Assembly: GCA_001972305.1 (NCBI GenBank)
Contig: BDDD01001602.1
Coordinates: forward strand, 62,001 to 126,000
Direction of reading: 5' to 3'
From: Cephalotus follicularis
Lineage: Eukaryota > Streptophyta > Magnoliopsida > Oxalidales > Cephalotaceae
DNA length: 64,000 nt
In this document: in pieces, positions 1-64,000 of the stretch
Layout of the letters: every line of letters begins with the position of its first letter
How positions within the stretch are numbered: position 1 is the first letter of the stretch
The notes under the pieces: generated by a model
What the model saw: only the letters and a program-made list of their open reading frames with translations
What the model was told of the DNA's origin: nothing
Database searches by the model: none
Made by a program: the position numbers and the translations under genes

Positions 1-1976
1 ATATGGGTCATTAGTTTTGATTTAATTAAGTTTGATAATGTTAGAAAGCATTAACGTGGGAGGAAACATTTATATGTTATTGCTTACAAGGGTGATTATG
101 AAAGTGTGTCAAGAAGGTCGTGAGCAAGAATGTATGCATATTATGATATAAGGAAATTTCTATTTATGTATACCTAGTGTATATATCTGTTTTAAGAGAA
201 GAGGTTCGGATAGAATTCGTTATAAGTATTAAGGTTAGAAGAGAATCGTATTATGACGACATCTAAATGCATAAAGTAACTCTCACGTGCATTTCATGCA
301 TTCTATACGCATTAGCTTAGGAAATGTGATTAATGAGATATTTATGTGAAGGTATTGTAGACAAGAATCCTATATCCGATCCGGAGCATCAAGGGGCTAG
401 TCCGCATTAATCGATTCCGTAAATCTGTGAGTGGGGCATTCCCTTCTTTTATTTTATTGTCTTTGAGATTCTTGTATCATATGTGCCCTTTTGTGTTCAT
501 GATTTGTGATAGTTTGATCGGGATTTGAATCCCGCATGTCATTTTGTTGATTTTGTTCCATGATTGTGATATCAGACGAGCATACGAGTGTTCTAGCTCT
601 GGGTGACAATGTCACCTTCCCTTATGTTTGTCATTATGATATGTGATACTGTGTTTTATATTCTGATCCTGGTACCCTTATGATGTTGCTTACATGTACA
701 CCCATCGGAAAGGATGGGATACGTGTCGCTTACATGTACACCCATCGTGAGAGGTGGGGTACATGCCACTTACACGCATGCCCTTGGTGGTTGTGGGGTG
801 CGTGCCGCTTACCATAGGCACTCTACACCGGTGTATGAAGGACGATGTACACATCTTGCAGCCTATTGGCCTGTTATTATTGCTGCAGCAGTTATATGAT
901 GGTGATATGATATATGATTATGACATTATAGTTGTACCAGTATCCCCGGATTTTATGATTTTCTTTATGGGCACATACTTTGATTTACTATTCATGATCA
1001 TGTCTTTGATTCTTGATATTCTTGTGCACTGATTTTATTGTGAGCCTATCGTATTTGTAGAGTATTGACTTGATCATTGAGATTGTTCTATGGATTCTTA
1101 TGCTATTGTATTGTTGAGTTTGAGCGTTTCTTTTATTGAGCCATGATGGTATTTTATTCAATGACTCTACCCATTTGTGTACCTATATTATGGATCATGT
1201 CATATTTCCTTCAGCGCATCCAATTCTTTGATAGATGCAACAGGGAATGCTTTGTTCTCACTCAATTAGTCATTTGGACTAACCCCCTCCCAAATTTATT
1301 TTGAAGTTGAAATAGCAGTGGACGATCCAGTTGATCAATAGAAAGTATTGGAGGTAGACCACAGGCCCAAGCACCATTCACTGGCAGTCATGGCAGGTTC
1401 CACATGCATACATTGAGGCATTTTGGGTTATTTTGTTATATGAGATAGTTAATACTTGATGTGTTATTGTCCCATTTTTGAGAAATTGTGATTATATAGT
1501 GGTGTGATGAGACAGGTATGATTTTGATGATCCTGTGATAAAATAGAACTAGAATGAACTGTTGATTCCTCCTTCGGGAGTGTAATGAATATAAACTGTG
1601 ATTTCCATACAGGTGAAAATTTTGGGAAATGTCCATTTTTAGGGGGAACTCTTGCAGTTTTTCTGTAGAATTTCCACCCTATTTACTAGACTAATAATGA
1701 TATTATAAAAGAATCACTGTGTTTTAGAGGTTTATATATTGAATTGAATTGATGAGAGGCTATGATATAAGAATAAGATTTAAATAAGTGGTTAAGAATG
1801 AGAACGATAGTCTAATGGATATGTTATCATAGAAATACTACGGTTAAGCGTGCTCAGACGAGAGAAATTTTAAGATGAGTGACCTCCTGGGAAGTCAAGT
1901 TGAGTTGTGTGTGATTAATCTATGGTATGGCACGGTTCGTCGGATAGGGTTAAGCTTTGTGGGACGGGTCGTGTCA
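1..1976 (+). mobile_element. 3' part of a Ty3/gypsy-type LTR, cut by the window edge
   Basis: No coding sequence is visible. The stretch reads as the downstream part of a plus-oriented LTR: a hairpin array at 692-804, then a motif near 1250-1290 with the core ACTAACCCCCT that resembles a block seen before the 3' end of other LTRs here, then an end GGGTCGTGTCA at 1976. The right flank is the leader of an oppositely oriented element, so this LTR probably inserted into that leader. Its 5' half, promoter and any TSD lie outside the window. The boundary at 1976 rests on the terminal CA only. Confidence 0.5.
692..804. other. three tandem stem-loops with differing, complementary stems
   Basis: Hairpin 1 pairs ACATGTA (692-698) with TACGTGT (720-726) and CCCATC (701-706) with GATGGG (713-718). 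Hairpin 2 pairs CATGTAC (733-739) with GTACATG (759-765) and CCCATC (741-746) with GGTGGG (753-758). Hairpin 3 pairs CACGCA (773-778) with TGCGTG (799-804) and CCC (781-783) with GGG (796-798). Each is separated by a short CRCTT-like linker. Stem bases change on both arms between copies, so pairing is kept. The DNA symmetry is seen directly; RNA folding is inferred. Confidence 0.7.
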
Positions 1977-2260
1977 TAACGTCTAACATACTCTTTCATT
2001 GTCTCTGTCTCTCTTTCCTTGTTCACTTACTCAACCTTAAAAGAAAACCCTTTGTCCTATTCATTTCCTCGTCTATCTCTGAAAAAATACTCATGAGAGC
2101 TCTTCTGTCCTGGTCCATGTCTACCTTGCATAAGAATTCACCATTAGTCATAAGCACATACATCCATATCATAAGCATTGACAAATGAAACACATAAGTC
2201 ATGCACGTTCATTCAGTCATCTATAATAATTTATCAGACTTAACTAGTAGGCCAACGTGT
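1977..2260 (-). mobile_element. untranslated leader remnant of a minus-strand gypsy element
   Basis: This segment lies directly downstream, on the minus strand, of the PBS at 2261-2274. It should therefore be the start of the internal region of the element whose 5' LTR is 2276-4544. I see no gag reading frame before the abutting LTR end at 1976. The rest of the element is missing or outside the window. Confidence 0.5.
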
Positions 2261-2274
2261 CTCTTTGATACCAA
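2261..2274 (-). other. primer-binding site (tRNA-Met type)
   Basis: On the minus strand the site reads TTGGTATCAAAGAG, one base inside the LTR end. It matches the usual plant PBS complementary to the 3' end of initiator tRNA-Met (TGGTATCARAG). It fixes the orientation of the LTR at 2276-4544 as a 5' LTR read on the minus strand. Confidence 0.8.
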
Positions 2275-2950
2275 CTGTGACATCCCGAACCCATAGGGGG
2301 TCCCGAGATATCACCCAAACCTATTCAGTCAGTTCAGTCGGGTACTAGTTAGTCTATTAAGTATAGCAAAAAACCATGAAAACTTAAAACTTTAATACAT
2401 GTGCGAAATCCATTCCATTAATACAATTCAATAATAATACATGTCATTTCCATGATAATCTTTACAATCATTACAAATACATAACATCTTATACAATTCT
2501 TTCTGTTCAACTTATACAAGAAAACTGTAAAAACTAAAAACCCATAGCATCCATGTATCCAGGCTCCATGCATCTACTTTGTCAAATATCTCATCATCCA
2601 TGTCCACTACCACTAGCCCCCGATCCATAAATACCTGAACACATATAGATACCCCATTCCGATGGATGAGTCGGCCAAAAAGCCTCGCAGAAACTAAACC
2701 CCTATGCTGACGATATGAGCAAATATCACAGAAATCAATGCATATCATGGTAATATGCATGTACAATTGTGGTTAACGAGTCTATATATATATAGTCGTC
2801 CCATACCAGTATATATATATATATAGACCATTAACCTAATCATACACTCCAAACCATCTAGCTATCTAATAATTGTTTGGTTAACTTGAATATATGCACT
2901 GTCATATACCAGTATATATAAGATATTAACCAATAATCAATATCTGCAAC

Positions 2951-3456
2951 TCTAAACCCCCTTTTCAGAGAGGCACGCAACTCTAGGTTTGGACATCTAG
3001 TTGCCTACCGTAGATGGCAAGTCCAACTGGAACTAATCGCCTATGTGTAGCCCATAGGTACTCGACTAGTTACAGATTCACTCAAACAATCACATCAATC
3101 AGACAATCACTTTCAATAGCTCACATAAGTCTCAAGTCCCACGTTTCAGAGAGGCACTCGGCTTTGGGACGAGAACACTAACCTCCCAAAAGTGGCACAT
3201 GTCTCTAAGGTTAGCTACGTGGCTTCATTACACTTACGTATAAACCCCCTTTTCAGATAGGAACTCGGCTCTGGGTCTATACTAGTCTAAATCCCCCTTT
3301 TCAAGAGGCCCGCGGCTCTGGGATCAGACAAAAATCATCTATCATTCCTTTGATAGTAGTTATCATGGTCTCAAGTCCCCCTTTGCAGATAGGCACTCAG
3401 CTCTAGGATGAGTACATCTAACCTTCTTTTCAGAATGACATTCCGCTCTAGGTTAG
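2951..3456 (-). other. tandem array of stem-loops with covarying stems and a conserved loop
   Basis: Seven related stem-loops are visible: TCTAAACC/GGTTTGGA (2951/2986); TCTC..GTCCC/GGGACGAGA (3130/3166); CTAACCT/AGGTTAG (3178/3208); GTATA.ACCC/GGGT.TATAC (3238/3273); GTCT..ATCCC/GGGAT.AGAC (3285/3320); CTCA..TCC/GGATGAG (3370/3406); CTAACCT/AGGTTAG (3418/3450). Most enclose a loop built on TTTTCAGAGAGGCACTCGG. Two unrelated helices also occur: AACTA..CCTATG/CATAGG..TAGTT (3031-3071) and CTATCA/TGATAG (3339-3356). The stems differ in sequence from copy to copy while remaining complementary. Confidence 0.8.
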
Positions 3457-3639
3457 TCACGAAGCTCGACTAGACACTACTATAAATACTACCCTTTACC
3501 CATTTCATACTATCTTTACAAATCTAGCAAGAAACCCAGTTATCACTATACACGGGCCTAGGAAAGGTCCCAGTAGAAAACCCTTTGAAAAACATGCTTT
3601 GAAAATCAGTTGCAGAAAAACTGACAGACAAAGCAGTGA

Positions 3640-3860
3640 CACCTTGATCTTAAGCGGTGACGCTTAGCGCTTAAGCATCGTCAGTCAAGTTTCAAGTGTT
3701 GGAGCTTTGAGAGTGTGTTAAAACAATTTTAGAGAAAAGTTCTAAGCGTCCAAGCTTAAGGACTAAACGTCGGCACTTAGACTAAGCGTTTTCCAGAGTG
3801 GCGAAGCGTTTTCAGTTTGAAATCAATTACTTTTGAAAACCCGATCTAAGCGGCGACGCT
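3640..3860 (-). repeat. dispersed TAAGCG-TCGACGCTTA dyads
   Basis: Several degenerate copies of a dyad related to AAGCGTCGACGCTT occur here, for example around 3650-3675, 3765-3790 and 3845-3862. Most have one or two substitutions in the TCGAC core. They sit between the promoter-proximal leader and the hairpin array of this LTR, the same relative place as GTCGAC arrays in the other LTR families. Confidence 0.6.
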
Positions 3861-4344
3861 TAATCTCGCAGAACTTAGGGTTCTACTTCAAAAATATTTG
3901 CAAATTATATTCTTTTCTTTAAATCATTTCAATCCAAATTCAATTCTAGTTGTATTAGTCAATTCTTCAATCATTTTAATCCATCCTATGAATTTCTAGG
4001 TCATAAACCCCCAATTTCCTCTTAAACCCTAACTCTCTATCAATTCATTATCAATCACATTCAATCAATTTCGATCCATACGAACGGTTCATACATGTGC
4101 ATATATGTGTATATCATAGCATATTTAGGTTGATAAGGTTTCTCCCAAAGATTGGAGCTTGTTCTTGATCTCTAAAGTCAGAAAACTAAGAAAGAACTCA
4201 AGTTTTTTACTTGTGGGACTCCAATCTTTTGCCAACCAAGTCCTCAATCAATATAAAAACCTTCCCCATCAATTCTCCGTGTCAAATAGTCAATTTGGGT
4301 AAGTTTTGAACAAGTTTTGGTAAAGAGAAAATAGGGAAACGGGC

Positions 4345-4345
<1 letters not shown>

Positions 4346-4389
<44 letters not shown>
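4346..4389. repeat. (GA)n microsatellite
   Basis: An almost pure GA run just downstream, on the minus strand, of the TATA-like box at 4426-4434. CT-rich leaders follow the promoter in several other LTRs of the window. Confidence 0.9.
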
Positions 4390-4425
4390 AGAAGAATAAT
4401 GAAATAAAATGTGATTCGGTTCTCT

Positions 4426-4434
4426 CTTTATAGG
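4426..4434 (-). promoter_or_regulatory. TATA-like box of the 2276-4544 LTR
   Basis: The minus strand reads CCTATAAAG here, about 110 bp into the LTR and just upstream of the pyrimidine/GA-rich leader. Position and context fit an LTR core promoter. Activity is not shown by sequence alone. Confidence 0.55.
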
Positions 4435-4544
4435 TTTCTCACTAACTCTCCACTCGTGCACTATCAATATTCAATTTATCTATATACCATGACAAATGAT
4501 GTAATAAATGCTAAAGCAATAAGGGAATATTTCGGGGCGTTACA

Positions 4545-5540
4545 ATTTTTGAACCAAAAAACACTTTTTCCCTTCATACTAGTCGACTACCCATCAGTTG
4601 TCTATAGCTACAATTTAAAACAAAACTTTTAATGGTCAATAGCTGATGACTTAGTCGATATCTAGTCGACTATTAGTCGGCTAATCTAAAAATAAAAGAG
4701 GTGTGTGTTTTAACAAATTCTGACATAAACTTCTAGCTGATAGAAATGCGAAGACAACCTTTCCGAGGCTAGACAAACATTCCATATACCTTTAAAAGCC
4801 TAGATAACATCTTTTTAAGCACATTTTAACACATTTATAGCATTGATCAGGACATCACACACATTTATAACAATGTTCAATTACTCTCACACATATCACA
4901 TTTTGTTAATTATCGAAATACAAATGATGAAAAGTAAGTAAGGTCAATAATCTTCCCCTTTTGATGAATTACAAAATGTACAAGATTAAACCATAATCAT
5001 AATTTTCTCCCCTTTTTGTCATTCAACAAAAAGTGAAAACAATGTAAACACTAATGCAATATTAATAGATATGACAAAATCATCAAAATAAACCATGTAT
5101 ATCTCAATTAAGAACATAACTAATCTTCCCATTTTGTCATTTAACAATGTTGCTCCCCCTCATCAAAAAGCTTATAAGATACACTAAAACATAAACCTCA
5201 AGATATGGAGTTATGAAAAACTCCCCCTCAATATATGCAAATAATTAGACCATGTAAAGGATATACTTTCCTTCAAAACATGAATCATATTCAAATGATT
5301 TTAAGCACATTAAGATCATCCCAATAGAAATTTAAAGTTAGATTCATGCAAATTATATATCAATAAGAGCACATATTTATGATGTGTAACTCAAATAAAA
5401 TCATCATAACAAATTATAAAATATTGCATCATTTCAAATCTCATAATTGTTTATAAAGCAAATCATACTTACTATCTAAGCACCCCCCTTAACATGAGCA
5501 TACTCTAATGATGAATTACCACACTTGATGATATAGGTAC
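4545..5540 (-). mobile_element. copia (SIRE-like) fragment C0: start of 3' LTR plus 3' non-coding internal region
   Basis: This stretch is a diverged copy of 27535-28720 in element C1. Bases 4545-4948 match the upstream part of the C1 LTR, including TAGTCGACTA-type words at 4580-4680. From 4949 onward it matches the non-coding region upstream of the LTR, with purine tracts seen on the plus strand as CTCCCCTTTTTGTC. There is no coding sequence. It is cut on the left by the LTR at 4544 and on the right by the truncated 5' LTR of G1 near 5540. Confidence 0.7.
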
Positions 5541-5835
5541 CATGGACGTCGATGTCTTTCGCTTTAGAATGCAGCATCCTCGACGTCTTTCAAAGACATC
5601 GACATCTTTGCCTTGAGATGTCTTCTCCCCAGGAAAGACATCGATGCTGAACATCAATGCGCACTCCCAGGATACTTTTATTTAATCACGTCGACATTTT
5701 TGTTCAAAGACATCGACGTCCTTCGGCAAAGACATCGATGTCTTTCAAAGACGTCGATGTCCTTCTACCGTTTTAAAGGAATGCCCTGATACGCATCGAA
5801 GTCTTTGGCCAAGGACATCGACGCCTTTCGGGCTG
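5541..5835. repeat. array of AAAGACGTCGACGTCTTT-like dyads
   Basis: Around ten irregularly spaced copies of a word related to the perfect dyad AAAGACGTCGACGTCTTT occur, many with CpG-to-TpG or CpA changes (for example AAAGACATCGATGTC). The same word recurs in the G1 3' LTR, in S2 and in the G3 LTR. Confidence 0.8.
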
Positions 5836-6430
5836 AATGGAACTTTTAGTTGTTTTAAAGCTTTGTTTCAACTATTTTTCACATTGACGCTTGACCGGAG
5901 CCTCACTTGAGGTATTCAAGCGTTTGAAACACAGTTTTTCAAGGTTTTCAAAGATTGAATAGATAGATTGATAGAGTGACAGCTTGAGCCATAGGCGACG
6001 ACCCAGTGACTTTCTTTGACTGGATAGATGTTCCTCCCTATCTTGTTATTTGATTATCACCGTCTACTGGCTTTTGAATGATTGATTGATTGATTGGGTC
6101 ATAAGTGTTGTGAGTCTAAGTTTGGAACATTGGACGCAATTCCCATTCCTTCGATTCGACATCACCACTTATTGACCCTGTTTTGATATTGCACTAACAG
6201 ATTGATTAATTGTATTGTATGGATCCTGTATAGAGACCTTATGATTTATGTCAGCATGTTAGGTTGTTGACTATGTCCACCTATTATGTCGATCGTTTCA
6301 TTTATCGATATTGTATTGACCAACTGACGAGCAGTACCAATTGATTATCGATTGATGCTCCCTTGAGGGACGTAGCTCCCTAACGGTTTTAGTAGCTCCC
6401 TCAGTTGTAGCTCATCGAGACTGTATTGAC

Positions 6431-6535
6431 CCGGCCATAGGCTGGAAGATCTACGCATTCCAGACCTGATCAGTATGAGACAGTATATAGATCGATCCCA
6501 ACCTTTTTGAAGTACTACCTTCCGTGGGATCGATC
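6431..6535 (+). other. hairpins in the G1 LTR leader
   Basis: CCGGCC (6431-6436) can pair with GGCTGG (6440-6445), while CTGGAA (6442-6447) can pair with TTCCAG (6458-6463). The two compete for the same CTGG. A longer stem pairs GATCGATCCCA (6490-6500) with TGGGATCGATC (6525-6535). In the 3' LTR copy (19560-19690) the first stem is CCAGCC/GGCTGG and the last becomes GATCGATCCCACC/GGTGGGATCAATC, so pairing is kept despite substitutions. Confidence 0.65.
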
Positions 6536-6810
6536 ACTGCTAACTGATTGACACTGTATTGACACCGGTCGCATTCTCTATAGGATATCGTTTGATTGAT
6601 TGGGTGTTTTTACACCACCATTGAGTGTCTGCTATTGATTGATTGTTATAGATCATGTCCGTATGTTCTGTTATGGGCCAGGACATGTGGATAGTCAGAT
6701 CGCCAACTGTATTCATGCATTTGCCATGTCATGCATTGATATTGTATACAGTACATAGATATTGCATAGATTGTCACCGATATTGCATATTGTACATGCA
6801 TACATGCTGT

Positions 6811-6860
6811 ATGGGGTTTCTGCTTAGCCAGTGTGGCTAACCCCATCCTTCGGGGTGGGG
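6811..6860 (+). other. two mutually exclusive helices, one with a TTCG loop
   Basis: Helix A pairs ATGGGGTT (6811-6818) with AACCCCAT (6839-6846), enclosing TTAGCC(AGTGT)GGCTAA (6824-6840). Helix B pairs CCCCATCC (6841-6848) with GGGTGGGG (6853-6860) across a TTCG loop closed by C-G. Both need CCCCAT at 6841-6846, so only one can form fully. The whole block is also present in S2 (minus strand, about 30775-30825) and, with one mismatch in helix B, in the G1 3' LTR near 19946-19996. Confidence 0.7.
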
Positions 6861-7225
6861 CTGTGTTGTACTTTTATGTGCAGCATAGGTAGAGCAGCAG
6901 GTAGCAGCAGACAAAAGGACTGAATACTCATTTTGATCGCACGGCTGCTTGGGTACCACTGAGCTGGTGGTGAGATTTTGTAGTAAAGGGATTGAAATGT
7001 ATTGTATTAAAATGACTACTATTGCATTGTAAAAGATTGGTTTTGTAAAGCATTGCTATCGTATTGTATTGCATCGTATGGATGGATTATTGTATTGTAT
7101 ATTCCGCACTTTGTAAAGTTTTAAGTTTTTTCGCATTTTTATATTGCTAGTCCTGACCATTGTTGTGTATATTGGATTGAGCGTAATGCCAAGTGTCCAT
7201 TCTACGGGCGCGCGGTGTTACAGAA

Positions 7226-7237
7226 TGGTATCAGAGA
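7226..7237 (+). other. G1 primer-binding site
   Basis: TGGTATCAGAGA begins three bases after the LTR end CA at 7222. It is the usual initiator tRNA-Met PBS apart from the last bases. It sets G1 orientation as plus and the start of its internal region. Confidence 0.85.
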
Positions 7238-7389
7238 CATTAGTCGGCCTGCTAGCAGAGTATATTAATGTGTTGATTGAGATTGACTGAATGGATTTGC
7301 ATGCTATATGTCCTTGCTTATTCATGCTATTGTTATGGGGAAAGAGACTGATATTGGAATTGAAAGAGATTGCATTTGATCATCCCATT

Positions 7390-7404
7390 GTTATCTTCTT
7401 ATAG
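7390..7404 (+). promoter_or_regulatory. putative 3' splice site before G1 gag
   Basis: A T-rich tract ending TTCTTATAG lies directly before AAATG, the gag start at 7407. The same pyrimidine-TAG then ATG layout occurs before gag of E2, L and G4. Donor-like AG|GTAGG sequences are found in the LTR leaders. Splicing is inferred. Confidence 0.4.
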
Positions 7405-7406
7405 AA

Positions 7407-8646
7407 ATGAACCAATGGGGAAGGCGTGGCCGTCGAGGTGGAAGGAATGCTCCTGCTCCTGCCCCTGCTCCTGTTGTTTGAACTGGAAACCGGTAATGTT
7501 TTTCCAGAGTATGATCCTGATGCTCCACCAGCCGAGGCTGACCTTGAGGTTTGGAGAAAGTTGTGTGCCACTATGGCACAGATGCATACTCTGATGGGAT
7601 GCCAACAGGCTCATGTGGAGCGTAGGACAAGGAGGGAAGACATGTTGAGCCGTTTCCTAAAGTTGCAGCCTCCAACATTTGTAGGACTCCCTGATCCTAC
7701 CCTTATCGAGTCTTGGCTAACTCAGTTGGAGAAGATCTTTGAAGTCATGGGATGTGATGATGAACAGAAATTGGTATTGGCAATGTATACGCTTCAAGGA
7801 GAAGCCGAGCATTGGTGGGCTATGGTTAACACTGATTGGACAAGAAATGGTACAGTCCGCTCTTGGGATGCCTTCAAAGGAGAATTCAATACAAAGTACT
7901 ACCCTCAAGTAGAGACAGACAGAAGAGAGATTTAATTTGCTAACTTGGTACAAGGAAGCATGACAGTTGCTGAGTATGAGGCTAGATTCATGCAATTAGC
8001 CCGATCTGCCCCGTACTTAGTGGAAGGCCAAGAGCGTAGAGCAAAGAAGTTCCTTCAGGGACTGAGATTGGATTTGAGAAGGCAATTGACTCCCTTGGGA
8101 TTGACCTCTATATCGGATATTTCTTCCCGAGCTATGCAGCTTGAGGATATTGCAGCTGAGGCTGGACTGATGAGAGATATAGCCCGCACCAGACCTACTC
8201 CTTCTTCTTGGCAGAGTGGTAGTGATAGTGGCAGTGCTAAATCGCAGAAGACTGATAGTAGCCCTTCACCTAGTTCTCATGGTAGCAATCAGGATAACGG
8301 GAACTCATCCCATTCTCAGAGGAGAGGCAGATCGAGGAATGCACGTCGAGGAGGCCGATCTTCAGTACCTAGTCAGGGTACACCTTCCAGACTTTCTGGG
8401 ACCGGTGATCAGAGTGTTTTGGTTCTTTGTGTGCATTGTCAGAAGACCAACCACACTTCTGATAATTGTAGATGGTATTTGGGCCTTTGCTTCGATTGTG
8501 GTGGCTACGACCACATTGCCAGAGATTGTCCTCGGAGTTCTCGTCCTAGAGGAGTGGATCAGACACAACGGTCACCGCCTCCACCAGGACCAACAACCAG
8601 TGTACCGTATTCTTCCCGTGGGACTTCGCAGTCCAGAGGGAAATAG
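7407..8646 (+). pseudogene. gag: G1 gag (capsid/nucleocapsid), broken
   Basis: Gag forms the virus-like particle and binds genomic RNA. The likely start ATG is at 7407 and encodes a basic, glycine/arginine-rich N-terminus followed by an Ala-Pro run. That frame stops near 7480 and the rest is in another frame (from within 7426-7935), so there is a frameshift. The capsid core contains motifs such as EAEHWW and ends in a nonsense codon at 7933-7935. The same frame then resumes (7945-8646) through a Ser/Arg-rich linker to two knuckles, CVHCQKTNHTSDNC and CFDCGGYDHIARDC, both CX2CX4HX4C. A stop at 8644 separates it from protease. Confidence 0.85.
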
Positions 8647-9258
8647 CCTTTGAGTTCTGCTCTGATAGTACAGGCTAGAGTGTTTGCTATGGAACCGAGT
8701 ACTACAACAGGGTCAGATGTTGTGATTAGAGGTACCATTCGAATCTTTTAGCTTCCAGCACGGGTTCTTATTGACCCGGGTTTATTCCATTCATACATTG
8801 CATTGCATTTTATCTCACTTGTTGGGTTGAGACCTGAGTACCTTCCTTTTGTGATGGAGATATCCACACCACTCAGTGAGTCAGCGACCACTGATCGAGT
8901 GTGTGGAGATTGCATTGTAGAGATTGATGATCATTGGTTATTAGCCGATCTTATTGTTTTACCGATGGATGGCCTAGATGTGATTATTGGCATGGATTGG
9001 TTGTCTGCTACCTTTGCTCAGGTGGATTGTCATCGGAAAGTAGTGGTTTTCAATCCTCCGGGACGACCACCTTTTCGGTTTCTTGGCACCGTAGATCCAT
9101 TGTTTGTTCTGATGATTTCTACTTTGCATGCAGACAGATTGTTACGACAGGGATGCCAGGGGCTTCTGGCATATGTGCTCGATATCGATAGATGGCGGCC
9201 AGAACTGGAAGACATTCCAGTGGTCTGCGAGTTCAGAGATGTTTTCCTTGGGATTTGA
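8647..9258 (+). pseudogene. pro: G1 aspartic protease region, broken
   Basis: The retropepsin-like protease would cleave the Gag-Pol polyprotein. It continues in the gag frame after the stop at 8644, with another stop near 8750. The active-site segment reads LIDPGLFHSYI, where plant chromoviruses show D-S/T/P-G-x-T-H-S. Downstream LIVLPMDGLDVIIGMDWL is the typical second conserved block. The frame ends at 9258 (...DVFLGI), where a frameshift moves RT to another frame. Confidence 0.8.
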
Positions 9259-10137
9259 CGTCGTTGTCGCCTGACAGAGAGATTGAATTTGTGATTGATT
9301 TGATACCAGGAACTGCACCAATTTCTTGAGCACCGTACCGAATGGCACTGATAGAATTGAAAGAGTTAAAGATACAGTTACAGAATCTTCTGGACAAAGG
9401 TTTTATGAGACCTAGTGCTTCACCCTGGGGAGCACCTGTTCTTTTTGTCAAGAAGAAAGATGAACCGCTCCGTATGTGTATTGACTACCGACAGTTCAAT
9501 AAAGTTACAGTGAAGAATAAGTACCCTCTACCGCACATTGATGAGCTGTTCGACATGCTCAGAGGAGCGACAGTGTTTTCTAAGCCCAATTTGAGATCGG
9601 GCTACCACCAGTTAAAAGTCAAACCGGAGGATATTCCGAAGACGACTTTCAGATCGAGATATGGCCATTATGAGTTCTTAGTTATGCCTTTTGGTGTGGC
9701 TAATGCTCCTACGGCTTTCATGGACCTGATGAACCGAGTGTTCAGACAGTATTTGCATCAGTTCATTGTAGTGTTCATTGACGACCTCTTGGTCTATTCT
9801 GGGACCAATGAGGAGCATGTCCAGCACCTCTACATTGTATTACAAACATTGAGGGATCATCGATTGTATGCCAAATCCGACAAGTGTGAATTTTGGTTAT
9901 CGGAGGTTGCTTTCCTCGGGCATATTGTTTCTAGTGACGGTTTATCAGTGGATCCATCGAAAGATAGAGGCAGCGAAAGATTGGAAACAACCGATGAATG
10001 CTTCCAAAGTTCGCAACTTCTTGGGTTTAGTAGGGTATTATCATCGGTTTGTTGAGGGATTTTCCCAAATTGCTACACCATTGACCAGATTGACACAGAA
10101 GAACGCTGCCTTTGTATGGGATAGTGATTATGAATGA
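9259..10137 (+). pseudogene. pol: G1 reverse transcriptase, frameshifted
   Basis: RT copies the element RNA into cDNA. The long frame 9342-10055 carries the classic blocks [41 protein letters not shown] split across neighbouring motifs, [17 protein letters not shown] and the catalytic [11 protein letters not shown] (F-x-D-D). A frameshift lies near 9955-9970. The tail then continues in the frame 9868-10137 with [16 protein letters not shown] and a stop (TGA) at 10135-10137. Upstream residues 9259-9341 are in yet another frame with a stop in ISxAPYRMA. The catalytic aspartates are retained. Confidence 0.85.
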
Positions 10138-10560
10138 AGTTTTCAAGAGTTAAAGGATAGATTGATTTCCGCTCCTGTCCTAACCTTGCCAGACGGGAAT
10201 GAAGACTTTGTTGTATACGCCGATGCTTCTGGAAAAGGGCTTGGTTGCGTTCTTATGCAATACGACAAAGTGATTGCATATGCATCAAGAAAGATCAAAC
10301 CAAACGAAGAAAACTATCCAGTGTATGACTTGGAATTAGCGGCCATTGTCTTTGCTCTTGGGAAATGGCGCCACTACCTTAATGGGACCAAGTTCACAGT
10401 TTTCACTGATCATAAGAGTTGAGATATCTCTTTTCACAGAAGGAATTGAACATGAGACAGAGAAGGTGGTTTGAGCTTCTTAATGATTATGATTGTGACA
10501 TTGAATATCATCCGGGAGAATCAAAAGTTGTTACAGAAAGTGGCTACTGCTTTTGATGAG
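10138..10560 (+). pseudogene. pol: G1 RNase H, broken
   Basis: RNase H removes the RNA template during cDNA synthesis. The frame 10162-10422 contains [17 protein letters not shown] (first catalytic Asp), the E in the [16 protein letters not shown] block and FTDHKS (another Asp). A stop and frame change follow at 10420, and the tail (near [14 protein letters not shown]) is in a different frame. Confidence 0.8.
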
Positions 10561-11621
10561 GGATTGAAACCCGATTTCTCTCTATCTATAGATGGGTTAT
10601 TAAGATACAGAAACAGAATTTGCATCCCAGCCAATAGCGAGTTGAAGGAAAAGCTCCTTTCTTGAGCTCATAAATCTCATCTCTCCATCCATCCTGGGAG
10701 TACGAAGATGCATCGTGACCTGAACTTAGCTATTAGTTGATTGGCATGAAGAGAGAAATCGCGGAATTTGTATCGAGATGCCTCACTTGTTAGCAAGTTA
10801 ATGCAGACCACCAGATACCGGCAAGCTTGCTTCAGCCTTTGTTCATTCTTAACTGGAAATGGGAGCACATTACCATGGATTTCATGTTCGGGTTACCTCT
10901 GACACACGACAGACGTGATGCTATATGGGTTGTGGTCGATCGACTTACGAAATCGGCCCACTTTCTACCAATTCGGATGACTTATTCTAGAGAAAAGTTG
11001 CCCAGATTGTTTATAAAAGAGATTGTTAAAGCACATGGAGCTCCTGTTAGCATTGTTTTGAATCGAGACTCTCGCTTCACTTCCAGGTTTTGGAGGAAAT
11101 TACGGGCAGCTATGGGTACAGAATTGAGTTTCAGCACTATTTTTCATCCCCAAATAAACGATTTGTCCGAAAGGACCATTCAGACATCGGAGGACATGCT
11201 TCGTGCATGCGTTCTCGACTTTGGAGGTAGTTGGAATCACTACTTGCATTTGATTGAGTTCTTGTATAACAATAGTTATCACGAGAGCATACAAATGGCT
11301 CCATATGAAGCCCTATATGGTAGGAAGTCTCGAATGCCAGTTTGTTGGGATCAGGTCAGTGAAAGGAGATTTTTTTTTGGGTCAGAGATTGTACAGATTT
11401 CCGCAGAGAAAGTGAAATTGATTAAAGACTGATTGATTGTTGCTCAGAGTAGACAGAAAAGCTATTCTTATGTTCATCGTAGAGACTAGGATTTTAGTCA
11501 TGGTGACCATGTTTTTCTCAAAGTGTCGCCCGCTAAAGGAGTCACGAGATTCGGGAAGAAAGGAAAGCTCTCTGCCCGTTTTATTGGACCTTTTAAGGTA
11601 TTGGATCGGATTGGCCGAGTT
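10561..11621 (+). pseudogene. pol: G1 integrase, N-terminal and core part, broken and interrupted by E2
   Basis: Integrase inserts the cDNA into chromosomes. The N-terminal zinc-binding region (LLRYRNRICIPA... then SIHPGSTKMH) is scattered over frames with stops. The core in 10827-11432 keeps WKWEHITMDF and [14 protein letters not shown] (first Asp), NRDSRFTS (second Asp) and SERTIQ (Glu), so the D-D-E triad is present. The segment around the Glu reads QINDLSERTIQ where relatives here have QTDGQSERTIQ. The C-terminal RFIGPFKVLDRIGRV stops at 11621, where E2 inserted. Coding resumes at 15717. Confidence 0.85.
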
Positions 11622-13457
11622 TGTAACACCCCCGGACGGCGGGAGTCGTCACAGGGTCATATCATAACATAACTCAACATAACAAATCATAAGTTTGCTT
11701 TATTAGCCAAAAACAGCCGAAAACATGGTAGTCTTATCAAAACATTAAAACTTAACATTTAACATATTAAGTAGTTGCAGAAAATTCAAAACATAAATCA
11801 GTTCCAATTTAAAACATAAAATATAAAAATTCATGTTTTCGACCACTAAACATAACAAAAGGATCACTCTCCTAAGGATCCAACATAAAGAGTGGTCATC
11901 ACTCAATCACATTTTCCCCAGCTGCTCCAGAAAACCTGCCGCATGGAAAACAAAAATGCGGCTGAGCAAACCTCAGTACGGATAAGGGAAATAAAACAGT
12001 AAGCGGTAATTTAAAAACGTTAATATTTCAATAATAACGTAACTGAAATCGTAAACAGTTAAGATAGTTTAATCATATTCCAATGACAGTTGCATATTTT
12101 TCGAAACAATTACGGAACAATTTAAAATGCTATAAATCGTAGTTCGTAAAACATACTGAGCCATATTCATATCACATATCATAAATTTTGGCAAGGGAGG
12201 CGCTAATTCCACATGCCCACTAGAATTGAAGTGTACGGCACTACACAAGTCAATTCTCACATGCATATGTCCGATCACACCTCGGACCACATATCTGAAT
12301 TCACCTCTGATCACATAAGCTAGAATCGATTCATTCGCCTCTATCACATAGCGGATCCACAAATCCACCTCATGGGATTCGTTCATACACTCAGAGACGC
12401 CGTAGTCTAATCATACCGCTACAGAAGTGTCACGTCCCCGTGCCAGGCCCACGACGTGCCTATGGATACGCCCCATAGGTGGGTACAATACTCAGTATTT
12501 AATTTAAAATAATTGATTTATCAAAATCAACTTAAATCACATAAATATGTTTTCACACAACATATTCAAAAACTGGTCACAACAATATATAACATATCAT
12601 ATCATAACATATCGTACCATAACATATCGTATAGATAAAGTCGGTATCAATTAAAATGTCAAACCAACTTAAATTCAAAACGTATCAAGATCATGTAACA
12701 TCGTTGATTTCATAAACGAAGATGTTTATCAAAACAATTTCAGTTTGAAGGTCAGATAGCCAAGGAACAGAAAATCCGTACCTTATGCGATTGCAAAGTA
12801 CTTACGAATAGACAATTTTAAACGGAATCCACTTGAAACTCAACAATCTATAAAAACATTCAAAATCATATGTATAAGAGTTTGAAACACATTAGAAGCA
12901 TTAAACAAACTCATAAAAGTGTTTGGAAAAGATTCGGATCGATTCGGGGGTCAAATGAATCAAAACGGTTGAAAATAGCACATTCCAGGGCATGACAGTC
13001 GACTAGAACAGGGGTCCAGTCGACTGGAGAGGCTTGGCAGTCGACTGGATCATATGAACAGTCGACTACTCAACCAAAAATGCAGGTAGTCGAATGTGTT
13101 CTTCAATCCAGTCGACTACACAATCATTCCAGTCGACTGTCCACTCAGGCAGCCGACTGTTCTGGGCAACAGAATAGTTGGAAATCCGACGATTTGCTAC
13201 TGAAAATGGTTCAAATGATTTCTACAATAAACTAGAGACATATGGGTATAAACATATGATTATATATGACTTGTAGGTGACTTTCAAACACAAATTTGAC
13301 AAAGAAACAACTTGATGGTGATTTATCTTGCAAAAAGGAAGCAAGAAGACATTGCATGAACATGTCTAGATTCTGTGTTTTATCAAATACAGATGTTATA
13401 AACTCAGTTTGTGACATATATAGGTGCATAAAACGTGCAGATAACATTACTAACACA
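11622..13457 (-). mobile_element. E2 3' LTR, lacking its upstream part
   Basis: Bases 11622-11820 and 13300-13457 have direct counterparts in the other E2 LTR (14502-14700 and 14700-14853); 11820-13300 is absent there. It holds CAGTCGACTGG words (12995-13170) and hairpins: GCCGCAT/ATGCGGC (11938/11956), GTCCGA/TCGGAC (12269/12282) with outer ATAT/ATAT, and AC.AATCC/GGATT.GT (12359/12375). At 13458 it joins gag directly, so the LTR start and PPT are deleted. Confidence 0.8.
12995..13170. repeat. CAGTCGACTGG dyad array (E2 LTR)
   Basis: About eight copies of CAGTCGACTG or one-base variants occur at irregular spacing (around 15-35 bp). The word equals that of the R LTR and the S4 solo LTR and differs from the GACGTC-flanked form of G1. 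Confidence 0.85.
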
Positions 13458-14415
13458 ACACACACTTCACATTTGGCAATCTGGACATCCGCAGCTCCCT
13501 GAGTCTGCCTTTGGTCATTACCAGAATGTTGCTGTCCCCGGTAATCATTTCTCTTCCCACGCTTACCATTCCTATTCTTATTCTGTCCAGAACCTTGCCC
13601 TTGAGAATCTCCTCTGTTTCTCTTTCTGTCAAACTCCTGCGAGCAGCCTGGAAATCTAACCTTTCCAGCTCAATATTCTTTACCACATTAGCCACTTCGG
13701 ATACATCAGCAAACCTAGTGTTGATCAATTTACCCCGGAACTGATAGTGCAACTTCCACTTGAACCTTTTTGCCTGTTCCAATGCTGTTCCTGCAGCAGA
13801 CCCAGCAAAACCAGCAAGCCTAGTGAATCGGGTCAAGAACTCTGTCACTGACTCTCCATCCTTCTGTCTGGTATTGACAAACTCTCTGGCGTAAGACTCC
13901 TTATCAGCGGTGGGAAAATATTGCTGATAAAAGACCTCACAAAATTCAGACCAGGTCAAAGTCTCCGCATAGATGCCACCCTTTGCCAAAACCACAGCTT
14001 TCCACCATTTCTAAGCATCACCCTCAAGCTTGTATACAGCTAACTTGATCTTCTGTTCATCACTGCAACCAAGCACATCAAAGATCTTATCCATATTAGC
14101 AGTCCAGTGCTCAGCTTCCACCGGAGTCACGGCTGAGCTGAAAGACAGCGGTCTCTGCTTATGGAACCGCTCAAGCCAAACATAAGTGGGCGTAACAGTC
14201 TCGTTCCCAGCATCTCTTCCCAACTGGACATCAGTTGGAGCATCATTAGCAGCAACAGGCTCCCTACGATCCTGATTCAGATTCTGTTCATTCAATGCGC
14301 GCCGTATCTCCTGAGCGACTGCCTGACGTACGAGCTCCTCCATGGTAGGCTCATTTCTGGCTTCCTGAGCCTCAACGGGTGCAATCCTCCGAGCAGCGTT
14401 CCTTGTACGTGCCAT
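13458..14415 (-). pseudogene. gag: E2 gag, 3'-truncated
   Basis: Minus-strand Gag starting MARTRN at 14415, with the ATG directly after a pyrimidine-TAG (putative splice acceptor). The N-terminal part contains EELVRQAVAQEIRRAL (helical) and YVWLERFHKQRPLSF. A stop near 14011 interrupts the capsid core at LEGDA. The frame then continues (13995-13458) with EFCEVFYQQYFP, GESVTEFLTRFTRLAGF and FADVSEVANVVKNIELERLDF. It is cut before the zinc knuckle by fusion to the 3' LTR. The closest relative in the window is the L gag at 60690-61718. Confidence 0.82.
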
Positions 14416-14501
14416 CTACGAAAAGGCGCTTAAACATAAAACATCACAATAAACATAGCAGAAAACAGAAAACATATCAGAAAATCAAAACCGAAACAAC
14501 C

Positions 14502-15711
14502 TAACCCGGACGGCGGGAGTCGTCACAGGGTCATATCATAACATAACTCAACATAACAAATCATAAGTTTACTTTATTAGCCAAAAACAGCCGAAAACGT
14601 GGCAGTCTTATCAAAACATTAAAACTTAACATTTAACATATTAAGTAGTTGCAGAAAATTCAAAACATAAATCAGTTCCAATTTAAAACATAAAACATAG
14701 AAACAACTTGATGGTGATTTATCTTGCAAAAAGGAAGCAAGAAGACATTGCATGAACATGTCTAGATTCTGTGTTTTATCAAATACAGATGTTATAAACT
14801 CAGTTTGTGACATATATAGGTGCATAAAACGTGCAGATAACATTACTAACACAATGACAACATGTTTAGACAGGAATCAAAGACTCCAAGAGAACAAAAA
14901 CTCAAAGTATGCCATTGAAACAAAACTATAATTTAAGGGAACGAATTCACTGACCTGTAGTGATGTTAAGGAACCCAGAAAATAGTAGGAATAACACAAA
15001 CACCAACACACAATCTGCTGTGACAGAAGAATACAAAACCATGACATATTTAGACATACATAGCAAACTAAGAGAATTTAACCCAAAAGAATCAATTAAG
15101 GGTTGATATTACCTCCTGGAATTTGAAGAATGATTTACACAGCAGATTATTGCACAATAACAAGGCAAATTCGGCTGACTTGCAAGAAGGAATGAAGGCA
15201 ACATATAAAATGGCAAGATACTCCAAGAAAGCAAAAAGAAGGAGACATGATTTGACAAAAGGGAGAAGAATGGGAACTTTTTTGGATTTTGTAATGAGAA
15301 AGGAAGATTCTAACATGGCTTTGATAGTGGGAATTGCTGGAAAGAAGGAGATGGTGGAAGGTAGTAGGAAGAAAGTTGAAGAAAATGATAAAATAGGAAA
15401 AAGAAAAGAAAAAGAATTGATAATGAAATGAATTAATAATAAAAAGAATTTGGAATTATAAAAATTAAAAGAATAATAATTGTTTTTAGTAAAATAAGTT
15501 TTGGATTAAAATAAGATTTTATAAAACCCAACATAGCATAACATACCCAAATTTTGGACCGGTATCATTCCGCACAATCACATAAACCCGATCATAGGTC
15601 AACCGGATTTTTAAAATTAAACAAAATTAAAAGCCCAAAAACACATACAAAATCCGTAAAATATATTTACGAACCCGAAAAAATACATTTACGAATGAAC
15701 AGGGTATTACA
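14502..15711 (-). mobile_element. E2 5' LTR with internal deletion
   Basis: On the minus strand it begins TGTAATACCCTG at 15711. It contains a donor-like GGAG|GTAATATC near 15115, then matches the E2 3' LTR from 14853. The segment equal to 11820-13300 is deleted between AAAACATA and AAACAACTTG. Its terminal TGTTACA and the PBS are also lost at 14495-14505. The same LTR start family occurs at 34871. Confidence 0.8.
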
Positions 15712-15716
15712 GAGTT

Positions 15717-16013
15717 GCTTATAGGCTTGTGTTGCCTCTAGCATTGTCAGGAGTGCATGATGTGTTCCATGTTTCTCAGTTGAGGAGATATGTTCGAGAT
15801 CCTTCACACATCATTGAGTATGGTTAGTTTCAGCTAGAACCTGACTTATCATTTATGGAGACTCCTAAACAGATTTTTGACAGACAGATCAGAGTATTGA
15901 GGAACTAGACCATTCCTTTGGTCAGTGTTCTATGGCAGTATCATGGTTTAGTGGAGCACACCTGGGAGCGCGAGGATGTTATGAGAGAGACATACCCTTT
16001 CCTATTTGATTGA
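15717..16013 (+). pseudogene. pol: G1 integrase C-terminus and chromodomain
   Basis: This continues the integrase frame after the E2 insertion: AYRLVLPLALSGVHDVFHVSQL, then a region ending IPLVSVLWQYHGLVEHTWERED and TYPFLFD, which is the chromodomain-like tail of plant chromoviruses (thought to guide integration to marked chromatin). In-frame stops occur after IIEYG and in VLRN*TIP, both explained by single-base changes. The natural stop is at 16011-16013. Confidence 0.82.
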
Positions 16014-16053
16014 CCGACCGATTGACTGATGAATCTAGGGACCAGATTCTTTT

Positions 16054-16066
16054 AAGGAGGGGAGAA
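16054..16066 (+). other. G1 polypurine tract
   Basis: AAGGAGGGGAGAA directly precedes the 3' LTR start. It is the expected plus-strand cDNA primer site and resembles the tracts before the G3 and G4 3' LTRs. Confidence 0.8.
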
Positions 16067-16234
16067 TCTAACGACCTGAATTCCCTTTCTGTACTGTTGA
16101 ACACTGTTCATGCATATACTGTATCGTATTGTACTGTTTTGAACTGAGGTATTCCTATACCTATTGTAATTGTATTGATTATATGCATGTATAGTCAGGA
16201 TTTTGGGCTGAGTTTCGGAGAGTTGGTTGAATCG

Positions 16235-16244
16235 ACTATATAAG
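16235..16244 (+). promoter_or_regulatory. TATA-like box of the G1-family LTR
   Basis: ACTATATAAG lies about 170 bp into the LTR and is followed by a CT-rich stretch. The same ACTATATAAG is present in the related LTR start fragment at 34820-34830, which supports conservation. Confidence 0.6.
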
Positions 16245-17394
16245 TCAATTTCTCACTCTCATTCTCTCATTCTTTCATTTTTCTCCCTCTCTCTATCCTT
16301 CTCCCCCTCTCTCTCTTCCTGGCAGCCTCCCTCCATCTCCATAGCAGCCGAATTGCATCTCCTTCAATGAGGATACCGATTGCAAGTGTGGGTTGCCGAT
16401 TGAGTGACATAGCAGCCGATTCTTGAGTGTTTATGGCCATTGATCGATCGTTAGCTCAACTTTTGAAGCTTCGTTAAAGGTAGGACTTCCCTACTTGTAT
16501 TGCCTATTGCTTAATTGCATGATTGATTGAATTGTATGATTAATTGAATGATTGTCTTGTATAGAATTGAAAAACTAGGGTTTTCATTGATATCCTCGAT
16601 CTAACTGATCTAGAAGGATTAAATTGAAATTAGAAGGTTGTAACAAATTTTACTAACCTTAAATGATTGGTTTTAACCCTTAATTTTCAAAGAATGGCTT
16701 TAAATTGGATTTTGACTTGAGATTGGCCACTTTTTCTGCACAAAAATCGACATTGCCCAGCAAAGACATCAACCCCAACCCATGGACGTCAATGTCTTTC
16801 GCTTTAGAATGCAGTATCCTTGATTCTCCAGCAAAGACATTGATGTCTTACAAAGACATCAACGTCTTTGCCTTGGGATGTCTTCTCCCCAGGAAAGACA
16901 TCGATGTTGAACATCAATATGCACTCCCTGGCTACTTTTATTGAATCGCGTCGATGTCTTTTGTGATGACCCGTCCCTCAGGATAGCCACCTAGAACGAA
17001 TCTCCCGGCAGGAAGGAGGAATTTTCCATCTCCTCTAAGCCAAAACAACGCCACAACACATGGCAGGGAAGAAACACATGGCAGAGAAGGGACAAAGAAG
17101 GAAGAATGGCAAAGCTATAAATAACCTTTACACAACCCTTTCAAAAAAACTCACCGTTTAACTAAAGGGAACACATCAACACTGCCCAAACGCACCGTTC
17201 CACTAAAGGAACATAACAGCCATTGCCCAAACGCACCGTTCCAATAAAGGAACGTGCCAGGGGAGGGAGCCAGGGCAGAGAACGCAACACTACGTCTTGC
17301 CAGGGGTCCCGAACAGGGGATGCCAACATCACACAACACAACACATCAAACACAAGCCAGGCCTGCACCTCCATCCTAAGACATGCCTTCCCCG

Positions 17395-17640
17395 GAGGAG
17401 CCATCCTCGGGCATGTCCTCATTGGATGATTAACCTCGGACATGTCCTCCTCGGGCATGTCCTCCCCGGGCATGTCTTCCACGGACATGACCTCATTGGA
17501 CGACTAACCTTGGACATGTCCTCCCCGGGCATGTCATCCCCGGGCATGTCATCCTCGGGCATGACCTCCTCGGGCATGTCCTCCTCGGACAACACGTTCT
17601 CCTTGGACGTCTCCTCGGACAACATGTTCTCCTTGGACAG
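17395..17640. repeat. 15-bp minisatellite, unit CTCCTCGGGCATGTC
   Basis: About fourteen to sixteen tandem, imperfect copies of CTCCTCGGGCATGTC run through this part of S1. Variants have CTCCTCGGACAACAC and CTCATTGGACGAC. Because the unit is a multiple of three, it produces long repetitive open frames on both strands that are not genes. It takes the place of the GTCGAC arrays of other LTRs. Confidence 0.85.
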
Positions 17641-18504
17641 AGCCCGACGACAATGCCAGACCACAACATAAACCATCCCAGCACTTAACAACCATGAAGT
17701 GGCGATCCACCACAGTATCCGTGGTCTGCCGCCATACCAGGCCATACACACACACCACCTATCCAGGCCTTGCCTGCTAGAATATATCCGGACCTAGTGT
17801 GCTAGTATCTATCTGAGCCACAGCTCACTAACCCCGACCAAATGGGAAGGAACGGAGGACTCCCCTGCACTCACACTCAGCATACCATCATAGACAATAG
17901 TACACGGCAGATCCAAGTCTGGAACCCGAGGGCAGTTCCCACATAGAATCCCATCATAGACAATGAGAATACTAAGGAGAGTTGATCCTCGGACGTACCC
18001 TTTACCACCGACTGTAACCCATGCATCCCGTCTGCACATCCCAGTGCATCTCACATATCAGAGGAACCACATACATTCATCCCAAGAACCATCCGAGCTC
18101 TCAAGCTCTGCCAAGAACAGGATTACAACATAAACAAGGGTAACAGGGATCCAAATCCCACAGAAAACGTTCAACCAGATGATAACAACAGGCATACGAA
18201 ATATTAAGTAAAAGAAAGAGGAGAATGTCCCACTCACAAATCGCTTCAAGCTACCATCGACCAACCCTAAGATGCTCTATCACAGCAACAGGTTCCTCGT
18301 CTGTAAACTAGCACATATTAGATCGAGAAGAAAACATAACACATGCATGAACAAAAAAAACAACCAGCCAAACGAGGCTATCATCCTCCTCCTCGGCCCC
18401 AGCGCAACGTGCCACCATACAACAGAAACCAAGGAAAAGGAGAGCTCACCTTCACAGCTCAAAAGCAAAAGAGGGTAACCAAAACGCTCACGGAAGAAGG
18501 GGAA

Positions 18505-18533
18505 GGAAGAAGAAGAAGAAGAAGAAGAAGAAA
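18505..18533. repeat. (GAA)n microsatellite
   Basis: A run of AAG/GAA triplets inside S1, on its promoter-proximal side. Confidence 0.9.
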
Positions 18534-20357
18534 CCAACTCTCTCTCACTTCTCTCTCTCAAAGTCGAACTCCACTAACCAAGAAGGCATTGCCAGCCCAC
18601 TTACCAACTCCCATCTTATCATCATAACCTTGGGAAAATACAAAGCTTCTCCAAGAAGCTAACCATATATCATATAATAACCCAAACTAATCATATCCAC
18701 AAGTTTAAATAACTTACCACAATTCACACTTAAGTCCTTTCCATGTGCCAAACAAGGCCTTAATTATAATCCTCTAAAAACAGGTACGGGGTATTACAAC
18801 TTTGTTCAAAGACATCGACGTCCTTCGACCAGATCTCTATACAAATAGAGAAAGACATCAATGTCTTTCAAAGATGTCGATGTCCTTCTACCATTTTAAA
18901 GGAATGCCCTGATACGTATCGATATCTTTGGCCAAGGACATCGACGCCTTTCGGGCTGAATGGAACTTTTAACTGTTTTAAAGCTTTGTTTCAACTCTTT
19001 TTCACATTGCCGCTTGACCAGAGCCTCACCTGAGGTATTCAAGCGTTTGAAACATAGTTTTCCATGGTTTTCAAAGATTTAATAGATAGATTGATAGACT
19101 GACAGCTTCAGCCATAGGTGATGACCCAGTGACTTTCTTTGACTGGATAGATGTTCCTTCCTATCTCGTTATTTGATTGTCACCGTCTACTGGCTTTTGA
19201 TTGATTGATTGGGTCATAAGTATTGTGAGTCTAAGTTCGGAACGTTGGACGCATTTCCCATTCCTTCGATTAGACATCACCAGTTATTGACCCTGTTTTG
19301 ATATTGCACTGACAGATTGATTGATTGTATTGTATGGATCCTATAGAGCGACCTTATGATTCGTGCCAGCATGTTAGGTTGTTGACTCTTTCCACCTATT
19401 CTGTCGATCGTTTCATTTATCGATAATGTATTGACCTGCTGATGAGCAGTACCGATTGATTGTCGATTGATGCTCCCTTGAGGGCCGTAGCTCCCTAACG
19501 GTTTTAGTAGCTCCCTAACGGTTTCAATGGCTCCCTCGGTTGTACCTCATCGAGACTGTATTGACCCAGCCATAGGCTGGAAGATCTACGCATTCCAGAC
19601 CTGATCAGTCTGAGATAGTAGATAGATCGATCCCACCCTTTTTGAAGGACTACCTTCGGTGGGATCAATCACTGCTAACTGATTGACACTGTATTGACAC
19701 CAGTCGCATGCTCTATAGGATATCGTTTGATTGATTGGGTGTTTTTACACCACCATTGAGTGTCTGCTATTGATTGGTTGCTATAGATCCTATCCGTATG
19801 TTTTGTTATGGGCCAGGACATATGGATAGTCAGATCTCCAACTGTATTCATGCATTTGCCATGTCATGCATTGATATTGTACACAGCACATAGATATTGC
19901 AGAGACTGCCACCGATATTACACATTGTACATGCATACATGCTGCATGGGGTTTCTGCTTAGCCAGTGTGGCTAACCCCATCCTTCGGAGTGGGGCTGTG
20001 TTGTACTTTTATGTGCGGCATAGGTGGGGCAGCAGGTAGTAGCAGACAGAAGGACTGAAGACTCGTTTGTATTGCACGGCTGCTTGGGTACCGTTGAGCT
20101 GGTGGTGAGATTTTGTAGTGAAAGGATTGAAATGTATTGTATTGAAATGACTACTATCGCACTATAAAAGATTGGTTTTGTAAAGCACTGCTATCGTATT
20201 GTATTGCATCGTATGGATAGAATATTGTATTGTATCTTCCGAACATTGTAAAGTTTTAAGTTTTTCTGCATTTTTATATTGCTAGTCCTGACCATTGTAG
20301 TGTATATTGGATTTAGCGTAATGCCACGTGTCCGTTCTGCGGACGCGGGGTGTTACA

Positions 20358-21282
20358 ATTACAAACCTTAAAATCCATTAAAGAAATAAAAGAATTTAAA
20401 TCATCCACAAAAGAAACAAAAAACTAAGTCAAGTTCCTTAGTCATCCATCATGGATAAGAAATTAAAAGCATACATCAAATATAAAACGTTTAATTTAAC
20501 ACTACTTGTTCCTAAAGTAGTGGCAAGTTTAAGAAATTAAACTATGCCCTAATTTAACACCTTAACTCCCACTAAATCAAATAACAATTAGTGTCCCTTC
20601 AATACACAATTTTAAAGTTCAAAAATTATGAATTTAAGTGCTACCATAATTCATTTTACATATGTTCATCCAGTCAAAAGCTATATTGCCACAACACTTT
20701 AACAACGAGTACTTTTGTAGGGAGAACATACGTGAACTTCATGCTTAGGTGCTAGGATTTGTTGTCCAAATCATAGGGATACTTTGCAGGATTTCCTACA
20801 GCCAGAAAAAGACAGATAAAAATACTGCTTGCATGCCTGACAGCAGGAAATTCCAACCAAAGTCAAGCCATAAAGTGCAAAAAATTTCTACACAACTATG
20901 TTTTGAAAACTGTACTTCCTAGATCTATGAACCTAGTCTGTTGGCCTTATGACATGCCATACATGAACCCGAACTTGATGACATGGGGATCAAAACCATT
21001 TCTACCTAGACCCGTGGCTATCAAAAGAGTCCATGTGTGCCACAATGGTCCAATGCACCACAAGCTAGGGTTCCAATGCACACTAAATTCACAAGCCTTA
21101 AACACTAGTTCAATTGTGATCAAACCACACCCATTTTCATACATCAAAAACATAATATATTAGAGTATTAGAGGGTACAAAACCTGGTCCAAAGCAGCAA
21201 CTTTTACAAGTCAAAAATAGCCACTAATTTTAACACAGAATCAATCTCAGTTGAGTTCAAAATGGAGGGCTCTGATACCACT
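20358..21282 (-). mobile_element. non-coding internal remnant of a short-LTR element
   Basis: AT-rich, without a convincing reading frame on either strand. On the minus strand it follows the PBS at 21269-21280, so it should be the internal region of the element whose 5' LTR is 21283-21607. It is cut at 20357 by the G1 3' LTR. No gag or pol motif was found, which suggests a non-autonomous (LARD/TRIM-like) element, though decay could look the same. Confidence 0.45.
21269..21280 (-). other. primer-binding site of the short-LTR element
   Basis: The minus strand reads TGGTATCAGAGC, a perfect initiator tRNA-Met PBS, two bases after the LTR end CTAACA. Confidence 0.8.
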
Positions 21283-21607
21283 TGTTAGCTACTAATTAGG
21301 GTTTATGTTCTTATGTCCATTTTCTAAGGAAAGGTATGTAGATTTTAATTTTCATGGAAGCAAAATAAAATCCTCTAACATAATCCAAAGGAACAACAAA
21401 ACCAAAGGATCACCATTTTGAGTCTTAACCAAAAACAACCATAGAAACCTTAGGGTCCCAAAACCAAAAAGGCAAAGTAAAATAGGAACATTGCCACAAA
21501 TTATTTCCTCCTTATCTTTGCCTCTAAAAAATCATCTTCTTGCTCCTCTCCTCCAAGGTTGGCAGCCACCAAATGGAACCACAAGATGGTCATGGGTTAA
21601 GCTAACA
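21283..21607 (-). mobile_element. short 5' LTR (325 bp), minus strand
   Basis: The ends form an inverted repeat TGTTAGCT...AGCTAACA, as copia-type and TRIM/LARD LTRs often do, and the inner end abuts the PBS. The length is far below the 2-2.7 kb gypsy LTRs around it. The other LTR is not in the window, so the element type stays open. Confidence 0.6.
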
Positions 21608-21690
21608 AAGTGCTCCTCCAAGCTTCAAGTTATATGGAGCCCTATAGAACTCAGACATCCTCATCGATCAATAGTCATCCCACAGAGAGG

Positions 21691-21921
21691 GAGACTCAGC
21701 TAGAGGCCGATATTAGGAGGATGGAGGCAGAGATGGAGTAGATAAGGGAGAGGAGCCATGAGATGGAGCATATGCATAAAGAGATAAGGGAAAGGACGCA
21801 TGGGATTGCCTGAATGCGGATAGAAATGGAAGATTTAAGGGATCCTGTGCATTGCTTGATTGGAGTAGACAATGATTCTACTCGGCTAGATACCACACAT
21901 GACCCACTGATAAACTTTTGA
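21691..21921 (+). pseudogene. coiled-coil coding relic of unknown origin
   Basis: One plus frame reads as a Glu/Arg/Met-rich helix (EADIRRMEAEME*IRERSHEM...) with heptad character, then a short non-helical tail DTTHDPLINF ending at TGA 21919-21921. Two in-frame stops (TAG near 21736, TGA near 21811) break it. Such tails occur at the C-terminus of some plant transposase-like (En/Spm-related) proteins, but I cannot assign it with confidence. An AT-rich, 3'-UTR-like stretch follows to 22188. Confidence 0.4.
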
Positions 21922-22354
21922 GAGCATAGTTAGACTTGTTTCTTTGTATTCACGATTTTTAAACAATATGTAGTTGTCATTAGTTTTTATATATTTAGGC
22001 TGAAATCGTTAGGCTATTGTGTTGATTGAATGTGTTATTGATACATATTTCTTGATATTTTGTTCTATTGTTACTCGCATTTGTTATTCGAATACAATTT
22101 CAATGAACATTGAGTGCATTGATTCTAGTTGGACTATTCTTAATGTTTGTTTCTATTTATGGGGTGGTCTTCATAATTTAAATAATTTTGTGAAAAGCCT
22201 AAAGGGGAGGTGTAACACTCGATGTTTTCATTAATGTGATGGTGTGTTTCCCGATGTAATCTACACCTTGAATTTATGAGAATCATGAGTTTCCTATCAT
22301 GTGTATTGAAACTTGCATGGAAAGATAAAGTGCAAAGTGTGGGAACAAGGGCGG

Positions 22355-22490
22355 GCAGCCGACTGCCAGAAGGAGACAGTCGACTGAACCCCCTGTAAGT
22401 GAACCAGCCGACTGCTGGGGGAAAGCAGCCGGCTGGGGAGAGTGTCAGCAGAAACAGCTGACTTCCGAGATAAGGCAACCGACTGCCACG
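22355..22490. repeat. CAGCCGACTG array, promoter-upstream block of S3
   Basis: About six copies of CAGYCGACTG or close variants precede the presumed promoter of S3. The same word fills the downstream block at 23030-23480. Confidence 0.8.
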
Positions 22491-23029
22491 TGGTCTGTCA
22501 GTCAAAAACGTGTTGAAATATCAAGATTTTGGAGGAGAGTTGACTGGAGAGATGTGTTGTTGAGCAGAGAAGTGGAGAGGGGCGATTTTCCTCCATAAAA
22601 ACACATCTCTTCTCCTCTTTGAAATAGTTTTCTTGAGAGAAACAAAGTGTGGGAAGAAAAGGGGAGAAGGTGAGTGTGTGACCAAGCCAAGTGCTTTGTT
22701 TTTGAACCGGGGACTTGGAAGCTCGGACTAGTGGGAGAACCGGACTTGTCAGAGTTGCTGGACAGGCTTGGGAACGTGGAATGCCTCGGATCCGGGACTT
22801 AAAGAGGTGGATTGCAATTCCTAACTTGGAATTCAAGGTAGGGGAAAGTTGTAATTGTGATTTAAGTTCCATCATAATAATGTTCATGGATGAAATGCAT
22901 GCAATATAGTGTGATATGAGCATGAATGTGTGTTGTGGTGATAGCGCTATGTGTTTTGAGTGGATTAAAGTGGATTAAAGTGGGTTGAACATGTGTATTT
23001 TCTACTGTTTTGGGGCACTGCCCGTAGGG

Positions 23030-23480
23030 CCAGCCGACTGTCCATGGAGGACAGCCGACTGCCCGAGGCTACCAGTCGACTGTTCAGTGAGAACAACCAA
23101 CTGCTCATGGGAAACAACTGGCTGTGCAAAAGAGCCAGTTGACTGTTCATGCTTTGTGATGAAGGATACCCCCTGCTGTTTGAGTAGCCGACTGCCAAGG
23201 GAAGGCAGCCGACTGTGGGTGGTACAGCAGACTGTCCACGTGTCACTCTACCCGGGTTTGCTGAGGTGGCATGCTGGGGCAAGTGACGAAGAAGGAACGT
23301 GTACTGTTCATGGACCAGTCGACTGCCAAGGAGGGCAGCTGACTGTTGAGGTAGGATAGCCAACTGCCAAGGAGGGCAGCCGACTGTTGTTTGAGGGCAG
23401 CTGACTGCCAATAGAGGACAACCGACTATTGAAGGAAAACAGCCGACTGTCAGTGAGAGACAGCCGACTGTTTGGGACTG
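23030..23480. repeat. CAGCCGACTG array, leader block of S3
   Basis: Roughly sixteen copies of CAGCCGACTG/CAGTCGACTG occur at irregular intervals, many followed by a short purine run such as GGAGG. They lie downstream of the putative leader donor at 22838. Confidence 0.85.
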
Positions 23481-23837
23481 TTTTGCATTGTGGCATATGT
23501 GTGCATCGTGTGCTGTGATGAACTGTGTTGTGAATTGGTTATTGATGATTGTGAAACGTTTTACCCTTTTGGAAGTGCAAACATGATTTATATAAATCAT
23601 TACTTTACGCGAAAATGTATGTTTTGAGTAAATATATATTTTTGAAAGATTGTGAAAATGGCTTCCAAAACATTGTGAACCGACAATTGTGACATTGTGA
23701 AAACGTGTTTGTTTTCAAGTATTTTATGTTTTATAACTTGCTTGGAAATGTTTTGATCGAATTGAATTGTTGATTGAGTAATCAACTGTTTCCAAAAATG
23801 TACTCCATTTTGGAAGTGAGTAAATGGTTTATTAAAA

Positions 23838-25318
23838 GGGTAAAATACAAAAAACCCCTTGAAGTTTAATCGTACTAACACTTACCCCCCTCAATTTTAT
23901 AATATTACAAAACCCCCCTTACCGTTTAACAAAAAACCCCCCTCCGTTCATATGCCGTTTGAAAAAGTGGTTTGATGTTAGAAAAATTAAAATAAATCTC
24001 AAAATAACCCTTTTCTTCCCCACAACAAAAACTCACTCTTCACCAAACACAACGCAAACTCTCCTTCGTACACCACACTCACAACCCACACCAGACCCGA
24101 CCTGCACTCAACCACCAAGCACACACGCACTAGACCAGCCATTGCATGCTCATCAGACCAGCTACGCACGCACAACCATCTTCTTCAGCAAACCCATAGT
24201 TGTTCCTCAACCCAGCTTCATCGCTTGCCACAAACCCAACTTCACCTCAAGCTCTTCCTCAACTCTCCTCATATCTCGCACCTCATATTGATCGACAGCC
24301 AACCCAACATCATCACACCACTAGTTTTTCACCATTGTTCCATTGACAGGAGCTTAAGACAAAGCTTGAAACCGTTGGTAATTTCTTTATCTCACAATTC
24401 TTGGTTCAAATATGGAAACTTTAAGATACCCATTGTGAACTGAAATTCAAATCATACCCATGGTGATGGTGCCGATTGGAGGCAGGGGCTGCGATGTTGC
24501 GTGGAGCTTGGGTCAAGTATGGGTTTTATTTTGTTTTGACGACGATGCATGCTAGAAGTGGTGGCCATTACCACTTGCTATCACCGCAACCACATCCATA
24601 AGCAAACCAACCACCCAAACAACCATCACCAATGTCACTCATCACAGCCACAGTGTTAAATAACCAGCAAACCAGTGACAAGTTCATTCCCATGGAAGAT
24701 CATTGTGCTCAGGGTAAGCTAGCTTCGACCATGAGGATTGTGCATCGAGCTAGGTAACTCTCTCAAGAACACCTGCAAACAACCAACCGGCCCAAGGTAC
24801 AGCCTGATTGTGTGGTGAGACCTCATGCCTGATGCCATACCGGTGCCCCAATGACTGCCAATCATAACCCTCTACAATGCCCACCAAGTGTTTGTAACAA
24901 TGCCTCAACCAACTACCATTACTCCAAATGCCAACCAACCTGTCGATGCCCTCCAAGGTTCTTTGATTGATTCATCGCATCCTCACACCATCAATGGCCA
25001 TAAATTTTTTAGATCTTCGCACTGAATATTCATTTTTAGAAGCTCCCTCCTCTACTAATTTCATGTCCTCCTCTGTCTCACTCTCTGGTGAGGAAGAAAG
25101 CAAAGATATCATAAGAATTCGACAGAAACAGTGAAACGATGGTATTTTAGGAATATCATAAAAATTTGAATTTATGTGAGGGTAATTTAGGAAAGTTAAA
25201 ATTATAACAGGATAATATAACGGTGTTAGTTTTTACAGGGGGTATTTGTAATAGTATAAAATTGAGGGGGGTAAATGTTAGTGAGATTAAACCTCAGGGG
25301 GGTTTTTGTATTTTACCC
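23838..25318. mobile_element. non-autonomous Mutator-like element (MULE)
   Basis: Terminal inverted repeats of about 85 bp begin GGGTAAAATACAAAAA at both ends (23838 onward; 25318 backward) and stay alignable through the C-rich segments. They are flanked by a perfect 9-bp duplication TTATTAAAA (23829-23837 and 25319-25327), which is diagnostic of the Mutator superfamily. The 1,481-bp element has no transposase. The interior is unlike its surroundings (C-rich around 24020-24250, mixed composition after 24450). I could not recognise a captured host exon, but a Pack-MULE cannot be excluded. It inserted into S3. Confidence 0.88.
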
Positions 25319-25733
25319 TTATTAAAATCATTACTATGGGGAAAAGTATGTTTTCCAAAAGGATTGTGAAAATGGTTTCAAGGGACTCAAAAACTGTTAT
25401 ACGAAGATGAGCATCTTCGCGTATTTGAATGTGGTTCCAATGACTTGTTCTACCTCTTAAAAATGTATTGCTTTCAAGTATTTTATGATACGCAAAAATT
25501 ACTTGAAAGGGGTTGAAACTAGGTTTCAAATGATTGTTACATATTTTGAATAAATATGTTTTGGCAAGTACTTCATTTTATATAAATTACTTGTTGACTG
25601 TTTTGAAAAGGATTGTTATATATTGACAAATATATATGTTGCAAGTATTTATATCTATAAATTACTTGAAATAAATTGAAGGGAAGCGCATCGTTGCAAG
25701 TATTTTATGAAGCATAATTTACTTGGGAAATGG

Positions 25734-25734
<1 letters not shown>

Positions 25735-25769
<35 letters not shown>
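25735..25769. repeat. (TA)n(TG)n microsatellite
   Basis: A TA run passes directly into a TG run within S3. Confidence 0.9.
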
Positions 25770-25982
25770 TTTAAGTATTTATACTTTTGAACATTTTGGA
25801 AATGAACTGCAACGTATTGAACGATATGTTGTGATCAAGTAATTATTTTATAAATTGCTTGAGCTGGATTGTGTGTGCTGTGATTGCACTGTGCTATTGT
25901 TGTGAGTGTACTGTTATCGTGACTGTGACTATTGTTGGTACTTAGCCGCTGTGATAGTATCGCTTACTGTGTCCTGACTGTT

Positions 25983-26086
25983 GTTACTTAGCCGCCGCGC
26001 TAGTAACGTGGATGTTATTGGATTGATTGTGTTTGAGTGTTGCCGCTAGCGGGGTAATGTTGGTACTTAGCCGCCGTGCTAGTATC
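25983..26086 (+). other. hairpins with loop CGCCGY in S3
   Basis: GTTAC.TAGC (25983-25992) pairs with GCTAGTAAC (25999-26007) around CGCCGC, with one bulged T. GGTAC.TAGC (26062-26071) pairs with GCTAGTATC (26078-26086) around CGCCGT, where a T-A pair has become G-T. Between them lies the perfect palindrome CCGCTAGCGG (26043-26052). Weaker relatives occur near 25935 and 26110-26185. The loop and inner TAGC/GCTA are shared with the G3 LTR at 44462-44544. Confidence 0.7.
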
Positions 26087-26946
26087 GTGAGTGTTGCCGT
26101 TAGCAGGGTAGTGTTGGTACTTGCCATCGTGCTTGTATCGTATTGTGTTCCGAGTGTTGTTACTCGCCGTCGTGCCAGTAATGGAGACAATTGTTTGCAT
26201 TGAGTGTATTGCTTGTCTGATATGACATGCCTGATTGATATGAGTGTTGCCCTATGTGGCGTGACTGATTGGTTGACTGTTTGACAGTGTTGGACTGAGT
26301 TGTCCTTTGTGGCTTTATTGACTGGATCGAATTGATGGGTCCTTAGGGACCTGAGGCTTGGTTGATTGCTTGTGTGGTGACTGGTCCCTTGTGGACATCA
26401 CTGTTGTTTGTGTCGGTGTAGCCTGGTCGGGTTACACATGTGCTGTGATATGCATATATAGAGCATATATGTATATACTGTTGTACATACCGTACTGCAT
26501 CATTTTGCATTCATACATGACATGTATTATCTTTGACCCTGAATTACTCTTATACTTAGCTGAGTGAGGACAAAGGCTGGCCCCTTACAATTTCAGATTG
26601 ATTTCAGGTTGATGCAGTGGATTGTTACCGTTGAGCTCTGGGGAGCAAAGTGGAGTTTTATGTTATTTCTACTTTTGAGAAACACTGTTGGATCATTGTA
26701 ATAAATGAATTGATGTACTGATGAATATTGTTCACGCTCCATTTGAGGGCAGTTAACTTTGATGATGTTTACTGTTGTAGCATGTAGAATGGGATGCATG
26801 TTACGTTTTACTTTCGGCTTATATTTAAATGCTTCCGCAAGATGTTAATGGTATTGGAATGTTTTAAATTTATGGTAAATTGCATAAGCAGGATTTATAT
26901 GTTGATTGCCACCACTGTATATGTTGTTGTGAAATGGGGTGTGACA

Positions 26947-28022
26947 GTAGGTGAATAGGCTTTTTAAATTATTTACTCAAAACTAAAATAAAGAACACAC
27001 AAGCAATTACAAAAAATCAACCAAACACAAATGCACAAAATAAAAGAGTAAAGGTAAGAGAGTGCAAACAATTTTACAGTGGTTCGGCCCAAATCATGCC
27101 TACGTTCACTCCTCAAGATCTTCTCTTGAGTTTCCACTAGAATGCCAACAAACTTGCCTTACAAGCTTGAATCTCCAACCGAGAAACAAGAACCAAGCTC
27201 CAACCGAGTTTTACAACTTCAAGTTCCAACCGAACTTGAGATATAATGCTATAGAAAACCTCTCTAGACTTTTACAATGATATGAAAGTGTTTATGAGTT
27301 ACAAATTCAAAGAGAATTTGTTTACAATTAAAGTTTGTTTACAATTAAAGCACAAGAGAGTTACAAAGCTTTATGATAAGAATGTAGAGATAAACTTTGA
27401 TAGAACCTGATTTTCTTGAGGATTTGATCTTTGGGAGGCTTAGGATGATTGTTTCATCCATGGAAATGATCTTCAAACTTCTTTTTATACTTGGGGACTT
27501 GTAATAGCTGTTTGGGATGATAATCAATGAGTTCCAATGGTTATTTTTGAACTAAAAAACCCTTTTCCCGTCAAACTAGTCGCCTACCCATCAGCTGCCT
27601 ATCAGCTACAATTTAAAACAAAACATTTAAAGGTCAATAGCTGATGACTTAGTCGATGTCTAGTAGACTATTAGTCGGCTAATCTAAAAATAAAAGAGGT
27701 GTGATTATTGACAAATATTGGCAGAGACTTATAGCTGATAGAAACTTACATGGTAACTGATGGCTAGTCAACTATCAGTTGACTACCAACGAGCTATCAC
27801 TGCTGAAAACAGATATACTCACAAGGCATATTTTCCGATGCTTTAGCCAATCATTTTAAACACCTGCAAGAACTTATAAAAACATCTTTTAAGCACATTT
27901 TAACACATTTATAGAATTGATCAAAACACATCACATTCACAACACAATTTGGACAATTCACAACATATTTTGTCAATCATCGAAATATAGTTAAACATTG
28001 TATGTGGAGGCAAAGGCCAACA
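26947..28022 (-). mobile_element. C1 3' LTR (main part)
   Basis: On the minus strand the LTR starts TGTTGGCC at 28022 and runs to 26947, where S3 interrupts it. The last ~22 bp appear at 22189-22210. It matches the truncated 5' LTR at 33305-33622 closely (the tract around 26975-27250). A TATA-like AAGTATAAAAAG lies near 27490. TAGTCGACTA-type words occur at 27575-27800. Its own length would be about 1.1 kb. Confidence 0.75.
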
Positions 28023-28038
28023 ATCTCCCCATTTTTAA
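28023..28038 (-). other. C1 polypurine tract
   Basis: The minus strand reads TTAAAAATGGGGAGAT directly before the LTR start TGTTGG. A second, longer purine tract AAAAAGGGGGAGAAAA lies further upstream at about 28079-28097, as is common in SIRE-like elements. Confidence 0.65.
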
Positions 28039-29640
28039 TTATTGACAAAATATGACAAAGATTAAACCATAATCATAATTTTCTCCCCCTTTTTGTCATT
28101 CAACAAAAAGTGAAAACAATATAAGCACTAATGCAATATCAATAGATATGACAAAATCATTAAAAATCAACCATGTATATCTCAATTAAGAACATAACTA
28201 ATTTTCCCTTTTTGTCATTTAACAAAGTTGCTCCCCCAATCAAAAAACTTATAAGATACACTAAACATAATCCTCAAGATATGAAGTTATGAAAAACTCC
28301 CCCTTTATATATGCAAGAAATCAAACCATTTAAAGCATATACTTTCCTTAAAAAAATGAATCAAATGATTTTAAGAATATTAAGTTCATCCCAATAGAAA
28401 TTTTAAGCTAGTTGTATGCATATTATATATCAAATAGCATAGCTTGATACGAAAAAAATCAAATATAATATTTCTCCAACAATAAAGAAATCATCATAAG
28501 CATACAAAAGTGACAAAATATAAGAACCTCAATAGTTCAAGACATATTATCAAATAATAGCATATATTCATGATGTATGCCTCAAATAAAATCATCATAG
28601 TCAAAAAAAAAAAAATCATTATTTGATATCTCATAAGATTTTTATGTAGCAAATAATACTTACTATCTATGCTCCCCCTTAACATGAGCATACTTTAATG
28701 ATGAATTACCAAACTTGAGTTGATATGAGCTTTATGCACTTCTTGATTAAAGTTCGTCAAGCTCCCTTGATGAATCAATTGAGTCATGATTAATGACTCC
28801 ATGAAGTATGAGAATCTTATTAAATTTTCATGGTACATATATCATCACACACTTCTTTTCAAGAAGTAAAATTAAATTCATCAAGTATAATATAAATGTA
28901 AATCATTAAGTTCATATCCATAATCAATTATCAATGTGTGAAAGATGTATTGAATCTTGAAGATTTTGTGGTTGGGGGAGAATGAGAGAATGGTGTTGAG
29001 ATCAAACATAATCCCCTGAAAACCCCAGATTAGTCGACTAATAGTCCACTAAATTATGCAGATATAAACTTTTGACAGAAAAGATATGAACTTTGATGAA
29101 TTAAAACACTCAAAAGATGAGTTTTAACATATAATCATCTACCATGAATTACTAGAGATTGTAAATATGAGCTAGTAGATGTAATTAAGGCCAAACACAA
29201 ACATATATGAATGTGGCATGAAATTTTAAAAAATTCTTGTAAAAGACATTTTTATGCAAATAAACATAGCTAAACATAGCAATCAAGCATCCATATAAGC
29301 ATTCATAGCATAAATTATGCAAGAGACAAACTTACATCTCTTCTCAAAGTACAATACCTATTAGTAAGTTCAAGAATCAAACTTATAAATATTACCAAAA
29401 AAAATAACATTGTCCAATCAATTTACATATTTTATTACTATCATCAAAATCAAACACAAACAAAGATGCCATTAAAAAAAACAAATGCAACTAATATAAA
29501 GACATTATTGATTACCATTGTTTCCAATTGTTACCAAGACTTGTTGCAAAAACCTCAAGTATCACAAAAACTTCTTTCGAATACTTCCTTTTGCATTGCT
29601 CCAAGCATTGTGTGAACACTTACTAAAATTCAAGTTTAGA
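28039..29640 (-). mobile_element. C1 3' non-coding internal region
   Basis: AT-rich and without a convincing coding frame. The 28060-28720 part matches C0. It contains repeated purine-tract motifs seen on the plus strand as CTCCCCC, a perfect dyad TTAGTCGACTAA near 29032 and an A-run near 28604. The junction to gag near 29640 marks a deletion that removed protease, integrase, RT and RNase H. Confidence 0.6.
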
Positions 29641-29663
29641 TTTGTTCCCCTAGCATTCTTGGG

Positions 29664-30399
29664 TCATTGAAGATTAGTAACAATGATTCCCTTTGGAACC
29701 CAAATTTGTTTAATACTAGAAGCCTGAGAGTGTAGGTATGTGAGTATGAGATGCATTCCTAAGAAAATAAGTGTTTGCAGAGTCGCCAACTTTATGACAA
29801 TAATAACAAGTGGGACGTGGTGTAGTATGCATTCGAGAAACAACACTTTCAGTAAAAGTAACTTTCTTTGCAGAAATCACTTTCTTTAGAGAAACATCAT
29901 TTTTGGGTACATAGCCAATACCAGTTTTGTCAAAATAAGGTTTTTGAGTAGTAAGTATCTCATCAAGTTTCTTACTACCTAAAGAAAACATGTTAAAAGA
30001 TTCTTCTAAGCCTAGGTTTTTCTTTTTCAACAATTCAACTTCATTTTCAAGATTTTTATCTACATAAGAAATAGAAGTTTGTTTTCCTTCTAGTGACACA
30101 AGTTGTTCATTTAATGACATATTCTCAATTTTCAAAACTTCAATTTCCTTAGCAAATAAAGTCTTTTCATTTTGAACATTTATAACTAGTTTGTGAAAGG
30201 ATGAGACTTTTGTGCATTCCATTTTAAACCCAAGGTGACAACTTCCTCGATTACCGCTAAGCAAAGGTTAACAACTTGCTCGATGACTTCCTCATCGGTA
30301 GATTCGTCATCACACAAGTGGTAAGAGTTTAAGGATTTCTTTTTTAAGAGCTTTTCCTCATGCAACATGAGTGATTCGAGTAAGTCCTCCATCTCCAAG
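29664..30399 (-). pseudogene. gag: C1 gag, C-terminal part
   Basis: Minus-strand frames encode an acidic/Leu-rich segment (LHLEMEDLLESLMLHEEKLLKKKS), a Lys/Glu-rich coiled coil (NVQNEKTLFAKEIEVLKIENMSL) and the remains of a zinc knuckle, CYYCHKVGDSANTYF, in which the His and last Cys of CX2CX4HX4C are lost. The segment KQIWVPKGI near the end is the usual copia sequence after the knuckle. At least one frameshift lies near 30190-30260. S2 separates it from the N-terminal part at 32638-33284. Confidence 0.75.
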
Positions 30400-32632
30400 T
30401 GTAACACCCCGCGCCCGCAGGGCGGACACGTGACATTACTCTCAATCCAATATACAATACAATGGTCGGGACTAGCAATATAAAAATGCGGAAAACTTTA
30501 AAACTTTGCAAAACATATCATCTGCGGAAGATACAATACACTGATCCATACATACGATGCAATACAATACAAATCCTTTACAATACAAGTCTTTTACAGT
30601 ACATTATCAATCTTTCAATACAGTATTACAATGCAATACATTTCCATCCTTCACTACAATATCTTTATCAGCTTCGAGATACCCAAGAAGTCGTACGGTC
30701 AACGGGTCTTCAGTCCTTTTGTCCACTGCTACCTGCCGCCCAACCTATGCCGCACACAAAGGTACAACACAGCCCCACCCCGAAGGATGGGGTTAGCCAC
30801 ACTGGCTAAGCAGAAACCCCATGCAACATGTATGCATGTACAATGTGCAGTATCGGTGAAAATTTATACAATAACAATGTGCGGTGTACAATATCAATGC
30901 ATGACATGGCAAAAGTACATGTACAATTGGCGATCAGACTATCCGTATGACAGTGGCCCAACAGAGCATACGGATAGGATCTATAATAGTCAATCAATGG
31001 CAGACACTCAATGGTGGTGTATGAAACACTCAATCAATCAATCAATATCCTATAGAGCATGCGACCGGGTCAATACAATGTCAATCGGTTAGCGGTGATC
31101 AATCCCAGTCAGCAAGACAATACAATAAAAGAAACGGTCGACGGAATAGGTGGACAAGGTCAACCTAACATGCCGATGTAAACCACAAGGTCGCTCTATA
31201 GGATCCATACAATACAATCAATCATTCAATCGAGTCAATACAACATTAAGTAAAGTCAATAAGAAGTGGTGTCTAATGGAGAAATGGGAACGTGCGTCCA
31301 TCTTACCGACTTAGAGTCACAACAACACTCACGACTCAAACAATCGATCAATGTATCAATACAACATCGAAGCAAGGCCAATAAATGGTGGTGCCTAATG
31401 GAGGGATGGCAACGTGCGTCCATTTTACTGACTTAGACTCACAACAACACTCACAACTCAAGCAATCAATCAGTCAGTACAATCATTAAAACTGTTTTCA
31501 AACACTTGAACACCTCAAGTGAGGCTCTAATCAAGTGGCAATGTGAAAAGAAGTTGAAAACCATCTTTAAAACAGTTAAAAACTCCTTTCAGTACATTAG
31601 GCGTCGATGTCTTTGGTGAAAGACATCGACTCCTCTTTAAAACGATGGAAAGACGTTGATGTCTTTCAAAGACATCGATGTCTTTCCCTATTTGTATAGA
31701 GATCTGGCCGAAGACGTAGATGTCCTTAGAGAAAGGCGTCGAAGTCTTTCAATAAAAATAGCATGAGAATGCGCATCGATGTTCGGCATCGATGTCTTTC
31801 CAGGGGAGAGACATCTCGAGACAAAGACGTCGACGCCTTTGAAAGACGTCGATGTCTTTGCTGCAAAATCAAGGATAAAGCACTCAGATGAGAAAGACAT
31901 CGAGGTCTTTGGGCTAAGGGTCGATGTCTTTTCCGGGCAAAGTCGATTTTTATGCAGAAAAATGGCAAATCTCAAGTTAAAATCCAATTTAAAGCCATTC
32001 TTTGAAAACCAAAGTTTACAATCAATCATTTGAGGTTAGTAAGACTAGTTACAACCTTCCAAATTCAATTTCAATCCTTTAATCAACAATTTAGGTCAAG
32101 GGTTTGCTACAAACCCTAAGAACCCCAATTCACTCAATTCAATCATTCAATCAGTCATTCAATCAATACAATCAATCATTCAACGAATACAAGAGGCAGG
32201 CAATTCAAGTAAGAAGTCCTACCTATCACTGAAGCTTCAAAGTTGAGCTTCCAAACTCTCAATCGGCTGCTATGTCACTCAATCACCAATCCACTACTTA
32301 CAATCGTTGTCCTTGTCGATGGAGATGCAATCCGGGGCTGCAATGGTGGAAGATGGAGGCTGCTCAAGAAGAGAGAGAGAGAGAGGGAGAAGGATAGAGA
32401 GAGAAGAAGAATGAGAAATATGAGAGAAAGGAGAGAAAGAATTGACTTAAATAGTCGATTCGGTCAACTCTCCGAAACTCTGCCCAAAATCCCGACTATA
32501 CATGCATGTGATCAAAACAATATCAATAGGTATAAGAATACCTCAATTCAAAACAGTTCAGTACGGTCCAATATGGCACAATACTGTACGATGTATGCAT
32601 GAATAGTACAAAAGGGAATTCGGGTCGTCACA
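30400..32632 (-). mobile_element. S2: solo LTR of the G1 family in C1 gag
   Basis: On the minus strand it starts TGTGACGACCCG (32632) and ends GGGGTGTTACA (30400), 2,233 bp, with perfect TSDs CCAAG (30395-30399 and 32633-32637). It matches the G1 3' LTR along its length. A donor-like ATAG|GTAGGA is at 32221. The GACGTCGATGTC array (31590-31945) and the competing helices (about 30775-30825) are present. Its intact ends make it the best guide to the complete G1-family LTR. Confidence 0.9.
31590..31945. repeat. AAAGACGTCGACGTCTTT-like array (S2)
   Basis: About a dozen copies of a word around GACRTCGAYGTC, many with AAA/TTT flanks, at irregular spacing. This matches the arrays in both G1 LTRs. 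Confidence 0.8.
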
Positions 32633-32637
32633 CCAAG

Positions 32638-33284
32638 GTCTTCAAACCCTTTGATTCTTCTATTGTCGTGACCTTTGGTTCACATTCGTCATTCAATCAT
32701 CCATGTAGTTTCTGAACAACCTCATCTTTTTCAAAAACTTTGTCAAGACCAAGTAGACCATTAATGATATCAAGTAATCTATTTTATACACTTTTAATGG
32801 ATTCGTAAGGTCTTATTTTAAAGAGCTCATACTATCTATTTAACATGGCAAATTTAGCATTTTTAACTTGTTTTGGTACCCTCATGAATGAGTATAAGCG
32901 AATTCCATACATCATGTGTCAAAGAACATCTTCTAACAATATTATATTCATTTTTGCCTAAAGCAACCAAAAGTATATTAAGAGATTTATTATCAATGGT
33001 TTGTCTTTTGAAATCTTCCTCATCATATTCAGATTCTAGATTAGGAATTAAGTTACCATTTTCTTTTCTCCTATCAGGAATATGAGGACCATTTTTAACA
33101 CTAAACCAATTTTTATAATCTCTAGATTTGAGATAAATTTCCATTCTAGATTATCAATACGAAAAATCTTCATCATTGAAAAATGGAACCATAAACACGG
33201 TGACATTAACATGATGTCTAGAGATGTTTTGGATTGTCATGATCTTACTCTAAGGATGTTAAGCCTTTAAACTATTGAGACTAA
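32638..33284 (-). pseudogene. gag: C1 gag, N-terminal part
   Basis: The frame 32863-33144 carries MEIYLKSRDYKNWFSVKNGP, then RQTIDNKSLNILLVALGKNEY and HDVWNSL, motifs of the UBN2-like Gag of SIRE/copia elements. It lies just inside the PBS. No full-length frame remains. Towards 32640 the reading continues with stops up to the S2 insertion. Confidence 0.75.
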
Positions 33285-33297
33285 GGCTTTGATACCA
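33285..33297 (-). other. C1 primer-binding site
   Basis: Minus strand TGGTATCAAAGCC, two bases after the LTR end TTTTAACA. It matches an initiator tRNA-Met type PBS. Confidence 0.8.
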
Positions 33298-33299
33298 AT

Positions 33300-33622
33300 T
33301 GTTAAAACCCTGGGGGGTGGGGGAGGGGGAGTAGGATTTTTAAATAATTTACCCAAAACTAAAACAAACAACACACAAGTAATTACAAATAATCAACCAA
33401 ACACAAATGCACAAAATAATAGAGTAAAGATAAGAGAGTGCAAACAATTTTATAGTGGTTCAACCCAAACCGTGACTACGTCCACTATTGAAGATCTCCT
33501 CTTGAGTTCCCACTAGAATGGCAACAACCTTGCCTCACAAGCTTGAATCTCCAACCGAGAAACAAGAACCAAGCTCCAACCGAGCTTTACAACTTCAAGT
33601 TCCAACCAAACTTGAGATATAA
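33300..33622 (-). mobile_element. C1 5' LTR, truncated
   Basis: Matches the C1 3' LTR at 26955-27252. It is interrupted at 33622/33623 by the start of another LTR. A G-rich run (33312-33330) lies near its end. Confidence 0.75.
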
Positions 33623-34600
33623 TGTGACATTCGTGTCCTAGTACGGTCTGTGTCTATGGAGCCTATGTGGCAATCTATCTGTCTGTCTAGAGGTTAGGCT
33701 ATTTTTCTGGCTTTCATGACATATGCATCATGGAATTAATAAATTTTTATCGGTGTGATTTTATTCCGACTGTTTATCTGCATAACAAATTATTTTTCTT
33801 TACTATAAATTGAATGATGTTTTACTGAAATGACTGCTGATTTCAGAAAATAAGCCAAGTGGTATGTCCTAAACATCCAATTTATGTCCGTGTCCGTTAA
33901 ATTCTGGGGAAAACCCAGTTCATTTTGATTAAATATATACGAGAAATGCCAAAATTTCTCTCATTTTTTGCTATCTCTCTCTCTCCCCCCAGTTTCTCTC
34001 TCCTCTCTCCTGTTCTCTCTCTCTCTCTCTCTCTGCTCCCTCTGCCCCCTCTGTCACCGGTGTCACTGCCGATCTGACGCCAGCCAAGGTGCCGGTCAAA
34101 CCATCATCATCTCCCGAGCACGCCACGCCCCACCTCGGCGCCGGCAACTGCCCCTTGCGCGCCCGGTGAGATCTTCTCTCTCCGCCTCTGTTTTGCATCG
34201 ATCCACCGTCTCCGGTGACTGTCACGGTAAGGCAAGCTCAGATACGGCATCCTGGGGTCTCAACGGTTCGAACATGACAAGCCTCGACCCGTGATGAGGC
34301 TGGCAGCGCAGATCGGCGGCGAAGTCAGCCGCGGTCAAACGCGCTCTTTCCTGCCAGACGCAGTGGCGCCATGACCAACGTGCCCCAGATCCGTGACCTC
34401 TATCCTCCGGTGCACCAGATGCAACTTTCTCTGCGGCTGACAGGCGATCGCGCATGCCTAACAGGCGCCGGCAACCTCAGACAGCACATTTCAGACGCGT
34501 CCAGCTTTCCAGCTCCATTTTTTGCATAGGCGTGATTCGTTCCAGTTATGTTCTAAGATTCCGACTCTGAGCTTCGTTCCGTCTTATTTCGGTAAACTAT
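33623..34600 (+). mobile_element. LTR 5'-end fragment F1
   Basis: Starts TGTGACATTCGTG exactly where C1 LTR homology stops. A TATA-like AAATATATACG near 33932 is followed by a CT-rich leader (33960-34045, including a CT microsatellite) and a GC-rich stretch to about 34500. Open frames here come from the leader and lack domain similarity. It is cut at 34601 by the next LTR start. Confidence 0.6.
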
Positions 34601-34870
34601 TGTAACGCCCCAAATTCTATTATGTACTGTTCATGCATACCTTGTACTGTATCATACCGTATTGAATTGTATTGAACCGAATTGTGCCATATTGACTTAT
34701 ACTGGACCGTATTGTATTGTACCGGCATGAAATAAATATGTACCTATCGGTTATAGTATCGAACGTATGCATGTATAGCCGGGATTTTGGACTAAGTATT
34801 GGAGAGATAAGGAAATTACTATATAAGTCAATATCCTCCCCTTTTTCTCTTATTTTTTCCCCACCATCTC
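34601..34870 (+). mobile_element. LTR 5'-end fragment F2 (related to the G1 family)
   Basis: Starts TGTAACGCCCC and resembles the beginning of the G1 3' LTR, including ACTATATAAGTCAAT (TATA) and the TC-rich leader. It stops at 34870 at the start of F3. Confidence 0.65.
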
Positions 34871-35175
34871 TGTAATACCCTGCTCGTTCGTAAATCTATT
34901 TTACGGATTTTATATGTGTTTTCGGCTTTTAATTTTGTTTAATTTTAAAAGTCCGGTTGCGCTACGATTTGGGTTTATGTGAATTGTGCTGACTGATACT
35001 AGTCCGAAATTTTGGGTATGTTATGCTATGTTGGGTTTGGGTTTTATTTATTTTATAATAATTCAAAATTATTTATTAAAAACAATTTATTTACCTTTTA
35101 TTTTAAAATCCATTAATTCTTTTATTATTAATTCTTTAATTTCCTTTTTCCTATTTTAACATTTTCTCCCACTTT
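34871..35175 (+). mobile_element. LTR 5'-end fragment F3 (E2 family)
   Basis: Starts TGTAATACCCTGC and matches, in the opposite orientation, the first ~250 bp of the E2 5' LTR at 15711. It ends near 35175, where C2 copia coding sequence begins. Confidence 0.65.
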
Positions 35176-35177
35176 TA

Positions 35178-37808
35178 AATGAAGATAGTTGGATGTGGCA
35201 TAGAAGGCTTGGACATGTGAGCATGAGAACAATTGCAAAAATTTTGAAACATGACCTAGTTAAAGGTCTTCCAAAATTGAGTTTTCAAAAAGATAAATTG
35301 TGTGATGCTTGCCAACAAGGAAAGCAAATAAGAGCGAGTTTTAAACCTACCAACATTGTTGCAACTTCTAGGTCACTCGAACTACTTCATATGGACCTTT
35401 TTGGACCAATAACCATAAGAAGCTTAGGAGGTAAATTTTATGCCTAAGTTATTGTTGATGATTACACTAGGTACACATGGGTTTATTTTTTAGCACATAA
35501 AAGTGAAACTTTTACTTTCTTTGCCAATTTTTGTAAAATAGTTCAAAAAGAAAAAGGACTTTCAATTTTGAAAATTAGAAGTGACCATGGCAAAGAATTC
35601 GAAAATAATATTTTTGATGATTATTGCATTAAAAATGGTTTTAAACATGAGTTTTCAATCCCTAGGACTCCTCAACAAAATGGAGTTGTTGAAAGGAGAA
35701 ATAGAACATTAGAAGAAATGACAAGAACAATGCTTTGCGAAAATGATTTAGCAAAGTATTTTTGGGCCGAAGCCACAAACACCGCATGCTATATTTTGAA
35801 TAGAACATCAATAAGGCCTATTCTCAAAAAGACTCCATACGAGTTATGGAAGGAGAGAAAGCCTAACATTAGTTACTTTCGTGCCTTCGGATGTAAATGT
35901 TTCATACACAACAATGGAAAAGACCAACTTGGTAAGTTTGACTCCAAAGCGGACGAAGGTATATTTCTTGGCTACTCTCTCACTAGTAAAGCTTATAGAT
36001 GTTTCAATAAGCGTACTTTATTAGTAGAATAATCTATGCATGTTGTTTTTGATGAGTTGCATGATTCAAGTTCACATGTGGATGATAGTATAGATTTTCA
36101 TGAACCTTTGGTGGACCTAGATATAGAACCTAAGGATAGCTACCAAAAAGAACTTATGGATAAGACTTATAAGGTAGTTAGAGACCACCCACATGAGGCT
36201 ATCATTGGTGACATTCAACAAGGGATTAGAACTAGATCTAGAGCAAACACTTGTAACTATGTTGCATTCCTTTCTCACCTAGAACCCAAGAACTTTGTAG
36301 AAGCGGAAAAAGATGAAAATTGGATTTTAGTTATGCAAGAAGAGCTAAACCAATTTGATAGAAACAAAGTTTGGTTTTTAGTACCTAGACCAAAGGACCA
36401 TTCGGTTAAAGGAACTAAATGGGTTTTTAGAAACAAAATGGATGATCAAGGGACCATTATTAGAAACAAAGCTAGACTAGTTGCCCAAGGCTATTCACAA
36501 GAAGAAGGAATAGACTATGATGAGACATATGAACCGGTTGCTAGACTAGAATCCATTCGTTTGTTGCTTGCATTTGCTTATTTTAATAATTTCAAATTAT
36601 ATCAAATGGATGTGAAAAACGCCTTTTTAAATGGTTTTATCAAAGAAGAGGTGTATGTTGAACAACCTCAAGGTTTTGAGGACCCCCACTTTCCAAATCA
36701 TGTTTTCAAACTAAATAAAGCTTTATATGGACTCAAACAAGCCCCTCGTGCTTGGTATGATAGGTTAACAAAGTTTTTAATTGAAAATGATTTTAAACGT
36801 GGTAATGTTGATATTACTCTTTTTACAAAATCTAAACGTAATGATCTACTTATTGTTCAAATTTATGTTGATGATATTATCTTTGGATCTACTAATGACT
36901 TCTTATGCAAGGAATTTTCAAATACAATGAAATTTGAATTTGAAATGAGTTTAATGGGAGAGCTCAACTATTTTCTTGGACTACAAGTCACACAAAACAA
37001 AGATGGGATCTTCATCAACCAAACAAAATATATAAAGGATATTCTCAAGAAGTTTGGAATGGAGAAAGCCAAAACAAGCAAGACTCCTATGAGCACCTCT
37101 ACAAAGCTTGACAAAGATGAACAAGGTAAAAGTATTGATCAAAAGCTTTATAGAAGTATGATAGGATCTTTGTTGTACTTAACGGCAAGTAGACCCGATA
37201 TTTTGTTTAGTGTGTGCTTGTGTGCCCGTTTTCAATCCAATCCTAAAAAATCCCATTTATTTGCTGTGAAACGTATTTTCAAATATCTTGCATATACACC
37301 TACATTAGGCTTATGGTATTCCCGAGACTCTAGTTTTGATCTACATTCTTACTCGGATGCCAACTTTGGTGGTTATAAAGTTGACCGCAAGAGCACTAGT
37401 GGCTCATGCCAATACCTAGGGAGCATGCTTGTCTCTTGGTTTAGTAAGAAGCAAAATTCAGTAGCTTTTTCCACCACTGAAGCTGAATATATTGCAGTAG
37501 GTAGTTGTTGTGCTCAAATTCTTTGGCAAAAGCAACAATTGGTTGATTATGGTATATGTGTGAAGGATGTATCTATCAAATGTAATAATACTAGTAGCAT
37601 TTGTCTTGCTAAGAACCCAGTCCATCATTCTAGGACTAAGCATACTGACATTAGATACCATTTCTTAAGAGAACATGTAGAAAGTGGTGACATTGTTTTA
37701 GAGTATATTCCCACCGAAAAACAGGTGGCGGATATTTTTACCAAACCCTTAGATGAGAATTCTTTTTCTAAGTTTAGAAGAGAATTAGGTTTATGTGAGC
37801 TTGAATGA
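35178..37808 (+). pseudogene. pol: C2 pol: integrase, reverse transcriptase and RNase H, two nonsense codons
   Basis: In order: GAG-pre-integrase domain (WHRRLGHVSM then the zinc ligands CDACQQGK), integrase core (HMDLFGPI with the first Asp; IRSDHGKEF with the second; PQQNGVVERRNR with the Glu), copia-type RT in 36036-37808 (WVFRNKMDDQG, DVKNAFLNG, and YVDD at about residues 278-281), then RNase H (SYSDANFGG, STTEAEYIA, HTDIRYHFLRE). Two in-frame stops break it: TAA at 35445-35447 and TAA at 36030-36032. The C-terminus FTKPLDENSF...RELGLCELE is complete. It is one of the best preserved genes in the window. Confidence 0.92.
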
Positions 37809-37904
37809 TGTTTATTATGTGTGAATGATTGTTTTAATTGAATGCATATTTACTGTGATTTTTGGTTATTGTTCTGTTTTTGCTTGATTTTCTGTTCTGT
37901 TTTA

Positions 37905-38195
37905 CAAAAACGTCGACTTCTTTTCTGGAAATTCTATGCTTTACAAAAACACGTCGACTTCTTTTCTGCAAAACTTTATGCCTTATGAAAATCACGTCGA
38001 TCTCTTTTGGAAAACATCGACCTCTTTGTGTTTCCCTGAAACCCGTCGACTTCTTCTTAAACTCGTCGATGCTTTTTCAAAACGCAGCGTTTTCTGAATT
38101 GATTTCTTCCGTTCATTTAAAGAACGCGTCGACTTCTTTTGAATCACGTCGACGTCTTTATCTCAGAAATCGACTTCTTCATAAAAACGTCGATC
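37905..38195. repeat. CGTCGACTTCTTTT array between pol and ORF2 of C2
   Basis: About eleven copies of CGTCGACTTCTTTT or variants (CGTCGATCTC, CATCGACCTC), spaced roughly 20-40 bp. This copia array shares the TCGAC core with the gypsy LTR arrays but lies in the internal region and has an asymmetric pyrimidine flank. Confidence 0.8.
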
Positions 38196-38400
38196 TCATG
38201 CTCATTATTCATTTTTACCCTATTTTGATTTTTCAAAAATTTTCACTCTCTTTATTTTTTCTTTCAAAAATCATTCTATTTTGTCGAAAACCATCGTCTT
38301 ATTCGTTCTCCAACATCAAAAACAGTTTTCGTCATGTCCAATCCGTCTGTTTTTATCACTCTTTGTTTTTGTCTCTTGTACTCACCAACTGCTTGATAAT

Positions 38401-39714
38401 ATGCCTAGGACAAAACAACCTGCCAAAAAGAAGGCTGCTTCTACCTCTCAGCCTAAGAAATCTACTAAAAAGCAGAGACTTGAACTTAGAGAGTCTTCCC
38501 CCGACCCTTCTCTATCGGATTCAGAATCCGAAGAGCAAGTTCCTCTTAGGAATGTTGTGTTTGTTGACAAAAGAGTTATGGGAGGCAGAAATATCGACTT
38601 GGATTTCTGTTCTTCCGAGTTTTCTTTTGTTTCCTGGTTAGATGATCTCCATCTTCTCCCTCTTGTACAAATTCAGGACCCTTTTTACATAAAATTGGTC
38701 AAAGAATTTTACATGCACCTTCGGATTGTTTCAAGCCCAAATGAGGAATTTGCACTCTCCTCATCTGTTAAAGGGCAAAGAATTTATCTAGATGCTAGGA
38801 TTCTAGCCTCTATTTTACACATTCCACATATCGGTTTATATGTTTTTGAACACAAAAAATGGCCAGAGGTTGAGGGTTTTCACCCTAACCAAATTTTGTC
38901 TCTTTTGTACCCAAATGATCCAAATGTTCATCCCAATATGGCACTGACCACCAATAGATTATCAGTTGACCATAGGCTACTCCACCATCTTATTGTACAT
39001 CAAATTCTACCCACCGGTGGAGGGTATGCAAAGTTGTCTCGGATGCAAGTTTTTCTCATGTGGTGCATCCTTTCCAAAATTGAATTTTGTTTTCCTCTCC
39101 TCATGCTCAAGACTATGGTGAGAGCTTTCTCTCAAAATAAATATGTTCTACCTTTCGGCTCTATCCTTACCAAAGTCTTTCTCCATCACCAAATTCGGCT
39201 AGAAGGAGAAATTGCAACAAAATTGAAGAAAGAGGACACTTACAACAAGAGCACACTAAATAGAATGGGGTGGAAAAAGCAAGAAGGGATTTGGACCTAT
39301 TGCCCCAAAGTTGACCAAGTGCAAAGGATTGCAAGGGAAGAGCAAGAAAAGAATCCTCCTTGGGAAGCACACGAAGAATCTGCACCTGCTCAGCCTCAAG
39401 CTCAAGGAACCTCTTCCTCTACTGATTTTGACAGAATAATGGAGTTTATGCGCTCAAGTTTTGACTCTATGCAAGCTTCGCTTGAAGAGAAATTTGCGCA
39501 AGTCAACACGCAGCTCACTAGCTTGGAAAAAGATCATGTGACAATTCGCTCCGATTTCGATAACATCGATGACACTATCTACTGCGACCTAAAAGTCGTA
39601 AGGAGGTTTCTCAAGAGAATGGAACAAAAACTTGCCGATTCCAAGACTATTGATGGTTGCAAAGAGACTTCGGTCGATAAATCCGACTCCGATGCCCCTT
39701 CTGCTGCCTCTTGA
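38401..39714 (+). CDS. ORF2 downstream of copia pol, putative plant transposon protein
   Basis: Open frame of 437 codons from the ATG at 38401. An in-frame ATG at 38281 would add 40 residues with a hydrophobic run (LFLSLFVFV). I prefer 38401 because the basic N-terminus (PRTKQPAKKKAASTS, KKSTKKQR), nuclear-signal-like, starts there. It is followed by a Ser/Asp/Glu stretch, a globular domain of about 240 residues, a Pro/Gln linker and a C-terminal coiled coil (MEFMRSSFDSMQASLEEKFA). It occupies the env-like position of SIRE elements, but I see no clear transmembrane segment or furin site. The globular part resembles the family annotated as 'putative plant transposon protein' (from memory, unverified). 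Function unknown. No stops, unlike its pol. Confidence 0.75.
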   Translation: MPRTKQPAKKKAASTSQPKKSTKKQRLELRESSPDPSLSDSESEEQVPLRNVVFVDKRVMGGRNIDLDFCSSEFSFVSWLDDLHLLPLVQIQDPFYIKLVKEFYMHLRIVSSPNEEFALSSSVKGQRIYLDARILASILHIPHIGLYVFEHKKWPEVEGFHPNQILSLLYPNDPNVHPNMALTTNRLSVDHRLLHHLIVHQILPTGGGYAKLSRMQVFLMWCILSKIEFCFPLLMLKTMVRAFSQNKYVLPFGSILTKVFLHHQIRLEGEIATKLKKEDTYNKSTLNRMGWKKQEGIWTYCPKVDQVQRIAREEQEKNPPWEAHEESAPAQPQAQGTSSSTDFDRIMEFMRSSFDSMQASLEEKFAQVNTQLTSLEKDHVTIRSDFDNIDDTIYCDLKVVRRFLKRMEQKLADSKTIDGCKETSVDKSDSDAPSAAS

Positions 39715-40083
39715 TTGCTTGTTGCTGCTGATTTCATCTTGTTGCTGTTTTTGTTGTTTGTTTTTGTTGTGTTGTAATGAAACTAAGTGTCTACTTATCC
39801 TTTGTAAGAACAAAGTTTATTAATGAAATTATTGTATTGTATTTATGAATTGTGTTTATGAGATGATGTTTATACAGTTTTATGATATATGTTCATGAAT
39901 TGTGTTTCATGAATGTGTTTTTGCTTAATGATTGTGTTTCTCAATTATTGCCGATAAATTATGCTCATTGCCGATATTTTGATATTTTGTGCATAATGCC
40001 TATGATCTTATTCTTTTTACCCTTGCTTTTATTAAGGGGGAGCTAATGATTTCTGCCTTTTATAGAACTTTTTGATGCTATAC
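39715..40083 (+). mobile_element. C2 3' untranslated region
   Basis: T-rich, no coding frame of note. It contains two GGGGGAG tracts (the first near 40034), as in other SIRE-like elements. Confidence 0.6.
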
Positions 40084-40099
40084 AAAAAAGGGGGAGAAA
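40084..40099 (+). other. C2 polypurine tract (candidate)
   Basis: AAAAAAGGGGGAGAAA. The LTR start after it is not sharply recognisable, so a deletion near the PPT/LTR border is possible. Confidence 0.5.
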
Positions 40100-40994
40100 T
40101 GGCTCAAAATGATAAGCTCAACTCAAAATGATAAGCTCAAAATGTCAAGTTTCGGAGAAATGGCTCAAGAGAAAAGGCTCAATGCTAGAACTTTTAATTG
40201 ATATGGGAGATAGAACTCTCAACAGCAAATTTATGCTTATTGATATTGCACAAGAACTTTCTTATAAGATATCTATATTGGTATTTGCTTATATGCTTTA
40301 AATTGGTATTACTTTAATTTATGCCTTTTGAGCAAATTTTTGTCATCATCCTTTATGTCAGCAGAAGACAAATTCAAAGATTGCAACTACACATTATTAA
40401 ATCAAAAGCTTCCATGATTTATGCAACGGCTACAAATCTTTTATGCCTATAAAAGGAAGATTGAAGCCTCAGAAGAACACAAGAGAACAACACTGAACTA
40501 CATCAATTCAACAAGAATCACACAATCAAGAGAAATTTCATATTCAAGCATTCTAGTGTGCAAAAAGCTCAAAGTGCTCACTAGTGTTCTAACAAGCTTC
40601 TAATCTTTATCCTTTGAGATTTTCTGAGTGTTTCATTTTGAGAGCTGTATTATTCATATCAACCTATTTGAGAGGTTATCTTGTAAACACTTTCACATTT
40701 TACTTGTAAAAGAGGAGAATCCTCTAAGGTCTTGAGGTCAAGGTCTTGTGATTGAGGTCAATCACGAAGTTGTAAGGTGTAATGAATTGCTGCCTTAATC
40801 AATTCGAGATAGTGGAAACTCAAGGAGCTCCCTTGGGAAAAGTGGACGTAGGCAAGAGTTAGCCGAACCACTCTAAATTCGGAGAAGTTTTTCTTTCCCT
40901 TCACTCTTTAAATTGAAAGTTTTTAAATTTTCGATATTTACTTCAATATTCAATTCACCCCCCTCTTGTATATTGCAAGAGTGTTTTATTTTAA
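40100..40994 (+). mobile_element. C2 3' LTR
   Basis: It has a consensus TATA box CCTATAAAAGG (40446-40456) followed by a transcript-leader-like stretch, then a block (about 40800-40900) resembling the C1 LTR around GCCGAACCACT, and a terminus after AATTCACCCCCCTCTTG. The 5' limit is uncertain by some hundreds of bases. At about 40995 it adjoins gypsy G3. Confidence 0.6.
40446..40456 (+). promoter_or_regulatory. TATA box of the C2 LTR
   Basis: CCTATAAAAGG is a near-perfect plant TATA context (C TATAAA A), placed mid-LTR, where copia LTR promoters usually lie. Confidence 0.7.
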
Positions 40995-40997
40995 AGA

Positions 40998-42499
40998 TGT
41001 TAGAAGACTTCCAAGAGTGGTCTCCATTCAATCAGTCATCGGGGATCTTCGTGGCCGACATGCGGGTCTAGCCAGTGTTACTGGATCACATTAGGGATGC
41101 ACAACCGCACGATTCAGAGTTGCAACGAATTCGGGAGAACCTGGACTTGGAATCCAAATTTAGAGTACATGCTGATGGTCTTCTGAGATATCGGGGACGT
41201 GCGTGTCTCCCAGATGAACCAGGGTTGAAGAATGAGTTGCTTCACGGGGCTCATAAATCTGCGTACAGTATTCATCCCGGTAGCACTAAAATGTATCAAG
41301 ATATGAAGAAGACTTACTGGTGGCCTGGCATGAAGTGCGAGATTGCAGAATATGTCGCGAAGTGTTTGACTTGCCAGAGGGTCAAGGCCGAACACCAGAG
41401 ACCGGCAGGACTGTTGCAGTCATTACCAGTGGCAGAGTGGAAATGGGAACACATCACGATGGACTTTGTTTCTAGATTTCCACTGACGAGGCATCGTCAT
41501 AATACAGTGTGGGTTATTGTTGATAGACTCACCAAATCAGCACACTTTTTGGCTACACATGTCACTGATTCAGCGATTAAGTTGGCTGGATTATATGTGA
41601 AGGAGATTATGAGACTACACGGTGTTCCGGTGAGCATCGTTTGTGATAGGGATTCGATCTTCACTTCCAACTTCTAGAAGAGATTTCAGATAGCATTCGG
41701 AACGAGATTGAGTCTCAGTACTGCTTTCCACCCTCAGACAGACGGACAGTCAGAGCGTACCATCCAAACCTTGGAGGATATGCTTCGGGCTTGTGTGATT
41801 GATTTTGGTGGAACCTGGGAAGACCATATCCCTCTGATAGAGTTTTCTTATAACAACAGCTATCACGCGAGTATTGGTATGGCTCCATACGAGGCATTGT
41901 ATGGGAGGAAGTGTAGGTCACCCATCTGTTGGGACGAGGTTGGTGAACGACCATTGCTTGGGTCGGATTTGGTGGAGGAGACTTCGGAGAAAGTCAAGTT
42001 CATCAAAGAGAAATTGCTAGCAGCACAAAGTCGACAGAAGAGCTATGTCGACAGTGTGAAGAGAAGGCCTTTGACCTTCGGTGTTGGAGATTACGTGTTT
42101 TTGAAGGTATCGTCGTGGAAAGGGGTGCAAAGATTTGGAAAGAAGGGCAAGTTAGCGCCATGCTATATTGGTCCTTTTGAGATTCTAGAGAGGGTTGGGG
42201 AGGTAGCTTATCAGCTAGCCTTGCCTCCTACTTTGTCGAGCGTACATGATGTCTTCCATGTATCGATGCTACGAGGTTATATCCAAGATCCATCACATGT
42301 CCTGGATTATGACTCGGTTACGGTGAAGGATGACCTTTCCTGCGAGGAGTCACCTGTGAGAATCTTGGATTGGAAGACACAAGTATTAAGGAACCGGTCC
42401 ATTCCGATGGTTAAGGCTCAATGGCAATTTCATCGGCCGGATGAAGTGACTTGGGAACGTGAGGATGATATCCGAGAACGTTACCCGCATTTGTTTTAG
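40998..42499 (+). pseudogene. pol: G3 integrase and chromodomain, two nonsense codons
   Basis: The fragment starts in the RNase H-integrase linker. Stop TAG at 41067-41069 precedes the frame 41075-41677, which holds the HHCC zinc region (AHKSAYSIHPGSTKMYQD ... CLTCQ, all ligands present) and the D-D core ([24 protein letters not shown]). A TAG at 41675-41677 replaces an expected Trp codon (NFWK). The same frame then runs 41678-42499 with the catalytic Glu (SERTIQ), the GPFEILERVGEVAYQLALP block and the chromodomain-like tail VKAQWQFHRPDEVTWERED. Close to the R element integrase. Confidence 0.9.
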
Positions 42500-42530
42500 T
42501 ATTGTGATAATTTTGAGGACGAAATTTCTT

Positions 42531-42540
42531 GAAGGAGGGG
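42531..42540 (+). other. G3 polypurine tract
   Basis: GAAGGAGGGG lies four bases before the LTR start TGTAACGCCCGG at 42545. Confidence 0.8.
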
Positions 42541-42717
42541 TTGATGTAACGCCCGGTATTTTTTCGTTTTGTAATATTTCATCCTCAGATGTAATCTTAT
42601 GTTGAATTAATGAAAATGTTAGAGACTTAGACCTCAACAATGTTACCAAACCCTAATTATTGTTTTGGGGAAAGAAATGTGTGTGTTAAACTAGAAAACG
42701 GCGCAGTTTTGAGGTAA

Positions 42718-42885
42718 ACCCGTCGATGTCTTTGTAAAGACGTCGACGCTTATGGGAACCGAGGTACACGTGAATGCATGGACATGCACGTTGATGTAGG
42801 GTGAAGACATCGGCACCTTCTGGTGAAAGAGGAAAAGACATCGACGTCTAAGGAAAGACGTCGACGCCTTTGTAAAGAACATCTG
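42718..42885. repeat. GACGTCGACGTC array, promoter-upstream block of G3 LTR
   Basis: About six copies of AAAGACGTCGACG-type words lie between the LTR start and the presumed promoter. Confidence 0.8.
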
Positions 42886-43611
42886 TCACGATTAACACTG
42901 ACAGAATAACATGCAATGGGCAATTTTTGAGGCATCATCCAGACGCCATGACATGCACAATGCGACGTGTTGGTCATGCTGGTGTATTTCCAGGCATGAT
43001 CTAAACGTGTCCTTGACATGGTGCATGCAAGAGGATATTCCATTTTACATCTGCAAACTGCAGAAGGGAAGGAAAATGAGCCAAAACCTGAGACTGAAAA
43101 GGGTGAGCACGTGAGGGTGTGGTTATCTGTGAAGCAAAGAGAGAAGGGGAGGGTTTCTACCTTAATAAAACACCTCTTCCTTCCTCCCTCTCTCTCAACT
43201 AAAAACAGTGAGAAAGGGGAACAGTGAGTGGGAGAAAGAGAGAGCCACCATTGTTGAGCTTGCTTGGAGCTAGAGATTGGAACTCGTGGGTTGCAGTTGC
43301 TGAGAGGATCTTGGAGCTACTGTGACCAGAACATGGGAACTCAAAGAGGTGGACTTACTAGGTTTCTAACTTGGAACCAGAGGTAGGCGAAAGTGATAAT
43401 TTTATACATGCATTTTGGTTTTAAGTTAGTGAATAACTTGATGAATTGCATGTTATTGGTTGAAATGTGATTCTGGACTTGTTGTGATGACTACTGTAAT
43501 GTACGGAGTGAACATGCATGTGCAAATTACATGAGTATGTGAACTGGTTTATGTATGGATGATTTTGATGATGGCCTGCTGTGTTAAAACTATGGAGAAA
43601 ACGTTTTGGGT

Positions 43612-44045
43612 TGGATAAACGTCGACGTCTACCTGAAGACGTCGATGTCTTCGTGTATGTATGAAAAAGACATCGATGTTTGAGTAAAAGCATCGACACC
43701 TTTTCTGGGTAATCATAGAACTGTATTGTTTACGGCAGATGGTGAATTAGCCACTTGGGATTACATGTTTGATTACGAATTGACGTTCTGGTTACATATC
43801 ATGATAACCAGTAGCTTTTCTTGCACCTTGAAAGGATGAGTTTTGCTTATATGGGGATTTAGGGACTGGATTCTTCCCTCCAGAATCCAGACTCGCGAAC
43901 TGATACCTCCTGGTATCATAAAGACATCGATGTCTTTGGAAATGCATCGACGTCTTTGGTCCAAAAACGCCTGGGAATAACTGTACATGGGATCGACGCC
44001 TTAGGGTAAAGACGTCGACGCCTTAGGGATAAACATCGACGCCTA
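43612..44045. repeat. GACGTCGACGTC array, leader block of G3 LTR
   Basis: About ten copies of the same word as in the upstream block (AAGACGTCGAYGTCTT and variants), grouped at 43615-43700 and 43920-44045. Confidence 0.8.
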
Positions 44046-44461
44046 TCCCCCTATTTGAAGGAATTTCGCTCGAATGGGACCCGCTAGATCCGAAATTATC
44101 CTAGGAATGATCCTAGATGCATTCTGAGCATATGTTTGCATTATTACTGTGAATTACATTATGGTTAATTTCTAAAAAGTATTAACCATCTTGGAAAACT
44201 TGCATGATTACGAAAATCATTATTGTACGAAAATGTATATTTGTCAACATATGATTTTATATATTTTCGAAATGATTGGGGAAGTATTTCCAAAGACGGA
44301 GAAATGTTTTAAAGGATTGGTTACACAATCAAATGTATTGTTTTAAGTTTTCTAACTTATCACAACTTGTGAACGGAGTAATATATTTTAAACAAATATA
44401 TTTGATCAAGTAATTATATTTTATTGCTTGACTTGTACTGTGCAATGCTTGTGCCTGTTGA

Positions 44462-44544
44462 TTATTAGCCGCCGTGCTAATAACCTGTTGATTAGTTAGC
44501 CACTGTGCTAGTAACCTGTTGTTGGTTTAGCCGCCGTGCTAAAC
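44462..44544 (+). other. three covarying hairpins with loop CGCCGT in the G3 LTR
   Basis: TTATTAGC/GCTAATAA (44462-44469/44476-44483) around CGCCGT. TTAGC with GCTAG (44496-44511) around CACTGT, extended by G-T pairs. GTTTAGC/GCTAAAC (44525-44531/44538-44544) around CGCCGT. The first and third stems are perfect and differ at positions changed on both arms. Confidence 0.75.
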
Positions 44545-44847
44545 AACATACGGAGGACTTGCTCCAAGCCGTTCACAAACGGGGATGGGGTAAGAGTGCA
44601 TGACGTTGGGGCCAGGAGGTGGCGACGGTTATGACGACTTGCTTGTCTGGTTCCTTTTGGGACATATTTGCCGCTTGTGTTGATATAACTTATGAGGTTA
44701 TACCTGTGCTGTGAACATGCATATATTTTTATATGTATATATGGAGATAAAATTACTGTGAAAATTACATGTCATACTGCATCATAATGCATTCATTCAT
44801 GATACTCATTATCATATGACTCGAACTGTAATTATGAGTTTATTCAC

Positions 44848-44872
44848 TTAGCCGAGTGAGGACAAAGGCTAA
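44848..44872 (+). other. TTAGCC/GGCTAA hairpin with conserved loop
   Basis: TTAGCC (44848-44853) and GGCTAA (44867-44872) flank GAGTGAGGACAAA. The same stem and loop occur in S4 near 59181-59205, and a diverged copy in S3 near 26556. G1-type LTRs have the same stem with loop AGTGT (6824-6840). Confidence 0.7.
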
Positions 44873-45262
44873 CCCCTACTGTAACAGATTGATGGAGTGG
44901 ATTTGACACGGAGCATGCGCGGAGACTTAAAGAGAAGGCTGTGTAGTTTCTCTTATTTCTTGTACTTGGTTAATGAACATTGGTCATGTTATTTGGATTA
45001 TTGTAACAAAGGTTATTTTGTTATCCTGTACTGTTTATCACGCTCCGTTTTGGGCGATCAACTATGATGTTGGGTTTTATATAAACTTGTTGGGTATCAC
45101 GTAGTATGGGATGCGTGATACATGTTTTGATTAAGCTTATTTCATGTTATTGCTTCCGCTACTAAAGATTTTTGTTTATACGATTATCGCATGATCTGAA
45201 TTATTTTGTGTTGATTGCCTTACCGGTTTAATGTTGACCTCTTGGAAAAACGGGGTGTGACA

Positions 45263-45991
45263 CCCATTCCTGTCGATCCAAAATAGCTTCAGCCCCCTCC
45301 TCACAAGATAGATCCTCCCGAATACTATCCAAAGGATAGTGGACCACCTGTGGGGGATGATACCGATAACCCCTCAACATAGACACATGGAACACATTAT
45401 GGACATGGGCTAACTGTGGAGGCAAACCTAACCGATAATCAACTGCGCCAACCTTTTCTAAAACCTCAAAAGGTCCAATAAAATGAGGACTCAACTTCCC
45501 CTTTAATCCAAATCGTCGGACTCCTTTCCAAGGTGAAATCTTCAAAAACACATGTTCAGCAGCCTTGAATTCCAAATCCCTCTGATGTCTGTCTGCATAA
45601 CTCTTTTGTCAATACTGAGCTACCTTCAGTCTTTCCCTAGCTACATTCACTTTCTTAGTAGTGATCTGGACTAGCTCGGGTCTTTCAATAGCTCTTTCTC
45701 CTACATCATCCCAACACGTCGGAGCTCTACACATCCTCCCATACAAAGCCTCAAAAGGCGCCATCCGAATACTAGCATGCTAGCTGCTGTTGTAAGCAAA
45801 CTCTACCAAGCTTAAATACTCATCCCAGTTTCCAGTCCACTGTAAAGCACAAGACCTCAACATAACCTCTAAAGTCTGGATGGTCCTCTCTGTCTGCCCA
45901 TCTGTCTGTGGGTGGAAATCTGTACTGAAATGGAGTCGCGTACCCCACGCCTTCTGAAAACCCTTCCAAAACCTCAAAGTTAAACCGGGAT
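45263..45991 (-). pseudogene. pol: L integrase, core end and C-terminal domain
   Basis: From 45991 leftward: WKGFQKAWGTRLHFSTDFHPQTDGQTERTIQTLE (read in shorter motifs: FHPQTDGQTERTIQ carries the catalytic Glu), VEFAYNSS, a stop at 45780, then after frame changes [41 protein letters not shown] and HNVFHVSML up to ILDRQEW, where the G3 LTR begins. It belongs to a different subfamily from G3 and R (for example [11 protein letters not shown]). Confidence 0.85.
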
Positions 45992-46134
45992 TGTAATAAC
46001 CACAATTTTCATTCATGTATTTTGTATCCAACAATAAATAAATATACCTTTTGAGATGTTATGTTGGTACTTTCTTTAATGAATGAAGTTGGAATAGAAT
46101 TTTAAATGGAAAATTAAAGAATTGATTTTTGTTA

Positions 46135-46310
46135 TTAAACCGCCGACGCTTGGATACACACCGTTGCCGCTTTAAGACCTGACATGTGTCAAAACGCACA
46201 GTTGAAGACTAAGATTGGGCGCCAACCGTTGACCTTTAAACGCCCCGTATCAAGACTTAAAGGCATCTAAGCGTCGACGCCCACGAGGTAACCGATGACG
46301 CTTTACTCGT
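46135..46310. repeat. GCGTCGACGC array, upstream block of G4 5' LTR (copy at 53040-53215)
   Basis: About five words such as CCGACGCTT, AGCGTCGACGCCC and GATGACGCTTTACTCG. The 3' LTR copy has several of the same words with different single-base changes. Confidence 0.75.
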
Positions 46311-47224
46311 GTTCTGGCGCAAAATAGGTGTCAGTTGGAGAAAATGGTAGAGCTGGACATGATGGGAACCAAGGCATGCGTTCTTATAAGTGTCGACCAT
46401 GCATAAGAGACCTTTCCAGCTGTTGATGGTGCCAGACTTAAGGGTCTTGCATGTTCCTTCCACCTGCAACCTGTAAAACACAGCAGAAAATGGTTAAGAG
46501 AAAGAACAAGAAAAGAGAGCATGCATGAAGGAGAGAGAGAGTTGGACACTAAAGGTTAAACCAACTGTGGGAATGAAAACCACGAAGCTGGACACTTATA
46601 TCAGCTGATGTTGAACGATTAGAGTGTTGAAAAAACACTGAAGGTTAGGATAATTGCTGGACGATTGTGGAAGCTTGCGTTGAGGATTGAATGCCAAAGA
46701 GACTTGGGAGCTTGTTCTTTTCCGGTAAGTTCCTATCCCAATTCGGCGTCATGATTGTAAGAATGAATGTTAGATTACTGAGTCTAAGTATAATACCTAC
46801 TGTCAACTTGATTTAAGAGTTAACAAGTTGAATTGAAATGGAAATGTTAAATGGCTCATAAGAGACGAAACTAGGAGCTTATAGTTAACAACAAACTTCT
46901 GGCTGATTCCTTGATGTTATCATGTTTTGATAACAGAATAAACTTACTAGTAGTGATTAATAGACCTGTAACATGCAATTATGTAGATTAATTCTACAAT
47001 TTTGGGAGATTGAAAGAAGGTGAAGAACATTGGACATAAAGAGAAAGATCATTCCAATTGATCTTGGGATAGCATTTGAGGTAGGGGATTTTGACATCTT
47101 TTTGAACATATAACATGTGTAATATGTTGTGATGGATTGTACTTGATTGCATGTTGAATTGGTTTGAGTTTGGATTGAAATTGTACATCCCCTGTTTTGA
47201 AACTGCTCCTGGAATTCGTATGAA

Positions 47225-47375
47225 ACCCAGAAGCGTCGACGCTTACTCGTGACAGTCGACGCTTTGGTACAAAAATGGCATAATAAGCTTTAGAATGTCG
47301 ATGTTTGGGTTGTCAGTATTGACGCCTAGTCGTTAACCGTCGACGCTTAACAAACAACTGTCGACGCTTTGAAAC
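47225..47375. repeat. AGCGTCGACGCTT array, leader block of G4 5' LTR (copy at 54128-54275)
   Basis: About six words including the perfect dyad AAGCGTCGACGCTT. The word CGCTTACTCGTG echoes CGCTTTACTCGTG of the upstream block. Confidence 0.8.
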
Positions 47376-47790
47376 AGTAGGTGTAGAAATTTGTAAATTG
47401 ATCAATCAAATTGTTTGTGGTTGCAAATATCCCTGATATGTTATATTGTAACCATTATTACTGTTATTGGATAAAATTTCTACTGTCATGAATACATATT
47501 CAAGAATTTTACCAACCTAATGCTTAAAGCATAAACAATGATTTGTAAACGGTTTTCTAATAGAAAATCTTATTATCATACCAACTGTTATTTTCCTCTT
47601 GATAAAGGCACTATTACTGTTTTGTTCTCGAATTGAGAACCACTATTGAATTGATATCGTTTTCCTCTAATGAGATGTACGATAAATGAATTGTTATATG
47701 TTTCTAAAGAAAACAACTTTTATATTGCATATTACAGATATATGTAATATTATATTGGAATGCTTGTATTGTTTGTGCTCGTTGCTGGTG

Positions 47791-47916
47791 GTCGAGTGAT
47801 GGCTGTGGTCATCGACTGCAGTAGGGATCCTGGGTGCCAGGAGTTGGCCAGGAGATCTCCTAAACTAATCTGCATTGCAGATCTTATTTGTTAAACTACC
47901 CGCCAACGTCGGTAGT
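47791..47916 (+). other. series of five hairpins/palindromes in the G4 LTR
   Basis: GTCGA.TG/CATCGAC (47791/47810), TCCTGG/CCAGGA (47828/47837), palindrome AGGAGATCTCCT (47850-47861), ATCTGCA/TGCAGAT (47868/47876) and ACTACC/GGTAGT (47895/47911). All five lie within 126 bp, directly before CTATCATC. In the solo LTR S4 the equivalent positions carry different stems. Confidence 0.65.
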
Positions 47917-48224
47917 AAATGTTACCTGTTCTATCATCCTCGGAGCGCTTCTACTTTTGATTTAAGGTTGTTATTTACGATGTTGTAATGTATTGTATTG
48001 AACGGTTCATACCTCGTTGATGTTGTATTTCCTTATGTAAGGATAATTGTTGGTTTACCCGCACGTAGTATGGGATGCGTGCGGACAGCTTGTATTTATA
48101 TTCCGGCTTAATAACTGCTTCCGCAAATTATTATGAATATTTGAATGAGATGCTGGAATATTATGTTAATTCTGATATCACCACATACGCTTGTCTATGT
48201 TTTGAATAACGGGGTGTGACAACA

Positions 48225-48236
48225 TGGTATCAGAGC
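48225..48236 (+). other. G4 primer-binding site
   Basis: TGGTATCAGAGC, three bases after the LTR end. It is a perfect match to the canonical initiator tRNA-Met PBS. Confidence 0.92.
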
Positions 48237-48299
48237 ATATTCCATATATGCTAACCTGGGATAAGTTTCTCGGAAATTAAGTGAATTGTTTCCTAATGA

Positions 48300-48318
48300 T
48301 TTTTGTCATTCCATATAG
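48300..48318 (+). promoter_or_regulatory. putative 3' splice site before G4 gag
   Basis: TTTTTGTCATTCCATATAG precedes GAAACAGAATG; the gag ATG is at 48327. Paired with the donor-like site at 47081 it would define a 1,238-nt leader intron that contains the GTCGAC block, hairpins, LTR end and PBS. Confidence 0.4.
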
Positions 48319-48326
48319 GAAACAGA

Positions 48327-49350
48327 ATGGGCCTACGAAGGGGAAGAAGGGGAAGGCGTAGAGCCGACGAGGGAATCAATGCTCCGCCAGTACCTGAAAA
48401 TGTTCCGCCAATGAATGAAGGAGTGAATGTTCCTCCAGCGCATGACGAGAGGAGTAATTTTGACCACCTGGCTGATCTTTTCAGACAGCAGATGCAAGCA
48501 AATGCAGTGAACATGGAACAGATCCGGCAAATGTACGAGGCTAATCGGGCATATCAGCAAGCACCTGATGCTGGTCATGCTGGTGGTTTTGGCAGAGATT
48601 TGGAGCGGTTCATGAGACAGAATCCTCCGACTTTCAATGGTGAACTGAATTCTACTGTTGCCAAGCGGTGGATAAGAGACTTGGAGAAGATATTTGCTGT
48701 TCTGGAATGCACTGATGACCAGAAGCTCAATTTTGTTGTGTACCGCTTGTGGGGCGAGGTGACTTATTGGTGGGAAAGGACTGAAGCAAAATGGGAGGCC
48801 CGTGGACTTGATAGGATGTGCCACATATTGAGCGTGATCGATGGGAGACAGAATTGATGGAGTTACGTCAAGGAGACATGACGGTAGCTCAGTACCAGAC
48901 CAGATTTGTGGAGCTGGCCAGACACACGCCTTATCTTGTGGAGGGTGAGTCACGGATGATCCGGAGGTTCCTGAAAGGCCTTCGACCAGACATCAGGTCT
49001 AAATTGTTGATGTTGCAGCTAACCTCGTTTGTTGAAGTTGCTGAGAGAGCGATGATTTTGGAAGCCGATGCTAATGAGAGAAGGGCATAACAGACTCGTA
49101 CTAATCAATCGAGGGTCGTACAGTCACAGGGGCAGGGAAGCAATAATCCTGCTAAGTCAACCAGATCTGACAACAGAGGGCAAGGAGGTTCTGGACGCAC
49201 ATGATCAAGGACTCCGGGCCGAAACAGTCAACAGAAAACACGTGGATGTGCTTTTTGTGGTCGTCCGAACCATGATGAGACCGATTGCTGGAAGAAGTTG
49301 GGGAAATGCTTAAGGTGTGGTTCACAGGATCACATAATGAACAGTTGTCC
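48327..49350 (+). pseudogene. gag: G4 gag, frameshifted, with two nonsense codons
   Basis: Starts MGLRRGRRGRRRADEG, a basic N-terminus. The capsid core RFMRQNPPTFNGE, WIRDLEKIFAVLECTDDQK runs to a frameshift near 48800-48850. The next frame continues MELRQGDMTVAQYQTRFVEL, YLVEGESRMIRRFLKGLRPD. A TAA at 49088 and a TGA near 49202 interrupt it. Two zinc knuckles follow, [14 protein letters not shown] and [14 protein letters not shown], both intact CX2CX4HX4C. Confidence 0.88.
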
Positions 49351-50110
49351 AAAGATGAGGGATCAAGCACGCGGCCAACAGGGAAGTGCTGGTGCTAGTG
49401 GTAGTGTTGCGGCGGCTCAACCGCGGAGAGACACCGGAAAGGGAATTGTGAAAGGTAGGGTCTATACCTTATCTAAATATGATGTGCCAGAATATACTAC
49501 TGTTGTGGGAGGTACTATTTACATATCTGGCATATTAGCTCATGTATTGATTGACCCTAGTGCGACGCATTCATTTATTGCATCTAGTTTTGCTCGCAAA
49601 TTGCATGGTATTGCTTCTAGACTACCCTATGTGTTGGAAGTGAGTACTCCTACGGGTACTTGTCTTCTATCTGATACTGTTATGAAAGACTGTGAGATCA
49701 TGGTAGCTGGGATTGAATTATCTGCTGACCTGATAGTGTTACCTATCCGGGATTTTGATGTAATCTTGGGGATGGACTGGCTGTATGCTCATCATGCTTG
49801 TGTTGATTGCTACAACAAGATGATGACATTTTATCTGCAAGATGGGACTGAGTGCAAGTTTATCGGAGAGAAGAAAGTTACTGCTCCGATCATCTCCTAT
49901 ACTCGAGCACAGAAATATCTCAAGCAAGGATGTGAAGGCTATTTGGCGTATGTGATTGATCATACGAAAGGTACGCCCAGTATTGAACAAGTGCCTGTTG
50001 TATGTGAATCTCCTGATGTGTTTCCAGATGAACTGACTTCGTTGCCACCGGAGGGGGATATAGAGTTCAGTATCGAGTTGTTACCTGGAACTGCTCCTAT
50101 ATCCAGAGCA
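49351..50110 (+). pseudogene. pro: G4 protease region
   Basis: In the same frame as the knuckle. Active-site segment [12 protein letters not shown] (the Gly after Asp-x seen in relatives is Ser here), then [22 protein letters not shown]. The tail [24 protein letters not shown] and [20 protein letters not shown] leads into RT. No stop in this part. Confidence 0.85.
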
Positions 50111-50920
50111 CCATACCGAATGGCTCCTGCCGAACTGAAGGAGTTGAAAGTTCAATTGCAGGATTATCTTGACAAGGGTTTTATCAGACTGAGTGTGTCA
50201 CCATGGGGAGCACCGGTTCTGTTTGTAAAGAAGAAGGATGGATCGATGCGGCTATGCATTGATTACAGGCTGCTGAATCAGGTGATAGTAAAGAACAAGT
50301 ATCCTCTGCCACATATTGAGGAATTGTTTGATTAATTGCAAGGCTCAACTATATTCTCCAAGCTTGACCTGAGAACAGGCTATCATCAGTTGAGGATCCG
50401 AGAAGGTGATGTGGACAAAACCGCATTTCTAACCAGATATGGGCACTACAAGTTTTTGATATTGTCGTTTGGTTTGAAAAATGCTCCTACAGCCTTTATG
50501 TGTCTAATGAACAGAGTGTTCCAACCTTACCTAGACTAGTTTGTCGTTATATTCCTGGATGACATCCTGATCTACTTGAAGAGCATTGAGGAACACATGC
50601 AGCATTTGAGGATTGTACTACAGACACTACAGAAGGAACAGCTATACGCCAAATTCAGTAAGTGCGAATTTTGGCTGGATCATGTGACTTTCTTGGGTCA
50701 TATTGTGTCGAGTGAAGGATTGTCGGTGGATCCTTCGAAGATTGAGTGCATTGTTGATTGGCCCCAACCAAGGAACGTTACGGAGGTTCGTAGTTTCTTG
50801 GGATTGGCTGGCTATTACAGGAGATTCATTGAGGGATTTTCGAAGCTTGCTACTCCACTGACACAGTTGACTCAGAAGAAGTCCAGTTTTGTGTGGGATG
50901 ACTCCTGTGAGACAAGTTTC
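50111..50920 (+). pseudogene. pol: G4 reverse transcriptase, two nonsense codons
   Basis: Contains [48 protein letters not shown], a TAA at 50333-50335 where a Gln codon is expected, [27 protein letters not shown], a TAG at 50537-50539 (again Gln expected), then [12 protein letters not shown] with the catalytic FLDD. The connection region [18 protein letters not shown] and [16 protein letters not shown] follows. Both stops are C-to-T type. Confidence 0.9.
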
Positions 50921-51345
50921 CAAGAGTTGAAGAGTCGGTTAATTTCGGCTCCAGTGTTGGCATTACCGGAGGGTAATGAGGGATTTACTGTCTACACTGA
51001 TGCTTCTGGGAAAGGATTGGGATGCGTTCTTATGAAACATGGTAGGGTGATTGCATACGCATCGAGGAAGTTGAAGCCGTACAAGGAAAATTATCCCTTA
51101 CACGATCTTGAGTTGGCAGCCATAGTGTTTGCTTTGCAGAAATGGAGGCACTACCTCTATGGGGCTCAGTTTGAGATCTTTACTGACCACAAGAGCTTAA
51201 AATAGACAGAGGCGATGGGTGGAATTCTTTAATGATTACAACTGCAATATTCAATACCACCCGGGGAAGGCGAATGTAGTGCCTGATGCGCTGTGTCACA
51301 AGGCAATGATTGCTGGAGCAATGGTTTCATAGTGGAAGCCAGTGG
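50921..51345 (+). pseudogene. pol: G4 RNase H with a small deletion
   Basis: [19 protein letters not shown] (first Asp), [19 protein letters not shown] (Glu), [10 protein letters not shown] (Asp), then at 51202 the sequence jumps to a segment encoding [12 protein letters not shown] in another frame. The expected ~10 residues (the YIFTQK block) are missing. A further TAG lies near 51330. Confidence 0.85.
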
Positions 51346-52844
51346 AGGAATTACAGAGATGGAATCCGTTCATGGTTTCCCGTGGAGTTATAGTGGCAAG
51401 TATGAGAGCACAACTGGAACTTCTGGAACGTATCCTGACTGCTCAGTATAGTGATTCTGAATTGTGGAGTATTCGCGAGAACCTAGACGCTGATTCTGAG
51501 TTCTCCATTCATACTGATGGCATGTTGAGGTTCCGGGGGAGGATATGTGTCCCTGATGACAAGACTATCAAGAATGAGCTACTGCAACAAGCTCACAAAT
51601 CGAAGTACAGTGTTCACCCAGGAAGTTCCAAGATGTGGCACAACCTGAAGAAGAACTACTGGTGGAGTGGTATGAAACGAGAAATTGCTGAATATGTAGC
51701 AAGATGTTTGACCTATCAGAGAGTGAAGGCTGAACATCAGAAACCTGTGGGACTGCTGCAATCGTTACCAGTGGTTGAGTGGAAGTGGGAGCATGTGACC
51801 ATGGACTTCGTGTCAGGATTGCTGAGGTCACGAAATCAGCATGAGGCAGTTTGGGTTGTAGTGGACAAACTTACTAAGTCTGCTCACTTTCTTCCGATGA
51901 ACATGACATATTCTATCGAGAAGCTTGCTCGATTGTATATCCGGGAGATAGTGAGATTGCATGGGGTGCCGGTCAGTATTGTCTGCGACCGAGATGCTAG
52001 ATTTACTTCGAGGTTCTGGAAGAAGTTCCAAGCAGCGATGGGCACAACCTTGAACTTTAGCACTGCATTCCACCCACAGACTGACGGACAGTCCGAGCGT
52101 ACTATTCAGACTCTGGAGGATATGCTATGGGCTTGCATGATTGATATTGCTGGGAGTTGGGAGGATCATCTAGCATTGATTGAGTTCTCTTACAACAACA
52201 GTTTTCATACCAGCATTGGAATGGCTCCCTATGAAGCTCTGCACGGGAGGAAATGCAGATCACCTATTTACTGGGACGAGGTAGGTGAGAGACAAGTGCT
52301 TGGACCGGACTTGGTACAAGAGACCACTGATAAAGTGGAGATGATCAAGAAGAGACTGCTAGCTGCACAGAGTCGGCAAAAGAGTTACGCCGATAGCAAG
52401 AGAAGGAAGCTGGAGTTCGAGATGGGAGATCATGTTTTCCTGAAAATCTCGCCTTCGAAGGAGATATACCGTTTTGGCCTCAAGGGAAAATTGGCTCCAA
52501 GGTATATTGGACCTTACGAGATACTGGAGAGAGTGGGGGAGGTAGCATACCAGATTGCACTACCGCCTAGTTTGTCGGATGTGCATAACGTATTCCATGT
52601 TTCAATGCTACAGAAATACGTACCCGGCCCATCTCACATTTTGAGCTACGACCCTGGATTCATCAGCCCTAGATTGACTTATGAAGAGAGGCCGACGAGG
52701 ATTGTAGATCGAATGGAAAAGGTTCTAAGGAACAAGACCATCCCTATGGTCAAAGTGTTGTGGCGTTTTCACGGAGCGGAGGAAGCTACGTGGGAGCGAG
52801 AGGATGAAATGAGGGAGACATTTCCCCACTTATTCGGAATGTAA
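51346..52844 (+). pseudogene. pol: G4 integrase with chromodomain, frame open
   Basis: The frame 51342-52844 is uninterrupted (500 codons). Zinc region: AHKSKYSVHPGSSKMWHNL, ARCLTYQ (the second Cys is Tyr, so zinc binding is probably impaired; G3 has CLTCQ). Core: [25 protein letters not shown] and SERTIQ give D-D-E. C-terminus: GPYEILERVGEVAYQIALPPSL, then the chromodomain-like VKVLWRFHGAEEATWERED and FPHLFGM. Stop at 52842-52844. It cannot be made from its own element because of upstream breaks. Confidence 0.92.
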
Positions 52845-52877
52845 TGTAAAGGCTAAATTCGAGGACGAATTTTCTTT

Positions 52878-52890
52878 AAGGAGGGAGGAA
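52878..52890 (+). other. G4 polypurine tract
   Basis: AAGGAGGGAGGAA directly precedes the 3' LTR. Confidence 0.9.
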
Positions 52891-55280
52891 TGTAATAACC
52901 ACAATTTCCATTCATGTATTTTGTACCCAACAATGAATAAATATACCTTTTGAGATATTATGTTGGTACTTTCTTTAATGAATGAAGTTGGAATAGAATT
53001 TTAAATGGAAAATTAAAGAATTGATTTTTGTTATTAAACCGCCGACGTTTGGATACACACTGTCGATGCTTGAAGACCTGGCATGTGTCAAAACGCACAG
53101 TTGAAGACTGAGATTGGGCGCCAACCGTCGAACTTTAAACGCCCCGTATCAACACTTAAAGCCATCTAAGCGTCGACGCCCATGAGGTAACCGACGACGC
53201 TTTAGTCGTGTTCTGGCACAAAATAGGTGTCAGTTGGAGGAAATGGCAGAGCTGGACATGATGGGAACCAAGGCATGCATTCTTATACGTGTCGGTGATG
53301 CATAAGAGACCTTGTCAGCTGTTGATGGTGCCAGACTTAAGGGTCTTGCATGTTCCTTCCACCTGCAACCTGCAAAACACAGCAGAAAATGGTTAAGAGA
53401 AAGAACAAGAAAAGAGAGCATGCATGAAGGAGAGAGAGAGTTGGACACTAAAGGTTAAACCAACTGTGGGAATGAAAACCACGAAGCTGGACACTTATAT
53501 CAGCTGATGTTGAACAATTAGAGTGTTGAAAAAACACTGAAGGAAAGGAAAATTGCTGGACGATTGTGGAAGCTTGCGTTGAGGATTGAATGCCAAAGAG
53601 ACTTGGGAGCTTGTTCTTTTCCGGTAAGTTCCTAACCCAATTCGGAGTCATGATTGTAAGAATGAATGTTAGATTACTGAGTCTAAGTATAATACCTACT
53701 GTCAACTTGATTTAAGAGTTAACAAGTTGAATTGAAATGGATATGTTAAATGGCTCATAAGAGACGAAACTAGAAGCTTATAGTTAACAACAAACTTCTT
53801 GCCGATTCCTTGATGTTATCATGTTTTGATAACAGAATAAACTAACTAGTATTGATTAATAGACCTGTAACATGCAATTATGTAGATTAATTCTGCAATT
53901 TTGGGAGATTGAAAGAAGGTGAAGAACATTGGACATAAAGAGAAAGATCATTCCAATTGATCTTGGGATAGCATTTGAGGTAGGGGATTTTGTCATGTTT
54001 TTGAACATATAACATGTATAATATGTTGTGATGGATTGTACTTGATTGCATGTTGAATTGGTGCGAGTTTGGATTGAAATTGTACATCCCCAGTTTTGAA
54101 ACTGCTCCTGGAATTCGTATGAAACCCAGAAGCGTCGACGCTTACTCGTGACAGTCGACGCTTTGGTACAAAAATGGCATAATATGCTTCAGAATGTCGA
54201 CGCTTGGGTTGTCAGTATCGACGCGTAGTCGTTAACCGCCGACGCTTAACAAACAACTATCGACGCTTTGAAACAGTAGGTGTAGAAATTTGTAAATTGA
54301 TCAATTGAATTGTTTGTGGTTGCAAATATCCCTGATATATTATATTGTAACCATTATTACTGTTATTGGATAAAATTTCTACTGTCATGAATACATATTC
54401 AAGAATTTTACCAACCTAATGCTTAAAGCATAAACAATGATTTGTAACCGGTTTTCTAACAGAAAATCTTATTATCATACCAACTGTTATTTTCCTCTTG
54501 ATAGAGGCACTATTACTGTTTTGTTCTCCAATTGAGAACCACTATTGAATTGATATCGTTTTCCTCTAATGAGATGTATGATAAATGAATTGTTATATGT
54601 TTCTAAAGAAAACAACTTTGATATTGCATATTGCTGATATATGTAATATTATATTGGAGTGCTTGTATTGTTTGTGCTTGTTGCCAGTGGTCGAGTGACG
54701 GCTGTGGTCATCGACTGCGGTAGGGATCCTGGGTGCCAGGAGTTGGCCAGGAGATCTCCTAAACTAATATGCATTGCAGATCTTATTTGTTAAACTACCC
54801 GCCAACGCCGGTAGTAAATGTTATCTGTTCTATCATCCTCGGAGCGCAGGAGATAGTTAGGTAGTGCACAGTCGGAGCTAGGAGATAGCGGCATGTGACA
54901 CCCAATTGATGGATGAATTGATTGTACCCTTGTGCGGTATTCTTGCATATGGATTGCTTATGGACACTTGGCATGATTGCGTACCTATTGGAATATATAT
55001 ATATTGCTTCTACTTTTGATTTAAGGTTGTTATTTACGATGTTGTAATGTATTGTATTGAACGGTTCATACCTCGTTGATGTTGTATTTCCTTATGTAAG
55101 GATAATTGTTGGTTTACCCGCACGTAGTATGGGATGCGTGCGGAGGGCTTGTATTTATATTCCGGCTTAATAACTGCTTCCGCAAATTATTATGAATATT
55201 TGAATGAGATGCTGGAATATTATGTTAATTCTGATATCACCACATATGCTTGTCTATGTTTTGAATAACGGAGTGTGACA
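52891..55280 (+). mobile_element. G4 3' LTR
   Basis: 2,390 bp, same ends as the 5' LTR apart from GGAGTGTGACA. It retains ~160 bp (about 54847-55006) absent from the 5' LTR, with sequence also found in S4 near 58945-59105, so the 5' LTR has the deletion. Here CTATC.TCCT pairs with AGGAGATAG (54831/54847) around CGGAGCGC. Confidence 0.92.
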
Positions 55281-55285
55281 GGGAT

Positions 55286-55783
55286 CCCTTTCTGAAATAA
55301 TAGATACAGGCATCCCATGAAGTCTCACTATCTCCTGCTGGAAGATCTCCGCTAGTTTGTCCATAGAAAAACTCTCTCAAATAGCCAGAAAGTGTGCCGA
55401 CTTGGTTAATCGGTCCACCACTACCCATATCACATCATTCCTCCTGAATGTCCTCGGCAAACCAATCACAAAATCCATAGAAATTCTTCTCATTTCCACA
55501 CAGGAATCTCCAAAGGTTGCAGAAGTCCACTAGCTCGTTGATGTTCAATTTTTACCTGCTGATAAATCAAACATCTCCCAAGTTATTCAGCTACAACCTT
55601 CTTCATCCCATTCCACCAGAAACTCCTCTTTAAGTCTAAATACATTTTTGTAGAACCCAGATGTATAGAAAATGGAGAGCTGTGTGCCTCAGACAAAACG
55701 GCATTTCTAATTTCAGGATCAGCAAGCACACACAACCGTTTACCTAACCATACAACCCCATGATCATCCACACGAAACTCCAA
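55286..55783 (-). pseudogene. pol: L integrase, zinc region and start of core
   Basis: Minus strand: EFRVDDHGVVWLGKRLCVLADPE, AHSSPFSIHLGSTKMYLDLKRSFWW (HH part of the HHCC site), then after a stop near 55583 the motifs for HQ..., HFLAI-like and the D-containing [12 protein letters not shown] are recognisable with frame changes up to the G4 insertion (GGGAT at 55281). Heavily decayed. Confidence 0.75.
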
Positions 55784-56447
55784 TTATCTACCCTCGTCCA
55801 CATTCTGGACTAAAGCCCATAACTCACCATCATCTCTCTGAGCTACTTTAATCCGAGAAATAAGAGTGGGTTCTATATTCATACCAGCCATGAAACCTCC
55901 CAAACCCCGAACAAACAAATTCAAGTCCAAACGCTCCATATCGGATATCAACTGTGGCTGAGTAAGCAAAGCCGCTACACTCCCAGAACTCTTCCTACTA
56001 AGAGCATTAGCCACCACATTCGCCTTACCTGGATTGTACTGAATGTTAAGATCATAATCCTTCAGAAGCTCTAACCACCATCTTTGTTGCATATTCAGCT
56101 CCTTCTGAGTGAAAATATACTTAAGACTCTTGTGATCTGTTAAAATGTCACAAGTTTCTCCGTATAGATAATGTCTCCAAATCTTCAAATCGAGCACCAT
56201 AGCTGCTAATTCAAGGTCATGTGTAGGGTAGTTCATCTCATTTGGCTTAAGCTGTCTTGAAGCATAAGCAATAACATGACCATGTTGCATCAAAACACAT
56301 CCCAAACCCTTCCTGGAAGCATCACTGTAAATCTGGAATCCACCAGTCCCCGACAGCAACCTCAACATTGGTGCAGACACTAACCTATTCTTCAACTCTT
56401 CAAAACAGGTCATCAATCCGAGGTAAAGGATATTTATTTCTGATAGT
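55784..56447 (-). pseudogene. pol: L RNase H, second copy (tandem duplicate)
   Basis: Frame 55784-56455 starts at a junction PRIDDLF|CFEELK that skips most of RT. It then contains [20 protein letters not shown] (first Asp), [39 protein letters not shown] and [18 protein letters not shown]. It continues into the linker toward integrase. A near-identical copy precedes it (see repeat feature). Confidence 0.85.
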
Positions 56448-56837
56448 AAACCCAAACAAATTCAAGTCCAAATGCTCCATATCGGATATCAACTGTGGCT
56501 GAGTAAGCAAAGCCGCTACACTCACAGAACTCTTCCTACTAAGAGCATCAGCCACCACATGTGCCTTACCTAGATTGCACTGAATGTTAAGATCATAATC
56601 CTTCAGAAGCTCCAACCACCGTCTTTGTCGCATATTCATCTCCTTCTGAGTGAAAATATACTTGAGACTCTTGTGATCTGTGAAAATGTCACAATTTTCT
56701 TCGTATAGATAATGTCTCCAGATCTTCAAAGTGAATACCACAACTGATAATTCAAGGTCATGTGCAGGGTAGTTCATCTCATATGGCTTAAGCTATCTTG
56801 AAGCATAGGCAATAACATGACCATGTTGCATCAAAAC
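56448..56837 (-). pseudogene. pol: L RNase H, first copy (5' part beyond S4)
   Basis: Frame 56400-56777: [58 protein letters not shown], ending LDLNLF and then running straight into a second [12 protein letters not shown], the start of the other copy. An in-frame stop lies near 56790. The upstream end (CFEELK... YSDAS) is at 59543-59660, separated by S4. Confidence 0.8.
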
Positions 56838-57054
56838 TGTAAAAACCGCAATTTCAATTAATGTATATTGTACACTTGATGAATAAAATATGCATTATAT
56901 TGAGATTTGATGTCCAATTGTTATATGGATTGTGGTTATTGATTTTTTTTTTAGGATTAATTGAAAGGAAATTGGACTAAATTGAAATGAATTGGGAGTT
57001 AATTGGAATACTTGGAAGGTCTAAAGTCTAACGCATAGATGTCGATGCCTTAAG

Positions 57055-57215
57055 TAACCAAAATCAGCACCCAACAGCCAACTGTCACAGGGTAATAGTC
57101 GACTGGCTGGTTTATGGAAAAACAGCCGACTGTCAGAGGGTAACAATCGACTGGTTGGTTTATTTATGGACAGTCAACTGTCACAGGGTAACAGTCGGCT
57201 GGTCTGGCCCAGACA
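57055..57215. repeat. CAGTCGACTG array, upstream block of S4
   Basis: About six words (CAGCCGACTG, CAGTCAACTG, AGTCGACTGG, CAGTCGGCTGG), several followed by TCACAGGGTAA. Confidence 0.8.
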
Positions 57216-58094
57216 GGAGTCTGTGCATGGCGTGTGAAATAGGACAGTGGCAGCCTAAACGTGTCATGCAGGACAGATGCGTGCCGCCAACTGTCTAGCA
57301 TGCAAGAGAGGTATCTTGCATGAGCTCTGTTCCATCTGCAAAGCTGCAACCTGCAAAATCATGGAAGAAGAAAATAAGAGAAAGAAGGCATGCATGAGTG
57401 AGAGAGAAAAGAAAATACTGGGAAATGGACCAACGAATTCCTATACATTTAAACCTCTATATCAGCTATTGAGATATAGAATTAAGTGTTAGAAAACACT
57501 GAGAAGTGGAGGAACAAATTTGGACAGTTGTTGGAGGAATTGCTGGAGATTGCATATTGATGTTGGAGAGTTCAAGTGGAAATTAAAGCTTGATTTCTCC
57601 TGGTAAGTCAACAATCCGAGCTCATTACTGATATTAAGGTTGTTAATGATGTAAACATACTGATGTTAGCTATATATATCCACTGCCAATATGAACATGG
57701 AATGATAAAGCCTGGAGTTGAGGGTTGAATTAAGTAAATTGGCGAAGAAGAGTTTGAAGCTTAAGAAGATTACTATAAGCTACTGATTTGGATAATAGTT
57801 GTTATCATGGTTAGATAACAATATAACTTACTGGTTTTAATGTATATACTTGTAAACACGCAACAATATAGATTAATTGCTGGAAAATGGGAGATTCAAT
57901 TGGTGTGAAGAGCATTGGACATAAAGAGAGAAATAAATTCAAATTGATTTCGGGATAGCAATTGAGGTAGGGGTATTGACATGTTTTTGAAGATATAATA
58001 TGTAAGCATGTCTAGATAATTTCTCTGTGATTGCATGTTATTAATTTGTTTGAATTTGAAATTGAACATGCATACTCTTAACTGTTAAGCTGCT

Positions 58095-58235
58095 GTCTGA
58101 CGTTTTCTGGGAAAAAACAGTCGACTGTTGAGCCTAACAGTCAACTGCTCAATGAAAACAGACGACTGTTAAGGACAAACAGTCTACTGCTCAATATAAA
58201 CAGTCGGCCATTCTTATGAACAGTCGACTGTTAAG
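58095..58235. repeat. CAGTCGACTG array, leader block of S4
   Basis: Six words of the same form as the upstream block, spaced about 20-25 bp, joined by short AT-rich spacers. Confidence 0.85.
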
Positions 58236-58799
58236 AGATAACTTACTAATTTTAGTTACTGTTTAGGCTTAATTGAGATGTAATTACCCTGGCATCCATA
58301 TGGGATGAGTGTAACATTCAATCCTGGCCTTATGTAGTTACATTTTAGGAATTAAACAACTTATGCACTCCTTTTGTGAATTGTGTAAGAATGACTTTGG
58401 ATATGTTAATGAATCTTGTTGAATCCTTGAATTGCTACTATCTATGTTGTTAAGCTGCTATATTATACTACCGTTATAGGTATTATATATCTATTAAGTG
58501 TTCATAAACACTATTGTTCCACCACATTTCAAGGATTGAAAAACTAAGTGCTATAAGCACAAATATGGATTTTGACTATGGTTTTCAAAATGAAAACTTA
58601 CTGTCAAATGATTTGCTGATTTTCCTCCCATGAGAGGTACCACTACTGTATTGAATAGTCTTTCCTCCAAAAGAGAGGTGCGGTCACTAAATCGTTTATT
58701 GTTTCAAAGGAAAACTACTACTATATTGCACATTATAGATATATGTAATATTGCTATTGAATTGATTGAATTGTTTGTCTATGTTATTGTCGTTAGTCG

Positions 58800-58960
58800 A
58801 GTGATAAGAGACATCACTGGCTACATGGTGGTCCTATGTGCAAGGAGTTGCTAGAGCTTCCACCAAACTTATCAGTAACGCAGATCCTGATTGTTACCTG
58901 CCTGCTAAATGCAGGCAGAATTGTTACATGATCTATCATCTTCGGAGTGTAGGGTGATAG
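58800..58960 (+). other. hairpin series in S4
   Basis: AGTGAT/ATCACT (58800/58813), CTGCCTGC/GCAGGCAG (58898/58911, loop TAAAT), CTATCATC/GGTGATAG (58933/58953, one T-G pair, loop TTCGGAGTGTAG). The last corresponds to CTATC.TCCT/AGGAGATAG of the G4 3' LTR with the same CGGAGYG loop and a different stem. Confidence 0.7.
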
Positions 58961-59542
58961 TTTGGTGGTGCGCAGTTGGTGCTAGGAGTTAGCGACATAT
59001 GACACCCAAACCACTGTATTAATTGATTCTACCCTTGTGCGGTATTCTTGAATTGTATTGTCTATGGCCACTTGGCAGGACTGCTCATAGATATTGGAAT
59101 ACTTAAATATATATGTTATTTCAAAATAAACTGTCATACATGTTTACATTTATATATTCTTTCTCATGCTTTATTCCTACTTAGCCGAGTGAGGACAAAG
59201 GCTAACCCCCTACAATTTCAGATTAAGTGAAGGCGTTGGGGCAAGTGCTGCTGAAGCTTCTACGGAGAGCTTCTGTTTTGTTAAGGTTGTTATTTGCTAT
59301 GTCTTTGTATTGTAATAACTATCATACTCCGTTTGTTGTTTTTTTACATTTCCTATATGTAAAAGATAACTTATTGTGTATTGTGTAAGCACGTAGTATG
59401 GGCTGCGTGTGGATAATTATTATAATCGGACAATGAAATGCTTCTGCTTTTGTTTAATGAATTTTGATTAATGTTGAATATTGGATTATTTAACTGATAT
59501 CTCCATATATGTTGTTGTTGGAAAATGGGGTGTGACAAAAGC

Positions 59543-60077
59543 ACATCCCAAACCCTTCCTGGAAGCATCACTGTAAATCTGGAATCCACCAGTCCCCGAC
59601 GGTAACCTCAACATCGGTGCAGACACCAGCCTATTCTTCAACTCTTCAAAACAGGTCATCAATCCGAGGTAAAGGATATTTATTTCTGATAGTAATCCGA
59701 TTCAGCTCCCTGTAATCAATACACAGCCTCATAGAACCATCTTTCTTATTGACAAACAAAACTGGCGCACCCCACGGTGAAACACTCGGCCGACTGAAAC
59801 CCCGATCCAACAGCTCTTGCAATTGTTCCTTCAATTCCTGTAACTCTAACAGTGCCATCCTATACGGTGCTTTTGATATAGGTCCCGCTCTATGAATGAG
59901 TTCGATAGTAAACTCCAGTTCCCGTTGCGGTGTCAATCCTAGTAACTCCTCCGGAAACACATATGAAAACTCACTAACAACAGGATAATTCACAAGGCGA
60001 GGTTCATCCTTAGAGACATCTTTCACAACAGCTAAGAACCCTTCAGCACCCTTAGCCACCATCTTCTGAGCCTTCAA
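59543..60077 (-). pseudogene. pol: L reverse transcriptase, N-terminal part with internal deletion
   Basis: Frame 60077-59646: [92 protein letters not shown]. The frame then jumps to CFEELKNRL, so the palm with its catalytic Asp-Asp is missing. The junction is identical in the duplicated copy. Confidence 0.88.
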
Positions 60078-60104
60078 AGCTGAAATAATCTTAACCTCCT
60101 CTCT

Positions 60105-60688
60105 CTACCACGAACACTGATAAATAAAATCAGGTTGATCTACATCTCCAAATAAAATCCTCCGAGCGTGACAATCAATTGAAGCACGATGGCAATCTAA
60201 CCAATCAATGCCCAAAATCACATCAAAATCATGCATGTCCTTCGGGAGAAGATCCGCCTCACGAATTTTGTCATCGAACAAAACAGGGCAATCATGAAAA
60301 CACTCAGATATGACAACAGAAGTCCCCATAGGGGTTGAAAGAACCAGAGATGGATCAAGTAACAGAGAAGGCATCCCAAGATGCCGAACAAAAGATCTCA
60401 CTATCACAAAATGAGTTGATCCAGTATCATATAATACAAAAGCTTTATGATCACTAACAGAAAGAAAACCCGAGACTGTACCTAGACCATTCGCCGCTTG
60501 ATTAGTCATCAAAGCAAAGACTCTGCCTCCCACGTTGCGTTGTCCTGCATCATTACCATTTCCTCCTGTATTCCTTCCACGAGGATCTGGACAGTCCTTA
60601 AAGTGATGACCCATCTGACCACATGTAAAACACGCCCTGGTAGCTTTATAACACGTCCCAACAGGATGCCACTTCCCACAAGTATCAC
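60105..60688 (-). pseudogene. pro: L zinc knuckle and aspartic protease
   Basis: Begins after a stop near 60690. The first knuckle is CDTCGKWHPVGTC and the second CFTCGQMGHHFKDC (CX2CX4HX4C). The protease has FVLYDTGSTHFVI with a canonical DTG, then MHDFDVILGIDWLDCHRASID. A frame change lies between this part and RT (60077-60105). Confidence 0.85.
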
Positions 60689-60689
60689 A

Positions 60690-61718
60690 CTATGCAATTT
60701 GAACATTATTGGGGTTACTCCCACCAACAGCTCCCTGAACTTGCCTCTGATCATTACCCGGTTGTAGCTGTTTTCCACCATCTCTGTTCTGATTATTATT
60801 TTTCCTTCGCTGCTTACCATCACGGCCCTTATTCCACTGGCCTCCTTGACCTCTACTCTGCTGCCCAAAATTATGACCTTGTGCATCACCTCTGTTTCGC
60901 TTCCTCTCTCCTTCTTGCCGAGCAACCTGGAAGTCCAACCTCTCCATCTCAATAATCTTTGCATCATTATCAACGTCTGATACATCAGCAAATCTTGAAT
61001 TTATCAGCTTTCCCCTGAGCTGATAATGCGGCTTCCATTTAAACTTCTCAGCTTGTCCTACTGCAGATCCTGCCACAGGTACAGTAAATCCCACCAATTT
61101 GGTGAACCGGTCCAAAAACTCAGTGACTGATTCACCCTCATTCTGTCTTGTCATAACAAACTATCTTGCATAAGCCTATTTATCAACAGTGGGAAAATAC
61201 TGCTGGTAAAAGACTTCACAGAAATCGGACCACAATAATGCATCAACAAAACCTCCACCCTTAGCTATCCTCAACATCTTCCACCATCTCTGGGCATCGC
61301 CCTCCAGCTTATAAGAAGCCAATCTCACTTTTTGGTCCTCATTACATCCTAGCACATCAAATATCTTCTCCATGTGTGCAATACAGTGTTCAGCCTCCAT
61401 AGCTGTCAGCGCTGAACTAAAAGACTGCGGTCTCTGCTTTTGGAACCTCTCAAGATAGACATATAAAGGAGTGTCAGGCCGGTCCCCAACTCCCACACCA
61501 GCCTGAACATTAGCCGGTTCATTCTCCTCAACAACATGTTCTTGACGACCTTGACCCAGATTCTGCTGTTGCATAGTGTGAATCACCCGATTCACCTCTT
61601 GGGGTACTACCTGTGCAACTGCCTGTCGCACCAATTCATCCACAGAAGGCTCAATCCGTACTCCTGCCTGAGCCATAGCTGGTTTGGTTTCCTGAGGGGT
61701 ATTCCTTGTTCGTGCCAC
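60690..61718 (-). pseudogene. gag: L gag
   Basis: Starts with (V/M)ARTRNTPQE at 61718; the expected ATG is GTG here, directly after CATAG. Motifs: VDELVRQAVAQVVPQEV, YLERFQKQRPQSFSSAL, EKIFDVLGCNEDQKVRLASYKLEGDAQRWW, EFYQQYFP-like DFCEVFYQQYFP, a stop near 61160-61176, then GESVTEFLDRFTKLVGF, FADVSDVDNDAKIIEMERLDF and a Gly/Arg/Asn/Gln-rich tail (60700-60860). Same gag family as E2. Confidence 0.85.
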
Positions 61719-61861
61719 CTATGACATAGAAGCCACAAAAAGAATCAGAAAGCTGAAATAAAAGACACATCGAAATGACCATAACGAAATAGCCCTAACC
61801 CAAAGTCTTCCCAATCTCACTGGTCAAACCTAGTTAGGTCTTCCAAGGAACAAAACCTATT

Positions 61862-61872
61862 ATTTGATACCA
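61862..61872 (-). other. L primer-binding site
   Basis: Minus strand TGGTATCAAAT, five bases inside the LTR end at 61878. It is tRNA-Met type with decay at its 3' side. Confidence 0.65.
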
Positions 61873-61877
61873 AAATC

Positions 61878-62295
61878 TGTAACACCCCTGATACGGTGGG
61901 AGCACTTACAGGAAAAATACAAAATTAATCAAAGGAATAAAGACATAAGCTTAACTTTATGAATGAATAACATGAATCAATCTTATTTCAAATATCATGG
62001 TGGTCTAAAAATAATCTGAAGACAGAATATGACATAAATCCTTAGCAAAAGTTTCAAAACCAAATACTGTTCATAATACTTGCCTAACATGACCATATGA
62101 CAACAGAAAAGCAATAGGATCAACTTCTAGATGATCCTCCGACATGGGTTGACATCTCTCATCACACATTTCCCCGATTCTCCCGATAACCTGCCGCATG
62201 AAAAATAAAATGCGACTATGCAAACCTCAGTACGGATATAGAAAATAAAAACATTAAACGATAATTTTAACATAATAGAAAAGGTATCTGAAATT
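61878..62295 (-). mobile_element. L 5' LTR, 3' portion only
   Basis: Ends (minus) GGGGTGTTACA at 61878. The region around 62195-62260 matches the E2 LTR near 11935-11990 (GCCGCATG... then CCTCAGTACGG), as expected from the shared gag family. Upstream LTR sequence is replaced at about 62295 by the start of the R LTR. Confidence 0.6.
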
Positions 62296-62627
62296 TTTGT
62301 AATAACCGCAAACCGCAGTCGGCTATTCGCGACTATGCAAACCGCAGTCGGCTGTTCGCCTGGCAGTCTGTTGCCAGGTGTCACGACCGTTGGCCAGTCG
62401 ACTGGTTCATCCCACCAGTCGACTGCCCCACATGCAGCCATCCAGTCGGCTGGTCCTACATACCAGTCGACTGCCCCAGTGTAATTACCAAGTAATCACA
62501 CTTCTAAGTATATAATTGATTAAAACCAACACACCATAATTTGGGAAACATCACCGGTTTATTAATTCCACAAATAAGGTACAAGTACACTGTGAAATTA
62601 CATTACATGAGAATCTCGGGCGTTACA
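62296..62627 (-). mobile_element. R 3' LTR, 5' portion only
   Basis: On the minus strand it starts TGTAACGCCCGAG at 62627 just after the R PPT (purine-rich, about 62628-62644), then passes into a CAGTCGACTG array (62310-62480). It is cut at about 62295. A repeated phrase GCGACTATGCAAAC occurs on both sides of the junction (62213 and 62331), which suggests a microhomology or template-switch join. Confidence 0.65.
62310..62480. repeat. CAGTCGACTG array in the R LTR
   Basis: About seven words (CAGTCGGCTG, CAGTCGACTGG, CAGTCGACTGCCCC), immediately downstream of the LTR start, the promoter-upstream position. Confidence 0.8.
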
Positions 62628-62644
62628 TTCACCCCTCTTTCAAC

Positions 62645-64000
62645 GAATTTTGTCCTCGAAATTAAAACAAATCTAGAACAAATGCGGCTAGCGTTCTCGG
62701 ACGTCCTCTTCACACTCCCAAGTTGCTTCATCAGGTCGGTGGAACTGCCATTGAACCTTGACCATGGAATGGTTCGGTTCCTCAAAATCTGCGTCTTCCG
62801 GTTAAGAATCCGCACAGGTAACTCCTCACAAGATAGATCATCCTGTACCGGAACAGTATCATAATCCAGGATGTGTGACGGGTCCGGAATATATCTACTC
62901 AGCATAGATATGTGAAAGACGTCGTGCACATTTGACAGTGCAGGAGGTAAGGCAAGCTGGTAGGCTACCTCCCCGACTCTCTCCAAAATCTCGAAAGGAC
63001 TAATGTAGCGAGGAGCTAATTTGCCCTTCTTTCAAAACCTTTGAACGCCCTTCCACGGTGAGACCTTGAAGAACACATGATCACCCACACTGAAGGTTAA
63101 AGGCCTTCTCTTGAAACTGTCCGTATAGCTCTTCTGCCGACTCTGAGTAGCAAGTAGCTTCTTCTTGATTGTCCTGATCTTCTCTGAAGTTTCCTCCACT
63201 AACTCAGTCCCGAGTAAGGGTCGCTCCCCAACCTCATCCCAACAAACAGGAGATCGGCACTTCCTCCCATACAGTGCCTCAAACGGTGCCATGCCGATAC
63301 TGGAGTGATAGCTGTTATTGTAAGAGAACTCTATCAGAGGAATGAGATCCTCCCAAGTACCAGCAAAATCAATAACGCAAGCCCGTAGCATATCCTCCAT
63401 GGTCTGGATGGTACGCTCAGACTGCCCATCGGTCTGAGGGTGGAAAGCAGTACTCAAGTTCAGCTTCGTCCCGAAAGCTGTCTGAAACCTCTTCCAAAAG
63501 ATGGAAGTGAAGATGGCATCTCTGTCGCATACGATGCTGGCTGGAACCCCGTGTAGCCTCACTATCTCCTTCACATACAACCGAGCCAGCTTACTCGCAG
63601 AATCAGTAACGTGTGTAGGCAGAAAGTGCGCTGATTTGGTGAGTCTATCCACGATAACCCACACGACATTATGATAGTTCCGAGTCAAAGGAAAAACTGA
63701 AACAAAATCCATCGTAACATGTTCCCACTTCCATTCTGGAATCGGTAAAGGCTGTAGTAAACCCGCCGGTCTCTGGTGCTCGGCCTTCACTGTCTGGCGA
63801 GCCAAACACCTTGCCACATACTCAGCGATCTCCCGCTTCATGCCGGGCCACCAGTAACACTTCTTCATGTCTTGATACATGTTGATTCTCCCAGGATGAA
63901 TACTGTACAGAGATTTATGAGCCTCGCGAAGTAGTTCATCCTTCAGTCTTGATTCATTCAGAAGACATACACGTCCCTGATACCTCAAAATACCATCAGC
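62645..64000 (-). pseudogene. pol: R integrase and chromodomain, continues beyond the window
   Basis: Minus-strand frame 63988-63032: RYQGRVCLLNESRL, AHKSLYSIHPGRINMYQDM, ARCLARQ (the last zinc Cys is Arg), [31 protein letters not shown] (D-D-E intact), KGVQRF, then a TGA near 63031 where Gly is expected. The same product continues 62986-62645 with ERVGEVAYQLALPPALSNVHDVFHISML and a chromodomain-like tail that has a frame change near IPWSRFNGSS. Very close to G3. Confidence 0.9.

Follow-up and report, generated by a model that had tools for sequence, protein, structure and literature searches.

Tandem hairpins whose stem arms change together in the long terminal repeat of a Cephalotus follicularis retrotransposon

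Elements with long terminal repeats (LTRs) make up much of many plant genomes, and the long LTRs of plants are commonly regarded as a promoter with filler; to our knowledge, the packaging and priming signals of these elements have been little studied. Among RNA motifs, hammerhead retrozymes occur in plant LTRs, and in the leaders of retroviruses stem-loops with constant loops and variable stems serve as packaging and dimerisation signals. Two further described systems concern the priming of reverse transcription. The A-rich loop of HIV-1, upstream of the primer binding site (PBS), is described as contacting the anticodon loop of the primer tRNA-Lys3, and stable primer switching as having been obtained by altering both the PBS and the A-rich loop (PMC13191261). 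For the Ty3 retrotransposon, the account in PMC11381356 describes a genomic RNA with a bipartite PBS for initiator tRNA-Met (tRNA-iMet) split between the RNA ends, and PAL6. According to PMC8794818, finally, template switching can both give rise to RNA hairpins and repair them.

The window analysed here is a whole stretch of 64,000 nucleotides from Cephalotus follicularis, in which one LTR contains a tandem array of hairpins and others contain a sister hairpin with the loop TAGTATGGGATG. As in retroviral leaders, a chain of short hairpins is found in a leader, and the sister hairpin combines a near-constant loop with a covarying stem; unlike in retroviral leaders, the array is located inside a long LTR, is tandemly amplified and lies upstream of the PBS. 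The loop TAGTATGGGATG is not self-complementary and is therefore not a palindromic kissing loop. It resembles the A-rich loop of HIV-1 in lying upstream of the PBS, and its UAUGGG may pair with CCCAUA in the anticodon loop of initiator tRNA-Met, the primer type of these elements. The loop ends 133-149 nt ahead of the LTR-end motif, in sense orientation, in all 11 LTRs examined (eight genomic, three from the window), with an iMet-type PBS seen behind it in 2 of the 11. On the other hand, the loop comprises 12 nt, its stem varies, and it stands ~140 nt before the LTR-end motif, while the HIV-1 A-rich loop is closer to the PBS. The array shares with hammerhead retrozymes that it is an RNA motif within a plant LTR, and differs from them in that Rfam covariance models, hammerhead and miRNA families included, give no gathering-level match in the window (the two best of the 14 sub-threshold matches in 2200-4600 lie on the TATA repeats). 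Like Ty3 as presented in PMC11381356, the element is an LTR retrotransposon with an initiator tRNA-Met primer and with candidate tRNA contacts at two sites; unlike here, the PBS of Ty3 is split between the RNA ends, and no such hairpin array is mentioned in the portion of that account on which we draw. Among the titles and abstract openings listed for the open-access literature there was no description of such an array or of these loops in LTRs, and the patterns used gave no relatives of the array in viral and prokaryote sequence collections.

The LTR holding the array spans 2,269 bp (2276-4544, minus strand), starting with TGTAACGCCCC at 4544 and ending with GGGATGTCACA at 2276. These TG...CA ends coincide with the borders of matches to other copies in the genome, in many of which similarity ends at or near 2276 and 4544, self-comparison of the window breaks at 4545, and two genomic copies are directly flanked by 5-bp target duplications (CTTAT for copy L004, GTTTT for copy L017). 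Two nucleotides past the LTR end, just inside the 5' LTR, there is a PBS-like site of the initiator tRNA-Met type, TGGTATCAAAGA (2262-2273, minus strand), with two mismatches to TGGTATCAGAGC. Near the sense start of the LTR we found a TATA box, TATAAA within CCTATAAAGAG (4427-4432, minus strand), and a CCTATAAATAGAG-like box is present in 14 of 30 genomic copies with at most 4 mismatches. Transcription probably starts ~30 nt past the TATA box, which would place the array downstream of it, roughly 0.9-1.5 kb into the minus-strand transcript, in a leader that extends over ~2.1 kb from the TATA box to the PBS. Because the LTR is on the minus strand, the transcript is the reverse complement of what had been folded in the earlier note on this DNA. 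The internal part of the element extends beyond the left window edge, and an LTR-like nested insertion (1-1980) seems by eye to begin ~300 bp inside it. The rest of the window is a nest of other LTR elements; a neighbouring one, with the sister hairpin in its LTRs, encodes retroviral-type protease, integrase zinc-binding and Tf2-1-like SH3 domains, and among the best 120 of its 7,999 protein matches those named by organism are all from plants and one is named as Ty3-gypsy subclass.

According to the earlier note, seven related hairpins lie in the array and their arms change together from copy to copy. A direct-repeat search gives six copies of a core in 2955-3454, all with pairing arms, namely the minus-strand hairpins H1 (2951-2993), H2 (3129-3176), H3 (3238-3282), H4 (3285-3329), H6 (3368-3415; H2-like and partly decayed in the window copy) and H7 (3418-3456), all of which entered the swap test described below. 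Thus the related hairpins are real, and six of them share a core; the seventh, H2b (3178-3214, minus strand), seen by folding, has only weak similarity to the core and no clear copy of it, while the stem of H7 resembles its stem. Further minus-strand hairpins were found by folding between H1 and H2 (3031-3071, seen also in genomic copies) and, a small one, between H4 and H6 (3339-3356). The array is adjoined by hairpin A2 (2879-2931), followed by A1 (2780-2828), which has a TATA-rich stem and the transcript loop CUGGUAUGGGACGAC and is a possible relative of the TAGTATGGGATG hairpin; A2 has an A1-like loop on another stem. A hairpin CATCC-ATCG-GAATGGGG (2652-2670), also on the minus strand, may correspond to the UUCG hairpin found in other LTRs.

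That the arms change together was confirmed by the swap test, in which all 720 assignments of 3' arms to 5' arms of the six units were scored in 16 settings (arms of 12, 14, 16 or 20 nt; Watson-Crick score or duplex energy; both strands). Pairing of each unit with its own arm beats at least 718 of the 719 other assignments in every setting, being uniquely best in 10 and equalled by one other in 6. With the seventh hairpin added, 2-7 of 5,040 assignments are equally good. The stretch 3368-3456 looks like a duplicate of 3129-3214, the two agreeing at 82 per cent over 57 nt and at 68 per cent over their full length, so five stem types were counted, for which the own assignment is the best of 120 in all settings; two compensated changes are kept and none is broken between the two stretches. 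Unconstrained divergence from one hairpin would let arms pair equally across copies, which the swap test contradicts. RNAalifold finds at least one kept both-sides change in 8 of 11 predicted pairs. The stems are alignable rather than unrelated, and clear two-sided changes are confined to about three columns: in plus-strand letters, A-T is replaced by T-A or by G-C beside the CCC/GGG base, and C-G by A-T toward the open end of the stem, with bulges also shifted.

The energy of folding gave no such signal, and global folding energy was rejected as support for the array because it does not differ from that of shuffles (z +0.67 for the plus and -0.17 for the minus strand); with the pair span limited to at most 55, the values are likewise not unusual (z -1.16 and -1.11). 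When each array hairpin is folded by itself on the plus strand, z lies between -1.4 and +0.8; two neighbours, at 3030 (z -2.2) and 3333 (z -3.4), fold better. Perfect arms of at least 7 bp number three against 0.8 expected, a number reached in 6 of 200 shuffles on the plus strand and in 9 of 200 on the minus strand, and one of the three pairs spans two neighbouring hairpins. A structure written by hand, with its inner helix mis-registered, was matched by 17 to 93 of 500 shuffles over five measures and scored equally well when slid by one register. The covariance model R1, built from the six units, matched five array units in the window, H7 not among them; its other match, at 19624, is at chance level (E 0.23).

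A search of the source genome (1.58 Gb) gave 42 matches; 40 of 886 candidates were scored and 30 loci were kept. All six units could be tested in 24 of the 30 copies, including two near-identical pairs (L001/L002 and L004/L005), and either score places the own pairing among the top 8 of 720 assignments in 20 of these 24. In most copies every array position retains its own stem. The core pattern with at most 3 mismatches has 147 matches in the genome versus none for the reversed control, and among ten further core-pattern loci (of 30 returned) eight have at least two units with the same stem and two have one unit. The core is no better conserved than the stems (divergence 0.122 versus 0.080).

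Changes within the family were counted in 27 copies, leaving out L025, L002 and L005. Among 1,984 cells, 265 are changed on one side and 20 on both, versus 15.7 both-sided changes expected from column frequencies, so that there is no excess of compensatory changes at orthologous positions and the family alignment alone would fail a covariation test. Eleven of the 20 both-sided cells are paired, and four of these represent a single change in the 3031-3071 hairpin, where both sides of one pair have changed: of 29 copies, 21 have G-C and 4 have A-T. Among 28 copies, a pair of H3 reads in the transcript as G-U (22 copies), A-U (4) or G-C (1), with one copy unpaired, and a pair of H4 as G-U (21) or A-U (5), with two unpaired. 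In H4 we also observed that L029, L031 and L040 have GGGACTAGAC as opposed to GGGATCAGAC in most copies, by which the inner loop shifts and the number of pairs is unchanged. A strand test comparing G-U with C-A pairs gave no clear signal for the transcript strand (13:8 against a background of 495:393), and the counts of 82:75 in family copies and 29:17 in the sister hairpin compare with ~1.5-2.9 to 1 predicted by base composition alone; a first count of 41:12 was rejected as a product of over-extended stems and base composition.

Counting stem substitutions in many aligned copies, proposed earlier as a check on the array, gave a divided answer. Changes seen in a single one of the 27 copies are spread evenly (0.68 per column in stems, 0.68 in the core and 0.65 in the spacer), as free decay of the stems would have it, but widely shared variants are rarer in stems: those common to at least 6 copies affect 8 of 154 stem columns and 34 of 271 others (core 22/151, spacer 12/120; p 0.017), and those in at least 3 copies 35 of 154 and 84 of 271 (core 47, spacer 37; p 0.073), a depletion that depends on the cut, in figures uncorrected for base composition or CpG. 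Stems poor in shared variants, with singletons spread evenly, are what one would expect of selection before insertion followed by neutral decay.

The covariation is thus between array positions and between LTR families, in both of which compensatory changes go beyond chance. Comparison of LTRs in the window revealed the TAGTATGGGATG-loop hairpin at three exact sites and, with one mismatch, at two more, with differing stems, all on the plus strand: GTATCACG-TAGTATGGGATG-CGTGATAC in another LTR (45094-45121), CCGCACG-TAGTATGGGATG-CGTGCGG in the 5' and 3' LTRs of one element (48059-48084 and 55118-55143), GTAGCATG-TAGAATGGGATG-CATGTTAC (26777-26804) and GCACG-TAGTATGGGCTG-CGTGT (59389-59410). In the genome, TAGTATGGGATG flanked by G/C at distance 10 on either side gives 1,783 matches (898 + 885) versus 12 (7 + 5) for the reversed pattern. 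Among the 100 matches listed there are 51 distinct arm pairs, and arms are Watson-Crick at 332 of 408 positions versus 240.7 +/- 10.8 with arms reassigned (maximum 278 in 10,000), a comparison that is overstated, since the arms of related copies are not independent. At each of stem positions 2, 3, 5, 6, 7 and 8, the Watson-Crick pairs are of two or three kinds. The main stem types, at least seven, differ from one another and are complementary: GTAGCGTG, CCGCACG, GCATCACG (last pair G-U), GAATCATG (one G-U), GTAACATA, CTCGCACG and, in the window, GTATCACG. A position-based search made without the loop returns the TAGTATGGGATG hairpin as best or second-best in 8 of the 11 LTRs (in one of them in a shifted register) and does not recover it in the other three; a GAGTGAGGACAAAGG motif precedes the hairpin in 8 of the 11. 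With its near-constant loop and compensated stems, the TAGTATGGGATG motif offers a ready covariation data set.

A second hairpin of U5, TTAGCC-GAGTGAGGACAAA-GGCTAA, is present on the plus strand at 44848-44872 and 59181-59205 and, with changes, at 26556-26580. Its loop has 8,290 genome matches versus 14 for the control, and its stem sequence is mostly constant among the 100 matches listed; a pattern search in one genome has thus yielded retroelement RNA motifs with 1,783 and 8,290 matches. A second tandem hairpin array, of three units with the core GCC-R-Y-Y-GTGC, lies at 44462-44544 (plus strand), and a related five-unit array at ~25937-26183. In swap tests of these arrays 16-152 of 40,320 assignments are equally good, as are 5 to 22 of 720 with six units and 8 to 102 of 5,040 with seven. 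The A1 loop, TGGTATGGGACG, has two mismatches to TAGTATGGGATG, a likeness for which ~5 chance matches are expected in the whole window on both strands; the A2 loop is similar to that of A1, and H2 and the second U5 motif have AGCCGAGTG in common. These likenesses are leads to a possible homology with the sister motifs, not proof of it.

The earlier note had offered two ideas, selection for an RNA structure in the long transcribed leader and a mutational process such as template switching. The former is the better supported, yet on the strand opposite to the one that was read. We consider it somewhat more probable than all else that the array is explained by RNA structure under selection in the R-U5 leader. 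The array would be a series of stem-loops that arose by tandem duplication, carried on the genomic RNA of an LTR retrotransposon whose transcription proceeds from the minus strand. While the elements are active, selection on the folded RNA would keep the stems, units being able to drift to sequences of their own provided both arms agree, and once inserted the copies would decay freely, the action of selection and the later decay both being supported. Probably the array is one piece of a structured U5 present in several forms across related LTR families, among them the TAGTATGGGATG hairpin with near-constant loop and varying stem and the TTAGCC-GAGTGAGGACAAA-GGCTAA hairpin. Its likely role would be that of cis-acting elements near the primer site, aiding recognition of the genomic RNA, priming by initiator tRNA-Met and copying, and the array would multiply one such recognition hairpin. 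Together, the array and the hairpins of other families point to an RNA shape that may be kept for copying or packaging.

The main rival, which we disfavour and regard as unlikely, is mutational upkeep, in which the replication machinery or reverse transcriptase, on switching templates, would copy one arm onto the other and so keep the stems complementary without selection. Creation and repair of hairpins by this route have been reported (PMC8794818), and reverse transcription of an RNA hairpin would offer the opportunity. Paired LTRs make it possible to separate selection, which acts before insertion, from mutation, which follows it. Between the LTRs of two other elements in the window, taken as their 5' and 3' LTRs, 54 of 482 mechanically listed helix pairs have changed, 53 of them on one side and one by a double break, and in none was the change compensated; this makes a mutational process in the genome less likely but does not bear on one acting during reverse transcription. 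More distant LTR copies show 7:1, 7:0, 3:3 and 1:4 compensated changes kept and broken in four comparisons, the first two of which have a common partner, so that the outcome is mixed. Further against template switching are the lack of excess compensation in the 27 family copies, the persistence of G-U pairs in most of the family and the depletion of widely shared, not private, variants in stems, which a mutation process does not predict. A different possibility is that the inverted repeats act in DNA, as cruciforms or as protein-binding sites within the LTR, the RNA being irrelevant. The G-U and C-A counts, which have no strand preference, would suit it, and so would the short palindromic repeats AAAGACATCGATGTCTTT and CAGTCGACTG in other LTRs of the window, the arms of AAAGACATCGATGTCTTT varying independently by eye. 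We nevertheless hold it to be quite improbable, since a protein site would preserve the stem sequence, yet that of the sister hairpin varies, its asymmetric loop is oriented alike to the LTR end in 11 of 11 LTRs, and the array lies downstream of the TATA box. A structured leader might also act in ribosome shunting or initiation, or be a source of small RNAs; the ~2.1 kb between TATA box and PBS leave room for such roles, but the window has no gathering-level match to Rfam, miRNA families included, and the hairpins of the array are short and of ordinary stability, with better-folding neighbours at 3030 and 3333, which makes a role in translation or silencing distinctly unlikely.

Returning to an RNA structure selected in the R-U5 leader, the sequence UAUGGG in the TAGTATGGGATG loop, a complement noticed after the fact, could pair with CCCAUA, which makes up six of the seven bases in the anticodon loop of initiator tRNA-Met; the gene of this tRNA is present in the genome at 72 of 72 nt in two copies, and the type of the PBS (iMet) agrees. 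The pairing is suggestive, with modest statistics: against the anticodon loop the main loop pairs at 6 of 6 nt, as do 13 of 500 shuffled loops, and 3 of 500 shuffles equal the A1 loop, while against the whole tRNA shuffles equal the main loop in 151 and A1 in 134 of 500. Four of eight loops found by position are changed inside UAUGGG, which may reflect decay. TATGGG is found in A1 of 12 and in A2 of 7 of the 27 copies; in the array-bearing LTR it occurs four times in sense and never in antisense orientation (2276-4544, minus strand). The array core shows a complementarity to the 5' end of the tRNA that we put forward as a suggestion only: GCCACUCUGA of the transcript fits tRNA nt 2-11 exactly in five H7 units, and the commonest letters of H1, H2, H3 and H6 fit it at 9 of 10, with equal shuffles (of 500) numbering 3 for H2, 15 for H1, 22 for H7, 48 for H3, 49 for H6 and 200 for H4. 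It is a tentative and rather doubtful model that the UAGUAUGGGAUG U5 hairpin would kiss the anticodon loop of initiator tRNA-Met, with A1 and A2 keeping this contact and the amplified hairpins adding contacts to the 5' strand of the tRNA. If the contact were true, a lentiviral priming device would extend to plant retrotransposons.

Other repeats with paired arms were observed in the window. On the plus strand at 683-835, in a different LTR-like stretch, three tandem hairpins of ~40 nt have partly compensated stems (CATGTAC/GTACATG, CACGCA/TGCGTG), two of the six assignments in the swap test of these three units being equally good. One LTR family (6824-6860 and 19959, plus strand; 30809, minus strand) carries TTAGCC-AGTGT-GGCTAA followed directly by CCCCATCC-UUCG-GGGTGGGG, a UUCG tetraloop hairpin in a well conserved LTR block, with one letter different at 19959. 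Palindromes of the AAAGACATCGATGTCTTT type and their variants cluster at 5540-5840, 16760-16970 and 43900-44050 (plus strand) and at 31600-31960 (minus strand); as their arms vary independently, not every palindromic LTR repeat covaries. Clusters of the CAGTCGACTG type are located at 12990-13140, 23300-23480, 57060-57220 and 58100-58240, of which the last three show strong minus-strand folding (z -7.2, -6.3 and -6.0).
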